In this document: piece after piece, positions 1 through 49,990 of the stretch | Layout of the letters: every line of letters begins with the position of its first letter | Numbering within the stretch: position 1 is the stretch's first letter | NCBI GenBank assembly: GCA_016879935.1 | Contig: JAACJQ010000324.1 | Location: forward strand, 1-49,990 | Length of the DNA: 49,990 bases | Direction: 5' to 3' | Source of the DNA: Archangiaceae bacterium | Lineage (GTDB): Bacteria > Myxococcota > Myxococcia > Myxococcales > Myxococcaceae | The notes under the pieces: generated by a model | The model's input: the letters and a program-made list of their open reading frames with translations, nothing else | Databases searched by the model: none | What the model was told of the DNA's origin: nothing | Made by a program: the position numbers and the translations under genes

Positions 1-60
1 GGTCACCGGACTCACCCCGCCGTCACGGTCGTTGCCCCCGCCAGCCGAGGAGTCCCACGC

Positions 61-486
61 ATGATGTCGCTCGAAGGTTTCGGATTCGATCCCCCCGCCG
101 GTTTCCGCACCGAAGAGGTCACCATCGGGCTCCGCATGGGCTTGCCCGGCAGCGGCCCGCAGCCCAGCCTGATGGTTCAGAGCAAAGCAGCGCGCCAGGG
201 CGTGACGCTCGAGACGCTCGTCTCGGAGACGATGACCGAGCTCGCGCAGACCGTCGCCAACATCAAGAACCTCACCAACGGCGCCATGACGTTCGCCGAC
301 GGCGGCAAGGGCGCGGTGCTGGCCTACAACTTCCCCACACACGTCGGCGACATGCGGCAGTACTTCGTCATGCGCATCGAGGGCGGGCGGCAGTGCAACA
401 TCACGCTCACGCTCCCGCAGGCCGCGCTCACCGACTCGAACGCCGCGTCCTTCATGAAGGCCATCGCTTCTCTCAAAGCCGTCTGA
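61..486 (+). CDS. DcrB/DUF1795-family protein
   Basis: This 141-residue cytoplasmic protein has no signal peptide. It has the compact alpha/beta layout of DcrB/DUF1795 proteins: an early 'FDPPAGFRTEEVTIGLR' strand-loop-strand, a central 'SLMVQSKA' strand, and a C-terminal strand plus helix ending in 'FMKAIASLKAV'. Some DUF1795 members (EagR/EagT type) are chaperones for type VI secretion effectors that carry PAAR and membrane segments; others are lipoproteins of unknown role. The start follows a GAGGAG ribosome site about 8 bases upstream. The next gene begins 15 bases after the stop, so the two are probably co-transcribed. A partner effector upstream cannot be tested because the window starts here. 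The family call is fairly confident; the chaperone role is only inference. Confidence 0.6.
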   Translation: MMSLEGFGFDPPAGFRTEEVTIGLRMGLPGSGPQPSLMVQSKAARQGVTLETLVSETMTELAQTVANIKNLTNGAMTFADGGKGAVLAYNFPTHVGDMRQYFVMRIEGGRQCNITLTLPQAALTDSNAASFMKAIASLKAV

Positions 487-501
487 CCCGGAGCTCACAC
501 C

Positions 502-1539
502 ATGTCGAACACGATTGGCCCCAAGGCCCCGACGATCGCAACGCCCCGCACGCCGAACGAGACGCGCACCACCACGCCGGCGGCAGCCACACCGACCGCC
601 TCCACCCCAGCGGGTTGGCAGGCGAGCGGCGCCACCCGAAAGCCGAGCGTCGCTGCGCAGGCGATCGCTCCCGGCTCGGGCAAGACCGAAGTGATGTGTC
701 CCGTGCTGCGCGCGCTGGTGAACGAGGGCCGCGTGCAGATGGCACCCGATGGCTCGGTGAACCTCGACGAGCTGAACAAGGCCGTGAAGGAGCTCGGCGG
801 TTCGAACGCGCTCGGCGCCGCCACGTGGGGCATCGGCACCATCGGCAACAAGCCGACGGACATTCTCCACAACCTCACGCACCGCGAGATGAACGTCGTC
901 AACCTGCCCGAGGGCATCGTCCCCCACCCCGCTGACACGCAGATCTTGAGGAACGGCCAATTCGACCAGGCGAAGTTCGACGCGCTGGTCTCGCACGCCG
1001 AGAACGGCGTGATGACGACCGACTCCTTCGCTGCAGCGATCAGCGACAACTACCGGCGCGATCTGAAGGCCGGCTCGGGCGTCGTCGACTCGTCGGTGCG
1101 CGGGCTCAACTTCGCGCAGCTGGAGTTCGCCGGGCTCTTGTCGGTGTTCGGCAAGAAGGACCCCGCGACCGGCAAGACCGGCATCAAGGTCGAAGATCTG
1201 CGCACGCTCTATCAGCAGGGCACCATTCCGCCCGGCATGCAGAACCAGAAGTCGGGAGTCGTCGAGGCGATGGCGCTGCAGGCGTCGCTGAAGCTGAAGT
1301 CAGACGCCAACATCGCGCGACACGCGATGGGCTCGGTGTTCACGGCGACAGGCCTCGCGAGCACGGGAGCTCGGCTGGCCGGTGGCGGCCCCGCGGAATC
1401 GGAGCGCACGGCCGGTCAGCTCGCAGCGATGAGCGCAGGAAAAGCCGCGGCCTGTCCGCACATGGGCGGCGCGAAGAAGATGCCGACGGCTCCGGCTGAC
1501 GTGGTGAACGCGCACACGCCTGCGGGCATGGCGCGCTGA
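502..1539 (+). CDS. Heme-thiolate peroxidase (chloroperoxidase/UPO)-like protein
   Basis: The protein has 345 residues. The first ~60 form a low-complexity Thr/Pro/Ala tail. A domain follows that resembles the fungal chloroperoxidase/unspecific peroxygenase family (Peroxidase_2). 'MCPVLRALVNEG' (Cys66-Pro67) fits the family's 'PCPxLNxLANHG', where Cys is the proximal heme ligand. A short loop and 'VNLDELNKAVKEL' fit the next helix. 'FDQAKFDALVSHAENG' and 'LEFAGLLSVFG' match later helices, and 'IPPGM' sits where the family has 'LPxGW'. The usual EHD acid-base motif is not exact; 'LTHREMN' lies at about that place. A second Cys motif, 'CPHMGG', is near the C-terminus. There is no signal peptide. 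It follows the DcrB-like gene by 15 bases and ends flush against the convergent gene at 1540. The family assignment comes from motif reading by eye and activity is unproven. Confidence 0.5.
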   Translation: MSNTIGPKAPTIATPRTPNETRTTTPAAATPTASTPAGWQASGATRKPSVAAQAIAPGSGKTEVMCPVLRALVNEGRVQMAPDGSVNLDELNKAVKELGGSNALGAATWGIGTIGNKPTDILHNLTHREMNVVNLPEGIVPHPADTQILRNGQFDQAKFDALVSHAENGVMTTDSFAAAISDNYRRDLKAGSGVVDSSVRGLNFAQLEFAGLLSVFGKKDPATGKTGIKVEDLRTLYQQGTIPPGMQNQKSGVVEAMALQASLKLKSDANIARHAMGSVFTATGLASTGARLAGGGPAESERTAGQLAAMSAGKAAACPHMGGAKKMPTAPADVVNAHTPAGMAR

Positions 1540-2865
1540 TCAGAGCACGACGTCGGCGACGAGCCAGCGCGCCTCGTCGCGAAGCACCACGTGACGAAAG
1601 CCGGGCACGAGGCGAACGCTCCGGCGATCGCCTTGAGCCAGGGGAGCGCTGAGCCGGCCCGTCTCGACGTCGACGAACACCAGCGCGTCGAAGCGGTTCC
1701 ACGCCAGAAATCTCGGGCTCGCGACGCTGAAGTGCTCTGGCTTGACGACCTCGAGTTCGGCTGGTGTCAGCGCGACCCGAACGCCGCTGCGCAGCACCAG
1801 GTGCTCATCCTCGAGCGTCACCTCGTGCCGCGGCGCGGTGGGCTCCGTCGACGTGAGCGCCCCCGTCTCGAAATCGAGCAGGACCCACTTCGTGGCGCGA
1901 CGCTCGATGCCCTCGAAGACGCTGAGCACGACACCGCGAGGGCGCCACTCGACCACGTGAAACGAGCGCTCACCGTCGAGCGCGTTGAAGGTGGCTCCGC
2001 GCTGACGATCGACCAGCACGATCTCGGAGTAGCGGCCCCGACGCGAGGTGGCGTCGTGCCATCGAGCGAAGGCCAGCCACCTGCGATCAGGAGAGATGCT
2101 GGCGCCAGCTCGACAGCCGGGCGGCGGCTCGATCAGCGTCAACTCCTCCTCTTCGAGCAGCCAGAACGCATCGACCTCTTCGCTCGCGACGGTCAGCTGC
2201 CAGCACCTGGCCGCCTCCGACCAGCGGGCGCTCAGCGCACCGTCGAAGTGTGCGAGCTCACGCGTCGAGCCAGCCGTCAGGTCGAGTGACAGCAACCGGC
2301 CGCCAAGCGTGAACACGGCCTCGTTCTCGAAGAGCTGATTCAGCACCAGCCGGCCGTGGAGCTTCACGGGCCGTTCGTTTTCGAACCTCGGGCCGCTCGA
2401 GAACCGTGGATCCGACGCGAGCGATGGCTCACCGTCACGAAGCATGCGCGCGAGCGACCGGAGCAGCGGCTCCGCGTACTCGGCGTCTTTCTCGAGGAAC
2501 TCGGCGGTGCCCTGGCCGAGATCGAAGTTGAAATACACCTCGCTCTCCTGCCCATCGACGCGCAGGAACCACTTCGTCAGCACCAGCCCGCCTTCACGAC
2601 CCAGCGAGGTGAAGTCGACGTACACTGACGAGAGGGCCACCTGCGGCCCGGTGGAGGGCGCATCGACCTCGAGCGCCTGCGCGAGTGACGAAATGAGCGC
2701 CTGGCCCGCGCACCGATCGTGCGGCGTCAGCCGGAGCGTGCCGAACTCCGGCGCACCTGCCGGCATCACGACCGTGAAGACGCGCGCCCCACCGTGATGC
2801 ACCTCGAAGGTGCGCGCATCGACGACGACGAGCTCGAGGCCGAGCCGGTGATCGTCGGCGCTCAC
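1540..2865 (-). CDS. Hypothetical protein with beta-propeller-like repeats
   Basis: I do not recognise this 441-residue protein as a named family. It has no signal peptide or membrane segment. The second half has repeated strand-turn-strand units such as 'SPDRRWLAFARWHD', 'VVEWRPRGVVLSVFEG' and 'LDFETGALTSTEP', the texture of WD40/TolB-like beta-propellers. The GTG start (2863-2865) lies directly after the TGA of the upstream lipoprotein gene on the same strand, so the two form an operon and may be translationally coupled. Its stop abuts the stop of the convergent peroxidase-like gene with no gap (TGATCA at 1537-1542). A role next to the exported lipoprotein is possible but unsupported. Confidence 0.6.
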   Translation of the reverse strand: MSADDHRLGLELVVVDARTFEVHHGGARVFTVVMPAGAPEFGTLRLTPHDRCAGQALISSLAQALEVDAPSTGPQVALSSVYVDFTSLGREGGLVLTKWFLRVDGQESEVYFNFDLGQGTAEFLEKDAEYAEPLLRSLARMLRDGEPSLASDPRFSSGPRFENERPVKLHGRLVLNQLFENEAVFTLGGRLLSLDLTAGSTRELAHFDGALSARWSEAARCWQLTVASEEVDAFWLLEEEELTLIEPPPGCRAGASISPDRRWLAFARWHDATSRRGRYSEIVLVDRQRGATFNALDGERSFHVVEWRPRGVVLSVFEGIERRATKWVLLDFETGALTSTEPTAPRHEVTLEDEHLVLRSGVRVALTPAELEVVKPEHFSVASPRFLAWNRFDALVFVDVETGRLSAPLAQGDRRSVRLVPGFRHVVLRDEARWLVADVVL

Positions 2866-5124
2866 TCAGGGAATGGTGACGTACACGCTGCGGCCACCTT
2901 CCTGCTCACCGGCCTGGCCGAAGCCCTCGGTGAAGGCGCCCGAGAAGCTGATCTGCGAGTCGGCCGAGAACGAGCTCACCGTCGGGCGAATGCCACCGCC
3001 ACGGGGATCCCACGCTCGGGTGTCGCTCAGCTTCCGCGCCGGCTTCTTGAACCAGCCGCGCACCGTACCGGCAGGCGTCGGCTCGTCGAAGTCGAAGGGC
3101 ACCGCCCAGAACTTGAAGTCGTTGCCGCTGCCTCCGCCCAGGCGCGCACCCACCAGCATCGACAGCCAGATCTTCCCGTTCGGCAGCGCGGCGAAGGTCG
3201 GTGAGAACGCGTCGACCTGCTTGCCCTGGAACTCGGTGAACGGGAACAGCACCTTCGTCTGGTTGTCGACGTCGAGCGTGAAGACCGAGAGATCCGAGCC
3301 GGTCACCCAGCGGCGCTGCTGCGCGTTCCACAGCGAGACCTGCACCGTCGAGAGGGCCTCGTTGCCGGGCAGCAGGCTGACGTAGGCGCCGATCGCGCGC
3401 TTCGTCTTCGGGTCGATGGCCACCGTCGCGTAGTCCTGCGGGAGCGGGCTGCCGAACGGCGGAACCCCCGTGTACGTGAGCGCCTGCGGCTGGCCGAAGG
3501 TGCCCACCATGCCGTCGCGGTACACGCCGTAGGTCTCGGTGTCGCTCAGGCCGCTCGAGAGCGAGCGCGTCGCCGTGAAGACGATGTGCACCTGGCTGTC
3601 CGAGGGCAGCGTGGCGATGCTGGGCCGAATCGGGGCGAACACGTTGCCCGCATCGGGCGCCGCCGAGACGAAGGCCACCTGGCCCGCGTCTTCGACGTCG
3701 AGGCCCGAGGTCACGTTGCGGGTGACGAGCTTGTCGTCCTCCACCGTCACCATGATGGCTCCGCCCTGACGCCACGCCGCGATGTCGCAGTCGCTGATCA
3801 CCATGCCGAGCCCGCCGTCGTCGAGGGGAGGCGGCTCGATGGTCGTCGCCGTGTCGCCCCAGGTGCGGCCCTCGTCGAGGCTGCGGCGCACGCGCACGCC
3901 ACGGCCGACGATGTAACAGGCGTAGAGCGTCTTGCTCTCGTGGTTGTAGGCGACGCGAACGCGGCTCCCGACCGTGTCGATCGGCGAGGCCGTCACGCTG
4001 TCGTCGATGAAGTCACGGCCGCGGCGGTAGCTGCTGTGCCCGACGAGCAGGCCGTCCTGCTCCAGCGCGACGAAGGTGCGCGCGGAGTCGATGGCGACGA
4101 CGTCGGGGCGCTTGCCGGCGAAACCGCCGAGGTACACCTGCGCGCCCGGCGTCGGAGCACGGGTCATCGCGATGAAGTCGTTCGAGATGAACGGCAGCGG
4201 CGTCGACAGCATCATCATGTTGCCCGAGCCGGCGTCGAACACCTGGCCTGCGTCGAAGGCCGTGCGGTTGCACGTGCCGTTGGGGAAGCACTGGTACGCG
4301 TTCGGGCAGGTGAGCGGGCCGCCGGGCTGGCACGTCTGCACCTTGCACTGGCCGAGATCGCAGACGCGATCGGTCGCGCAGTCGAGCGGGCCCATGCACA
4401 TCGCGCCCGCGTCGGAGGCCCCTGCACCGGCGTCGGGAGTGCCGAAGGCGGGCTTGGTGTCGACCGCTTCGCCGATCATGAACCAGCGCCGGTAGTAGGC
4501 GCCCGCGTCGACCTCGAGAATGAAGTCGCGGCGCGAGGTCATGGAGTTGAAGAAGGGCTCGTCGCGCACGCCCGCGTCCGAGGTGCCGATGAAGGCCCAG
4601 CGGGTGACGCTGTTGCTGCCCTGCAGCGTCGTCCACGCGAAGGCGAAAGAGGTCTCGTCGGCGACGACCACGAGATCGAGCGCGTTACCGCCGTCGTTGA
4701 TCGGCATCGGGCCGGCGTCCGGAACTCCGGCGTCGAAGATGCCGCTCGGGTCGGGCAACACGCCCGCGTACGCGTCCCTGCAGGCCTGCGACACGCCCGA
4801 GAGGCGCATCACACAGCCCGTGCGCGCGCCCACCCAGGCCTCCTTCGAAGCCTCGACGCAGACGGGCAGCTTCTCGGCGCAGGTGAGCACGTCGAGCAGC
4901 AGCGTGCGATCGGCCGGGGAGCACTTGTCGGCGGCGGCGACGCAGGTCGAGCGCTCACCGAAGAGATTGCCCGGCGGAATGCGCGTGCAGTCGCCAACCT
5001 TGGCGGTCTGATCGACCTGCGCGTTCTTGTCGCAGACCTGAGCCGATGACGTGGGGGCCGGGCCGCAAGCCGAAGCCAGCACCACCAGCGCTGCCGCAAG
5101 GAACCACCGAGAGAACGTCGTCAT
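2866..5124 (-). CDS. Large lipoprotein with Asp-box (sialidase-like) repeat
   Basis: The 752-residue product starts with a type II signal peptide whose lipobox reads LASA-C, so it should be lipidated and sit in the envelope or on the surface. The ATG at 5122-5124 is preferred over one 13 codons upstream because GGGAAG lies just before it and the signal peptide then begins correctly. After a Cys-containing N-terminal part come Asp-Ala-Gly-rich linkers ('FDAGVPDAGP') and a Cys cluster ('CATDRVCDLGQCKVQTC'). The long C-terminal half contains a clear Asp-box, 'SLDEGRTWGD', of the kind found in six-bladed sialidase/BNR propellers. No catalytic sialidase arginine triad was identified, so binding rather than hydrolysis is the safer reading. 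It is first gene of an operon with the 441-residue protein. Confidence 0.7.
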   Translation of the reverse strand: MTTFSRWFLAAALVVLASACGPAPTSSAQVCDKNAQVDQTAKVGDCTRIPPGNLFGERSTCVAAADKCSPADRTLLLDVLTCAEKLPVCVEASKEAWVGARTGCVMRLSGVSQACRDAYAGVLPDPSGIFDAGVPDAGPMPINDGGNALDLVVVADETSFAFAWTTLQGSNSVTRWAFIGTSDAGVRDEPFFNSMTSRRDFILEVDAGAYYRRWFMIGEAVDTKPAFGTPDAGAGASDAGAMCMGPLDCATDRVCDLGQCKVQTCQPGGPLTCPNAYQCFPNGTCNRTAFDAGQVFDAGSGNMMMLSTPLPFISNDFIAMTRAPTPGAQVYLGGFAGKRPDVVAIDSARTFVALEQDGLLVGHSSYRRGRDFIDDSVTASPIDTVGSRVRVAYNHESKTLYACYIVGRGVRVRRSLDEGRTWGDTATTIEPPPLDDGGLGMVISDCDIAAWRQGGAIMVTVEDDKLVTRNVTSGLDVEDAGQVAFVSAAPDAGNVFAPIRPSIATLPSDSQVHIVFTATRSLSSGLSDTETYGVYRDGMVGTFGQPQALTYTGVPPFGSPLPQDYATVAIDPKTKRAIGAYVSLLPGNEALSTVQVSLWNAQQRRWVTGSDLSVFTLDVDNQTKVLFPFTEFQGKQVDAFSPTFAALPNGKIWLSMLVGARLGGGSGNDFKFWAVPFDFDEPTPAGTVRGWFKKPARKLSDTRAWDPRGGGIRPTVSSFSADSQISFSGAFTEGFGQAGEQEGGRSVYVTIP

Positions 5125-5216
5125 GTCTTCCCTGTTCGTTTGAGAGGAAACGCCCAACGCCAATACTCAAGGCGGTGGGCGCTGGCCACTGCTGCGAACG
5201 GCGGGAGCCTCGACGA

Positions 5217-5516
5217 TCACCAGAGCTTGCGGGTCTCGCGCATGACGTCGCGCCAGCGAACCGTGGCCACCGCGCGGGCCAGCCGGTGCACCTGAGGCCC
5301 CTGCTCGAGCTTCATCTGCTGCGTGACCAGGCGCGCGAGCACGTAGGCGGCGGCGATCAACAACCCGCCGGGAACGAGCACCATCACCACCACGCTGAGC
5401 ACCTTGGAGACCGCAACCATGACCGTGACACCCCGTCGTCGATGTTCAGGTGCAACTGCAGGTGACGTGCCCCGGACCTCAGAAGCCGAGAGCGCTGATT
5501 TCACTGTGCTTTCCAT
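5217..5516 (-). CDS. Small membrane protein, unknown function
   Basis: This 99-residue protein has a polar, Ser/Thr-rich N-terminus and one long hydrophobic stretch at residues ~33-62 ('VSKVLSVVVMVLVPGGLLIA' and on), enough for one or two membrane passes. A basic tail ending 'RDVMRETRKLW' follows. A near-perfect AAGGAGGT ribosome site lies 8 bases before the ATG at 5514-5516, which selects this start over one six codons upstream. I recognise no family. It lies upstream of the Asp-box lipoprotein on the same strand but is separated by about 90 bases, so co-transcription is uncertain. Confidence 0.55.
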   Translation of the reverse strand: MESTVKSALSASEVRGTSPAVAPEHRRRGVTVMVAVSKVLSVVVMVLVPGGLLIAAAYVLARLVTQQMKLEQGPQVHRLARAVATVRWRDVMRETRKLW

Positions 5517-5678
5517 CGCTCCGACCTCCTTCATGGTGGGGCTTTCCTGAGGCCCCGGGGCGCGCTCGCCACGGCAGCCGTGTCATGCCGACGGCGCTCT
5601 TCGTGAGGCCTGATGAGCGGCGCCTCGCGCATGAGGTCGAGACGGCGCGCGCGGTATCCACTGACGGAGGGTTCCGAT

Positions 5679-6614
5679 GTGGCTACAAGCAGCGCGATGC
5701 CGAGCCCGTTCCAGTCCGTCGATGACGCCTCCGCCCGCCTCGAACACGTTGGCTACCTGCCGTCGAAGGCCATCTCGACCGTCGCGTTCCTGATGGATCG
5801 GCTCGAGAAGCCGGTGCTGATCGAAGGGCCAGCGGGCGTGGGAAAGACCGAGTTCGCGCGCGCTCTCTCGCAGGCGCTGGGCCGAGAGCTGGTGCGGCTC
5901 CAGTGCTACGAGGGGCTCGACGAAGCCAAGGCGCTCTACGAGTGGGAGTACGCCAAGCAGCTGCTCTACACCCAGCTGCTCAAGGACAAGATCGGCGAGC
6001 TGATGACGGGCGCGAAATCGCTCGAAGAGGCAGCCGACCGGGTGGCGGCGAGTGACAGCGTGTTCTTCTCGCGGCGCTTCCTGCTGCCCCGCCCGATTCT
6101 CAAGTCGCTCACCTCGGAGCAGCCGTGCGTGCTGCTCATCGACGAGATCGACAAAGCCGACCCCGAGTTCGAGGCGTTTCTCCTCGAGGTGCTGGCCGAG
6201 AACGCGGTCACCGTTCCCGAGCTGGGCACCATCAGCGCGAAGCACATTCCGCGTGTGGTGCTCACGTCGAACAACGCCCGCGAGCTGTCCGACGCCCTCA
6301 AGCGCCGCTGCCTGCACCTAGCCATCGACTTCCCCACGAAGGAGCGCGAGCTGGCGATCGTGCGCCGCCGCCTGCCGGGTATTTCGGAGAAGCTCGCCGG
6401 CTCGGTGGTCGACGCCGTCGGCAAGCTGCGTGGGCTCGAGCTGAAGAAGGCGCCGTCGATCTCCGAGACCCTCGACTGGGCGCAGGCCCTGGCGCTGCTC
6501 AACGCCGACGTGTTGTCGCCCGACCTGCTCGCCCAGACGCTGAACCTGGTGCTCAAGCACGAGACCGACGTCGACAAGGCGAAGGCGCAGCTGCACTCGC
6601 TGACGCAAGGCTGA
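5679..6614 (+). CDS. MoxR-family AAA+ ATPase
   Basis: The 311-residue AAA+ ATPase has Walker A 'GPAGVGKTE' (residues ~50-58), Walker B 'VLLIDEID' (~151-158), a sensor-1 'VVLTSNNA' and an 'RRC' arginine-finger region. This is the typical MoxR arrangement, with a helical lid at the C-terminus. MoxR ATPases usually work with VWA-domain proteins as chaperones that insert cofactors or remodel complexes. No VWA gene is adjacent, unlike the MoxR gene at 35728, so this copy may act with a distant partner. A GTG at 5679 with GGAGGG seven bases upstream is chosen; the ATG at 5697 has no such site. A lipoprotein gene follows after about 60 bases. Confidence 0.85.
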   Translation: MATSSAMPSPFQSVDDASARLEHVGYLPSKAISTVAFLMDRLEKPVLIEGPAGVGKTEFARALSQALGRELVRLQCYEGLDEAKALYEWEYAKQLLYTQLLKDKIGELMTGAKSLEEAADRVAASDSVFFSRRFLLPRPILKSLTSEQPCVLLIDEIDKADPEFEAFLLEVLAENAVTVPELGTISAKHIPRVVLTSNNARELSDALKRRCLHLAIDFPTKERELAIVRRRLPGISEKLAGSVVDAVGKLRGLELKKAPSISETLDWAQALALLNADVLSPDLLAQTLNLVLKHETDVDKAKAQLHSLTQG

Positions 6615-6672
6615 AAACCCGAGTCCAGCCCCACTGCACGCCAGCCTGCGAGGTGTGCTAGCCAGCGCCGCC

Positions 6673-7656
6673 ATGAACGGACGCGCGTTCCTCGTCGGGC
6701 TTGCCATCGGTGTCGTGGCTGCGGTGTCTCCTGCGTGCGGTACGACGACGAAGAAGTGTCTGCGCTCGAACTGCGCGGGCTGTTGTGACGCCAACGACGA
6801 GTGCCAGATGGGCACGCAGGGCTTCGCGTGCGGCAGCGACGGGCGAACGTGCGCGACCTGCATGCCGAACCAGGCGTGCACCGCGGGCGTCTGCGTCGGT
6901 GGCTCGACGGGCGGCGGCAGCGCGACGGCTGGAGGCAGCGCCGCAGGTGGAAATGCGGCGGGCGGCAACGCCCCGCTCTGCGCGAACTGCAACGGCTGCT
7001 GTGACAACGGCGTGTGTCGCGGGGGCAACACCTTCACGGCCTGCGGCATCGGCGGCTCGGCGTGTCAGAACTGCCAGTCGCAGAACAAGGCGTGCAACAC
7101 GATGGGCCAGTGCATCGCCTTCGCGTGCCCCGGCTGTCTGCTCGACGGTGGCATCTGCTCTCCGGGCAATTCGAACCTGGCGTGCGGCTCCGACGCCGGC
7201 GTCTGCCAGACGTGTGGCATCGGCCAGAGCTGCTTCGGCGGAGCGTGCGTGACGGCCACGACGTGCGGCCCCGCGAACTGCGGCGGTTGCTGCGACGGCA
7301 CGATGTGCGTGCAGACGCCATCGGCCATGAAGTGCGGTTCGGGCGGCAACGTCTGCACGGCGTGTAGCGGAGGTCAGATCTGCATGTCGGGCTCGTGTGT
7401 GAGCGGGACCGGCGGCGGCAGCGCGGGCACCGGCGGCGGCAGCTCGGGCACGGGTGGCGGCATTCCCGTCGGCGGTGGGCTCGCCCTGCCCTGCAGCACG
7501 CTCACCTGCCCGGAAGGTTGCTGCGACGCCTCGGGCAACTGCAAGCCGGGCGATTCGCGTGGAGAGTGCGGGAGCCTCGGCAACTCGTGCCGCGCGTGCT
7601 CCGGCTTCCTGGGCTGCATTCCTAACCCGCTGTCGGGTGGCGGCTTCTGCGGCTGA
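6673..7656 (+). CDS. Cys-rich lipoprotein with five disulfide-type modules
   Basis: The 327-residue protein starts with a signal peptide ending VSPA-C22, a lipobox. The mature part holds five copies of a module of about 45 residues with the pattern C-x(2-3)-[NST]C-x-GCC-x(4-6)-C-x(8-10)-CG-x2-G-x2-C-x2-C-x5-C-x3-C. The modules begin near residues 29, 102, 153, 198 and 275. The third lacks part of the GCC core. Linkers are Gly/Ser/Thr-rich. The even Cys count suggests disulfide-bonded modules on the cell surface. The same module occurs once each in lipoproteins at 20458, 22254, 23909 and 42063. Its function is unknown; adhesion or structural roles are guesses. The 3' end overlaps the convergent gene at 7622 by 35 bases. 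Confidence 0.75.
   Translation: MNGRAFLVGLAIGVVAAVSPACGTTTKKCLRSNCAGCCDANDECQMGTQGFACGSDGRTCATCMPNQACTAGVCVGGSTGGGSATAGGSAAGGNAAGGNAPLCANCNGCCDNGVCRGGNTFTACGIGGSACQNCQSQNKACNTMGQCIAFACPGCLLDGGICSPGNSNLACGSDAGVCQTCGIGQSCFGGACVTATTCGPANCGGCCDGTMCVQTPSAMKCGSGGNVCTACSGGQICMSGSCVSGTGGGSAGTGGGSSGTGGGIPVGGGLALPCSTLTCPEGCCDASGNCKPGDSRGECGSLGNSCRACSGFLGCIPNPLSGGGFCG
7407..7466 (+). repeat. Tandem Gly-Ser/Thr linker repeat
   Basis: Near-identical 18-21-base units of the type ggcaccggcggcggcagc encode G-T-G-G-G-S repeats joining modules four and five of the Cys-rich lipoprotein. Closely related coding repeats occur in the lipoprotein genes near 20.7, 22.5 and 24.1 kb. Confidence 0.6.
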
Positions 7657-8380
7657 GCGCGATCAGACACACCGCCGTGCAGTGCGCGACCTCACGCTCG
7701 TCGGCATCTTCTGAGTCGGTGAAGTGCCCTTCGGGCTGCTGCTGACGACGCAGCGTCTCGAGGTGCTCGGCCGCGACGTCGCGACCGCCCGCCTGCAGGC
7801 AGAAGATCATCTCGGCCGCGGGATCCCACTGCGCGAAGAGCAGGCGCGTCGGCAGTGAGCGCTCGAGTTCGTCGAGCGCCTCTTTCGCCAGCTCGGGGTC
7901 GAGCGGGTCACGCAGGTAACAGGTCCACAAGAGCACCTGGTGCGTACGCCAATAGCTGCGCTCTCCAGCCGTGAGGGTCGAGGCATCGGGCACCTCGACG
8001 TCGACGCCGAGCGCGCCTGCGAGCTCGGACACCAGCCAGCCGACGAGCAGCGACTCCCGCGTGATCTGAGCGCACGCGGCGCGAACGTCATCGGCCGGCA
8101 GCTCGGGGTTCGGCAAGCCGTGAAGCGCACGGAAGTAGAGCGCGTCGAGCCGGGCCATCACGAGCTCCCACGAGAGCCCGGCCGGAAACGTCGCCGGAAT
8201 CGTCGCGAGCCGCTCGAGGGCCTCGTCCAACTTCGGCTGCAGCTGGTGCTCCTCGAAGAACGCGGGGGCGTGCGAGGCGAGACAGTGCAGGGTCACCGCG
8301 CGATCGGCGACGTGCGACTCGAGCGTCGTCTCGGTCAGCGCGAGGAAGCGGTGGAGCGCGCGAGCCGCCGCGTCGTTCAC
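7622..8380 (-). CDS. Helical protein coupled to M1 aminopeptidase gene
   Basis: This 252-residue, mostly alpha-helical soluble protein has no signal peptide. Its GTG start at 8378-8380 overlaps the stop of the upstream aminopeptidase gene (GTGA on the minus strand), which indicates translational coupling and selects this start over one 20 codons upstream. The C-terminal ~70 residues ('FCLQAGG', 'QPEGHFTDSED', 'HCTAVCLIALS') recall the terminal repeat of alpha/alpha-toroid proteins, but I cannot name the family. The 3' end runs 35 bases into the convergent Cys-rich lipoprotein gene. Confidence 0.65.
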   Translation of the reverse strand: MNDAAARALHRFLALTETTLESHVADRAVTLHCLASHAPAFFEEHQLQPKLDEALERLATIPATFPAGLSWELVMARLDALYFRALHGLPNPELPADDVRAACAQITRESLLVGWLVSELAGALGVDVEVPDASTLTAGERSYWRTHQVLLWTCYLRDPLDPELAKEALDELERSLPTRLLFAQWDPAAEMIFCLQAGGRDVAAEHLETLRRQQQPEGHFTDSEDADEREVAHCTAVCLIALSRRSRHPTAG

Positions 8381-11091
8381 TTGCGCTTCTCGAAGAAGGC
8401 GACGGTCGAGGCGGTGTGCCGGGCGCGCCAGGCGATGCACAGGTCGACGCCCTCCATCGCGATGGCGAAGTTGCGTGGGCCGCCGAGGTACTTCGTGGAG
8501 CGCCCGTCGAAGAAGGCGCGTGCGGCGTCACGCTCCTTCTCGTTGCAGAGCCCCGATGCGAGCCACACCAGCCCTGCCCCACCGTCTTTCGGGAGCCGGG
8601 TGATCATTGCGTCCCAGTTCGACTGAACGAACGAGAGCGCGAGATCGCGGGTGCGAAAATCGTTCGCCGCGCCCCACACCAGCCGCATGGCCTCGCGCAT
8701 CTCGAACGTCTCGGTGAGCGCGATCGGCAGCTGCGCCTGTACCAGGGCTCGGTCGTGAGAATCGGCGAGCGCGCCGAGCAACCGGCCACGATCGGCCCGA
8801 TCCTTCTCGGCCTTCGCCGCGACCAGGAACTTCTCGTGCAACGCCGCGTCGGCGAACCCGCCGGCGAGTGAGAGCACCACGTCGAGCACGTCGGGGTGAA
8901 TGGCCTTGCGATCGGTCAGCCACTGCTCGGCCAGCGTGCGGGCCTGCGCGAGCACCTTCGGATCTTTGCCGTGCCAGCCGAGCGTGCCGATGAGCTGTGG
9001 CCGCAGCAGACGCGTGTCTTCGTCTTCACCCGGCTTCGGAGCGAACCCCAGCGCCTCGAAGCGCTTCGAGAAGAGCGCACGCACGAAGGCCTCGTGCTTT
9101 GGCCGCAGCGCCTCGGGCAACAGATCGTTCCCCGCGATGGTCGAGAAGCCGAGCGCGTAGCCGAAGAGGTGCCGGTCGGACTCCCTCGAGACGATCTCTG
9201 CGAGCTCGAGCATCGCGCTGGCGTCGACGTCGCCCGAACGGACCAGAGCCGAGACGTCGCCGAGGAGGCCGATTCGTTCTGGCACCGACAGCTTCGCCCC
9301 GCCCTTCTTGTACACGTCGACGAGCGAGAGCGGCCCCGAGAGGCTGGCGCGGTAGTAGCCGTCGTAGCGATCGTTCGGCAGCACCCAGTCGGGGCAGGCC
9401 TTTGCGCCCGTGAGCTCCATCGTGCCCTGTGCGCTATCGAGGAGCGTGCACGCCCTGGCCTCGACGCCCTTCACCGACCAACGAATGCAGACCGGCACCT
9501 TCCACGTCTTCGAGCCGTCTCCCTTCGAGCCCACCGGCAACGCGCGACGCTGCGAGAGCGCGAGACTCGGCGTTCCCTTCTTCGGGCACGAGAGCGCGAA
9601 GGTGATGCTCGGGGCTCCGGGTTGGTCGAGGAAGGTGTGGAACGGTGTGGCGACGTCCTTCCCGCTCGCGTCGGCGATCGCCGAGAGAAAGTCGGCCGCG
9701 GTCGCGTTCTTCCACGCGTGCTTCTCGAGGTAGGCGCGCACGCCCTTCTGGAACGTCTCGCGCCCGACGTACGCCTCGAACATGCCGATGACCGACGCGC
9801 CCTTGCCGTAGGTGATGCCGTCGAAGGCGTTGGCGATGTCGTCGTTCGAACCGATCGGTTGACGAATCTGCCGCGCGTTGACGAGCGAGTCGCTGCCGAT
9901 GGCGCCGTGGCGACGGTTCACCTGCCCCACGTCTTGCGCCCAGGTCGGCTGCCACGCCTCGAGGATTCGCGGCGTCATCCACGTGGCGAACGCCTCGTTG
10001 AGCCAGAGATCGTCCCACCACGCCATCGTCACCAGGTCGCCGAACCACTGATGGGCGAGTTCGTGCGTGCAGGTGCCGGCGAAGCCGCGCTGGCGGCCGG
10101 GCGTGTCGACCTCTGGCTTCGAGAGGATGATCTGGTGCCCGTAGGTGACGAGGCCCGGGTTCTCCATGGCGCCGATGTTCGCGGGGATCGAGATCTGATC
10201 GAGCTTCTCGTACGGGTACGGCCGGCCGAACCACGCCTCGAGCCGCTCCAGAATGATGCCGGTCGACTCGGCCGCCCACGCCGCTTCGGCCTTCTTGCCC
10301 TTCGGCACCACGATACGAACGGGCGTCTTCTTCTCGCCATGCAGGCCCCCGTCGACGAACTCGAACGCGCCGGCCGCGACGGCGACGAGATAGCTCGGCA
10401 GCGGCAACGACTTCGCGAAGCGCACCCGCTTCAGCCCGTTCGCCAGCGTCTCCTCGGAGACCTGCGGCGTGTTCGCGAGCGCGACGTGCTCGGCCTTCAC
10501 GACGAGGGAGATCTCCCACGGCACCTTGAACTGCGGCTCGTCGAAGTGCGGGAAGGCACGGCGCGCGTCGATGGGCTCGAAGCTCGTGTACGCGTACCAC
10601 TCGTCGCCCTCCTTCGACTGGAAGAGGCCGTCGGTGTCCTTCTTCGAGAGCACGCCATCGAACGACAGGGTCACGTCCTGCGTGCCGGCTGAGATCAGAC
10701 ACGTCGTCTGCTTCACCTCACAGCGGGGCACGAGCGCGACGAAGTGCCCATCGACGATCACCGGCTCGGCCGTGCGCTGACCGTGCTCGGTGAGCAACGT
10801 GGTGGGCGAGAGCTTCAGCTCGGTCGCGTTCAGCCACAGCACCTCGAGCGGCGAGGCGATCTCGACCTTCGCGGTGATGTGGCCCGAGAAGCGCTCCTGG
10901 CCGGGCAACACCGTGAGCTCGAGCTGGTAGCCGAGCGGCTTCGCACCTGGGGGGAGTCGAACGCCTGGCGAGGTGAGCTTCGGGAGCGGGCTGAGCGCTG
11001 GTTCGACGGGCTTCGGCTCCTCCTTCACGGGAGGCGTGGTGGCACAGCTGACCGCGAGCACGGCGAGGAGCGCGAATCGCATCGAACGCAT
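8377..11091 (-). CDS. M1-family zinc aminopeptidase lipoprotein
   Basis: The 904-residue protein has a lipobox signal peptide (LLAVLAVS-C) and a complete M1 aminopeptidase core. The exopeptidase motif 'GAMEN' is at residues ~307-311. The zinc site 'HELAHQWFGD' is at ~343-352 with its distal Glu in 'WLNEAFATWM' (~366). The length fits the four-domain family (about 850-900 residues), with a helical ERAP1-like C-terminal part. It should remove N-terminal residues from peptides outside the inner membrane, probably for protein/peptide feeding. The ATG at 11089-11091 is preferred because the signal peptide then starts with MRSMRF; a GTG two codons upstream is possible. It shares a GTGA overlap with the downstream helical-protein gene. 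Confidence 0.92.
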   Translation of the reverse strand: MRSMRFALLAVLAVSCATTPPVKEEPKPVEPALSPLPKLTSPGVRLPPGAKPLGYQLELTVLPGQERFSGHITAKVEIASPLEVLWLNATELKLSPTTLLTEHGQRTAEPVIVDGHFVALVPRCEVKQTTCLISAGTQDVTLSFDGVLSKKDTDGLFQSKEGDEWYAYTSFEPIDARRAFPHFDEPQFKVPWEISLVVKAEHVALANTPQVSEETLANGLKRVRFAKSLPLPSYLVAVAAGAFEFVDGGLHGEKKTPVRIVVPKGKKAEAAWAAESTGIILERLEAWFGRPYPYEKLDQISIPANIGAMENPGLVTYGHQIILSKPEVDTPGRQRGFAGTCTHELAHQWFGDLVTMAWWDDLWLNEAFATWMTPRILEAWQPTWAQDVGQVNRRHGAIGSDSLVNARQIRQPIGSNDDIANAFDGITYGKGASVIGMFEAYVGRETFQKGVRAYLEKHAWKNATAADFLSAIADASGKDVATPFHTFLDQPGAPSITFALSCPKKGTPSLALSQRRALPVGSKGDGSKTWKVPVCIRWSVKGVEARACTLLDSAQGTMELTGAKACPDWVLPNDRYDGYYRASLSGPLSLVDVYKKGGAKLSVPERIGLLGDVSALVRSGDVDASAMLELAEIVSRESDRHLFGYALGFSTIAGNDLLPEALRPKHEAFVRALFSKRFEALGFAPKPGEDEDTRLLRPQLIGTLGWHGKDPKVLAQARTLAEQWLTDRKAIHPDVLDVVLSLAGGFADAALHEKFLVAAKAEKDRADRGRLLGALADSHDRALVQAQLPIALTETFEMREAMRLVWGAANDFRTRDLALSFVQSNWDAMITRLPKDGGAGLVWLASGLCNEKERDAARAFFDGRSTKYLGGPRNFAIAMEGVDLCIAWRARHTASTVAFFEKRK

Positions 11092-11136
11092 AGGCACCGG
11101 ACCCTACGTCGGGTTCGGTCGATCGCAGACGACTGA

Positions 11137-11604
11137 TCAGGGCCCGCCGTCACGCATGCCTGCGTCGGCCACCACGAACGTCAGCACGCAACGGCCACTC
11201 ACGCAGGCGACGGTCGGCGTGCGGGTCTCGGTGCACGTCGTCGACGGCCGGCAGGTGGTGGCGCCACAGAAGGCGTTCAGCTCGCGAGACGCCGCGAGGG
11301 AGAACGACGACTCCTGACCGAAGTTCACCGCGACGCTCGGGCAGCGGCCGTACTCGAGGCAGTTCGGAGGGAAACGGTACGCCGTGCAGTCTTCGACGAC
11401 CGCGCACGACGAGGCCTGCGACAACAGGCGATCGACGCGGCACTTCGTTCGCGTGAGCCCGGCGCAGACGCCACCGTCGACGTCACAGGCATCGGGCCCG
11501 CCGGCATCGAACTCGGGCTCGGGCCCCGGCGATGGTGACGAGCACGCGACCAGCAAGGCGGCGCAGAAGTGAAAGAGCTGATCACTCCGGCGCCAGCTGA
11601 TCAC
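11137..11604 (-). CDS. Small Cys-rich lipoprotein
   Basis: The proposed product has 155 residues. A GTG at 11604 gives M-ISWRRSDQLFHFCAALLVA-C, a basic n-region, hydrophobic core and lipobox. No ATG is available in frame near this point, and longer versions would place the signal peptide inside the protein. The mature part begins with Ser/Pro/Glu residues and an Asp-Ala-Gly motif, then carries about ten Cys in patterns such as 'CRVDRLLSQASSC' and 'CGATTCRPSTTC', suggesting disulfides outside the cytoplasm. I recognise no family. The gene ends within the octamer CTGATCAG (11133-11140). It lies directly upstream of the M1 aminopeptidase on the same strand, separated by 45 bases. Confidence 0.55.
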   Translation of the reverse strand: MISWRRSDQLFHFCAALLVACSSPSPGPEPEFDAGGPDACDVDGGVCAGLTRTKCRVDRLLSQASSCAVVEDCTAYRFPPNCLEYGRCPSVAVNFGQESSFSLAASRELNAFCGATTCRPSTTCTETRTPTVACVSGRCVLTFVVADAGMRDGGP

Positions 11605-11866
11605 TGCACGACCCACGTGAGCCGAACTGGAGCCGTCGTCGTCGGCGGAACAGGCGCTGTCTGCGTGGTGCTGCGGTTCGAAGCGCGGGCGACATCGGGC
11701 ACGAAGAAGAACGTCGCGGTCTGGGTCGTGGAGGCGAACATGGGCGCGGAGGGTGCCCGAGCCCACCGATCGCGCAAGTTATTGGAATTACTTTGTTATT
11801 TCCGATCAGGGCGACCACCAAAACCCGTGTGGCGACTGGGGTTTGGGCCCGTTTCCTGATCGGGAA

Positions 11867-13114
11867 TCAGAAGGCGCAGAGCAGCTTGATGCCGATGCCG
11901 ACGTCATCTGCCCTGCGTTTGCACTGCGACCCGAACCGAATGCGCGTGTTCCCGGTGGCCTCGACCTGGGTGACGCTCTCGATGCCGCCGTTGAGCTGCG
12001 TGCACTGAACGAGCTCTCCGCCTTTTCGCGTGATGCTGAACTGCAGCATCTTGGGATCGGGCGCGTTCTTCACCTCGATCGTCTGACTCACCGACGCGAG
12101 CTCGGCGATGGTGATCAGGGTCTGACGGAAGGAGTCGCGACAGATCGAGTCGAGGTTGATCAGCGAAGAGTCGAACGCCTCGGCCATCTGGCGGTGACGG
12201 AAGCCCCCCTGGTTCGAGGTCGGACAGTCGGTGTTGCGAACCTGGCCGTTGTCGACGAGCGCCATGGCCGCCTTGTTGGAACGCGCGACCGGGGCGATCG
12301 CCGTCCAGATGACTTCTTTGGGGAGCCCGTCGCCGTTCTTGAGCTCCTGACTGAAGAGCCGGTGGTACTCGCTCACGGTGCCGAGGCTGTTCGCCTGATC
12401 GGTGCAGTCGGCCACGGCCGGGTTGTCGGAGACCTTCACGCGCGAGGGGCGGGTCGTCTCACTGCAGTCGTCTTCGTCGGTCAGCACCACGACGAGCAGG
12501 CGCGCGCCGTCTCTCAGAAAGCCCCCGTTGCCGCCTTCAACGAGGGGCTTCTTGATGAGATCACTCAGGAGCGCGAGGCGCACGGCTTCGAACGGCGTCT
12601 CCTGGCCGGAGCCCGCGACGCCCTGCTGCACGAGCCGTGAGAACTTGTCGACGAGGTCGGGATCTTCACCGGTGAGCAGCCGCTCGGTGCCTGTTCCCAG
12701 CATCACACCGCCGTCAGCACCTCGTTCGGGCACCGGTTGCAGTCGCCCCGCCTGCGTCGGGTACTCGCGGAAGAAGACGACGCCGTTCTGAGAGCTGTGC
12801 TGGTACACCGAGGTCGTGATCACGCCGACGTTGAAGTCCTGGCGCACGCCGCCGGCCTTCTTGATCTCGTCGACGAAGGCGGTCAGCTCGCGGGCGACGG
12901 CCTCCTGCTCTTCACGCATGGAGTTCGAGTTGTCGATGACGAACAAGATGTCGAGCTTCTGCGGTTCGATCAGCGGCGCTTCGGCCTTGCAGGTGCGCGG
13001 CAGGGTGCTGCCCGTCTGATCGAGCGGTGACGTCTTGCAGCCGAAGCAGCCTTCGCAGCTCGCGAGGAAGGCGATCACCACGGCCCAGACGTGTCTTCGG
13101 TGGAGTGTGCGCAT
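11867..13114 (-). CDS. VWA-domain lipoprotein
   Basis: The 415-residue product has a signal peptide with lipobox AFLAS-C20 and a Cys-rich start ('CEGCFGC'). A von Willebrand factor A domain follows. The metal-ion-dependent adhesion site is intact: 'DILFVIDNSNSM' gives D61-x-S63-x-S65, and 'VVLTDEDDCSE' supplies the later acidic loop. VWA lipoproteins of this type are common in myxobacteria and are thought to mediate metal-dependent surface interactions, but no ligand can be named. The ATG at 13112-13114 is preferred over a TTG four codons upstream. About 200 bases separate it from the divergent lon gene, so both promoters lie in that gap. Confidence 0.75.
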   Translation of the reverse strand: MRTLHRRHVWAVVIAFLASCEGCFGCKTSPLDQTGSTLPRTCKAEAPLIEPQKLDILFVIDNSNSMREEQEAVARELTAFVDEIKKAGGVRQDFNVGVITTSVYQHSSQNGVVFFREYPTQAGRLQPVPERGADGGVMLGTGTERLLTGEDPDLVDKFSRLVQQGVAGSGQETPFEAVRLALLSDLIKKPLVEGGNGGFLRDGARLLVVVLTDEDDCSETTRPSRVKVSDNPAVADCTDQANSLGTVSEYHRLFSQELKNGDGLPKEVIWTAIAPVARSNKAAMALVDNGQVRNTDCPTSNQGGFRHRQMAEAFDSSLINLDSICRDSFRQTLITIAELASVSQTIEVKNAPDPKMLQFSITRKGGELVQCTQLNGGIESVTQVEATGNTRIRFGSQCKRRADDVGIGIKLLCAF

Positions 13115-13210
13115 GGGGGAAGCCAATGGCCGATTGTGCCCGGTGCAGCCGCCCAGGTCGAATTCGGGGCCTCCACACCGGTCGAATGGTCCTTTTTTCG
13201 CTCGTGACCA

Positions 13211-13238
13211 TTGCCGCAGCGAAAACGATTGCTACCCT
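13211..13238 (+). promoter_or_regulatory. Candidate sigma-70-type promoter of lon
   Basis: TTGCCG (13211-13216) and TACCCT (13233-13238) are separated by 16 bases, about 75 bases before the lon ATG and just downstream of a T-rich tract. The fit to the housekeeping consensus is moderate. No clear heat-shock-type element was seen. Confidence 0.4.
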
Positions 13239-13312
13239 TCACTCACCCGCTGACGTCCTCGCACAGGAGGCCAGCGCCCTCTCGCAGTCCCGACCCCTGA
13301 AAGAAGCAATCA

Positions 13313-15763
13313 ATGTCCGACGACAAGAAGAAGGGAGCCGGCGCCCAGACGATGCCGGCCGCGATGCAGCCTCCGGGCACCATCAACAAAGACGACATTC
13401 CGGCGGTGCTGCCCATCCTCCCGCTCCGCAACTCGGTCTTCTTCCCCGGCGGCGTGCTGCCGCTCGCGGTCGGTCGCCAGAAGACGATCGCGCTCATCAA
13501 GGACGCGGTTCGTGACGACCAGGTCATCGGCGTCGTCACCCAGCGCAAGGCCGAAGAAGAAGATCCGGGCGCGAGCGATCTCTACAACATGGGCACGGTC
13601 GCCCGAATCGTGAAGCTGCTCAAGATGGGCGAGGACAACTACTCGCTCGTCGTGCAGGGCCTCGCGCGCTTCCGCGTGCTCGAGCTCGTGCAGGAGTCTC
13701 CGTACCTCAAGGCCCGCATCGAGCCCGTCGAGGACAAGACGCCTTCCGACAACGTCGAGATCGAGGCGCTGACGATCAACCTGAAGAAGCTCGCGCGTGA
13801 AGTCATCGAGATGATGCCCGAGCTGCCCGCCGCGGCCACCGAGCTCGTCGAGTCGATCACCCACCCGGGCCACCTCGCCGACCTCATCGCGGCGAACGTC
13901 GACGTGCCGATCGAAGAGAAGCAGGCGGTGCTCGAGACGGTCGATCTCAAGGCCCGCATGAAGCTCGTGCTCGAGCTGCTCAACCGCAAGCGCGAGATCC
14001 TGAAGCTCTCGAACAAGATCGACAGCGCCGTGAAGGGCGAGATGTCGAAGACGCAGCGCGAGTACTACCTGCGCCAGCAGCTCAAGGCGATCAAGGAAGA
14101 GCTCGGCGAGATCGGCGAGGACGAAGAGGAGCTCGACGAACTGGCCACGCGCATCAAGAACGCGCAGCTGCCGCCCGAGGTCGAGAAGGTCGCGAACAAG
14201 GAGCTCAACCGCCTCAAGACGATTCCGGCGGCCTCGAGCGAGTACACCGTCGCGCGTACCTACCTCGATTGGATCGCCGATCTGCCGTGGAACAAGATGA
14301 CCGAGGACAACCTCGACATCGAGAACGCGCGCAAGCAGCTCGAGAACGATCACTACGGCATCGAGCGCGTGAAGAAGCGCATGCTCGAGTACCTGGCCGT
14401 TCGAAAGCTGAAGAACGACATGAAGGGCCCGATCCTCTGCCTGGTGGGGCCGCCGGGTGTCGGTAAGACCTCGCTCGGTCAGTCGATCGCCAAGGCCGTC
14501 GGCCGCAAGTTCGTGCGCCTCGCCCTCGGTGGCGTGCGTGACGAAGCCGAAGTGCGCGGTCACCGCCGCACCTACGTCGGCGCCCTGCCCGGCCGGTTCA
14601 TTCAGCAGATGAAGAAGGCCGGCACGCGCAACCCGCTCATGCTGCTCGACGAGATCGACAAGCTCGGCGCCGACTTCCGTGGCGACCCGTCGGCCGCGCT
14701 CCTCGAGGTGCTCGACCCCGAACAGAACCACACGTTCTCGGATCACTACCTCGACGTGCCGTTCGATCTCTCGAAGGTCATGTTCATCGCGACCGCGAAC
14801 CGGCTCGACACGATTCCTGCGCCGCTCCGCGACCGCATGGAGATCATCGAGATGAGCTCGTACACGTTCATCGAGAAGGAGCACATCGCCCTCAACCACC
14901 TGATCCCCAAGCAGGTGAAGGACCACGGCATCACGGTCGACCAGTTCGAGCTCACCAAGGACGGTCTCGACAAGGTGATCACGAGCTACGCCATCGAGCC
15001 GGGTGTTCGTAACCTCGAGCGTCGCATCGCCGAGCTCGCGCGCGCCGTTGCCGTCGACGTGGCCTCGGGCAAGCTGGAGAAGCAGGTCATCGACGCCGGT
15101 CGCGCCGAGACGATCCTGGGCCCGAAGCGCCACGAGCTGAACGTCGCTGAGCGCGTGTCGCAGCAGGGCGTGTCGGTCGGCCTGTATTACACGCCGCTGG
15201 GCTTCGGAGACATTCTCTTCATCGAAGCCACCAAGATGCCGGGCAAGGGGTCGATCACCCTCACCGGTCAGCTCGGCGACGTGATGAAGGAGTCGGCGAC
15301 CACGGCCTTCTCGTGGCTGCGCGCGAACGCAGAGCGCATGAACCTGAACGCGGGCTCGTTCGAGAAGGTGGACATGCACCTCCACTTCCCCGACGGCGCC
15401 ACGCCCAAGGACGGCCCCTCGGCCGGCATCGCGATCATCTCGGCCATGACGTCGCTCTACACGGGCATTCCCGTGCGCGCCGACACCGCGATGACCGGTG
15501 AGATCACCCTGCGCGGCATCGTCGGCCCGGTCGGCGGCATTCGCGAGAAGGTGCTCGGCGCCCACCGCGCAGGCATCAAGCGCGTGGTGATGTGCGAGAA
15601 GAACAAGAAGGACCTCATCGAAGTGCCCGAGGTCGTTCGCAACGAGCTGCAGTTCTTCTTCGTCTCGAAGATCGACGAAGTGCTCGACACCGTGCTCGAG
15701 AAGTCGCCCTTCTCGCTCGCGCCCAAGGCGCCCGACGCGGCGAACCCCGAAATCCGGGCCTGA
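13313..15763 (+). CDS. lon: ATP-dependent Lon protease (LonV-like)
   Basis: The 816-residue Lon is full length and complete. The order is an N-terminal substrate-binding LON domain ('LPILPLRNSVFFPG'), a long coiled-coil, and an AAA+ module with Walker A 'GPPGVGKTS' (~379) and Walker B 'MLLDEIDK'. The C-terminal Ser-Lys protease domain has Ser703 in 'PKDGPSAG' and Lys746 in 'REKVLGAHRAG', 43 residues apart as in E. coli Lon. It degrades misfolded and regulatory proteins in the cytoplasm. Myxobacteria carry two lon genes, lonV and lonD (bsgA). The N-terminal tail and 'VFFPGGVLPLAVGRQK' look nearer to LonV from memory, which a tree would settle. A promoter lies upstream and a strong hairpin terminator follows. 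Confidence 0.97.
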   Translation: MSDDKKKGAGAQTMPAAMQPPGTINKDDIPAVLPILPLRNSVFFPGGVLPLAVGRQKTIALIKDAVRDDQVIGVVTQRKAEEEDPGASDLYNMGTVARIVKLLKMGEDNYSLVVQGLARFRVLELVQESPYLKARIEPVEDKTPSDNVEIEALTINLKKLAREVIEMMPELPAAATELVESITHPGHLADLIAANVDVPIEEKQAVLETVDLKARMKLVLELLNRKREILKLSNKIDSAVKGEMSKTQREYYLRQQLKAIKEELGEIGEDEEELDELATRIKNAQLPPEVEKVANKELNRLKTIPAASSEYTVARTYLDWIADLPWNKMTEDNLDIENARKQLENDHYGIERVKKRMLEYLAVRKLKNDMKGPILCLVGPPGVGKTSLGQSIAKAVGRKFVRLALGGVRDEAEVRGHRRTYVGALPGRFIQQMKKAGTRNPLMLLDEIDKLGADFRGDPSAALLEVLDPEQNHTFSDHYLDVPFDLSKVMFIATANRLDTIPAPLRDRMEIIEMSSYTFIEKEHIALNHLIPKQVKDHGITVDQFELTKDGLDKVITSYAIEPGVRNLERRIAELARAVAVDVASGKLEKQVIDAGRAETILGPKRHELNVAERVSQQGVSVGLYYTPLGFGDILFIEATKMPGKGSITLTGQLGDVMKESATTAFSWLRANAERMNLNAGSFEKVDMHLHFPDGATPKDGPSAGIAIISAMTSLYTGIPVRADTAMTGEITLRGIVGPVGGIREKVLGAHRAGIKRVVMCEKNKKDLIEVPEVVRNELQFFFVSKIDEVLDTVLEKSPFSLAPKAPDAANPEIRA

Positions 15764-15786
15764 GTCGTCGGTGACGTGAAGTGACG

Positions 15787-15822
15787 CGGCCGGTTCTCCT
15801 CACGGGGGACCGGCCGTCGTCT
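15787..15822 (+). terminator. Rho-independent-type terminator after lon
   Basis: Perfect 8-base arms CGGCCGGT (15787-15794) and ACCGGCCG (15809-15816) enclose a 14-base loop and are followed by a pyrimidine-rich 'tcgtcttt'. It lies about 25 bases after the lon stop codon. Confidence 0.7.
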
Positions 15823-15847
15823 TTGGTGCGTGGTAGGGCGTCGCGTC

Positions 15848-17443
15848 ATGGCGGTCGCGCATCGATTCGACGTGGTGGTGATCGGCGGCGGGCACAACGG
15901 GCTCGTCACCGCGGGGCTGCTCGCGAAGCGGGGCTTCAAGGTCTGCGTGCTCGAGAAGAAGGCAGTCGTCGGCGGAGCGGCGATCACCGAGACGCCCTTC
16001 GGCCCCGACTTCAAGGTGACCGCGCTCTCGTACGTGGTGAGTCTGCTGCCTCCCACGATCGTGAAGGAGCTCGAGCTCGAGCGGCATGGCTACCAGGTGT
16101 TTCCGCAGCACGGGTACTTCGCGCCCGCGGCCGATGGAACGGCGCTCCAGCTGCCCGCTGATTCGAAGCGAAGGCACGAGGAGATCTCGAAGTTCTCGAA
16201 GGCCGACGCTGACGCGATGGAGACGTGGGACGCGTGGCTGGGCTCGCTCGCTGGCGTGCTGGGGCCGCTGTTGAGCACCGTGCCGCCGAAGGTGGGCTCC
16301 AAGGCGCCAGGTGACTTGATCGAGCTGGCGTCGCTCGCGTGGCGGCTGCGCGGGCTGAACGTTCAGCAGGTGGGTGACGTGACGCGACTGCTGACGTCAT
16401 CGATCGCTGACGTTCTGGAGGACTGGTTCGAACACCCGCGCGTACGCGGCGTGATGGCGGTGTCGGGAGTGATCGGCACGTGGGCGGGCCCGCGCAGTCC
16501 AGGGACGGCCTATGTGATGGCGCACCACAAGCTGGGCGACATCGGCCAGGGCGCTCCGTCGGGCGCGTGGGGTTTTCCCGAAGGCGGCATGGGCGCGGTG
16601 ACGCAGGCGATGCGCAAGGCGTGTGAGGCGCTGGGCGTAGTCGTGAAGACAGAGGCGCCCGTCGAGCGCGTGATCGTCAAAGACGGTCGAGCGGTGGGCG
16701 TCGCGCTCACGAATGGAGACGAGTTCGACGCCGACACGGTGGTACTGACGTGTCACCCGCAGATCGCGTTCTTGAAGCTGCTCGAGCGAAAGCACCTGCC
16801 TGCGGAGTTCGTGCAGTCGATGGAGCGGTGGAAATCACGCTCCGGCACGGTGAAGGTGAACGTCGCGGTCGATCGGTTGCCCGAGTTCACGGCGAAGAAG
16901 GGCTTCGACCCCGAGGTGCATGGCGGGACGATCGTGCTCGCGGAGTGGCTGGAGGATCTCGAAGCGTCGTTCCAGGACGCGGTGAGCGGCACTGCGGCGC
17001 GAAAGCCGTTCGCCGACATCTGCATTCCGTCGGTCTTCGACAAGACGCTCGCGCCCGAGGGGAAGCACGTCATCTCGATGTTCACGCAGTGGGTGCCGAG
17101 CACGTGGGCGAAGGCTCCGAACGACGCCGAGCTGAGTGCGTACGCTGACCGGGTGATCGCGCGCGTCGAAGCGGTCGCGCCCGGCTTCACGTCGTCGATT
17201 CTGCATCGCCAGGTGATCGGCCCGCACGAGATGGAGCGCGACTACGGGCTCGTCGGCGGCAACATCTTTCACGGTGAGCTGTCGGTCTCGCAGCTGTTCC
17301 ACATGCGCCCGGCTCCCGGGTTCGCCGACTTTCGAACGCCGATTCGCGGGCTGTATCAGGCATCGTCGGCGACGCACGGTGGTGGCGGCGTCACGGGCAT
17401 TCCCGCCTTGCAGGCCGTGCGCGCGATCATCGACGATCGGTGA
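15848..17443 (+). CDS. FAD-dependent oxidoreductase, PYROXD2/phytoene desaturase-like
   Basis: The 531-residue flavoprotein starts with a Rossmann dinucleotide-binding motif ('VVVIGGGHNGLV', residues ~9-20) and a second FAD contact ('VLEKKAVVGGAA'). A long substrate domain and a C-terminal FAD-binding segment follow ('GLYQASSATHGGGGVTGIPA'). The 'GGxHNG' variant and the following 'TALSYVVSLLPP' match the COG1233 NAD(P)/FAD oxidoreductases related to mammalian PYROXD2 more than true carotenoid desaturases. No crt genes are adjacent, so carotenoid synthesis is not implied. The ATG at 15848 is chosen over an upstream GTG because the Rossmann motif then lies at the usual distance from the N-terminus. 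Confidence 0.85.
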   Translation: MAVAHRFDVVVIGGGHNGLVTAGLLAKRGFKVCVLEKKAVVGGAAITETPFGPDFKVTALSYVVSLLPPTIVKELELERHGYQVFPQHGYFAPAADGTALQLPADSKRRHEEISKFSKADADAMETWDAWLGSLAGVLGPLLSTVPPKVGSKAPGDLIELASLAWRLRGLNVQQVGDVTRLLTSSIADVLEDWFEHPRVRGVMAVSGVIGTWAGPRSPGTAYVMAHHKLGDIGQGAPSGAWGFPEGGMGAVTQAMRKACEALGVVVKTEAPVERVIVKDGRAVGVALTNGDEFDADTVVLTCHPQIAFLKLLERKHLPAEFVQSMERWKSRSGTVKVNVAVDRLPEFTAKKGFDPEVHGGTIVLAEWLEDLEASFQDAVSGTAARKPFADICIPSVFDKTLAPEGKHVISMFTQWVPSTWAKAPNDAELSAYADRVIARVEAVAPGFTSSILHRQVIGPHEMERDYGLVGGNIFHGELSVSQLFHMRPAPGFADFRTPIRGLYQASSATHGGGGVTGIPALQAVRAIIDDR

Positions 17444-17446
17444 CTG

Positions 17447-17771
17447 TCAGTTCGGCGGTTCGAGCAGATCACGCTTCAGAAAGATGACCCGCCTCGAGCC
17501 TCGTTCGGTCAACGCGCGATGAACCGAACTCAGGTCGTTTCTGGGAGCGAGCAGCAGAAACGGGTGCTCCCTGAAGTCGTGAAACAGAGCCTGCCGGGTG
17601 TTCGTTGGGGCGGAGCAGCAGCGAGACCTGGCTGACTTGCGCGACGTACCACCAGCCGCCTGAAGACCTCGACGGTTCGCGACGAAGTTCGACACCAAGC
17701 GCGGCGCCGACGATCTGCGCGCACTCGAAGAGGTCGGCACCGGCGACGGCGAACAGCTCGAGCGAGTCCAT
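17447..17771 (-). pseudogene. Small gene split by a +1/-1 frameshift
   Basis: An ATG at 17769-17771 with a GGGAGG ribosome site opens a reading frame encoding 'MDSLELFAVAGADLFECAQ' and continuing to 'VSLLLRPNEHP'. Codon use in that frame then turns implausible near 17600. A different minus frame continues sensibly as 'RQALFHDFREHPFLLLAP' and ends '...IFLKRDLLEPPN' at 17447. Joined, the product would be about 107 residues, with no family I recognise. Either one base was gained or lost near the CACCCGGCAGG tract (~17593-17603) or this is a sequencing error. It converges on the FAD oxidoreductase gene and diverges from the toxin-antitoxin pair. Confidence 0.55.
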
Positions 17772-17785
17772 GGCGCCTCCCGTGC

Positions 17786-17799
17786 AGCACACTTGTGCT
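17786..17799. promoter_or_regulatory. Inverted repeat, candidate antitoxin operator
   Basis: AGCACA (17786-17791) and TGTGCT (17794-17799) are perfect 6-base arms with a 2-base centre. They lie 13 bases before the antitoxin ATG and between it and the divergent split gene. Type II antitoxins of the ribbon-helix-helix class usually repress their own operon through such palindromes, so this is a plausible operator. Confidence 0.45.
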
Positions 17800-17812
17800 A
17801 CAACCCAATCGT

Positions 17813-18094
17813 ATGACGACAACCATTCGTCTCGACAAAGAACTCCGGGCGCGCATCGCGACCGCTGCGGAACGAGAGGGCAAGTCTCCACACGCCTTCA
17901 TGGTCGACGCGCTGGCAAAGACCGTTCAGCAAGCCGAAGCCGAGGCGGAGTTCCACCGTGTCGCCGACGACCGCTGGGCTGAGTACGAGCGCACCGGCAA
18001 GGCGATTCCCGGGGACGAAGTGAACCAGTGGGTCCTCGCCAAAGTGCGGGGAAAGAAGACGAAGCGCCCGGTCGCACGCCGACTGGACAAGTGA
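17813..18094 (+). CDS. Ribbon-helix-helix antitoxin (ParD/CopG-like)
   Basis: The 93-residue protein begins with a ribbon-helix-helix DNA-binding domain: strand 'TTTIRLDKEL', helix 'RARIATAAEREG', then 'SPHAFMVDALAKTVQQAE'. Its acidic/aromatic C-terminal half, 'EFHRVADDRWAEYERTG', is the kind of tail that wraps around a ParE/RelE toxin. The start at 17813 places the first strand at the N-terminus. The toxin gene begins 5 bases after its stop. It should neutralise the toxin in the cytoplasm and, as a dimer, repress the operon, possibly through the palindrome at 17786. Confidence 0.85.
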   Translation: MTTTIRLDKELRARIATAAEREGKSPHAFMVDALAKTVQQAEAEAEFHRVADDRWAEYERTGKAIPGDEVNQWVLAKVRGKKTKRPVARRLDK

Positions 18095-18098
18095 TCTC

Positions 18099-18398
18099 GT
18101 GCTGACCCTCGCGTACGACGACGGCGTCGCCGATGATCTCAATCGGATTGCCGAGCACCTTCTCGAGCACGACGTGTCCGATCCCGCTGGTCGACTGCGA
18201 GAGGTCACCGAGGCGCTTGGAATGCTGAGAAAGCACCCGTTCATCGGGCGACCCGTCAAAGAGAACCGACGGGAGCTGGTGATCGGCAGGGGCTCGCGCG
18301 GCTACCTCGCCCTGTACGCGATCGACCACGCGAAGAACCGAGTCGTGGTTCTGGCCATCCGCAGTCAGCGCGAGCTTGGCTACTCCCGCGAGTACTAA
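18099..18398 (+). CDS. ParE/RelE-family toxin
   Basis: The 99-residue protein matches the ParE/RelE fold: two N-terminal helices ('GVADDLNRIAEHLLE', 'RLREVTEALGMLRKHP'), then the strand core 'GRPVKENRRELVIG' and 'GYLALYAIDHAKNRVVVLAI', ending 'RSQRELGY'. The 'RELxIGxGxxGYLALY' signature is typical of the ParE side of the superfamily (gyrase inhibitors). RelE-type ribosome-dependent RNases share the fold, so the target is not settled. The GTG start at 18099-18101 lies 4 bases after the antitoxin stop. The TAA stop abuts the convergent ABC-F stop. Confidence 0.85.
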   Translation: MLTLAYDDGVADDLNRIAEHLLEHDVSDPAGRLREVTEALGMLRKHPFIGRPVKENRRELVIGRGSRGYLALYAIDHAKNRVVVLAIRSQRELGYSREY

Positions 18399-20354
18399 TC
18401 AACCCAGCGCTGAGATCTCCGAGCCCACGACTTCCCACCGGGCGAGCGCCTGCTCGAGTTCCTGCGCCGCCTCGCGATGCGCGGCAAACACCGGCCCCGA
18501 GGCGCCGTAGTCCTTCGCGAACTCGGCATCGGCCAATTGCGCCTCACGCACCTTCTGCTCCGCCTCGAGCTGCGCGATGCGTGCCTCGAGCTTCTCCAGC
18601 TCCTTCTTGAGCGGGTTCAGCTTCTTGCTCCGCTCCTGTCGCGCCTCGGCCTCGAGCCGTTTGCGCTCCTTCTCGCTCGAGGGCTTTCCACCGCCCGCTG
18701 GCGCGTTCGAGGTGTTCAGCTGCCCCGACTCCGCGCGCTCCTTCGCCTCGATGTCGAGCTTCGCCAGGTACTCCGACATCGAGCCCATGAACGGCACCAG
18801 CTTGCGATCGCGCACGTCCCAGATGTGCGTGGCCAGGGTGTCGAGGAACGAGCGGTTGTGCGACACGAAGATCAACGTGCCGTCGTAGTCCTCGAGCGCT
18901 TCGATGAGCGCCTCCGACGAATCGAGATCGAGGTGGTTCGTCGGCTCGTCCATCACCAGCAGGTTCGCCGGCTTCACGAGCAACCGCGCCAACGCCACGC
19001 GCGCCCGTTCTCCACCCGAGAGCACGCCGATCTTCTTGTCGACGTCGTCACCCGAGAACAGGAACGCGCCCAGCACGCTGCGCACGTACGACTGCGGCTT
19101 GTCGGGCACGAGCTCCATGATCTCTTCGAGAATCGTGCGGCTCTTCTCGAGCGTGTCGGCGTGGTGCTGCGCGTAGTACCCCAGCTGCACGTTGTGCCCG
19201 AGCGTCACCGTGCCCGCGTCGGCCTCGAGCTCACCCGTCAGCAGCTTCAGCAGCGTCGTCTTGCCTGCGCCGTTGAGGCCCGTCACGGCCACCCGCTGTC
19301 CCCGGAGCAGCAGCGCGTCGAGCCCGTCGTAGACGACGTGTTCACCGAACGCCTTCTTGATGCCCGACAGCTTCACCACGTCACGGCCAGGCGGGCTCGT
19401 CGGCGGGAACGTGAAGCCCACCGTCGCGCGCTCGCGGTGCACCTCCACCGTCTCCATCTTCGCGAGCTGCTTCATCTTCGACTGCGCCTGCGCGGCCTTG
19501 CTCGCCTTCGCTTTGAAGCGATCGACGAACGCCTGCAGCTGCGCGCGCTTCGCTTCGATCTTCTGCTGCGACGCCAGCAACCGCTCGGCCTCTTCGGCTC
19601 GCAGCCGCCGGTAGTCTTCGAAGTTCCCCGTCCACGAGCGCACGCCCTCGACCTCGAGCGACACCACGCGGTTGATCTGCCGGTTCAAGAACTCGCGATC
19701 GTGGCTGATGAGCACCATCGCCTTGCGCGAGCGCTTCAAGAACCCGTCGAACCAGGCCAACGTCGGCAGGTCGAGGTGGTTCGTCGGCTCGTCGAGCAAC
19801 AACAGATCGGGGTCCTGCAGGAGCAGCCCCGCGAGCGCCGCACGCATGCGCCAGCCACCCGAGAACTGCGAGGTCGACTTCGTGAGCTCCGACAGTTGAA
19901 AGCCGAGGCCCAGCAGAATGCTCTCGGCGCGGTGTTTGCCGTAGTGCTCCTCGAAGTGATCGCGCTCCTCGTGCAGCTCGGCCAGCGTGGCGGCGAGCTC
20001 GAGCTGCTCGGCCTCTTCCGTCGCCTCCGACAACAACCGCTCGGTCACCGAGAGCCGCTCGTCGAGCGAATCGCGCCCGGGCACCGACGACAGCACCGCG
20101 TCGACCAGCGGCCCTTCGGCGAGCGTCTGCAGCTCCTGCGCGAGGTAGCCGACGCGGGCGTTCCGCCGAAACGTGATCGAGCCCTCGTCGGCGTGCACCT
20201 GCCCCACCAGAATCTTGAGGAACGTCGACTTCCCCGTTCCGTTCGCGCCGACGAGGCCGATGCGATCGGTCGGGCCGATCGTCAACGCCGCATCCTCGAA
20301 GAGGGCCTTCTTCCCGTACGACAGCGACAGCTTCTGGACGATGACGAGGCTCAA
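18399..20354 (-). CDS. ABC-F family ATPase
   Basis: The 651-residue protein has two tandem ABC ATPase domains and no membrane part, the hallmark of ABC-F translation factors. The first domain has Walker A 'GANGTGKST' (~36-44) and signature 'FSGGWRMRAALAG' with 'LLLLDEPTNHLD'. An inter-domain linker rich in Lys/Ala/Gln follows. The second domain has 'GLNGAGKTT', 'LSGGERARVALARLL' and 'LVMDEPTNHLD'. A C-terminal coiled-coil ('NPLKKELEKLEARIAQLEAE') completes a YheS/Uup-like layout. It should act on ribosomes. A TTG start at 20352-20354 giving 'MSLVIVQKLSLSYG' is proposed because the first beta-strand normally begins there; upstream GTG codons are alternatives. Its stop adjoins the ParE-like gene's stop. 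Confidence 0.9.
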   Translation of the reverse strand: MSLVIVQKLSLSYGKKALFEDAALTIGPTDRIGLVGANGTGKSTFLKILVGQVHADEGSITFRRNARVGYLAQELQTLAEGPLVDAVLSSVPGRDSLDERLSVTERLLSEATEEAEQLELAATLAELHEERDHFEEHYGKHRAESILLGLGFQLSELTKSTSQFSGGWRMRAALAGLLLQDPDLLLLDEPTNHLDLPTLAWFDGFLKRSRKAMVLISHDREFLNRQINRVVSLEVEGVRSWTGNFEDYRRLRAEEAERLLASQQKIEAKRAQLQAFVDRFKAKASKAAQAQSKMKQLAKMETVEVHRERATVGFTFPPTSPPGRDVVKLSGIKKAFGEHVVYDGLDALLLRGQRVAVTGLNGAGKTTLLKLLTGELEADAGTVTLGHNVQLGYYAQHHADTLEKSRTILEEIMELVPDKPQSYVRSVLGAFLFSGDDVDKKIGVLSGGERARVALARLLVKPANLLVMDEPTNHLDLDSSEALIEALEDYDGTLIFVSHNRSFLDTLATHIWDVRDRKLVPFMGSMSEYLAKLDIEAKERAESGQLNTSNAPAGGGKPSSEKERKRLEAEARQERSKKLNPLKKELEKLEARIAQLEAEQKVREAQLADAEFAKDYGASGPVFAAHREAAQELEQALARWEVVGSEISALG

Positions 20355-20457
20355 AGCGCTGCGGGCCTTACCAGCGTGCGCGCCTTGAATCGACGGTGAC
20401 ACCTCAGGTACGTGCCCATCGCCTCGTCGGCCGGACGGGGAAGCCCGGGGGCCGTTC

Positions 20458-22194
20458 ATGTCGAAAGTTCATTCGCTGCTGTTCATCGCGTCGCTGTCGT
20501 GCGCGGTGGCGTCGCTCTCGGCGTGCAAACCGGTGAGCAAGTGCAGCGCGACGAGCTGCAACGGCTGCTGCTCCGAGCTCGGTCAGTGCCTCGCGGGCAA
20601 CATGTCGAACGCGTGCGGCCGTGCGGGCACCACGTGCAAGGCCTGCGGCGCGACCGAGATGTGCATCGCCACCACGGGAGCGTGCGCGGCGAGCACCGGA
20701 ACGGGTGGCGGGAGCAGCGGCTCCGGCGGAGGAACGTCAGGAACGGGCGGTGGCACGAGCGGCACCGGCGGCGGAACGTCGGGCACGGGCGGAGGCGGCA
20801 TCGGCGGCGGCACCGTCAACCCCAACGACGTGGAAGGCACCTGCACCCAGACCTACAGCTTCGACTCCGACGGCGGCACCCGGCCCTGTCAATTCGGCGC
20901 CAACACGCCCTCGGCGATCATCATCGGCGAAGACGGCGGGCTCACCACCATCGTCTCGGCCGTGCGCCCCGACAGCAGCTTCACGCTCGCCAACGTGCCG
21001 ATGGGCCCCTACTTCCTCAAGCTCGGCACCACCTGGTTCAAGACGAGCCAGCGCCGCGTGTCGCTCGACTACGAGTCGCTCGGCCGTGTCGATGGAGCGA
21101 TGGCGGCCACTGGCACGACGCTCACGGTCGCGACGACGGGCATGCAACCGTGGAACGACCTCACCCACTTCATGAGCCTCTACAGCTCGAACAGCGGCGT
21201 GGCGATGGAGGCCTTCAGCCTCTACACGACCAACGCGCCCCTCGGCGGTGAGTCGGCCTTCGACTGGCGCATTCCCTACGATCAGTACTCGACCCAGCTG
21301 CTCACGCCGATGCTCGACTCCACGAAGGGCGACGCGGTGCTGATCACCCAGATGGAGTCGAGCTCGTCAGGCGAGTACCGAACCGTCGGCGCGGGCTCGG
21401 GCTCGGCCGTCGCGATGGTCTCTGGGCAGGCGAACACCACGACGGTGGCCCTCATGTCGCCGCCCGCCAGCACCACGCCGCTCGACGTCAGCGTCTCGTC
21501 GTTCTCGCAGTACACGTCCGACTTCACGACGGGCACGGCGCCGACGCTCAACCTCGAGTTCACGACGGGCCCCAAGCCGCTCCATGAACGCGCCAGTGAC
21601 GGCCTCGCGTTCGTCTGGGGCTCGTACCCGCAGGCCGGCGCCACCGCGACGCCACCCAACCCGCTCAGCTACCCGAACCCCTTCCCCGCCTCCTGGGGCA
21701 CGACGGTGATGATTCAGTACGGCGGCACCGTCAGCCGGCTCTTCACTGGAGCGACCGAGCCCCGGCGCTACTTCTCGGGCATCACCACCACCGTTCCCAT
21801 TCAGGCGCTCGCCTCGCCCATCGCCGCGACCATCTCGCCGCCGAAGGACGTGCAGCTCAACGGCATGCCCTTCGCCAACGCACAGCCTGCGGTCACGCGC
21901 ACGCCGACCATCTCCTGGGGCGCTCCCACGCTTGGCACCGTCAGCCGCTACCTGCTCCGCGTCGAGCAGCTGCAGCTCAGCTCTGGCCGCACCACGAGCC
22001 GCGTCGCAGGCACGTTCTACCTGCTGCCGACCGACACCTCGTTCACCCTGCCGACCAACGTGTTGCTCACGGGGCAGTCGTACGTGCTCACGCTCTCGGC
22101 CTACAAGCTGTCGACGAACATCGAGCGCGATCTTTCCGACTTCCGCTTCCCGATCTCATCGGCCAGCGTCGTCTCAGGCATCGTCAAACCCTGA
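20458..22194 (+). CDS. Cys-rich lipoprotein, first of three tandem paralogs
   Basis: The 578-residue protein has a lipobox signal peptide (ASLSA-C), then one Cys module ('CSATSCNGCCSELGQC', 'ACGRAGTTCKACGATEMC'). A Gly/Ser/Thr linker of six or so GTGGG units follows, then a beta-rich body beginning near 'YSFDSDGGTRPC'. The C-terminal ~100 residues resemble a fibronectin type III fold ('TPTISWGAPTLGTVSRYLLRV') and end 'VVSGIVKP'. The two following genes share the whole layout and the C-terminal signature. It is the most divergent of the three. A surface-exposed role is likely from the architecture. No enzymatic motif is visible. Confidence 0.75.
   Translation: MSKVHSLLFIASLSCAVASLSACKPVSKCSATSCNGCCSELGQCLAGNMSNACGRAGTTCKACGATEMCIATTGACAASTGTGGGSSGSGGGTSGTGGGTSGTGGGTSGTGGGGIGGGTVNPNDVEGTCTQTYSFDSDGGTRPCQFGANTPSAIIIGEDGGLTTIVSAVRPDSSFTLANVPMGPYFLKLGTTWFKTSQRRVSLDYESLGRVDGAMAATGTTLTVATTGMQPWNDLTHFMSLYSSNSGVAMEAFSLYTTNAPLGGESAFDWRIPYDQYSTQLLTPMLDSTKGDAVLITQMESSSSGEYRTVGAGSGSAVAMVSGQANTTTVALMSPPASTTPLDVSVSSFSQYTSDFTTGTAPTLNLEFTTGPKPLHERASDGLAFVWGSYPQAGATATPPNPLSYPNPFPASWGTTVMIQYGGTVSRLFTGATEPRRYFSGITTTVPIQALASPIAATISPPKDVQLNGMPFANAQPAVTRTPTISWGAPTLGTVSRYLLRVEQLQLSSGRTTSRVAGTFYLLPTDTSFTLPTNVLLTGQSYVLTLSAYKLSTNIERDLSDFRFPISSASVVSGIVKP
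20695..20817 (+). repeat. Coding tandem repeat for Gly/Ser/Thr linker
   Basis: About six imperfect 18-21-base units of the type acgggcggtggcacgagc encode G-T-G-G-G-[ST]-S repeats between the Cys module and the body domain. They could recombine with related tracts in the two neighbouring paralogs. Confidence 0.6.
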
Positions 22195-22253
22195 CCTCGT
22201 TTCAGCCGAAGCTGTGCTAGCGGGCACGGGTCGATTCTCCCCAGGGGGCGTTC

Positions 22254-23888
22254 ATGCGATTCGCAGCATTCTCCATCTCGTTCGTGCTCGGTGTCGTCGG
22301 CGCCGTGTCGTGTTCCCCGTCGAAGAAGTGCACCCCGGCAAGCTGCTCCGGATGCTGCTCGGCCAACGACACGTGTGAGACCGGCGGCGCGACGACGGCC
22401 TGCGGCAGCGCGGGGGCCTTGTGCGATCGCTGCGTCGGCGCCCAGCTCTGCGTCGCGGGCAAGTGCGAAGGCGGCACGAACACCGGCGGCGGCAGTGGTG
22501 GTGGCACCGCGGGCGGCATGGGCGGTGGCAGCTCCACCGGCACCGAGCTCACTGGCACCTACCAGGAGATGTGGGGCTGGGACGCTGACGGCGGCCGCAC
22601 CGCGACGATCAAGAACTTCTCCCGAGCACGCGTTGGAGTCTGGTACCGCGATGGCGGCTCGCCCGACTTCATTCGGGGCATCGGCAACGACGACGGCACC
22701 TTCGTGGTGCGTGACGTCCCCGCGGGCGAAGTCACCCTGCAGCTCGACAAGCGCTTCTTCGTCACCACCGCGCGCCAGCTCGCCTTCGACAGCTTCATCG
22801 GCGGCCGCAAAGACGCCGTGCAGGCGACCAGCGAGTCGACGTTGCGGCTGACCATGCGCGGCCTGCAGCCGATCAGCACCACCAGCTCGACTGGCTTCTT
22901 CTTCACGCAGCTCGGCGGCACGGCCAACAACCTCGAGAACGTGGCCCGGCCCGTCACGCCGGCTGGCGCGACCAGCATCGAGTCGGATCTCGACTGGGCC
23001 CAGCTCTCGACCGCCCTCGGCTACGGCCTGCCGGACTCGTCGAAGGGCGACAAGGGCTACGCCTACCAGAACGCCACCGTGACCACCGACGCTGGCAGCT
23101 TCTCGAGCCTCGTGCGTGCCGGCGAGTTCAACATGGTCACCCTCGTGAACGGCGGCACGGCCGACGCGATCGTCGACCTGACCGCGACGCAGACGGCGCC
23201 GTACTCGCTCAACGTCGACCGGGCCGCCTTCACCGCGCTGCGAGGCAGCTTTGGCCGCAGCGCAGGCGTCGCGTAGTGGCAGGTACAGGTCGGCACTTCT
23301 CCGTCAGCCCCGCCCTTCCGCTTCAGTGGCCAGGGCGTCGTCACGCTCGCCTCGGCAGCACTGAAAGAGACCGAGCCCGTCACGCTGCCGGTCCCGTCGC
23401 CTTTCCCCGGCTCGTGGGGTCGCGAGGTGTTCATGACCTTCGTCGTGCCGCAGCTTCGTCAGCCCACCGATGCAGGCACGCCCACCGAGTTCTTCGGCGG
23501 CGTTTCACTGGGCGATGCTGCGGAGCGCCTCACGGGAACCATCGCGCCGCGGCTGGGCCCGGTGCGCGGCGCGCAGATCGCCAACCGCAACTTCGTCGAA
23601 GATCAGAGCGGCGTGACGACCACGCCCAGCCTCTCGTGGATGGCGCCGTCGACTGGAGTTGCCAACAGCTACCGCGTCTCGATCAGCCGCATCGACGACT
23701 CGGGTCAGGTGCAAGACCTGTGGCGGGTGTACACGCCGAGCCTGGCGGTCACGATTCCTCCCGGCGTGCTCGTCATGGGCAACGTCTACGTGCTCGAGCT
23801 CGAGGCGCTCTCGTTCGGCGAGGGCAGCATCTCGTTCACCCTGCCCTTCGCCCGCTCGGTCGTCGTGAGCGGCGTCATTCGTCCCTGA
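22254..23888 (+). pseudogene. Cys-rich lipoprotein paralog interrupted by in-frame TAG
   Basis: The ATG at 22254 opens a signal peptide with lipobox GAVS-C, one Cys module, a Gly/Ser linker and a body closely similar to the next gene ('VWYRDGGSPDFIRGIG' against 'VWYSDAGVPDYVRGVG'). At codon 341 (23274-23276) a TAG stops the 340-residue product inside 'GSFGRSAGVA'. The same frame stays open for another 204 codons, and the encoded sequence ('FRFSGQGVVTLAS', 'RNFVEDQSGVTTTPSLSWMAP', ending 'VVSGVIRP') matches the rest of the paralog. The intact protein would be ~544 residues. A recent nonsense mutation, a sequencing error, or readthrough could explain this. The truncated form would lose the FN3-like C-terminus. 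Confidence 0.8.
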
Positions 23889-23908
23889 AACCACCCGTGG
23901 AGTCCTCC

Positions 23909-25558
23909 GTGCGTCTTCCTGTCTTCCTGGTCGCCTTCGCCGTCGGTGTGATCTTCTCGCAGTCGTGCACGCCGGCGAAGAAGTGCACCCCGACGACCTG
24001 TCAGGGGTGCTGCTCCGCCAACGACACGTGCGAGTCGGGCACCACCGTGTCTGCATGCGGGCGCTCGGGCCTGCTCTGTGATCGCTGCGTCGGCGCCCAG
24101 CTGTGCACCGCGGGAGAGTGCATCGGGCCCGCCGGAACCGGTGGCGGGAGCAGCGGCACGGGTGGTGGTTCGAGCGGCACCGGCGGAGGCTCGGTCGCGA
24201 CGAACGACTTTCTGGGCTCGTTCCAGTTCATTCACGGGTGGGACGGCGACGGCGGGCGCAGCGCCATCGGCACCGCGTTCGACCGTGCCAGCGTCGGCGT
24301 CTGGTACAGCGACGCCGGCGTTCCCGACTACGTGCGCGGCGTGGGCAGCGCCGACGGCACCTTCATCGTTCGCGACGTGCCCGCTGGAGAAGTCACCCTG
24401 CGGCTCGATCACACCTACTTCGTGACCACCCAGCGGCGGCTCGACTTCCAGAGCTTCCTGGGCTCGCGGCTCAATGGCGCCGAAGCAGCGACGGCCGAGA
24501 CCACGCTGAGGCTGACGATTCGAAACCTCGAGCCGTACGCGTCGAGTCGCAACGCCATGCAGCTGTACTTCACGCAGAACTCGGGCGGGTTCTCGAACAT
24601 CGAAGCCTTCGTCCGGCCCGTCGTCTCCGCGGGCGCGACGACCATCGAGTCAGATCTCAACTGGGCCAGCGTGACGTCGGCGCTCGGCTACGGGCTGCCC
24701 AATGCCTCGTTCGGCGATCGCGGGTACGCCATTCAGTACCGCAGCTTCGCTGCAGACGGCGGGGGCGAGTACACGGTGCTGCGCGCCGGTGAGTTCGCGC
24801 CATTCACGTTGACGAACGGTGGCTCGGCCGACGCCGTGGCCGATCTCGTGGTGGTGACCAGCCAACCGACGCCGGTGAACTTCGATGCGCCGGCCTTCCG
24901 TGCCCTGCGCGGCTCCTTTGGCCGCGACACTGCGGTCGCCTCGCTCGGGCTGCAGGTGAACGTGTGTCCCTCCCCCGCGCCGCTGCGCTTCAGCGGGCAA
25001 GACGCCATCACGCTCACCAGCCGCTACGCGCCCGAGGCGACGCCGCCGACGTCGATCGACATGCCCGTGGGCGCCGTGCCTGCGAGCTGGGGCCGACTGC
25101 TCATCTCGTACTTCGGGGTCGAGCAGCCGCGAACCATCACCGACGGCGGTACGCCCTCGCGCTTCTCGGGCGGCATCAGCGTGTATGAGACCGGTGAGCA
25201 GCTTCCAGCGATGTTCACTCCTCGCATCACCGCCGTGCGTGGGGCGCAGATCGCCGCCCGCAACTTCGTCGAAGATCAGAGCGGCGTCGGCACCACGCCC
25301 ACCCTCGCGTGGACGGCGCCCACGACGGGCACGGTCACGAGCTACCGCGTGCGCATCTCGCGCGTCGCCAACAACGGCACCGTGCCCGAGTCGTTCGCCA
25401 TCTTCACCGCGAACCCCGGAGTGACGCTGCCGCCCGGCATTCTCGTCGCGGGAAGCGCCTACGTCTTCGTCATCGACGCCTTGTCGTTCGGCTCGGGCGG
25501 GTGGTTCTCGCTGCCCATGGTGTCGTCGAGCGTCGTGAGCGGCGTCATTCGGCCCTGA
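23909..25558 (+). CDS. Cys-rich lipoprotein, third tandem paralog (intact)
   Basis: The 549-residue protein has signal peptide MRLPVFLVAFAVGVIFSQS-C and one Cys module ('CTPTTCQGCCSANDTC', 'CDRCVGAQLC') nearly identical to that of the preceding gene. A GTGGGSS linker follows, then a beta-rich body starting 'GWDGDGGRSA' and a C-terminal FN3-like domain ('TPTLAWTAPTTGTVTSYRV') ending 'VVSGVIRP'. A GTG start at 23909 is chosen because GGAG precedes it and it aligns with the ATG of the paralog; a GTG at 23897 is the alternative. It lies 20 bases after the interrupted copy, so the two are probably one transcript. No catalytic motif is visible. Confidence 0.78.
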   Translation: MRLPVFLVAFAVGVIFSQSCTPAKKCTPTTCQGCCSANDTCESGTTVSACGRSGLLCDRCVGAQLCTAGECIGPAGTGGGSSGTGGGSSGTGGGSVATNDFLGSFQFIHGWDGDGGRSAIGTAFDRASVGVWYSDAGVPDYVRGVGSADGTFIVRDVPAGEVTLRLDHTYFVTTQRRLDFQSFLGSRLNGAEAATAETTLRLTIRNLEPYASSRNAMQLYFTQNSGGFSNIEAFVRPVVSAGATTIESDLNWASVTSALGYGLPNASFGDRGYAIQYRSFAADGGGEYTVLRAGEFAPFTLTNGGSADAVADLVVVTSQPTPVNFDAPAFRALRGSFGRDTAVASLGLQVNVCPSPAPLRFSGQDAITLTSRYAPEATPPTSIDMPVGAVPASWGRLLISYFGVEQPRTITDGGTPSRFSGGISVYETGEQLPAMFTPRITAVRGAQIAARNFVEDQSGVGTTPTLAWTAPTTGTVTSYRVRISRVANNGTVPESFAIFTANPGVTLPPGILVAGSAYVFVIDALSFGSGGWFSLPMVSSSVVSGVIRP

Positions 25559-25606
25559 CGCATTCAGGCCGACGACGGTCGGCTGCGTGTAAGCTGCCTC
25601 TCGGGC

Positions 25607-27157
25607 ATGGCTGACTCGATCGAACAGCTCAACGCCACGGCGCTCCTCGGGCGGCTCATCGACGGGCGCTACAAGGTGGAGTCCGTGCTCGGCCAGGGCG
25701 GCATGGGCGTCGTGTTCCGCGCAGTGCAGACGTCGGTGCAGCGCCCCGTCGCGATGAAGACGCTGCACCCGCAGCTCGCGATGGCGGCGACCTTCTTCGA
25801 GCGCTTCAAGCGTGAAGCCGAGATCGCCAGCCGCCTGCACCACCCGAACATCATCACCATCTTCGACTTCGGGCGGACGAGCGACGGCCTCTGCTACTAC
25901 GTGATGGAGATGCTCGAGGGCGTGAGCCTTCGGCAGCGCGTGAAGCAGGACGGGCCGATGACGTTGCGGCAGGCCGCCGCGGTGATCGAGCAGGCCACCC
26001 TCGGCGTCGGGCACGCACACAAACAGGGCGTCATTCACCGCGATCTGAAGCCGCACAACGTGATGCTCAGCCTCATCGACGGCAACGAGTACGTGAAGGT
26101 GCTCGACTTCGGCCTCGTGAAGGCGATGGAGCAGGAGGAAGAGGAGCAGCTGACCTCGACCGGCCAGGTGCTCGGCACGCCCCAGTACATGCCGCCAGAG
26201 CAGGCCGGCGGCGAGAAGGTCGATCACCGCTCCGATCTCTATTCTCTGACCGGCGTCTTCTATTACTGCCTCACCGGCCACTCGCCCTTCGGCGCGAACA
26301 CGGTGCGCAAGGCGCTCCAGGCGTCGCTCACGCAGAAGCCGCCACCGATCGCGACGTACCGCAAGGGCGCTCCGGTGCCCGACGCGATCGATCGGTTCTG
26401 CCAGAAGGGCCTCGAGGCCGAGAGCGACGCCCGTCACCAGTCGGCCGAGGCGTTCATCGAGTCGCTGCACGCTGCGCTGTCGGGAACGCCAGACTCGGTG
26501 CTCGACGCGGTGCCACAGCACGTCGCCGAGTCAGGCAAGGAGTCGGGCTCGGGCTCCTCGAGCGCGTCGCGGCGGGGCAGCTCGCGCACGGGCTCTCGAG
26601 CCGCGGTGAAGGCCGTCTCGTCGGTGAACAACAAGTCGAAGTCGGGCGCCTCGAAGGTCGAGCCAGCACCTGCTCCCGAGAGCGTGAAGCGCGGCCCACC
26701 CGTCGCGGCCATCGCGGGAATCGCCATCGTGCTGGTCGGCGTGATCGTCGGTGCGTTGGTGGTGAAGAGCCAACGCGGGGCCGAGCCGCAGGTCGATCGC
26801 CCAGTCGCCACGCCGCCCAAACCCACCCAGGCACAGGTGACACCGCCGCTCCCGACCGAGCCGGCCGTGGTGCGAGTCGCGCTCAAGACGCTGCCGCCCG
26901 GTGCCGAAGTGCTCGAAGACGGCGTCACGCTCGGCACCACGCCCCTGTCGCTGGACTGGAGTCGCGCGGCCAAACGCACGCTCACGTTCAAGCTCGCCGG
27001 TCACCGCGATCTCGAGAAGGCGCTCAAGCCCGAGTCCGACCAGGAGTTCGAGTTCGCCCTCGAAGCCCTCAAGAAGCCCTCGAACCCCGGCAGACCCCCA
27101 CCCCAAGTCAAGAACCCACAGAAGCCGCCGACGGACGACATCAGCGCCTTCGAGTGA
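25607..27157 (+). CDS. Ser/Thr protein kinase with PEGA domain (Pkn type)
   Basis: This 516-residue membrane kinase has an intact catalytic domain: glycine loop 'LGQGGMGVVF' (28-37), Lys51 in 'VAMKTL', catalytic loop 'HRDLKPHN' (Asp146), 'DFG' (167-169) and 'PPEQA' (196-200). A Ser/Gly-rich linker leads to one membrane helix ('VAAIAGIAIVLVGVIVGALVV', near residues 365-386). An extracytoplasmic PEGA-like domain with 'LPPGAEVLEDGVTLGTTPLS' follows. The order kinase, helix, PEGA is classic for myxobacterial Pkn proteins: cytoplasmic signalling with a periplasmic sensor. A -10-like TAAGCT lies 11 bases before the ATG. The metallopeptidase gene starts 135 bases downstream, perhaps with its own promoter. 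Confidence 0.93.
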   Translation: MADSIEQLNATALLGRLIDGRYKVESVLGQGGMGVVFRAVQTSVQRPVAMKTLHPQLAMAATFFERFKREAEIASRLHHPNIITIFDFGRTSDGLCYYVMEMLEGVSLRQRVKQDGPMTLRQAAAVIEQATLGVGHAHKQGVIHRDLKPHNVMLSLIDGNEYVKVLDFGLVKAMEQEEEEQLTSTGQVLGTPQYMPPEQAGGEKVDHRSDLYSLTGVFYYCLTGHSPFGANTVRKALQASLTQKPPPIATYRKGAPVPDAIDRFCQKGLEAESDARHQSAEAFIESLHAALSGTPDSVLDAVPQHVAESGKESGSGSSSASRRGSSRTGSRAAVKAVSSVNNKSKSGASKVEPAPAPESVKRGPPVAAIAGIAIVLVGVIVGALVVKSQRGAEPQVDRPVATPPKPTQAQVTPPLPTEPAVVRVALKTLPPGAEVLEDGVTLGTTPLSLDWSRAAKRTLTFKLAGHRDLEKALKPESDQEFEFALEALKKPSNPGRPPPQVKNPQKPPTDDISAFE

Positions 27158-27292
27158 GCCCAAGACGGGGTCCCGCTCGACACCTCCACATCCAAGTCGC
27201 TGACATTTCAGAGAAATTGAGTTGGAACGTGCGGGGTGGTTTGCGCGTTGGTCTCGTCGGGTATGGTGCCCGCAGCCGTCGAGACCCACTCC

Positions 27293-28357
27293 ATGACTAC
27301 CGCGTTGGCGACCCAGGTTGCGTTCAAAGAGAAGGCCCCCGAAGGGCACTTCGGCGCTGATCTGCCCGACGCGAGCGCTGCGATTCTGCAGGCGCGCATC
27401 AAGGATCTGCAGCTTCACCTCAAAGGAACGCGGCTCGAGCGCTTCATCGGGCAGCTCTACGAAGAGCTCGAGGCCAAGGGCATCTCGCTGCGGCCCCAGT
27501 GCTACCTCTCGGATCAGTGGGGCTGCCCGTCAGGGGTGCCCGTCATCGGCATTCCCTTCTACCTGGCTGATCCGCAACTGACGCAGATCGAAGATCGCCT
27601 CGGCAGCGGCGCAGAAGATGAGCGCGAGATCATGATGTACCTGCGCCACGAGGCCGGGCACGCGTTCAACTACGCCTACAAGCTCTACGAGACCGAGGAG
27701 TGGCGGAAGCTCTTCGGTGACTTCGGCAAGCCGTACCTCGAGACCTACAAGCCGCGCCCGTTCTCGCGAAAGTACGTCATTCACATCTCGGGCTGGTACG
27801 CGCAGAAACACCCCGACGAAGACTTCGCCGAGACGTTTGCCGTGTGGCTCACGCCCGACTCGCGCTGGGCCGAGCGGTACAAGGCCTGGGGCGCGATCAA
27901 GAAGCTGCAGTACATGGAGGGCGTCATCGGGAAGCTCGGCCGCACCGCCGCGCCCGTCACGCTCGATGAACGCGACGTCGACGTCGGCGAGATGGAAGAG
28001 ACGGTGCTCGATCACTACCGGCAGCGGCAGCTCGCCGAGAAGATCGACCTGCAGATCGGTGATCAGCTCGATCAAGATCTGATGAACCTCTTCGAAGCGC
28101 CGGGCGCCGCCGACGTTCGCGCCGACACCCTGATTCGCGCCGAGCGTCAGGGCCTCATCTCGGCGGTCACGCAGTACTCGGGCGTCGGCCGCGCGGCGAT
28201 CGTCTCGGTGCTCGAGCACCTGAGCGATCGCACCAACAAGCTCAACCTCACCGTGAAGCGCGACCTGGCCCACGTGTACACGACGCGGCTCACCTCGCTC
28301 GTGACGGCGCTCGCGATGAACTACCTCTACACCGATCGTTTCTTCGAGACCGATTGA
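27293..28357 (+). CDS. Putative zinc metallopeptidase
   Basis: The 354-residue protein has no signal peptide. A zinc-binding HExxH is present as 'RHEAGHAFNYAYKL' (His119, Glu120, His123). About 50 residues later an acidic motif, 'HPDEDFAETFAVWL' (Glu177/Glu180), probably supplies the third ligand. This spacing fits the loosely defined 'putative zinc-binding metallopeptidase' (Peptidase_Mx-like) group rather than thermolysin. The C-terminal third is helical and charged. The ATP-grasp ligase gene follows 25 bases after the stop, and the pairing suggests a peptide bond made by one enzyme and cut by the other; that is inference. The ATG at 27293 is chosen; an upstream GTG would add 19 non-conserved-looking residues. 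Confidence 0.75.
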   Translation: MTTALATQVAFKEKAPEGHFGADLPDASAAILQARIKDLQLHLKGTRLERFIGQLYEELEAKGISLRPQCYLSDQWGCPSGVPVIGIPFYLADPQLTQIEDRLGSGAEDEREIMMYLRHEAGHAFNYAYKLYETEEWRKLFGDFGKPYLETYKPRPFSRKYVIHISGWYAQKHPDEDFAETFAVWLTPDSRWAERYKAWGAIKKLQYMEGVIGKLGRTAAPVTLDERDVDVGEMEETVLDHYRQRQLAEKIDLQIGDQLDQDLMNLFEAPGAADVRADTLIRAERQGLISAVTQYSGVGRAAIVSVLEHLSDRTNKLNLTVKRDLAHVYTTRLTSLVTALAMNYLYTDRFFETD

Positions 28358-28382
28358 GCGTGCGGAGTAGACTCGGCCGCGA

Positions 28383-29417
28383 ATGGCCAATGTCCCTCCG
28401 ATGAAAGTGGCCGTGCTGCACTACCAGCCCGCCACCGACCCGATGGATCCGGTCGTCACGCACATCTGCGATGCCCTCTCAGCGCTGGGTCACACGCCCG
28501 TCACCATCGCCGTGCACGACCGTGTCTTCCCCGTGCTGCAGGCCATCGAAGAGGCGAAGGCCGACCTCGTCTTCAACGTCTGCGAGACCTTCGCCGACGA
28601 CTACCGCATGGAGGTGAACGTCGCGGCCCTGATGGAGATGGCGCGCGTGCGCTTCACCGGCTCTGGCACCGCGGGGCTGCTGCTCGCACAGGACAAGATC
28701 CTCACCAAGCAACTGCTCGAGTACCACGAGGTGCCGACGCCGAACTTCCTCACCTTCGACGGCGACACCTTCGAGGCCTTCGGGCGCATGGCGTTCCCGC
28801 TGATCGTCAAGCCGGCGCGCTCCGACGCGTCGCTGGGCATCGGCACCCACTCGGTCGTGAAGGACTGGGACGAGCTGACCCGGCGCGTGCGCGACATTCG
28901 CAAGACGCTCAACGACGAGTCGCTCGCCGAAGAGTTCATCGACGGCCGCGAAGTGTACGTGGGCGTCATCGGCACGCCGACGAAGCCCGAGATTCTGCCG
29001 ATCGTCGAGCTCGACTGGGGCAAGTGGGAAGCGGGCAAGCCGAAGGTGAGCGACCGCGAGGTGAAGTTCGGTGCGTTCAGCGAAGACAGCCCCTTCCTCC
29101 AGATCGCCAAAGACATCAGCCCCGAGCTGAAGGCCCGCATCGAGCGCAGCGCCCTGCTCGCGTTCCGCGCCCTCAAGATTCGTGACTATGCGCGCGTCGA
29201 CTTCCGCATCTCGGAGAAGGGCGAAGCGTACGTGCTCGAGGTGAACCCGAACCCGTACCTCGAGAAAGAAAGTGAGCTGGCCATGGCCGCCGAGGAGCGC
29301 GGCATGTCGTACACGCAGCTCATCGGCCGCATCGTCGAGTCGGCTGCGAGCCGCCACGGCATCAAGGCAAAGCCCGAGAAGACCACGACGGGCGAGACGC
29401 CGCAGGCCCAGGCCTGA
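28383..29417 (+). CDS. ATP-grasp ligase, D-Ala-D-Ala ligase-like
   Basis: The 344-residue enzyme has the ATP-grasp layout of D-alanine-D-alanine ligases. The N-terminal domain contains 'DLVFNVCETFADDYRMEVNVA', the ATP-binding part has 'FPLIVKPARSDASLGIG' and 'LAEEFIDGREVYVGVIG', and the catalytic end is 'ARVDFRISEKGEAYVLEVNPNP'. The metal-binding Asp and Glu/Asn are present. Compared with true Ddl, the N-terminal motif 'VFNVCET' replaces 'LHGxxGEDG', so a different amino-acid or peptide substrate is likely. No murein genes are nearby. A Lys/Thr/Glu/Gln-rich tail follows the domain. It lies 25 bases after the metallopeptidase. TAGACT nine bases before the ATG may be a -10 element. Confidence 0.85.
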   Translation: MANVPPMKVAVLHYQPATDPMDPVVTHICDALSALGHTPVTIAVHDRVFPVLQAIEEAKADLVFNVCETFADDYRMEVNVAALMEMARVRFTGSGTAGLLLAQDKILTKQLLEYHEVPTPNFLTFDGDTFEAFGRMAFPLIVKPARSDASLGIGTHSVVKDWDELTRRVRDIRKTLNDESLAEEFIDGREVYVGVIGTPTKPEILPIVELDWGKWEAGKPKVSDREVKFGAFSEDSPFLQIAKDISPELKARIERSALLAFRALKIRDYARVDFRISEKGEAYVLEVNPNPYLEKESELAMAAEERGMSYTQLIGRIVESAASRHGIKAKPEKTTTGETPQAQA

Positions 29418-29532
29418 ACCCGTCGCGCCGGCCACATCCCTGTAGCGCACCGTAGCGTTCCGGCGATTCTCTTGATCCCGCCCTCAGGCCCGCTCAGGAT
29501 TCACTCTGTTCCGTCGCGAAAGAGGAGAACCC

Positions 29533-30036
29533 ATGCTGAATCGCCGTCTGCTGCGCGTCATTGCTCTCGCCGTCGCCACCGCCGTCTTCTCGACTGGCTG
29601 CATGCTCTCGCGTGCGGTCGATCGTGCGTTCCTCGGGCTCACCGTGCGACGGCCCAGCTTCGAGGCGCGCAAGACGACGGGCGTGTTCCTCTTGCCGATC
29701 ACCTTCGCGATCGACGTGGCCACGTTCCCCATTCAGGCGCTGCTCGTCGTGATCCTCGGCGACAACTTCCCCTTCAAGGAAGAGGAGCAGCTCAACCAGA
29801 TGTACGCGCTCAACCAGCACCCGCAGATGCAGAAGCTCTCGCCCGAGCGTCGCGCCATCGCGATGCGTGAGTTCGAGAGCCTGCTCCGCTCGGGGCAGCT
29901 GAGCCGCAACACGACGCTCGCGCTCACCGACGACGGCCACTGGGTGCTGGTGCCCGTGAACGACGAGGCCCGCGATCAGATGCTCGCGCGTGCGCAGCAG
30001 CCCGAGACGGCGCCCGAAGCCGTCTGCGAACGCTGA
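29533..30036 (+). CDS. YceK/YidQ-like lipoprotein
   Basis: The 167-residue protein has a basic n-region and lipobox (VFSTG-C23). The central stretch 'GVFLLPITFAIDVATFPIQALL' resembles the conserved segment 'PxTFxxDxxxxPxQ' of small YceK/YidQ-type lipoproteins. The C-terminal half is polar. The function of that family is unknown. GAGGAG lies 6 bases before the ATG, and a strong terminator follows the stop. It is separated from the ATP-grasp gene by 115 bases. Confidence 0.7.
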   Translation: MLNRRLLRVIALAVATAVFSTGCMLSRAVDRAFLGLTVRRPSFEARKTTGVFLLPITFAIDVATFPIQALLVVILGDNFPFKEEEQLNQMYALNQHPQMQKLSPERRAIAMREFESLLRSGQLSRNTTLALTDDGHWVLVPVNDEARDQMLARAQQPETAPEAVCER

Positions 30037-30058
30037 GCGCGATCGTTTCGTCTCGGTG

Positions 30059-30097
30059 ACGCCCTCCCCGGCCCGGCCGCGGAGGGCGTTCTTCGTT
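30059..30097 (+). terminator. Strong terminator hairpin
   Basis: Perfect 9-base arms ACGCCCTCC (30059-30067) and GGAGGGCGT (30081-30089) enclose a GC-rich 13-base loop and are followed by 'tcttcgttt'. It lies between the YceK-like gene and the convergent esterase gene. Confidence 0.8.
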
Positions 30098-31090
30098 TCA
30101 GGGCATCGCGCCGTGGCGGCTCAGGAACGAGAAGGTGTCGCGCCAGCAGGCCCGCGCGCTCGGCGTGACCACGAAGGCGTGAAAGGCGTGCGGCCCACGT
30201 GCGTACTCGGCGAGCGTCGAGCCGGTGGAGCCAGCGTCGAGCAGCGCGCGATGCAGCCGGCGGGAATCGTCGAGCAGATGATCCCACGTGCCGCACGGCA
30301 GGAAGACGGGCGGGAGCGGACGGGCCGGGCGCTCCTTTCGCTCCAACGGCGCGAGGGGGTCGGCGAAGTCGAGCAGCCGCTCGGGCACTCGCACGCCACC
30401 GAGGTACGCATCGGTCACCTCTTCGAGCCGATCGCGGAAGAACGCAGCATGACGCGAGAACCGTTCAGGGCGGCTGACCTCGAAGATGCCGCAGGCAGCG
30501 ACCACCGCCTTCGGAACGACGCCGGTCGAGAACACGTCACGGGCGAACGACTCCTCTCGCGCCATCGTCGTTGCGAGCGTCAGCCCCATCGCCAGGTTCG
30601 CGCCGGCCGACTCTCCCGCCACGACGATGCGCCGAGGGTCGATGCCGAGCCGCGAGGCGTTGTCGATCAACCACTGCCAGGCCGAGGCGACGTCTTCGAC
30701 CGCAGTGGGAAACGGGCGGCCTGGCGCGAGGTGGTAGTTGATGTTCACCACCACGAAGCCGCGGCGGGCGTAGGCGAGCCCGAAGACCCAATGCGTTTCC
30801 TTCGAGAGGAAGCGAAAGCCGCCACCGTGAAGGTAGAGCACGCAGGGTCTGGGGCCTCGGGCGTCGTCGAGCGGCCGGTAGACGTCGAGCGTGTGTTCGA
30901 CCTTGCCCGTCGAGCGGTACGGCAGATCGCGCTCGACACCCACCCGGTGCAGACGCGGCTGCGCCATCGGGAGCCACCGGGACGAACGCGCGGCGGCGAC
31001 GAAGAAGCCATCGGTGGCCGCGGCGCCCAGGCGGCGACGAACGGACGCGCCGAGGCTGAGCCGCTGCTTCTCGATGAACCGCTCGGTCAT
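30098..31090 (-). CDS. Alpha/beta-hydrolase esterase (HSL family)
   Basis: The 330-residue protein has the hormone-sensitive-lipase family signature: oxyanion-hole motif 'HGGGF' (88-92), nucleophile elbow 'GESAGANLA' (Ser161), then 'CGTWDHLLDD' for the acid and 'GPHAFHAF' for the catalytic His. It should hydrolyse short-chain carboxylic esters in the cytoplasm; there is no signal peptide. Its ATG (31088-31090) overlaps the stop of the upstream SelW-like selenoprotein gene as ATGA, so the two are translationally coupled. The substrate is unknown. Confidence 0.9.
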   Translation of the reverse strand: MTERFIEKQRLSLGASVRRRLGAAATDGFFVAAARSSRWLPMAQPRLHRVGVERDLPYRSTGKVEHTLDVYRPLDDARGPRPCVLYLHGGGFRFLSKETHWVFGLAYARRGFVVVNINYHLAPGRPFPTAVEDVASAWQWLIDNASRLGIDPRRIVVAGESAGANLAMGLTLATTMAREESFARDVFSTGVVPKAVVAACGIFEVSRPERFSRHAAFFRDRLEEVTDAYLGGVRVPERLLDFADPLAPLERKERPARPLPPVFLPCGTWDHLLDDSRRLHRALLDAGSTGSTLAEYARGPHAFHAFVVTPSARACWRDTFSFLSRHGAMP

Positions 31091-31320
31091 GGCTGCTCGA
31101 GGGCCTTCGAGACGGCGTTGACGATCTCGAGTTCGCTCGGGAAGCCGTGGAGCGCCTTCTTGCTCACGATCTGGCCGTCAACCGCGACCTCGAAGATGCC
31201 TCCGCTGCCCTTGATGAGCTGTGCGTCGAGCTCGAGTTCGTCCTTCAGTGCGGCTGCCGCCCGGGCAGCCCGAGGCGCGTAGCCTCACGCCGTGCAGTAG
31301 GTGATCGTGACGGTCTTCAT
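31087..31320 (-). CDS. SelW/Rdx-family selenoprotein (in-frame UGA = Sec)
   Basis: Reading the UGA at 31285-31287 as selenocysteine gives a 77-residue thioredoxin-like protein of the SelT/SelW/SelH (Rdx) family. It begins 'MKTVTITYCTAUGYAPRA' and continues with 'GGIFEVAVDGQIVSKK' and 'EIVNAVSKALEQP'. These match vertebrate SelW at 'VYCGAUGY', 'FFEVMVAGKLIHSKK' and 'VAAIKAAL'. The redox motif is Cys9-x-x-Sec12. Three independent signs support a real gene: the stop is UGA exactly at the redox position, a SECIS-like hairpin lies just downstream, and both ends overlap neighbouring genes as ATGA (31317-31320 with the permease stop, 31087-31090 with the esterase start). Standard gene calling would miss it or call a truncated gene. 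It implies selA/B/C/D elsewhere in the genome. The product is probably a cytoplasmic thiol/selenol redox protein. Confidence 0.92.
31252..31270 (-). promoter_or_regulatory. Bacterial SECIS-like hairpin
   Basis: On the minus strand, arms GGCTGCC (31270-31264) and GGCAGCC (31258-31252) pair perfectly over 7 bases with loop CGGGC. The loop starts 22 bases after the UGA (31285-31287). Bacterial SECIS models require an apical loop roughly 16-37 bases after UGA with a G among its first two bases; here the second is G. It would recruit SelB-Sec-tRNA. Confidence 0.75.
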
Positions 31321-32075
31321 GAGAGCAGGTCGTAGCCAAGCCGCCCAACCAGCGCCAGCACCACCCCGAGCACCACGCGCCGCACGAGCCGATCGCCGCC
31401 CTTCACCGCGAGCTGCGCGCCCACCGTTCCGCCGACGAACTGACCGACCGCCATCGGTATCGAGACCTTCCACACCACGAGGCCCTTGAAGACGAACAGC
31501 AGCATCGCGGCGAGGTTGGAGGCGAAGTTCACCACCTTGGCGTTCGCGCTCGCCTGCTGGAGCGTGAGGTGGAGCACGGTGACGAACGCGATGATGAGGA
31601 AGGTGCCAGTGCCGGGCCCGAAGAAGCCATCGTAGGCGCCGATGCAGAGCGCGATGACCGAAGCCTTGAGCAGCGCACGAGTCGGCGGCGGCCGATCGTT
31701 CTGCTCTCCCGGCCTGACGAACGCGACCACGAGGCCCGCGCCGACCAGGAGCACGAGCACCAGCGGCTTGAGCACCTTCGGGTCGATCAACAGCAACAGC
31801 GCCGCGCCACCGAGGGAGCCGAGGAACCCGAGTGGAAAGAGCCAGCGCGCGCGTGGACGATCGATGAGCCCCGCGCGCAGGAAGCGCCAGAACGCAGCGC
31901 CCGAGCCGAAGACCGCCGAGCCCTTGTTGGTGCCGAACACGAGATACGGCGGCAGGCCGGCCGTGAGCAGCGCGGGCACGGTCAAGAGCCCACCACCACC
32001 CGCGATGGCGTCGATCAACCCCGCCGCGAAGGCGACGCCGGTGAGCGCGAGAATGGTGGTGAGCGGCAGCTCCAC
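31317..32075 (-). CDS. TauE/SafE (TSUP) family permease
   Basis: The 252-residue integral membrane protein has about seven to eight hydrophobic segments. Two TSUP motifs are visible: 'GLIDAIAGGGGLLTVPAL' near the N-terminus and 'GAYDGFFGPGTGTFL' in the middle. Family members move small anions such as sulfite, sulfoacetate or other sulfur-containing acids; the substrate here is unknown. The GTG start at 32075 has AGGCGG upstream. Its stop overlaps the SelW-like start as ATGA. It follows the Spy-like gene by 21 bases, so a four-gene operon is likely. Linkage to a selenoprotein raises the idea of sulfur/selenium oxyanion handling, which is inference. Confidence 0.9.
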   Translation of the reverse strand: MELPLTTILALTGVAFAAGLIDAIAGGGGLLTVPALLTAGLPPYLVFGTNKGSAVFGSGAAFWRFLRAGLIDRPRARWLFPLGFLGSLGGAALLLLIDPKVLKPLVLVLLVGAGLVVAFVRPGEQNDRPPPTRALLKASVIALCIGAYDGFFGPGTGTFLIIAFVTVLHLTLQQASANAKVVNFASNLAAMLLFVFKGLVVWKVSIPMAVGQFVGGTVGAQLAVKGGDRLVRRVVLGVVLALVGRLGYDLLS

Positions 32076-32096
32076 GGGGAGCCGCCTGATACCGCG

Positions 32097-32519
32097 TCAG
32101 TGCTTCGCGCGCTTCTCGAACCGCTCGGCCTTCTCGGTGAGCACCTCACGCTGCTTGGGCGTGAGCAACTGGTGCACCTCGAGGGCCTTGTCGGTCAGCG
32201 CGTGCGCGAACGAACGAACGGCATCGAGCTGCGTGTCGACCAATTGATGCACCTTCGAAGCGTCGGGTGTCGCCGACTTCCACTCCGTCATCAGTGCGGC
32301 CCGAGTCGCCTTCGCCTGCTCCGCCAGGGGTTTGCTCTGCGCGAGCGACTCCTTCGTCAGCGCCTGCACGCGCTCGCGTTGTGCCTGCGTGGCGTCGAGC
32401 TCGTCGAGCGCGTCGTCGATGCGCCACTGCACCATCTTCTCGAACCGCTCCGGGCGATTGCCGCAGCCCGTCGCCCCCATCGCCGACACCGAGAGCGCCA
32501 ACAGCATCCACTTCGACAT
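32097..32519 (-). CDS. Spy/CpxP-like periplasmic lipoprotein
   Basis: The 140-residue product has signal peptide and lipobox (SAMGATG-C19) and a mature part made of long amphipathic helices rich in Lys/Glu/Ala. The family's 'LTPxQ' motif is present near the C-terminus as 'LLTPKQREVLTEKAERFEKR'. Spy/CpxP/CnrX-type proteins are periplasmic chaperones or metal/envelope-stress sensors; here it is membrane-anchored. The ATG at 32519 has AAGGAGT upstream. It probably heads the operon that continues with the TauE/SafE permease, the selenoprotein and the esterase. Confidence 0.75.
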   Translation of the reverse strand: MSKWMLLALSVSAMGATGCGNRPERFEKMVQWRIDDALDELDATQAQRERVQALTKESLAQSKPLAEQAKATRAALMTEWKSATPDASKVHQLVDTQLDAVRSFAHALTDKALEVHQLLTPKQREVLTEKAERFEKRAKH

Positions 32520-32821
32520 GTGAGACTCCTTGCCCGCACGAAGCGAGCGCGTGTCGCGGTTGATTCCGCGCGACACACCAAACCCAGCGCGCGTGAGGAG
32601 CGAGTCTCGCTGCGGTGAAGAAGTGTGAACGGTGGCGCCGGAGGAGGAACGCCTTTGCGTTGCTCTTCGATGTTGCCGCTCCGGGCTCGACGTCATCGCG
32701 AGAGCGGGCCCGTCAGGGCGCCGAAGGGGCAATTGAAGGAGCGCTGGCGCGCCCATCGACCTCGTCGCCCCACCGAATTCCGTCGTCCGCGAGCCCGACG
32801 AGATCGACCAGGTGTGCCCGC
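32520..32821. other. Intergenic region upstream of the Spy-like gene
   Basis: These 302 bases separate two minus-strand genes. They contain the ribosome site of the Spy-like gene, the inverted repeat at 32551-32576 and presumably the operon promoter. No open frame here has convincing codon use, although a TTG at 32655 has a GGAGGAGG site before it. I see no RNA gene and no strong terminator. Confidence 0.5.
32551..32576. repeat. 8-base perfect inverted repeat in leader of the Spy-like operon
   Basis: GTGTCGCG (32551-32558) and CGCGACAC (32569-32576) flank a 10-base centre, 31 bases before the Spy-like ATG. It could be an operator or a leader hairpin. With no T-tract it is not an obvious terminator. 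Confidence 0.5.
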
Positions 32822-34072
32822 TCAGAACTGCAGCACGGCGTGATCCGTTGCAGGCATCACACGGTGCGGCTCAGAGGCGAGATCGACGACGACCCGAGTG
32901 CGCGTTCCCTGCTTGCCGAGCCGGACGCGGGTGATGAGGGATGAGTCGGTTGCGATCGTGTGACTGTGCGACGGCGCGCCGCCCTCGATGTCGAACACGA
33001 GCCGCGGAGGGTCGGAGAGAGCGAAGACCCGAGAGATGCGGGCTTCGCCGCGCAGCTGGGGACGAACGTCGAGGCCATCGGGAGACGGACTCCAGCTGAC
33101 ACTCGCGGCAGCACCCGAGGGGAGCTGAAGCTGTCCCTCCGCGTTCGCCGTGGTCGACCTGCGTGTTCGCGCAGCCGGAGCGGTCGGAGTCGCAGCGGTC
33201 GGAGTCTCAACGGTCGGAGTCGCAGCGGCCGGAGTTTCGACGGTCGGAGTCGCAGCGGCGATCGGAGTCCCAGCGGCGCTCAGAGCCTCAGCAGCCGTTG
33301 GCGTCGCAGCAGCCGTCGGAGCACCAGTCACACCCGTCGCAGTTGGAGCGTCGGTCGGTTCATCGGCCGTCTCAGCAGCCATTGCAGCAATGGGCGGAGG
33401 TGCGACCTCAGGCACGGCCGAATTCGTCTCCAGCGATTCAGGGCTCCCGGTGCCGTCACCAGCTGGCGCCTCGTCTTCTTCCGCCGGGCTCACCATCGCG
33501 GCGAGCTCGTCATTCACCCGAGGCGCGACGGACAGCACCTCGAGCGCACCAGCGCCTGCGACGGGTGTCGGCAGTGGCTTCGGTTCGGGCGGTTGAAACG
33601 CGACAATCACCAGCGCGGCGGCAGCAGCCAGTACGCCCACCCCAGCCACGTATGGCCACCAGCGGCGCTTCGGCGCCGGCGCTGCCTTGAGCGGCTTCCC
33701 CGTGTCGAGCGTCTCGACCAGGTAGTTCACCAACTCCGACGCGCGCGGGTGCAGGTAGTCGGTGAACCGCACGCCGCAGCCCTGAAACCGACCCTCGAAG
33801 CCCGACTCGTTCTTGCGCGCCCAGCGCACCTCTCCCTGGGCGAGCGGCAACGCCTGACCATTCGCTTCGAGCGAGATCGCCACGCGCGTTCCCGGCTCGA
33901 GCGGCTGCGGCATTCGCACGAAGACGCCATCACGCGACAGGTTCGCGGCGAGGGTTCTCCAGGCGCGCGGCTCACCGTCGATCGTCGTCACGCGAACCGG
34001 GTGCTTGAAGCGCACTCGCCTCGAACGCGTGGAGCGCTGCGAGTCGTCGAACGCTGTCTCGGCCGTCGCCAC
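32822..34072 (-). CDS. PilZ-transmembrane-AMIN fusion protein
   Basis: The 416-residue protein begins with a PilZ-type domain (residues ~15-115): 'RSRRVRFKHPVRV' and the second half-motif 'NLSRDGVFVRM' (NxSxxG). The first half of the c-di-GMP motif (RxxxR) is not exact, so binding is uncertain. One membrane helix follows ('WPYVAGVGVLAAAAALVIVAF', ~140-160), then a long Ala/Thr/Pro/Val-rich spacer with repeats. The C-terminal ~95 residues look like an AMIN domain ('ISRVFALSDPPRLVFDIEGG', 'TRVRLGKQGTRTRVVVDL'), which in other proteins binds peptidoglycan or secretin complexes. The fusion would link a cytoplasmic second-messenger-type sensor to the wall. The start has no strong ribosome site. 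Confidence 0.75.
   Translation of the reverse strand: MATAETAFDDSQRSTRSRRVRFKHPVRVTTIDGEPRAWRTLAANLSRDGVFVRMPQPLEPGTRVAISLEANGQALPLAQGEVRWARKNESGFEGRFQGCGVRFTDYLHPRASELVNYLVETLDTGKPLKAAPAPKRRWWPYVAGVGVLAAAAALVIVAFQPPEPKPLPTPVAGAGALEVLSVAPRVNDELAAMVSPAEEDEAPAGDGTGSPESLETNSAVPEVAPPPIAAMAAETADEPTDAPTATGVTGAPTAAATPTAAEALSAAGTPIAAATPTVETPAAATPTVETPTAATPTAPAARTRRSTTANAEGQLQLPSGAAASVSWSPSPDGLDVRPQLRGEARISRVFALSDPPRLVFDIEGGAPSHSHTIATDSSLITRVRLGKQGTRTRVVVDLASEPHRVMPATDHAVLQF
33181..33255 (+). repeat. 15-base coding minisatellite (five units)
   Basis: Five tandem 15-base units of the form CGGTCGGAGTCGCAG, in a 30-base alternating higher-order pattern, encode an Ala-Thr-Pro-Thr-Val/Glu-Thr-Pro spacer of the PilZ-AMIN protein on the minus strand. 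Degenerate units continue to about 33330. The 15-base period keeps frame, so copy number can vary without disrupting the gene. Confidence 0.7.
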
Positions 34073-34171
34073 GAAGGGAAGTCTGTTGCACGCACGACAG
34101 CCAGCAAGTTTCCGGTCGCGGTGGAAACACCCACCTGCACCTCTGCGCGCGGACGAGGTACGACCTCAATC

Positions 34172-34876
34172 GTGTTGAAGGTCTACCGCCACCAACGCGG
34201 CGCCCTGCCCTCGCCCCAGTTCGAGGCGCTCCGAGATGGGTTGCTCACCTCGGCCCTCGTCGGCGTCAGCACACTCAACGGCCCGTTCGAGTCGAGCCGC
34301 GGCTTCGGCGTCACCTTCACCGAGGCCGGCAAACCCGAGCTGCTCTCGCGCTTCCCGATGCTGGCACCGTGGGTCGATCGCGCGCTGGGCGCTCCCGCGA
34401 TTCGAGCGCTCACGCCCTTCTGGCGACGAACGCTCACGCGCCTGCCGAACGCCTGGTACCTGAACCTGCTGCTCGTGGGCCCTGGAGCCAGTGTCGCGCG
34501 CCACATCGACGGCACGCTCATGAAGCCCGCCGGCGTCACCAATCATCCACCCGAGTGCGTGTCGGTGCTCTACCTCTCCGTGCCATCAACGAAGGGCGGC
34601 GAGCTGGCGATCTGGAACGGCTCGATTCCCGTCGGCTTCATCGCGCCCAGACCGCGCGACGCGGTGCACTTCCGCGGGGATCTCGCCCACATGGTGCGCC
34701 CCTACGAAGGGCCGCCGGAGTCACGTCGCGCCTCACTCGTCATCGAGCAGTACCACTTCGAACCCGAAGCCCTCGCTCGGCTCCCGGCGTTTCATGTCGA
34801 GTCGCGGGCCGGCTTCGAGGGCTACCTGCGCTCGCACGCGAGCCGCCCACCGAGAGACTTCGAGCTCGAGCCCTAA
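34172..34876 (+). CDS. 2-oxoglutarate/Fe(II)-dependent oxygenase-like protein
   Basis: The 234-residue protein has the double-stranded beta-helix metal site of 2OG-Fe(II) oxygenases. His111-x-Asp113 lies in 'ARHIDGTL', a distal His173 in 'DLAHMVRPYEG', and an Arg follows at 185/186 ('ESRRASLVIEQYHF') for 2-oxoglutarate. The strand 'CVSVLYLSVPSTKGGELAIW' is typical of prolyl-hydroxylase-like members, which have 'GGxLxxW'. The substrate is unknown; there is no signal peptide. A GTG start at 34172 with GAGGTA upstream is proposed. The TAA stop (34874-34876) overlaps the stop of the convergent membrane-protein gene (CTAA). Confidence 0.75.
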   Translation: MLKVYRHQRGALPSPQFEALRDGLLTSALVGVSTLNGPFESSRGFGVTFTEAGKPELLSRFPMLAPWVDRALGAPAIRALTPFWRRTLTRLPNAWYLNLLLVGPGASVARHIDGTLMKPAGVTNHPPECVSVLYLSVPSTKGGELAIWNGSIPVGFIAPRPRDAVHFRGDLAHMVRPYEGPPESRRASLVIEQYHFEPEALARLPAFHVESRAGFEGYLRSHASRPPRDFELEP

Positions 34877-35640
34877 CCGACGCGCCTGTTGAGCCGCTCG
34901 CGGTACTCCTCGATGGGGAACAGCTCGACCTCGGCGCCACCACGACGCTTGCCGTCGGGCGAGTAGTCGAACGGATCATCGACGTCGCGAATGAGCCGCA
35001 GCATGTAGACGTAGATGAGCGTCAGCACCGGCACGAGAATGAACTCGGCGAGCTGCGACTTGTACTTCGCGCAGATGACGAGAATGAGAATGAGCGCGAG
35101 CAAGGTCTCGAGCAGCGCGTAGGCGGGCGGCAGAAAACCGGTGCGCGAGATGACGTCCATACGCGAGATCGTCTTTCGCAAGCTCGCCAGTTGCGGCACC
35201 GCGCGCGACGCGTACGGACCCGCACCATCGCGCTCGAGCGACTGCAGCACGTCATTGAAGCCGGTCAGCACCTCGAAGACCTGTGCCGTCGTCTTGCGTT
35301 TGTAGAGCCAGTCACGAATGCCGTCGGTCATGCCGAGCAACGAGCGGCGCATCTCTGCGAGCTTGATGGCCGGCCGAATCGAGGCGGCGAGCACGAGAAT
35401 CTCTTCGAGGAGCTCGAGCGTCGTCGCGACCTCGGCCGGCAACTTCTCGGCCTCTTTGTAGTCGCTGATCGTGCCCGTCAGCAGGAAGCCAGTGAGGAAG
35501 ACTCCGGCGGTCAGCACCACGCCCACGTCTGCGAAGTCGACCGCACCGCCCCAGCCCACCCCGAACTCGAGCACTGCCTTGATCGCCGTGACGACGGCCA
35601 CGAACGGCAACGTCGTCAGCATCAACCGCCACTTGATCAC
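34873..35640 (-). CDS. Multi-pass membrane protein, unknown function
   Basis: The 255-residue protein has two N-terminal hydrophobic segments ('LTTLPFVAVVTAIKAVLEFG', 'VGVVLTAGVFLTGFLLTG'). A cytoplasmic helical part follows, then two more segments near the C-terminus ('ALLETLLALILILVICA', 'FILVPVLTLIYVYML'). The segment 'LRLIRDVDDPFDYSPDG' after the last helix recalls DUF4239 (bestrophin-like) proteins, but the match is weak and no ion-channel claim is justified. The GTG start at 35640 has GGAGGG eight bases upstream. It converges on the oxygenase gene with a 4-base overlap and diverges from the MoxR operon. Confidence 0.65.
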   Translation of the reverse strand: MIKWRLMLTTLPFVAVVTAIKAVLEFGVGWGGAVDFADVGVVLTAGVFLTGFLLTGTISDYKEAEKLPAEVATTLELLEEILVLAASIRPAIKLAEMRRSLLGMTDGIRDWLYKRKTTAQVFEVLTGFNDVLQSLERDGAGPYASRAVPQLASLRKTISRMDVISRTGFLPPAYALLETLLALILILVICAKYKSQLAEFILVPVLTLIYVYMLRLIRDVDDPFDYSPDGKRRGGAEVELFPIEEYRERLNRRVG

Positions 35641-35727
35641 GCGCGTCCCTCCGGCGGGCGACTGTACTCCCCGCTCGCCCGAAGTCCCTGCATGAAAGCC
35701 GCTCACGAGGTGGTTACGCTCGCCACC

Positions 35728-36555
35728 ATGCGCTTCAAGGGAACCGAGTCGTACCTGACCAGTGAGAGTCTTCGTTCGGCCGTCGACTGTGCCGTCGCGC
35801 TCCAGCGGCCGTTGCTCGTCAAAGGAGAACCCGGCACGGGCAAGACCTTGCTCGCCGAGGCCATCGCCGCCGCGATGGGCCTCAAGCTGCTCACGTGGAC
35901 CGTGAAGTCGACGACGAAGGCGCAAGACGGCCTGTACGTCTACGACGCGGTTCAGCGCCTGCACGACAGCCGCTTCAACGACAAAGACGTGCGCGACATT
36001 CGCCAGTACATCCGCCACGGGCCGCTGGGAGAGTCGTTCGCTGCGCCCGAGCGCCGCGTGCTGCTCATCGACGAGATCGACAAGGCCGACCTCGAGTTCC
36101 CCAACGATCTGCTGCACGAGATCGATCGCATGCGCTTCAAGGTGATCGAGACCGACGAAGAGGTCGTCGCGAAGCACCGGCCCGTGGTGGTCATCACCTC
36201 GAACAACGAGAAGGATCTGCCCGACGCGTTCCTGCGCCGCTGCGTGTTCCACTTCATCGAGTTCCCCGACCGCGACCTCATGCAGCGCATCGTGCACGTG
36301 CACCACGCCGACATGGCCGAGCGGCTCGTCGACCAGGCCCTCGGGGTCTTCTACGAGCTGCGTGCGTTCTCGCGTCTGCGCAAACGCCCCTCGACGAGCG
36401 AGCTGATCGACTGGCTCGCAGCGCTCAAGTCTGCCGGCATCACCAGCGTGAAGCTCGACGAGCAGCTGCCGTTCATCGGCGCCCTGCTCAAGCGCGAGCA
36501 GGATCTCATGGCCTTCGCCGATCAGTTCGGCGGGAAGCTCCCCAAGAGGGCGTGA
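35728..36555 (+). CDS. MoxR-family AAA+ ATPase (operon with VWA protein)
   Basis: The 275-residue AAA+ ATPase has Walker A 'GEPGTGKT' (33-40), Walker B 'VLLIDEIDKAD' (110-120), sensor-1 'VVVITSNNEKDLP' and an 'RRC' finger. This is the short MoxR form that pairs with CoxE-like VWA proteins. Its TGA overlaps the ATG of the VWA gene (TGATG at 36553-36557), so production of the two is coupled. Together they probably remodel or activate a client complex, as CoxD/CoxE do for CO dehydrogenase; no client gene is visible here. The ATG at 35728 is the usual family start; another lies 12 codons upstream. Confidence 0.92.
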   Translation: MRFKGTESYLTSESLRSAVDCAVALQRPLLVKGEPGTGKTLLAEAIAAAMGLKLLTWTVKSTTKAQDGLYVYDAVQRLHDSRFNDKDVRDIRQYIRHGPLGESFAAPERRVLLIDEIDKADLEFPNDLLHEIDRMRFKVIETDEEVVAKHRPVVVITSNNEKDLPDAFLRRCVFHFIEFPDRDLMQRIVHVHHADMAERLVDQALGVFYELRAFSRLRKRPSTSELIDWLAALKSAGITSVKLDEQLPFIGALLKREQDLMAFADQFGGKLPKRA

Positions 36556-37727
36556 TGTTCGTTCCCTTCCTCTACGAGCTGCGCAGCCGGAAGGTGCCCG
36601 TCGGTGCGACCGAGGCCGTGGCGTTGGGGCAGGCGCTCGTTCAAGGCCTGCACGACAGCTCGCTCGAGGGCTTCTATTTCGTCGCCCGCGCGCTGCTGAT
36701 TCACGACGAGAAGCACCTCGACGCGTTCGACCAGGCCTTCGCGAAGTACTTCCAGGGCATCGAGTCGTCGGCCATGGAGATCACCGAGCAGCTGCTCGAG
36801 TGGGTGCGCGAGGCGAAGCAACCCGATCGCATGCTGACGCCCGAAGAGAAGGCGCTGCTCGATCAGCTCGATCTCAAGACGCTCGAGCAGCTCTTCGAGC
36901 AGCGCATGAAGGAGCAGAAGGAGCGCCACGATCGCGGCAACAAGTGGATCGGCACGGCGGGCACCTCTCCCTTCGGCAACACCGGCAAGGCCGCGCGTGA
37001 AGGCATGAAGGTCGGCGACGCGGCCGGCATGCGCAGCGCGGTGCGAATGGCCTCGGAGCGCGCCTACAAGGAGTACCGCGACGATCTCGTGCTCGACGTG
37101 CGCCAGATGCAGCTCGCCTTGCGCAAGCTGCGGGCGTTCGCGCGGGAAGGAGCCCACGACGAGCTCGATCTCGACGCCACCATCACCGAGACGGCGCGCA
37201 ACCTCGGCGATCTCGAGGTCGTCACCCGGCCTCCGCGCAAGTCGAACACCCGCGTCATTCTCTTGATGGACGTGGGCGGCTCGATGGATCCTTTCGCGCA
37301 CCTCGTCTCGCGGCTCTTCACCGCAGCGAAGAAGGCGACGCACTTTCGCGAGCTGCGCACGTACTACTTCCACAACTGCATCTACGGCCGCGTCTACAAG
37401 CAGGCGAGCTTCCGCGACCCGATCACCCTGCCCCAGCTCTTCGCCGAGACCGATCGCCGCTACAAATTGATCGTCGTCGGCGACGCACTCATGGCGCCCT
37501 GGGAGCTGATGAGCGTCTCGGGCTGGAGCGACGACGAAGGCCTCGAGGGCGTCGTGCACCTCATGCGCCTGCGCGAGCACTTCACCGCGAGCTGCTGGCT
37601 CAACCCCGAGCCGCCGTCGAGCTGGTGGCAGACGACCGTCGACGTCATCCGCAAGGTGTTTCCGATGTACCCTCTCACCCTCGAAGGGCTGGGAGACGCG
37701 GTCGGCCAGCTGACGAAGGCGAGGTAG
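36555..37727 (+). CDS. CoxE-like VWA-domain protein
   Basis: The 390-residue cytoplasmic protein has a helical N-terminal part with a charged coiled-coil ('EQLFEQRMKEQKERHDRG'). A C-terminal von Willebrand A domain of the CoxE/YehP type follows. The metal site reads 'LLMDVGGSMDPF', so the classic DxSxS is D239-x-G241-x-S243: the first Ser is Gly. The later acidic residue is in 'LIVVGDALM'. It is the expected partner of the MoxR ATPase and overlaps it by one base. The next gene, a cNMP-binding protein, starts 6 bases after its stop, making a three-gene operon. Confidence 0.88.
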   Translation: MFVPFLYELRSRKVPVGATEAVALGQALVQGLHDSSLEGFYFVARALLIHDEKHLDAFDQAFAKYFQGIESSAMEITEQLLEWVREAKQPDRMLTPEEKALLDQLDLKTLEQLFEQRMKEQKERHDRGNKWIGTAGTSPFGNTGKAAREGMKVGDAAGMRSAVRMASERAYKEYRDDLVLDVRQMQLALRKLRAFAREGAHDELDLDATITETARNLGDLEVVTRPPRKSNTRVILLMDVGGSMDPFAHLVSRLFTAAKKATHFRELRTYYFHNCIYGRVYKQASFRDPITLPQLFAETDRRYKLIVVGDALMAPWELMSVSGWSDDEGLEGVVHLMRLREHFTASCWLNPEPPSSWWQTTVDVIRKVFPMYPLTLEGLGDAVGQLTKAR

Positions 37728-37733
37728 ACGTCG

Positions 37734-38252
37734 ATGGCGAAGGACACGCAGGACCTGCGCACGTGGCTGCCGACGATCGCGCTCTTCGGGGGGCTCGAGG
37801 AGCCCGCGCTCAAACGAGTGATCACCATGCTGGGCGAGCATCACTTCGAGCCTGGCTCCGAGGTCTGCAAACAGGGAGAAGCGGGCCGCGCGATGTTCCT
37901 CGTGCGCCACGGAGAGGTGGTCGTCTGCCGCGACGACGAGAGCGGCGCGCGCCGGAAGTTCATTCGTATGGGCTCGGGCGAGTTCTTCGGCGAGATGACG
38001 CTGATCGACATTCAGAAGCGCAGCGCGACCGTCGTCGTCGAGAAGCCGTCGCTCGTCTACTCGCTGGGCAACCGCGATCTCTACAACCTCTACCAGGAGG
38101 ACCCGGCGACCTACGTCATGATCCTCCAGAACCTCTGCCGCGAGCTCTCGCGCCGCCTGCGCGTGACGAACAACCGCCTGCAGACCCTCGCGAGCGAGGT
38201 CGACGACGAAGACGAGCGCACGCTCATTCGCCCGTCGGTGAAGAAGCTCTGA
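37734..38252 (+). CDS. Cyclic-nucleotide-binding domain protein without DNA-binding domain
   Basis: The 172-residue protein is a single CRP-type cyclic-nucleotide-binding domain: 'FEPGSEVCKQGEAGRAMFLV', then the phosphate-binding cassette 'GEFFGEMTLIDIQKRSATVVV', and a C-terminal helix. The cassette has the GE and R/S/A pattern of ligand-binding members. There is no helix-turn-helix; the tail is acidic ('EVDDEDERTLIRP'). It probably senses cNMP or acts by protein contact. It follows the MoxR/VWA pair by 6 bases and may regulate it. Its stop and that of the convergent YceI gene are adjacent (TGATCA). Confidence 0.88.
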   Translation: MAKDTQDLRTWLPTIALFGGLEEPALKRVITMLGEHHFEPGSEVCKQGEAGRAMFLVRHGEVVVCRDDESGARRKFIRMGSGEFFGEMTLIDIQKRSATVVVEKPSLVYSLGNRDLYNLYQEDPATYVMILQNLCRELSRRLRVTNNRLQTLASEVDDEDERTLIRPSVKKL

Positions 38253-38756
38253 TCAGTCGCGAAGGCTGACCCGCACCAGTACCTCGGGTTTGATCTTCAA
38301 GGTGCCGAGCATCGCGCTGAAGGGCTTGATACCGAAGTCACGCTGATCGAAGCGGAACTCGGCGGTGGTGACGCCGGCGCTCTTCTGGAGCGAACCCGTC
38401 AGCGTCTTCGTCACGCCGTGCAGCGTGAGGCGTCCTTCCATCTGGGTGTCGGTCGTTCGAACGGACTCGAACCGCGCCGTCGGGTGCTTGCGCACCTCGA
38501 GCACGTCAGAGAGCGTGTTCTTCTCGATGTCGGCCTTCATCGACGCAGACAACGTCGAGGGGTCGTCTCTGCCGTCCTTCACCGCCGTCACCACCCGAAG
38601 CGAGCCCGCCTCGAACTCGGCGGCATAGCGCTCGGCCTCGTGATCGAGGGTGAAGCGGGTCAGCTGGAGCTTCAGATCGTGGGCCACCGCCGAGAGCAGG
38701 CCTTCCTTGAACGTGAAGACGAGCACCTCGGCCTTCGATGAATCGAGACGCGGCAT
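38253..38756 (-). CDS. YceI-family protein without signal peptide
   Basis: The 167-residue protein has the YceI lipocalin-like pattern: 'VLVFTFKEGLLSAVAHDLKL' (the 'S.v.F...h......' strand and helix), the middle 'TARFESVRTT...GRLTLHGVTKTL', and the C-terminal 'EFRFDQRDFGIKPF'. YceI proteins carry isoprenoid-like lipids in a beta-barrel. Most are periplasmic, but this one has no signal peptide and starts 'MPRLDSSK', so it is probably cytoplasmic. It is divergent from the SRPBCC gene with 21 bases between. TATACT lies 6 bases before its ATG, suggesting a leaderless or very short-leader mRNA. Confidence 0.85.
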   Translation of the reverse strand: MPRLDSSKAEVLVFTFKEGLLSAVAHDLKLQLTRFTLDHEAERYAAEFEAGSLRVVTAVKDGRDDPSTLSASMKADIEKNTLSDVLEVRKHPTARFESVRTTDTQMEGRLTLHGVTKTLTGSLQKSAGVTTAEFRFDQRDFGIKPFSAMLGTLKIKPEVLVRVSLRD

Positions 38757-38777
38757 GTCTGGAGTATAGGCCCGCGC

Positions 38778-39359
38778 ATGATCAAGAAGGCCGCCGTCTT
38801 CGTCGTGGCAGTCGTGCTCTTCATCGGAGCCATCGGCGCGCTGCTGTCTCGCGAGTGGCACGTCGAACGAACCGTGCGCATCGAGGCGACGCCCGATCGC
38901 GTGCTGCCGTTCGTCGCCAACCTGCGCAAGTGGCAGGACTGGGCCGTGTGGACGAAGGCGCTCGACCCCAAAGTGGTGAACACGTTCGCCGGCCCCGATC
39001 AGGGCGTTGGCGCACGCTGGCAATGGCAGGGGCCGGTGATGGGTCGCGGTGCGATGACCATCACCGCCGCCGACGAGACTGGGGTGTCGATCGATGAAGC
39101 CATCGAGTCCGACGCGGTGAACGCACACTCACGGCTGTCGCTTCGCCCCGACGGCCCTGCGACGATCGTCACCTGGAGCGACGATGGAACGCTCCCGCCG
39201 ATGGGCGGCTTCTTTCGAGAGCAGCTCGAGCACCAGCTCGGTGCGCACTTCGAGCAGGGGCTGGCAGCGCTGAAGACGCTCGTCGAGAAGCAGCCTGCTC
39301 CGCAGCCGTTGCCGCCCCCGTCGTCGCTCGAGAACCTGAACCTGCCCGACGCCGGGTGA
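38778..39359 (+). CDS. SRPBCC-family protein, membrane-anchored
   Basis: The 193-residue protein has an N-terminal hydrophobic anchor ('AAVFVVAVVLFIGAIGALL', ~5-23), then a START/Bet v1-like SRPBCC domain. The domain shows 'HVERTVRIEATPDRVLPFVANLRKWQDWAVW', the glycine-rich strand 'GVGARWQWQGPVMGRGAMTI', and a long C-terminal helix 'FREQLEHQLGAHFEQGLAAL'. Such domains bind hydrophobic ligands. A Pro-rich tail follows. TATAGG seven bases before the ATG is a likely -10 element. It is divergent from the YceI gene, another small-lipid-binding type, so the two may share a regulated promoter. Confidence 0.85.
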   Translation: MIKKAAVFVVAVVLFIGAIGALLSREWHVERTVRIEATPDRVLPFVANLRKWQDWAVWTKALDPKVVNTFAGPDQGVGARWQWQGPVMGRGAMTITAADETGVSIDEAIESDAVNAHSRLSLRPDGPATIVTWSDDGTLPPMGGFFREQLEHQLGAHFEQGLAALKTLVEKQPAPQPLPPPSSLENLNLPDAG

Positions 39360-39365
39360 GCGACG

Positions 39366-40316
<951 letters not shown>

Positions 40317-40366
40317 GGCGCGGCTCCATAGCCTGCACCGTCAGAGGACCGAACGAGAATCAGGCC

Positions 40367-40546
<180 letters not shown>

Positions 40547-40589
40547 AGCGATTCACGACGCTATGTCGACTCGGCTATAGGGCAATTAA

Positions 40590-41225
40590 ATGACCTCGAT
40601 GAGCCTCGTGCGGAAGTCCCTGGTGGTGGGTGCCCTCGCCTCGCTGGCGGTGGGTTGTGCGTCGAGCAAGAGCGCCGAGAAGAGCGACGGCAAGACGACC
40701 GACAACGGTGACGCCACGGTGGTGTCCGAGAACATCAAGCAGAAGAAGTCGGGCGACGAGACCCAGACCGAGACCGATCTCAACGGTGACAAGAAGCCCG
40801 ACGTCTTCTCGTACACGGTGAAGGCCAAGAGCGCCGACGGCAAAGACATCGACCGCCTCGTCCGCAAAGAGCTCGACATCAACGCCGACGGGAAGATCGA
40901 CATCAGCCGCACCTACGACGAGCGCGAGCAGATCTCGCGTGAGGCCCTCGACCTCGACTTCGACGGCAAGGTCGACCAGGTGAACTTCTACGAGAAGGGC
41001 GTCATCGTTCGGAAAGAGCGCGACCTCTCGTCAGCCGGCAAGCCATCGCTCTGGCTCTTCTTCGAGAAGGGCAAGCTGGTTCGCAAAGAGCGCGACACCA
41101 ACGGCGACGGCCGCGTCGACTACTGGGAGTACTGGGAGAACGATCAGGTCGACCGCATCGGCGAAGATCTCGACGGCGACGGCAACGTCGACAAGTGGAC
41201 GAAGAACCCCGACTCCGAGACCTGA
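40590..41225 (+). CDS. Lipoprotein with EF-hand-like DxDxDG repeats
   Basis: The 211-residue protein has a signal peptide with lipobox LAVG-C. After a polar Lys/Thr/Ser stretch it carries five units of the form D-x-[DN]-x-DG or D-x-N-G-D-x-x-x-D: 'DLNGDKKPDVFSY', 'DINADGKIDISRTYD', 'DLDFDGKVDQVNFYE', 'DTNGDGRVDYWEYWE' and 'DLDGDGNVDKW'. These are the calcium-binding loops of EF-hand/dockerin-like repeats. Calcium-dependent surface structure is therefore likely, though no partner is known. TATAGG lies 8 bases before the ATG. The stop adjoins the stop of the convergent SPOR gene (TGATCA). Confidence 0.75.
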   Translation: MTSMSLVRKSLVVGALASLAVGCASSKSAEKSDGKTTDNGDATVVSENIKQKKSGDETQTETDLNGDKKPDVFSYTVKAKSADGKDIDRLVRKELDINADGKIDISRTYDEREQISREALDLDFDGKVDQVNFYEKGVIVRKERDLSSAGKPSLWLFFEKGKLVRKERDTNGDGRVDYWEYWENDQVDRIGEDLDGDGNVDKWTKNPDSET

Positions 41226-42005
41226 TCAGTTGTTGGTGACGATGCCGGCGATCGACGTCTCGCGCTTGAAGTCGGCGAGGTAGGTGTTGGCGGCGTCTTT
41301 CGAGCCGAAGCGGCCCATGCGCACGCGGAACCACGTGCCCTTCCCCGCCACGTTCGCTTCGATGATGAACGGCGCGTAGCCCTTGTCGCGCAGCCCGGCG
41401 GCGAACCGCTCGGCCTCGGCCTTGTCCTGGTACGCCGAGAGCTGCAGTGTCCACGAACCTTCGGCCGACGGCGTCGGCGCCTCGGGCGCCTTCTGCACCT
41501 TGCCGAACGCCTCTTTCAGCGCGCCCGCGTCGTTGGTGCGGGTGGCGACGGGCTCCGACTTCGGCGTCTCGGGCAGCCGCGTGGGCGCCTCGACGGGCTT
41601 CACCTCGGCGACCTTGACCTCGGCCGGCTTCGGCTCGTCGGCCTTCACGGGCTCGGAAGGCTTCGGCGCGTCGACCTTGAGCTCGGCCGGCTTCAGCACG
41701 ATCACGTTCTTCACGGGCTCGGGCGCGGGCACCGGCTCGGGCGCGCGCTTGGTGAGCTCTTCCTGGAACGTCAGCGGCTGCGCCTTGTCGGCCTGCGCGA
41801 GCGCCTCGGTCTTCTGATCAGCAGCCGAGAGAATGTCGGCCGGCTGATCGAGCTTCTGGCTCTCGGTCGAGAGCTTCTTGCCGACGACGACGCCGAGCAC
41901 GAAGACGCCGCCCAGCACGACCAGCGACGCAACGGTGAGGGTGACGATCTGGCGGCTGTCGAGAGACAGCTCGTACTTCTCTTTCAGTCGGTGGGAGTCG
42001 CGCAT
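41226..42005 (-). CDS. SPOR-domain membrane protein
   Basis: The 259-residue bitopic protein has a short cytoplasmic N-terminus, one transmembrane helix at ~19-42 ('IVTLTVASLVVLGGVFVLGV') and a long Pro/Glu/Lys/Val-rich spacer. A C-terminal SPOR domain (~183-259) follows: 'WTLQLSAYQDKAEAERFAAGLRDKG', 'TWFRVRMGRFGSKDAANTYL'. SPOR domains bind denuded peptidoglycan at division sites, and this layout (TM-linker-SPOR) is that of FtsN-like and DedD-like proteins. It therefore probably acts in cell division or septal murein work. Confidence 0.88.
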   Translation of the reverse strand: MRDSHRLKEKYELSLDSRQIVTLTVASLVVLGGVFVLGVVVGKKLSTESQKLDQPADILSAADQKTEALAQADKAQPLTFQEELTKRAPEPVPAPEPVKNVIVLKPAELKVDAPKPSEPVKADEPKPAEVKVAEVKPVEAPTRLPETPKSEPVATRTNDAGALKEAFGKVQKAPEAPTPSAEGSWTLQLSAYQDKAEAERFAAGLRDKGYAPFIIEANVAGKGTWFRVRMGRFGSKDAANTYLADFKRETSIAGIVTNN

Positions 42006-42062
42006 GACGTGTTGCGAACGGTAGCGCGATGCAGCAGCCCGTCAATTTCCGGCGCTGACTGA

Positions 42063-42791
42063 TCAGTTGTTGAGCGCGCCTTGCAGAATCCACCGCTCGA
42101 TGAGCGCCGTCGCAGGTGGATCGACCGAGAACAGCCCCGCGGTTCCGAACGGCATGGGCTGACCAGTCGACTGCGTGGCCGTGATCTTCTGGAAGAGCAG
42201 ACTCCCGCTCGGGTTGTTCGGCGTGACGCGCGCACGAACGTCGGCGTACGTCGCGCGGTTCGTGTGACAGCTCACGCAGTAGTTCGAGAACACCGGCACG
42301 AGGTCGGTCATGAACGAGACCGGCGGCCCCGCGTCGGGACGCCCGGCGTCCATCACGCCGGAGTCCACCCGGCCGGCGTCCATCGAGCCCGCGTCCATCG
42401 TGCCGGCGTCGATGCGTACTCCGGAGTCGACGACCCCCGAGTCGATGCGGCCCGCGTCGACCCCCGCGTCGATGATCGGCCCGGCGTCGAAGAGCCCTGC
42501 ATCGAAGTTGATCGAAGCGTCACGCGGCCCGGGGAAGTTCGCGTCGTAGTCGCCGCCGTCGAACGTCTCGCACACGCCGGTGCGGCACAGCTCGTTCGCC
42601 TGGCAGGCGAGGCACATGGAGCCGCCGGAACCGCACTCGAAGACCGCCGTGCCCGCGAGGCACTCTCCGTTCGAGTCGCAGCAGCCCTGGCAGGTCGAAG
42701 GACCGCACGGTTTTGGCGCAGGGCCGCACGAGGCCATGGAGATCGTGAACCCGAACACCACTCCGAAGACGACGGCAGACGAAACGCGCAT
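42063..42791 (-). CDS. Cys-rich lipoprotein with cytochrome c heme motif
   Basis: The 242-residue protein has lipobox SMAS-C22, then one copy of the Cys module found in the other lipoproteins ('CGPSTCQGCCDSNGEC', 'CGSGGSMCLACQANELC'). A 60-residue Asp-Ala/Ser-Gly-rich linker follows. The C-terminal domain contains a c-type heme motif, 'YCVSCHTNRA' (Cys172-x-x-Cys175-His176), and 'QPMPFGTAG', where Met may be an axial ligand. The pattern resembles the cytochrome c-like domains of myxobacterial and planctomycete surface proteins. It could carry one heme at the envelope. A TAGGCT lies 9 bases before the ATG. The gene ends within CTGATCAG. Confidence 0.75.
   Translation of the reverse strand: MRVSSAVVFGVVFGFTISMASCGPAPKPCGPSTCQGCCDSNGECLAGTAVFECGSGGSMCLACQANELCRTGVCETFDGGDYDANFPGPRDASINFDAGLFDAGPIIDAGVDAGRIDSGVVDSGVRIDAGTMDAGSMDAGRVDSGVMDAGRPDAGPPVSFMTDLVPVFSNYCVSCHTNRATYADVRARVTPNNPSGSLLFQKITATQSTGQPMPFGTAGLFSVDPPATALIERWILQGALNN
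42327..42503 (-). repeat. Asp-Ala/Ser-Gly coding repeat
   Basis: About a dozen imperfect units of gtcgacgcgggc type encode a (x)DAG/DSG linker (residues ~97-155) in the heme-motif lipoprotein. Similar DAG linkers occur in the lipoprotein at 2866-5124. Confidence 0.6.
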
Positions 42792-42822
42792 GAGCGCGGC
42801 AGCCTACCCCAGCTCGCCCCGG

Positions 42823-43575
42823 CTACCGCAGCCGCAGATCCATCGGGCCTTCGAGCTCGACCTTCATCCCTTCGTCGACCAGCGTCGCCTCGGCGCCATC
42901 AGGCAGCACGAGCCGAATCGTGCGCCCGAGATCGTAGATCTCGTCTTCGAGCAGCACCGCAGTGGCGAGATCGTCGGTCTCGGCGAACACGAAGTCGTCA
43001 TCCACCTCGAGGCGGCGAAGGCTCGAGCCCAGCGGCCCGGCGTGCACGTGGGGAACCCCGACGCGTTTCGGCGGAGGCGGCAGCGTCGACGGGCCTTCGA
43101 GCTTCGGACCAGACCCGAGCGTCGCGAGCCCATCGGGGGTGAAGAACGCGCGCAGATAGTCGCCGGTGGTCGGGTCGTTCGAAGCGAGGGCGCTGGCAGG
43201 CGTGAAGTGGGTGTCGGTGTAGCGGGCCTGCACGGCGTCGGCAGGCGCGTTCTCGAGCTTCTTCAGCTTCACGTTCTCGAGCACGTAGCGCTCGACGGCG
43301 ACGGCTTCGATCTTCGCTTCGGTGAGCTCGCCGATGACGACGCTGTCACCCTTCTCGAGCACCTTCATCGCGCCGCCAAAACACTCGAGGAGCGTCGGCC
43401 CCTGCGCCTTCACCTTGTCGGCGGGAGCGAGCCGCGAGCCGACCGCGATCGGCCGATCGGTGTCGCCCTTCATCAACAGCGGCGCCGCCGCCGAGTGCAG
43501 CCCACACACGGGCGTGTTCGACGGTTTCGTGCAGGCAAGGCCCGCGACCATGACGATCGCGAGCCAGCGCCTCAC
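42823..43575 (-). CDS. Hypothetical lipoprotein coupled to mnmA
   Basis: The 250-residue protein has signal peptide 'VRRWLAIVMVAGLA-C' with a lipobox. No domain is recognised; the mature part is mostly beta/loop, with a Pro-rich hinge 'STLPPPPKRVG' and an acidic C-terminal half. Strings such as 'LEGPSTLPPPPK' and 'LVDEGMKVELEGPMDLRLR' suggest a FecR-like beta fold, but I cannot confirm it. The GTG start (43573-43575) overlaps the mnmA stop as GTGA, so it is translated after mnmA on one transcript. Linkage to tRNA thiolation seems incidental. Confidence 0.65.
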   Translation of the reverse strand: MRRWLAIVMVAGLACTKPSNTPVCGLHSAAAPLLMKGDTDRPIAVGSRLAPADKVKAQGPTLLECFGGAMKVLEKGDSVVIGELTEAKIEAVAVERYVLENVKLKKLENAPADAVQARYTDTHFTPASALASNDPTTGDYLRAFFTPDGLATLGSGPKLEGPSTLPPPPKRVGVPHVHAGPLGSSLRRLEVDDDFVFAETDDLATAVLLEDEIYDLGRTIRLVLPDGAEATLVDEGMKVELEGPMDLRLR

Positions 43576-44624
43576 AGAATCCACCCGCCGCCGACGACCT
43601 CGTCGCCTTCGTAGAACACGGCCGCCTGCCCCGGCGTCACGGCCTTCGCCGGCGTCTCGAGCGTCACGGCGACGTGGCCATCGGCGTCGATCGAAACGCG
43701 CCCTGCCGTACCAAGGTGCCGGTGACGAATTCGAATCTGCAGTGGGCGCTCCACGGGAGCCTTGCCGTCGACCCACTTCGGCCGCAGCAGGTTGAAGGTC
43801 TCGCGCGCGATGGCATCGGCAGGCCCGACCACGACCTTCCGCGAGTCGGCCTCGATGCGCTGCACGTACATCGCCTCGCCCTGCGCTGGCACGGGCAAGC
43901 CACGACGCTGACCGATCGTGAACTTGTGAATGCCGTCGTGCGTTCCCAGCACCGCGCCGTCGGTGGACACCACGTCGCCCTTCGGCTGTGGGCCCGCGAC
44001 CTTCTCGACGAAGCGCGCGTAGTCACCGTCGGGCACGAAGCAGATCTCCATGCTCTCGAGCTTGGCGCTGGTGACGAGGCCGTGCCGCTCGGCGATGGCG
44101 CGCACCTCGGCCTTCGCGAGGTGACCGACGGGAAAGAGCAGATCCTTCAGCTCGTCCTGGCCGAGGGTGAAGAGGAAGTACGACTGATCCTTCGCGGCAT
44201 CGAGCCCGCGGCGGAGCACGTAGCGGCCATCGTCACGCTGCTCGACGCGCGCGTAGTGACCGGTCGCCAGCTTCGCGCCAAGCGCCCTCGCCCGCTTCAG
44301 CAGGAAGCCGAACTTCACGTCCTCGTTGCAGGAGACACAGGGAATGGGCGTCTTGCCGTTGAGGTAGTTCTGCACGAACGGCGTGACGACCCGCTCCTTG
44401 AAGAGCTCTTCGACGTTCGCGACGTAGAACGGAATGCCCAGGCGCTCGGCCACACGGCGCGCGTCGTCGATGTCGTCGGGGCTGCAGCAGCTTCCACACT
44501 GCGCCTTCGACTCGTAGCTCCACACGCGCAGGGTCATGCCGATGACCTCGTGGCCCTGCTCCTTCAAGAGAGCGGCCGCCGCCGAAGAGTCGACGCCGCC
44601 TGACATGGCCACCACGATGCGCAT
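43572..44624 (-). CDS. mnmA: tRNA-specific 2-thiouridylase MnmA
   Basis: The 350-residue enzyme makes 2-thiouridine at the wobble position of tRNAs for Lys, Glu and Gln. The PP-loop ATP motif 'SGGVDSS' is at 8-14. Catalytic Cys99 is in 'IPCVSCNEDVKF' and the second catalytic Cys195 in 'MEICFVPDGDY'. The tRNA-binding 'GTHDGIHKFTIGQRRGL' follows. Length and motif order match the family. The ATG at 44622-44624 sets the usual N-terminus 'MRIVVAMSGG'. Upstream is the DnaA-box-like region; downstream it overlaps the lipoprotein gene (GTGA). The enzyme needs a sulfur relay (IscS/Tus) located elsewhere. Confidence 0.97.
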   Translation of the reverse strand: MRIVVAMSGGVDSSAAAALLKEQGHEVIGMTLRVWSYESKAQCGSCCSPDDIDDARRVAERLGIPFYVANVEELFKERVVTPFVQNYLNGKTPIPCVSCNEDVKFGFLLKRARALGAKLATGHYARVEQRDDGRYVLRRGLDAAKDQSYFLFTLGQDELKDLLFPVGHLAKAEVRAIAERHGLVTSAKLESMEICFVPDGDYARFVEKVAGPQPKGDVVSTDGAVLGTHDGIHKFTIGQRRGLPVPAQGEAMYVQRIEADSRKVVVGPADAIARETFNLLRPKWVDGKAPVERPLQIRIRHRHLGTAGRVSIDADGHVAVTLETPAKAVTPGQAAVFYEGDEVVGGGWIL

Positions 44625-44877
44625 GGCTCCCCGATGCCACAGCCTGATGAGTCCTGAAAGCACCCTCACTGCCCGGTTTTCCACAGCACAACCACCAGGA
44701 CCTACACGGCGCGTCACAGGGAGGTGCCGTGGTGTCGGGTCGACTTTCAACAGGCCAGCCACTTGAATTTGCTGGCTTTGTGGACAACCCCAGCCCCGTT
44801 TCCACAACTCGGCAGGGTTCGCCCCCTCGGGTTTGTGAAAACGGAGCGGGCCCGTGTGGGAAAGCCTGTGGAGACCC
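44625..44877. other. Intergenic region with DnaA-box-like cluster
   Basis: Between mnmA and cca, 253 bases hold at least five TCCACA-type sites. TTTTCCACA (44677-44685) and the inverse of TTGTCCACA (44779-44787) fit TTNTCCACA exactly. GTTTCCACA (44798-44806), TTTCCCACA (inverse, 44855-44863) and GTCTCCACA (inverse, 44867-44875) match at 7 of 9. GCCAGC (44754-44759)/GCTGGC (44771-44776) and CACGGC (44705-44710)/GCCGTG (44726-44731) are inverted repeats. The centre is AT-richer than the surroundings. It may bind DnaA, as a secondary site or origin-like element, and serves as the mnmA promoter region. dnaA and dnaN are not adjacent. Confidence 0.45.
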
Positions 44878-46092
44878 TCAGGCGGGCGGTTTCCACGAAG
44901 CCAGCAGGCCCTTGAGCGCCTCGGGGGTGTTCAGGGAGGGCTCGTCGAGCACGCGCTCGAGCAGAAAGGCAGACGCCTGGCCGATGACGGGCGACGGGCC
45001 CACCTGCAGCGCGGCCATGATCTGAGAACCGTTGAGGGCGAGGGCCTTCGTGTTCAAGGGCGGGTTGGTCGCAAGCAGGGCGTGAACGCGAGCCCCGATC
45101 GAGGTGTCGAGGCCCCTCGCCTGCGCGAGCTGAAGAATGGCCGGCGCGTACTCGGCCTTCACCGAAGCGAGCCAGCGACGCAGCATCGGATCGGTGGCGT
45201 CGGCTCCGGGCAGCAGCTGGTGCTGAACGAGGTGCGCGGTATCGGTGGCCACCTTCACGGGGTACTTGAGCCGCATCACGACATCGCGGGGCGAGCTGCA
45301 GTCGTGCAGCAGCACCGCGAGCCGCACCGAGAGATCGACCGGAGCGCGGCCAATCGCTTCGGCCTCGACGCCGATCGCCTCGGGCAGAAACTCGTTCAGC
45401 AGCCCGGTTCGCCGCGTGAGCTCGAAGCCCTGCACGGCGAGCGGCGCCAGCAGCAGCTTGGTGAACTCCTGGTTGATGCGCTCGGTGGCGACCTTGCGAA
45501 AGACGTGCAGCGTCTGCGGAATCGCGGCTTCGGTCTCGGCGTCGATGGAGAAGCCGAGCACGGTCGCGAAGCGCACGGCCCGCATGGCGCGCAGGCCGTC
45601 TTCGAGGAAGCGCTCCATGGCGCTGCGCACGCAGCGAATCGTCTTCGTCTCGAGATCCTTCTGGCCTCCGAAGGGGTCGACGAGCCGCTTGCTGAGCGGG
45701 TCGAAGGCCATTGCGTTGATGGTGAAGTCGCGGCGCGAGAGATCGGCCTCGATGTCGGTGTGGAACTCGACCTTCGAAGGGCGGCGGCCGTCGAGGTACT
45801 CGGCCTCGACGCGAAACGTGGTGACCTCGACGTGTTCGCCGCGCACCACGACGGTGACGGTGCCGTGCTCGATGCCGGTGGGAATGACGCGCTTGAAGGC
45901 CTGCTGCACCTGCTCGGGCCGCGCGCTGGTGGCGAGATCGAAGTCCTTCGGCTTCTCGCCACGCAAGATGTCGCGCACGCAGCCGCCGACGAGGAACGCC
46001 TGGTGACCCGCCGTGAGCAGGCCCTGCAACACCTCGAGCACCGCGGGGGGAATGACGGCGCGCTCCAGCCGCTGAGCGTTCGTGTCCGTCAT
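44878..46092 (-). CDS. cca: CCA-adding tRNA nucleotidyltransferase / poly(A) polymerase family
   Basis: The 404-residue class II nucleotidyltransferase has 'FLVGGCVRDILRGEKPKDFDLAT' (the GGxVRD and the DxD motif), then 'TDIEADLSRRDFTINAMA', and 'EDGLRAMRAVRFATVLGF', the neck and body. The family covers CCA-adding enzymes and PcnB; without a longer alignment the two cannot be separated, and the gene name is the conventional one. The tRNA-Arg gene lies upstream on the same strand, 22 bases away. Neither tRNA in this window encodes its 3' CCA, so a CCA-adding enzyme is needed somewhere in the genome. The start is ATG. Confidence 0.9.
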   Translation of the reverse strand: MTDTNAQRLERAVIPPAVLEVLQGLLTAGHQAFLVGGCVRDILRGEKPKDFDLATSARPEQVQQAFKRVIPTGIEHGTVTVVVRGEHVEVTTFRVEAEYLDGRRPSKVEFHTDIEADLSRRDFTINAMAFDPLSKRLVDPFGGQKDLETKTIRCVRSAMERFLEDGLRAMRAVRFATVLGFSIDAETEAAIPQTLHVFRKVATERINQEFTKLLLAPLAVQGFELTRRTGLLNEFLPEAIGVEAEAIGRAPVDLSVRLAVLLHDCSSPRDVVMRLKYPVKVATDTAHLVQHQLLPGADATDPMLRRWLASVKAEYAPAILQLAQARGLDTSIGARVHALLATNPPLNTKALALNGSQIMAALQVGPSPVIGQASAFLLERVLDEPSLNTPEALKGLLASWKPPA

Positions 46093-46114
46093 GGTGACCT
46101 CACCTTCGTTTCAG

Positions 46115-46188
46115 TGATCCCAGCAAGAATCGAACTTGCGACCTGCGGTTTAGGAAACCGCCGCTCTATCCAACTGAGCTATGGGACC
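46115..46188 (-). tRNA. tRNA-Arg (anticodon CCT)
   Basis: The 74-base cloverleaf is complete. Acceptor GGTCCCA pairs with TGGGATC (one G-U) and the discriminator is A. The D-arm is AGCTCAGTTGGATAGAGC, the anticodon stem GCGGT/ACCGC carries loop TTCCTAA (anticodon CCT), and the T-arm contains GTTCGAATC. The 3' CCA is not encoded. It reads AGG codons. Confidence 0.95.
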
Positions 46189-46210
46189 GGTTGACTGCGG
46201 AGCGTCTCTA

Positions 46211-46909
46211 TCAACGACGCCACTCGCGGGGAACGCCTTCAAAGCCTGCGCGACGTTCGAGCTCCGAGAGGTCGGCCTTCGCGCGGACCAGCGCCTTGCG
46301 GTTGAGCTCGAGGCGTTCCTTCGCGCGCTCGAACTCGGGGTTGAGGGTGAAGACGCAGGGCGCGGTGACGACTCCCGGGTTTGGAACGACGACCTGATTC
46401 TGAACGACGACGCTCCCCTGGACGCCCCCGCCGATGCCGGCCTGACCCGAGACGGTGACCGAGGAGCCGCTGCCGACCCCGACGCCGCCCGGGACGACCC
46501 AACCACCGCCGTAGCCGTACAGGCACTGGTAGCGGGCCGCGACGGGCAGGCCGTTCACGTCTTCGACCTTCTTGCGATCGACCTCGATCTCGTCCTGCAG
46601 GCGGGCGATGCGCTCGTTGGCTTCGCGAAAGGCTGCGCGCCACTCCCGCTCGGCGCGGTTCGGGTCGGCGGCTTCGACGACGACCACCGGCTTCGCGGGA
46701 GCCACCGTCTTCTCGGCGGGCCGGGGCTCCTCTTTCTGCAGCGTCACCGTGCTGATCTCGGCGCCCTCGGTCGTCTTCGCCTTCACGTTGGCGGGCACCG
46801 AGCCGGGGTTGTCGGTGAAGTGCGTGACGCCGTCTTTGTCGGTCCACGTGTAGACCTGCGCGAGCGCCGTCGAGCCGACGAGACAACTCAACAGCAGCGA
46901 GCGAGCCAT
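46211..46909 (-). CDS. DUF4124-domain exported protein
   Basis: The 232-residue protein has a signal peptide (MARSLLLSCLVGSTALA) and a DUF4124 domain at the mature N-terminus: 'QVYTWTDKDGVTHFTDNPG'. The domain is common in envelope proteins and its role is unknown. A polar coiled-coil-prone stretch follows ('AEREWRAAFREANERIARLQ'), then a Gly/Val-rich strand segment and a second helix pair at the C-terminus ('FERAKERLELNRKALVRAKA'). It sits between the tRNA-Arg and tRNA-Val genes on the same strand. Confidence 0.8.
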   Translation of the reverse strand: MARSLLLSCLVGSTALAQVYTWTDKDGVTHFTDNPGSVPANVKAKTTEGAEISTVTLQKEEPRPAEKTVAPAKPVVVVEAADPNRAEREWRAAFREANERIARLQDEIEVDRKKVEDVNGLPVAARYQCLYGYGGGWVVPGGVGVGSGSSVTVSGQAGIGGGVQGSVVVQNQVVVPNPGVVTAPCVFTLNPEFERAKERLELNRKALVRAKADLSELERRAGFEGVPREWRR

Positions 46910-46943
46910 GAAGCCGACGGTAGTGCGCTGCCCTGGAAATGAA

Positions 46944-46970
46944 AAACCCCTCGGGGATGCCGAGGGGTTT
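46944..46970 (-). terminator. Terminator after tRNA-Val
   Basis: Perfect 11-base arms AAACCCCTCGG (46944-46954) and CCGAGGGGTTT (46960-46970) enclose a 5-base loop. In the minus direction the hairpin is followed by a T-run (GGGGTTTTTCATTT), so it ends the tRNA-Val transcript just before the DUF4124 gene. Confidence 0.85.
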
Positions 46971-46974
46971 CTTG

Positions 46975-47046
46975 TGGGCACACCAGGTTTCGAACCTGGG
47001 ACCCCCGCCGTGTGAAGGCGGTGCTCTACCGCTGAGCTATGTGCCC
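46975..47046 (-). tRNA. tRNA-Val (anticodon CAC)
   Basis: The 72-base cloverleaf has acceptor GGGCACA/TGTGCCC, D-arm AGCTCAGCGGTAGAGC, anticodon stem CCGCC/GGCGG with loop TTCACAC (anticodon CAC), and T-arm GGTTCGAAACC. The 3' CCA is not encoded. It reads GTG codons. A strong terminator follows. Confidence 0.95.
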
Positions 47047-47140
47047 TGCTCTGCTGAAAAAACGGAGCGCTACGTGCCACGCCGAAACTGCACTGTCAAC
47101 GAGAGAAGCCGACGCGTGATCGATCGCGCGCCTGACGTGC

Positions 47141-47416
47141 TCAGACGCGGTTGAGCTTCTCGTCGAGCGCCTTGATGCGCTTCTTCAGCGACGACAACGA
47201 GCGGCCGAGATCCTTGAAGTCGGCCTTGGTGGCGAAGTTGAGCTGGTGCATCACCACCGTCTGCGTCTTGTCGACGGCGGCCTTGCCACGCTGCACGGTG
47301 CCGATGGCCTCGGCGATCTTCTGCGCCCGCTTCTCGTCGGCGAACAGGCGCTCCATGGCCTTCGCCGAGAACCCCATCGCCTTCTCCGTCAGCTGCTTTC
47401 GAAGTCCCATCGTCAT
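47141..47416 (-). CDS. Small helical protein, last gene of the Hsp70 operon
   Basis: The 91-residue (or 89-residue) protein is helical, with no signal peptide. The C-terminal half ('FKDLGRSLSSLKKRIKALDEKL') has heptad-like spacing for a coiled coil, as in small phasin-like or scaffolding proteins. No family is recognised. The ATG at 47416 overlaps the stop of the upstream gene as ATGA; a second ATG at 47410 has the better AGGGGG spacing. It is the third gene after the Hsp70-like and SCP2-like genes. Confidence 0.7.
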   Translation of the reverse strand: MTMGLRKQLTEKAMGFSAKAMERLFADEKRAQKIAEAIGTVQRGKAAVDKTQTVVMHQLNFATKADFKDLGRSLSSLKKRIKALDEKLNRV

Positions 47417-47805
47417 CCCCCCTGCTTCAGCTGCGCGAGCCAGCGCTCGGCCAGCCCACGGTGATTGAGGCGCGCGATGATCGGCTGCAGGTTGCCGCGC
47501 ACCCAGAGGCGCTTCTGCACGATGGCCGCGATCGGATCCAGCCCCCCATCGATGAGCTCTCGAAAGGTCGCGTCGTCGGCGCGCGCTTCGTAGGCGACCT
47601 CTTCATCGGCGAGGTCTGATGGGCTGACGAACGCAGGCGGCGGAAACCGCCCATTCACCGGAGCCTTCAAGAACACGCAGAGCGCTCCGGTCGGCCGCTC
47701 GATGGTGATGCCGAAGTCACCTTCCCAGCCCTGCGCCGCGCTCGGGAGCTGCTCGTCGGCGTTGAGCAGCTCGATGGCGCGCGTGATGAACGCTTCGGTG
47801 AACAT
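47413..47805 (-). CDS. SCP2-like (sterol-carrier/lipid-binding) domain protein
   Basis: The 130-residue protein resembles SCP2 domains. The strand 'WEGDFGITIERPTGALCVFLKAPVNG' and helix-strand 'EVAYEARADDATFRELIDGGLDPIAAIVQKRLWVRGNL' match the family's 'D..f..l..G......af..g.lkv.Gd' pattern. SCP2 folds bind lipids or acyl chains. It is short and cytoplasmic. Its ATG (47803-47805) shares a base with the Hsp70-like stop; a GTG one codon upstream is possible. It overlaps both neighbours, so the three-gene set is tightly coupled. Confidence 0.7.
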   Translation of the reverse strand: MFTEAFITRAIELLNADEQLPSAAQGWEGDFGITIERPTGALCVFLKAPVNGRFPPPAFVSPSDLADEEVAYEARADDATFRELIDGGLDPIAAIVQKRLWVRGNLQPIIARLNHRGLAERWLAQLKQGG

Positions 47806-49415
47806 CACCCGCCCCCGAGCAGGCGCTTGATGCTCGAGAAGAGCCCGCCCTTCTCGGCGGCGTCGCGCTCTTCCTGCTGGCTGCGCTTCTCCATCGCCTC
47901 GGCGAGCGCCTTCTTGAGGATCTCGGGCGTGTCGCGGGTGGCCAGCTTGACCTCACGCGGGTCGCCCGCGTCTTCGAGAAACACGTGCAGCAGGCACTCC
48001 TGATCGACCTTGAAGTCGATGCGTTTGCCCGTCGTCGCGGCCGGCAGCTTCACGGTGCCGAGGTACTCGTTGTCGACGATGAACTCGCTGTCGCCCTGGA
48101 AGATGTCGATCTCGATGAACGGCGCGCCCGGCTTCTGCGGCGGCGGCACGCGGAAGCTCTTCACCATCGGCACGCGGTGGTTCTTCTCGATGATCTTCCG
48201 GAAGCGGCCCGTCGGCAGGCCGTAGCCGATGGGCATCGACACGGCGTCGAGCAGGGTGACCGAATCAGGCGAATCCATCGACTCGCCGAGCAGCGCCGCG
48301 CCCAGCGCCACGCACTCGTCGGGGTGCACGCCCTTGCGCGCCGGTTTCCCGAAGTGCTCCTGAATGCGCTGCTGCACGAGCGGCATGCGGCTCTGACCAC
48401 CGACGAGAATCACCTCGTCGATCGACGAGCGCGTGATGCCCTTCTCGGTGAGCACGTCGTCGCAGATCTCGAAGGTGCGATCGACGAGGTCGCGGGTGAG
48501 CGAGTTGAGCTGCTCGCGCGAGAGCGGCACCTTGAGATCGAGCGGCTTGCCCTTGCGCTCCTCGACGTACGGCAGCTCGATGGTGACGTTCTGCATCAAC
48601 GAGAGATCGATCTTCGCGGCCTCAGAGGCGTTCTTCACGCGTTGCATGGCGATCGGGCTCTTCGTGAGATCGACCTTGTTCTCCTTGAGGAACGTCTCGA
48701 CCACGAAGTCGATGATGCGGTTGTCGAAGTCGATGCCGCCGAGGAACGTGTCGCCGCCGGTCGCGACGACCTCGAAGACGTTGTTCTTCACCTCGAGCAC
48801 CGAGACGTCGAACGTGCCGCCGCCCAGGTCGTACACGAGGATGCGTTGATCGAGCCCGCGGTTGAAGCCGTACGCCAGCGCCGCCGCGGTGGGCTCGTTG
48901 ACGATGCGCTTCACGTTCAGGCCGGCGATCTGGCCCGCGTGCTTCACGGCCTGGCGCTGGTTGTCCGTGTAATAGGCGGGCACCGTGATCACGGCCTCGG
49001 TGATCGGCCCCTGCAGGAACTGCTCGGCGATCGTCTTCACCTGCCCGAGCACCATCGCGGAGATCTCGGGCAACGAGTACACGCGCCCGCCGAGCGACAC
49101 CGCGGCGTCTCCATCTTCGCCCGCGACGATCTCGTACGAGTAGTAGCTCTTGAGCGCCTGCACGACGCGCGAGTCGAACTTGCGGCCGATGAGGCGCTTG
49201 GCGCCATAGATGGTGTTGCGCGGGTTGGTGACGATCTGATCGCGCGCGACACCGCCGACCACGAGATCTCCGCGCGGAGAGAGCGAGACGACCGACGGGA
49301 GAATCAGCGTGCCCTTGTCGGTGGGCACGATGCGCGGCACACGATTCTTCACCGACGCCACCAGCGTGTTGGTGGTGCCGAGGTCGATGCCGACGATGCG
49401 GCCCTTCTCCGCCAT
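47805..49415 (-). CDS. Hsp70/DnaK-family protein, shortened C-terminus
   Basis: The 536-residue protein has a complete Hsp70 ATPase domain: 'GIDLGTTNTLVASV', 'VITVPAYYTDNQRQAVKHAG', 'VNEPTAAALAYGF', 'VYDLGGGTFDVSVLEV' and 'VILVGGQSRMPLVQ'. A beta substrate-binding part follows ('IEIDIFQGDSEFI', 'DQECLLHVFLEDA'). DnaK has ~638 residues; here the helical lid is reduced to a ~50-residue charged stretch ending 'GLFSSIKRLLGGG'. No dnaJ or grpE is adjacent. It is probably a specialised chaperone acting with the two following gene products. The ATG at 49413-49415 is chosen over a start eight codons upstream. Confidence 0.93.
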   Translation of the reverse strand: MAEKGRIVGIDLGTTNTLVASVKNRVPRIVPTDKGTLILPSVVSLSPRGDLVVGGVARDQIVTNPRNTIYGAKRLIGRKFDSRVVQALKSYYSYEIVAGEDGDAAVSLGGRVYSLPEISAMVLGQVKTIAEQFLQGPITEAVITVPAYYTDNQRQAVKHAGQIAGLNVKRIVNEPTAAALAYGFNRGLDQRILVYDLGGGTFDVSVLEVKNNVFEVVATGGDTFLGGIDFDNRIIDFVVETFLKENKVDLTKSPIAMQRVKNASEAAKIDLSLMQNVTIELPYVEERKGKPLDLKVPLSREQLNSLTRDLVDRTFEICDDVLTEKGITRSSIDEVILVGGQSRMPLVQQRIQEHFGKPARKGVHPDECVALGAALLGESMDSPDSVTLLDAVSMPIGYGLPTGRFRKIIEKNHRVPMVKSFRVPPPQKPGAPFIEIDIFQGDSEFIVDNEYLGTVKLPAATTGKRIDFKVDQECLLHVFLEDAGDPREVKLATRDTPEILKKALAEAMEKRSQQEERDAAEKGGLFSSIKRLLGGG

Positions 49416-49514
49416 GGCGCGTGTTCGTAGCACGCTCACCCCGAGCCGCCCCGGCCGAATTTCCGCTCCGCGCCTCTCCCGTCGAGCCGCGATGGGCTAC
49501 ATGGCGCAACCGCA

Positions 49515-49990
49515 ATGAACGTCGTCTTCTACGGACTCGTCCTGGTGGCGTGCCTCTCGGCGGTGATCTTCGGAACCCCGGGCGAGGTGGGCAAGGCCGC
49601 GATGGACAGCGCGAAGTCGAGCGTCGAGCTCGCCATCGGGCTCGTCGGCGCGATCTCGCTCTTCCTGGGGCTGATGAAGATCGTCGAAGAGGCTGGCGGC
49701 CTGAAGGTGATGGCGAAGCTGATTCGCCCCGTCATGGTGCGCCTGTTCCCCGACGTGCCGCCCGATCACCCGGCCATGGGCGCGATGGTGATGAACATCG
49801 CGGCGAACGCGCTCGGGCTCGGCAACTCCGCGACGCCGTTCGGGCTCAAGGCGATGAAGGAGCTCGACACGCTCAACACCGAGAAGGGCACCGCGACCAA
49901 CGCGATGGTGCTCTTCCTCGCGATCAACACGAGCGGTGTGTCGTTGCTGCCGACGGGCGTGATCGGGCTGCGCGCGCTGAAGGGCTCGAC
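49515..49990 (+). CDS. SpmA-like nucleoside-recognition (GATE) membrane protein, 3' end outside window
   Basis: The 158 visible residues begin 'MNVVFYGLVLVACLSAVIF' and continue with 'MDSAKSSVELAIGLVGAISLFLGLMKI', 'IRPVMVRLFPDVPPDHPAMG', 'NIAANALGLGNSATPFGLKAM' and 'NAMVLFLAINTSGVSLLPTG'. These are the signature stretches of spore maturation protein SpmA and the nucleoside-recognition domain, including the Pro-His-Pro and Asn-Ala-Ala-Asn motifs. In Bacillus, SpmA/B help dehydrate the spore core; many non-endosporing bacteria also have this protein, so no spore role is proven here. It is truncated by the window edge. Confidence 0.9.
   Translation, partial: MNVVFYGLVLVACLSAVIFGTPGEVGKAAMDSAKSSVELAIGLVGAISLFLGLMKIVEEAGGLKVMAKLIRPVMVRLFPDVPPDHPAMGAMVMNIAANALGLGNSATPFGLKAMKELDTLNTEKGTATNAMVLFLAINTSGVSLLPTGVIGLRALKGS

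Follow-up and report, generated by a model that had tools for sequence, protein, structure and literature searches.

In a tandem set of three lipoprotein-like genes, why does the second one end at an in-frame TAG, when the sequence past that codon still reads as the remainder of the same protein? An earlier note on this DNA had offered three explanations, a very recent nonsense mutation, a base error, or programmed readthrough. The first proved to be the best supported, given a lineage-specific stop and strong purifying selection on the distal half, and the interrupted gene is probably a nonsense (pseudogene-type) allele of recent origin, in a tandem duplicate that is partly redundant.

The tandem array and the interrupted gene

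The window, 49,990 nucleotides in length, makes up the entire contig C290 in a Myxococcaceae draft genome of 9.5 Mb (G000; 445 contigs, about 95% complete). Three tandem paralogs, P1, P2, and P3, lie on its forward strand between two synteny anchors: an ABC-F-like ATPase gene, identified by sequence, on the left (18399-20459, reverse strand; 88% identity in three genomes), and a gene assigned from sequence motifs to the Ser/Thr protein kinases on the right (25607-27157, forward strand). P1 (20458-22194) encodes an intact protein of 578 residues and is syntenic across the genus. P3 (23909-25558) starts with GTG, encodes an intact protein of 549 residues, and was found in two of seven genomes. 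All three genes begin with a signal-peptide-like stretch that runs to a cysteine in a lipobox-like context, followed by a Cys-rich module, a Gly/Ser-rich linker, and a beta-rich region. No Pfam family scored over the cut-off for the P1, P2, or P3 proteins, NCBIfam gave no match for any of them, and searches with Foldseek and VIA-align revealed no specific function beyond FN3-like beta-sandwiches. The architecture suggests that the family may consist of envelope or surface lipoproteins with adhesion-type beta-sandwich domains.

The N-terminal module, about 100 residues comprising the signal peptide, the Cys-rich stretch, and a Gly/Ser/Thr linker, is also found in dozens of otherwise unlike proteins of G000 and the genus. 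In the window it opens the genes that start at 20458, 22254, 23909, 6655, and 42791, and 64 matches were counted genome-wide; no Pfam match above the cut-off was obtained for the module in the members tested.

The proximal part of P2 (22254-23276, forward strand) starts with ATG and encodes 340 residues, which include a signal peptide with a lipobox-like Cys20, the Cys-rich module, a Gly/Ser linker, and a beta-sandwich region. The terminating TAG at 23274-23276 is present in the record, as first reported. The distal part (23277-23888, forward strand) continues in the unchanged frame to a TGA at 23886-23888; the frame is open as claimed, and the count of 204 open codons comes down to 203 sense codons, the TGA having been included. 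Mapped from the P3 model, this part would form the remainder of the beta-rich region and a C-terminal fibronectin type III-like fold. It matches P3 (E = 1.7e-54; about 51% identity) up to the shared C-terminal VVSGVIRP, in agreement with the earlier observation, and matches same-genus orthologs with E-values of up to 1.3e-81 and 46-64% identity over the distal length; for the proximal part, identity to these orthologs and P3 is 55-68%. When the bases of the distal part were shuffled, the frame stayed open in only 1.7% of the versions. The distal part is a true homolog and not a chance open frame. The indel that had been suggested near the TAG is absent, because P2, P3, and the six orthologs align without a gap from a conserved GSFGR, through the TAG, to TSP; the first gaps in P2 occur about 35 codons downstream of the stop.

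Conservation across the genus and timing of the stop

The comparison set consisted of G000 and six other genomes of the genus (G001-G006). A contig scan with the P2 distal part alone as the query returned no match, whereas a profile scan recovered the same relatives, environmental assemblies that bear the names Archangium, Myxococcus, Myxococcaceae, and Myxococcales. An uninterrupted P2-like copy is present in all six other genomes, with clear synteny for five. The gene order (ABC-F-like gene, P1, P2, optional P3, Ser/Thr kinase, and two further genes) is complete in G005 and G006, and is the same up to the contig ends in G003, G001, and G004; on the stretch of G002 examined, the P2 copy alone was found. 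P1 orthologs (52-69% identity) adjoin the P2 ortholog in five genomes, and the kinase follows the array in five of the six relatives, directly after P2 in four of the five syntenic ones, P3 intervening only in G006. The copies of P3 in G000 and G006 cluster in the protein tree with 100% support, which indicates that P3 is an old duplicate. Its occurrence in two of seven genus genomes, despite the early duplication in the tree, would imply either repeated loss or a misleading tree.

At the TAG column, the orthologs carry Asp (three of six), Phe, Ser, or Gln (one each), P3 and its G006 counterpart (G006b) carry Ser, and none has a stop; the next column is mostly aromatic (W or F) in the relatives, and Leu in P3. 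Since all six other genus genomes have a sense codon at this position, the TAG is private to G000. One candidate for a second interrupted relative (G078, with a TGA) was spurious, as its stop sits upstream of the true start.

Branch codon models of the distal half gave an omega of 0.143 on the P2 branch compared to 0.096 for the background, which is not a significant difference (2dlnL 0.96), and rejected omega = 1 on the P2 branch (2dlnL 16.5). The likelihood profile placed the upper limit of the distal omega near 0.3 (2dlnL 3.5 at omega 0.3), and by a simple mixing argument no more than about a fifth to a quarter of the branch could have been unconstrained. In simulations of neutral drift of the distal DNA, with an assumed one indel per ten substitutions, the probability that the frame stayed open dropped to less than 5% once about 0.05 substitutions per site had accumulated; without indels, the frame was lost in about 80% of the runs by 0.1 substitutions per site. 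The distal half has thus been under clear purifying selection for almost the full length of the branch, which argues that the TAG is either recent or false, and the timing is rough because dS on the P2 branch is near saturation.

GC3 within P2 falls from 0.921 before the stop to 0.852 after it (Fisher p = 0.023), and the halves of the six orthologs differ by less than 0.02, although this was one unplanned comparison and GC3 also varies elsewhere in P2 and between the halves of P3 and G006b; the drop is a weak sign of real decay. P2 has kept 87 of 106 ortholog-invariant residues in its distal part versus 109 of 119 in its proximal part, but the distal region is more variable on several other branches also.

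One alternative, possible although somewhat unlikely, is that the TAG entered the draft assembly as an error in the consensus, or from a minority strain, and that P2 is intact in the organism. In favor of an error, as proposed in the earlier note, the record is a single draft of 445 contigs and the sole genome of its species among those searched; the relatives, all intact at the TAG column, and the distal half, which appears fully constrained and in frame, are likewise consistent with an error. However, a codon-usage scan of the 50 kb window saw no other clearly broken frame, and an internal stop was present in only one of the 64 family matches in the genome, so the assembly as a whole is not prone to errors. 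The GC3 drop past the stop also hints at real decay. A recent nonsense mutation in P2 is the reading that we favor, with the TAG base itself presumed to be real.

Decoding of the UAG codon

The genome encodes RF1 (prfA, 477 bits). No CUA anticodon was found among its 55 tRNA genes, and no PylRS (PylS) scored above the cut-off, the one match below it reaching 21 bits; because the genome is about 95% complete, a UAG-decoding gene might have been missed. A change of genetic code and pyrrolysine insertion were rejected on these findings. Two low-scoring tRNA-Ile calls with an AAT anticodon, unusual in bacteria and possibly false, were noted on contigs C277 and C23 of G000 (L153 and L154). The 100 nt of RNA following the TAG fold no better than shuffled versions (z-score 0.45), and no readthrough-stimulating hairpin was found at this site.

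TAG serves as an ordinary terminator elsewhere, at the end of a window gene (37725-37727) and in the P2 orthologs of G003 and G005. The window case has the look of a split gene, as a VWA-type gene ends with the TAG and a cyclic-nucleotide-binding-type gene starts two codons on in the same frame (37725-37736). It was considered as another broken gene and rejected, since the TAG separates two unlike genes (both named from sequence).

It is highly improbable that readthrough or nonsense suppression of the P2 stop yields some full-length protein, with the TAG acting as a functional stop that lowers expression. The in-frame constraint of the distal half is compatible with such a mechanism, and constrained regions past in-frame stops have been described as widespread in bacteria (PMC7918605), but a new mutation accounts for the distal constraint equally well. 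No relative conserves the stop, and the tRNA set without a UAG reader, the sub-cut-off PylRS match, the presence of RF1, the unremarkable downstream RNA, and the ordinary use of TAG as a terminator all speak against it. The programmed readthrough proposed earlier was accordingly not upheld.

The truncated product and comparison with known systems

P3 was modelled with AlphaFold (mean pLDDT 82). The TAG column corresponds to residue 345 of the model, where a long strand (residues 344-356) of the beta-rich region starts. Residues 438-549 of the model adopt an FN3-like fold (VIA-align Z of 9.4 over 92 residues, with 2.1 Å rmsd to an FN5 domain). A split of P2 at a domain boundary was considered and rejected, as the TAG falls at the start of the strand and not at the FN3 boundary near 438. 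On the basis of this model, the truncation is predicted to remove the rest of the middle region together with the C-terminal FN3-like domain (438-549).

On the favored reading, an ordinary point mutation would have created the UAG about 62% of the way through the gene, and RF1 would stop translation there. The likely product would be a 340-residue precursor that retains the signal peptide, the Cys-rich module, and the first beta-sandwich, and lacks the FN3-like domain and what remains of the middle region, probably with loss of P2 function. The truncation is probably tolerated, as an intact, full-length tandem copy, P3, is encoded in the same genome; partial redundancy could explain this tolerance, because only G000 and one other genus genome carry an intact P3.

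A second P2-like paralog in G001 (C263; JACSRE010000438.1, a 3,195-bp contig; L091/L189) is frameshifted between its proximal and distal parts. One base is missing from a G5 run at about 1556-1565 in L189, within two codons of the TAG column, and both halves are still homologous. A second break placed uniformly would fall that near the TAG column with a chance of about 0.9% (5/549), but this is a post hoc comparison. Errors and mutations are both likely in a G-run on a small draft contig, and the proximity of the two lesions is an unexplained coincidence. That the cut point is a recurrent site of breakage or recoding, represented by the UAG in G000 and the G5 frameshift in G001, through which family members may switch between short and long lipoprotein forms, is considered highly improbable. 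It is likewise highly improbable that the 340-residue protein represents a new, functional short form whose C-terminal loss is adaptive, or is tolerated because that form still works: lipobox, Cys-rich module, and first beta-sandwich would all be retained, and the break in the G001 paralog lies at almost the same point, but the stop cuts into the beta-rich region at the start of a strand, and truncated P2 modelled alone had a low mean confidence of 56, lowest in the last 30 residues (weak evidence, owing to a shallower alignment).

Neither a newly disrupted duplicate gene nor a base error would be out of the ordinary in bacteria. P2 is a clear case of a tandem-array lipoprotein gene that was either just broken or mis-sequenced, and its use lies mainly in annotation, where automatic pipelines would render it either as a pseudogene or as a 340-residue protein. 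Its importance would rise only if the stop turned out to be maintained and read through, or if the G001 frameshift turned out to be a shared switch site.

Three known systems provide points of comparison. As in programmed or pyrrolysine-type UAG recoding, P2 has an in-frame UAG with conserved coding sequence beyond it; unlike in those systems, the UAG is not conserved, it is an ordinary terminator in this genome, and the genome has RF1, no PylRS over the cut-off, and no CUA anticodon. The C-terminal region of P3 (438-549) aligns to structures of the fibronectin type III domain (PF00041; VIA-align Z of up to 9.4), whereas its Pfam score (20.7 bits) lies below the curated cut-off of 25, and the resemblance implies no function. 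In-frame stops in bacterial genes that are still constrained have been described as widespread and mostly short-lived (Belinky et al. 2021, PMC7918605). Although the P2 stop is known from one genome only, unlike the nonsense-interrupted genes of that study, P2 resembles them in that one in-frame TAG interrupts a gene that is otherwise constrained, its relatives have sense codons at that position, and its distal dN/dS is below 1.
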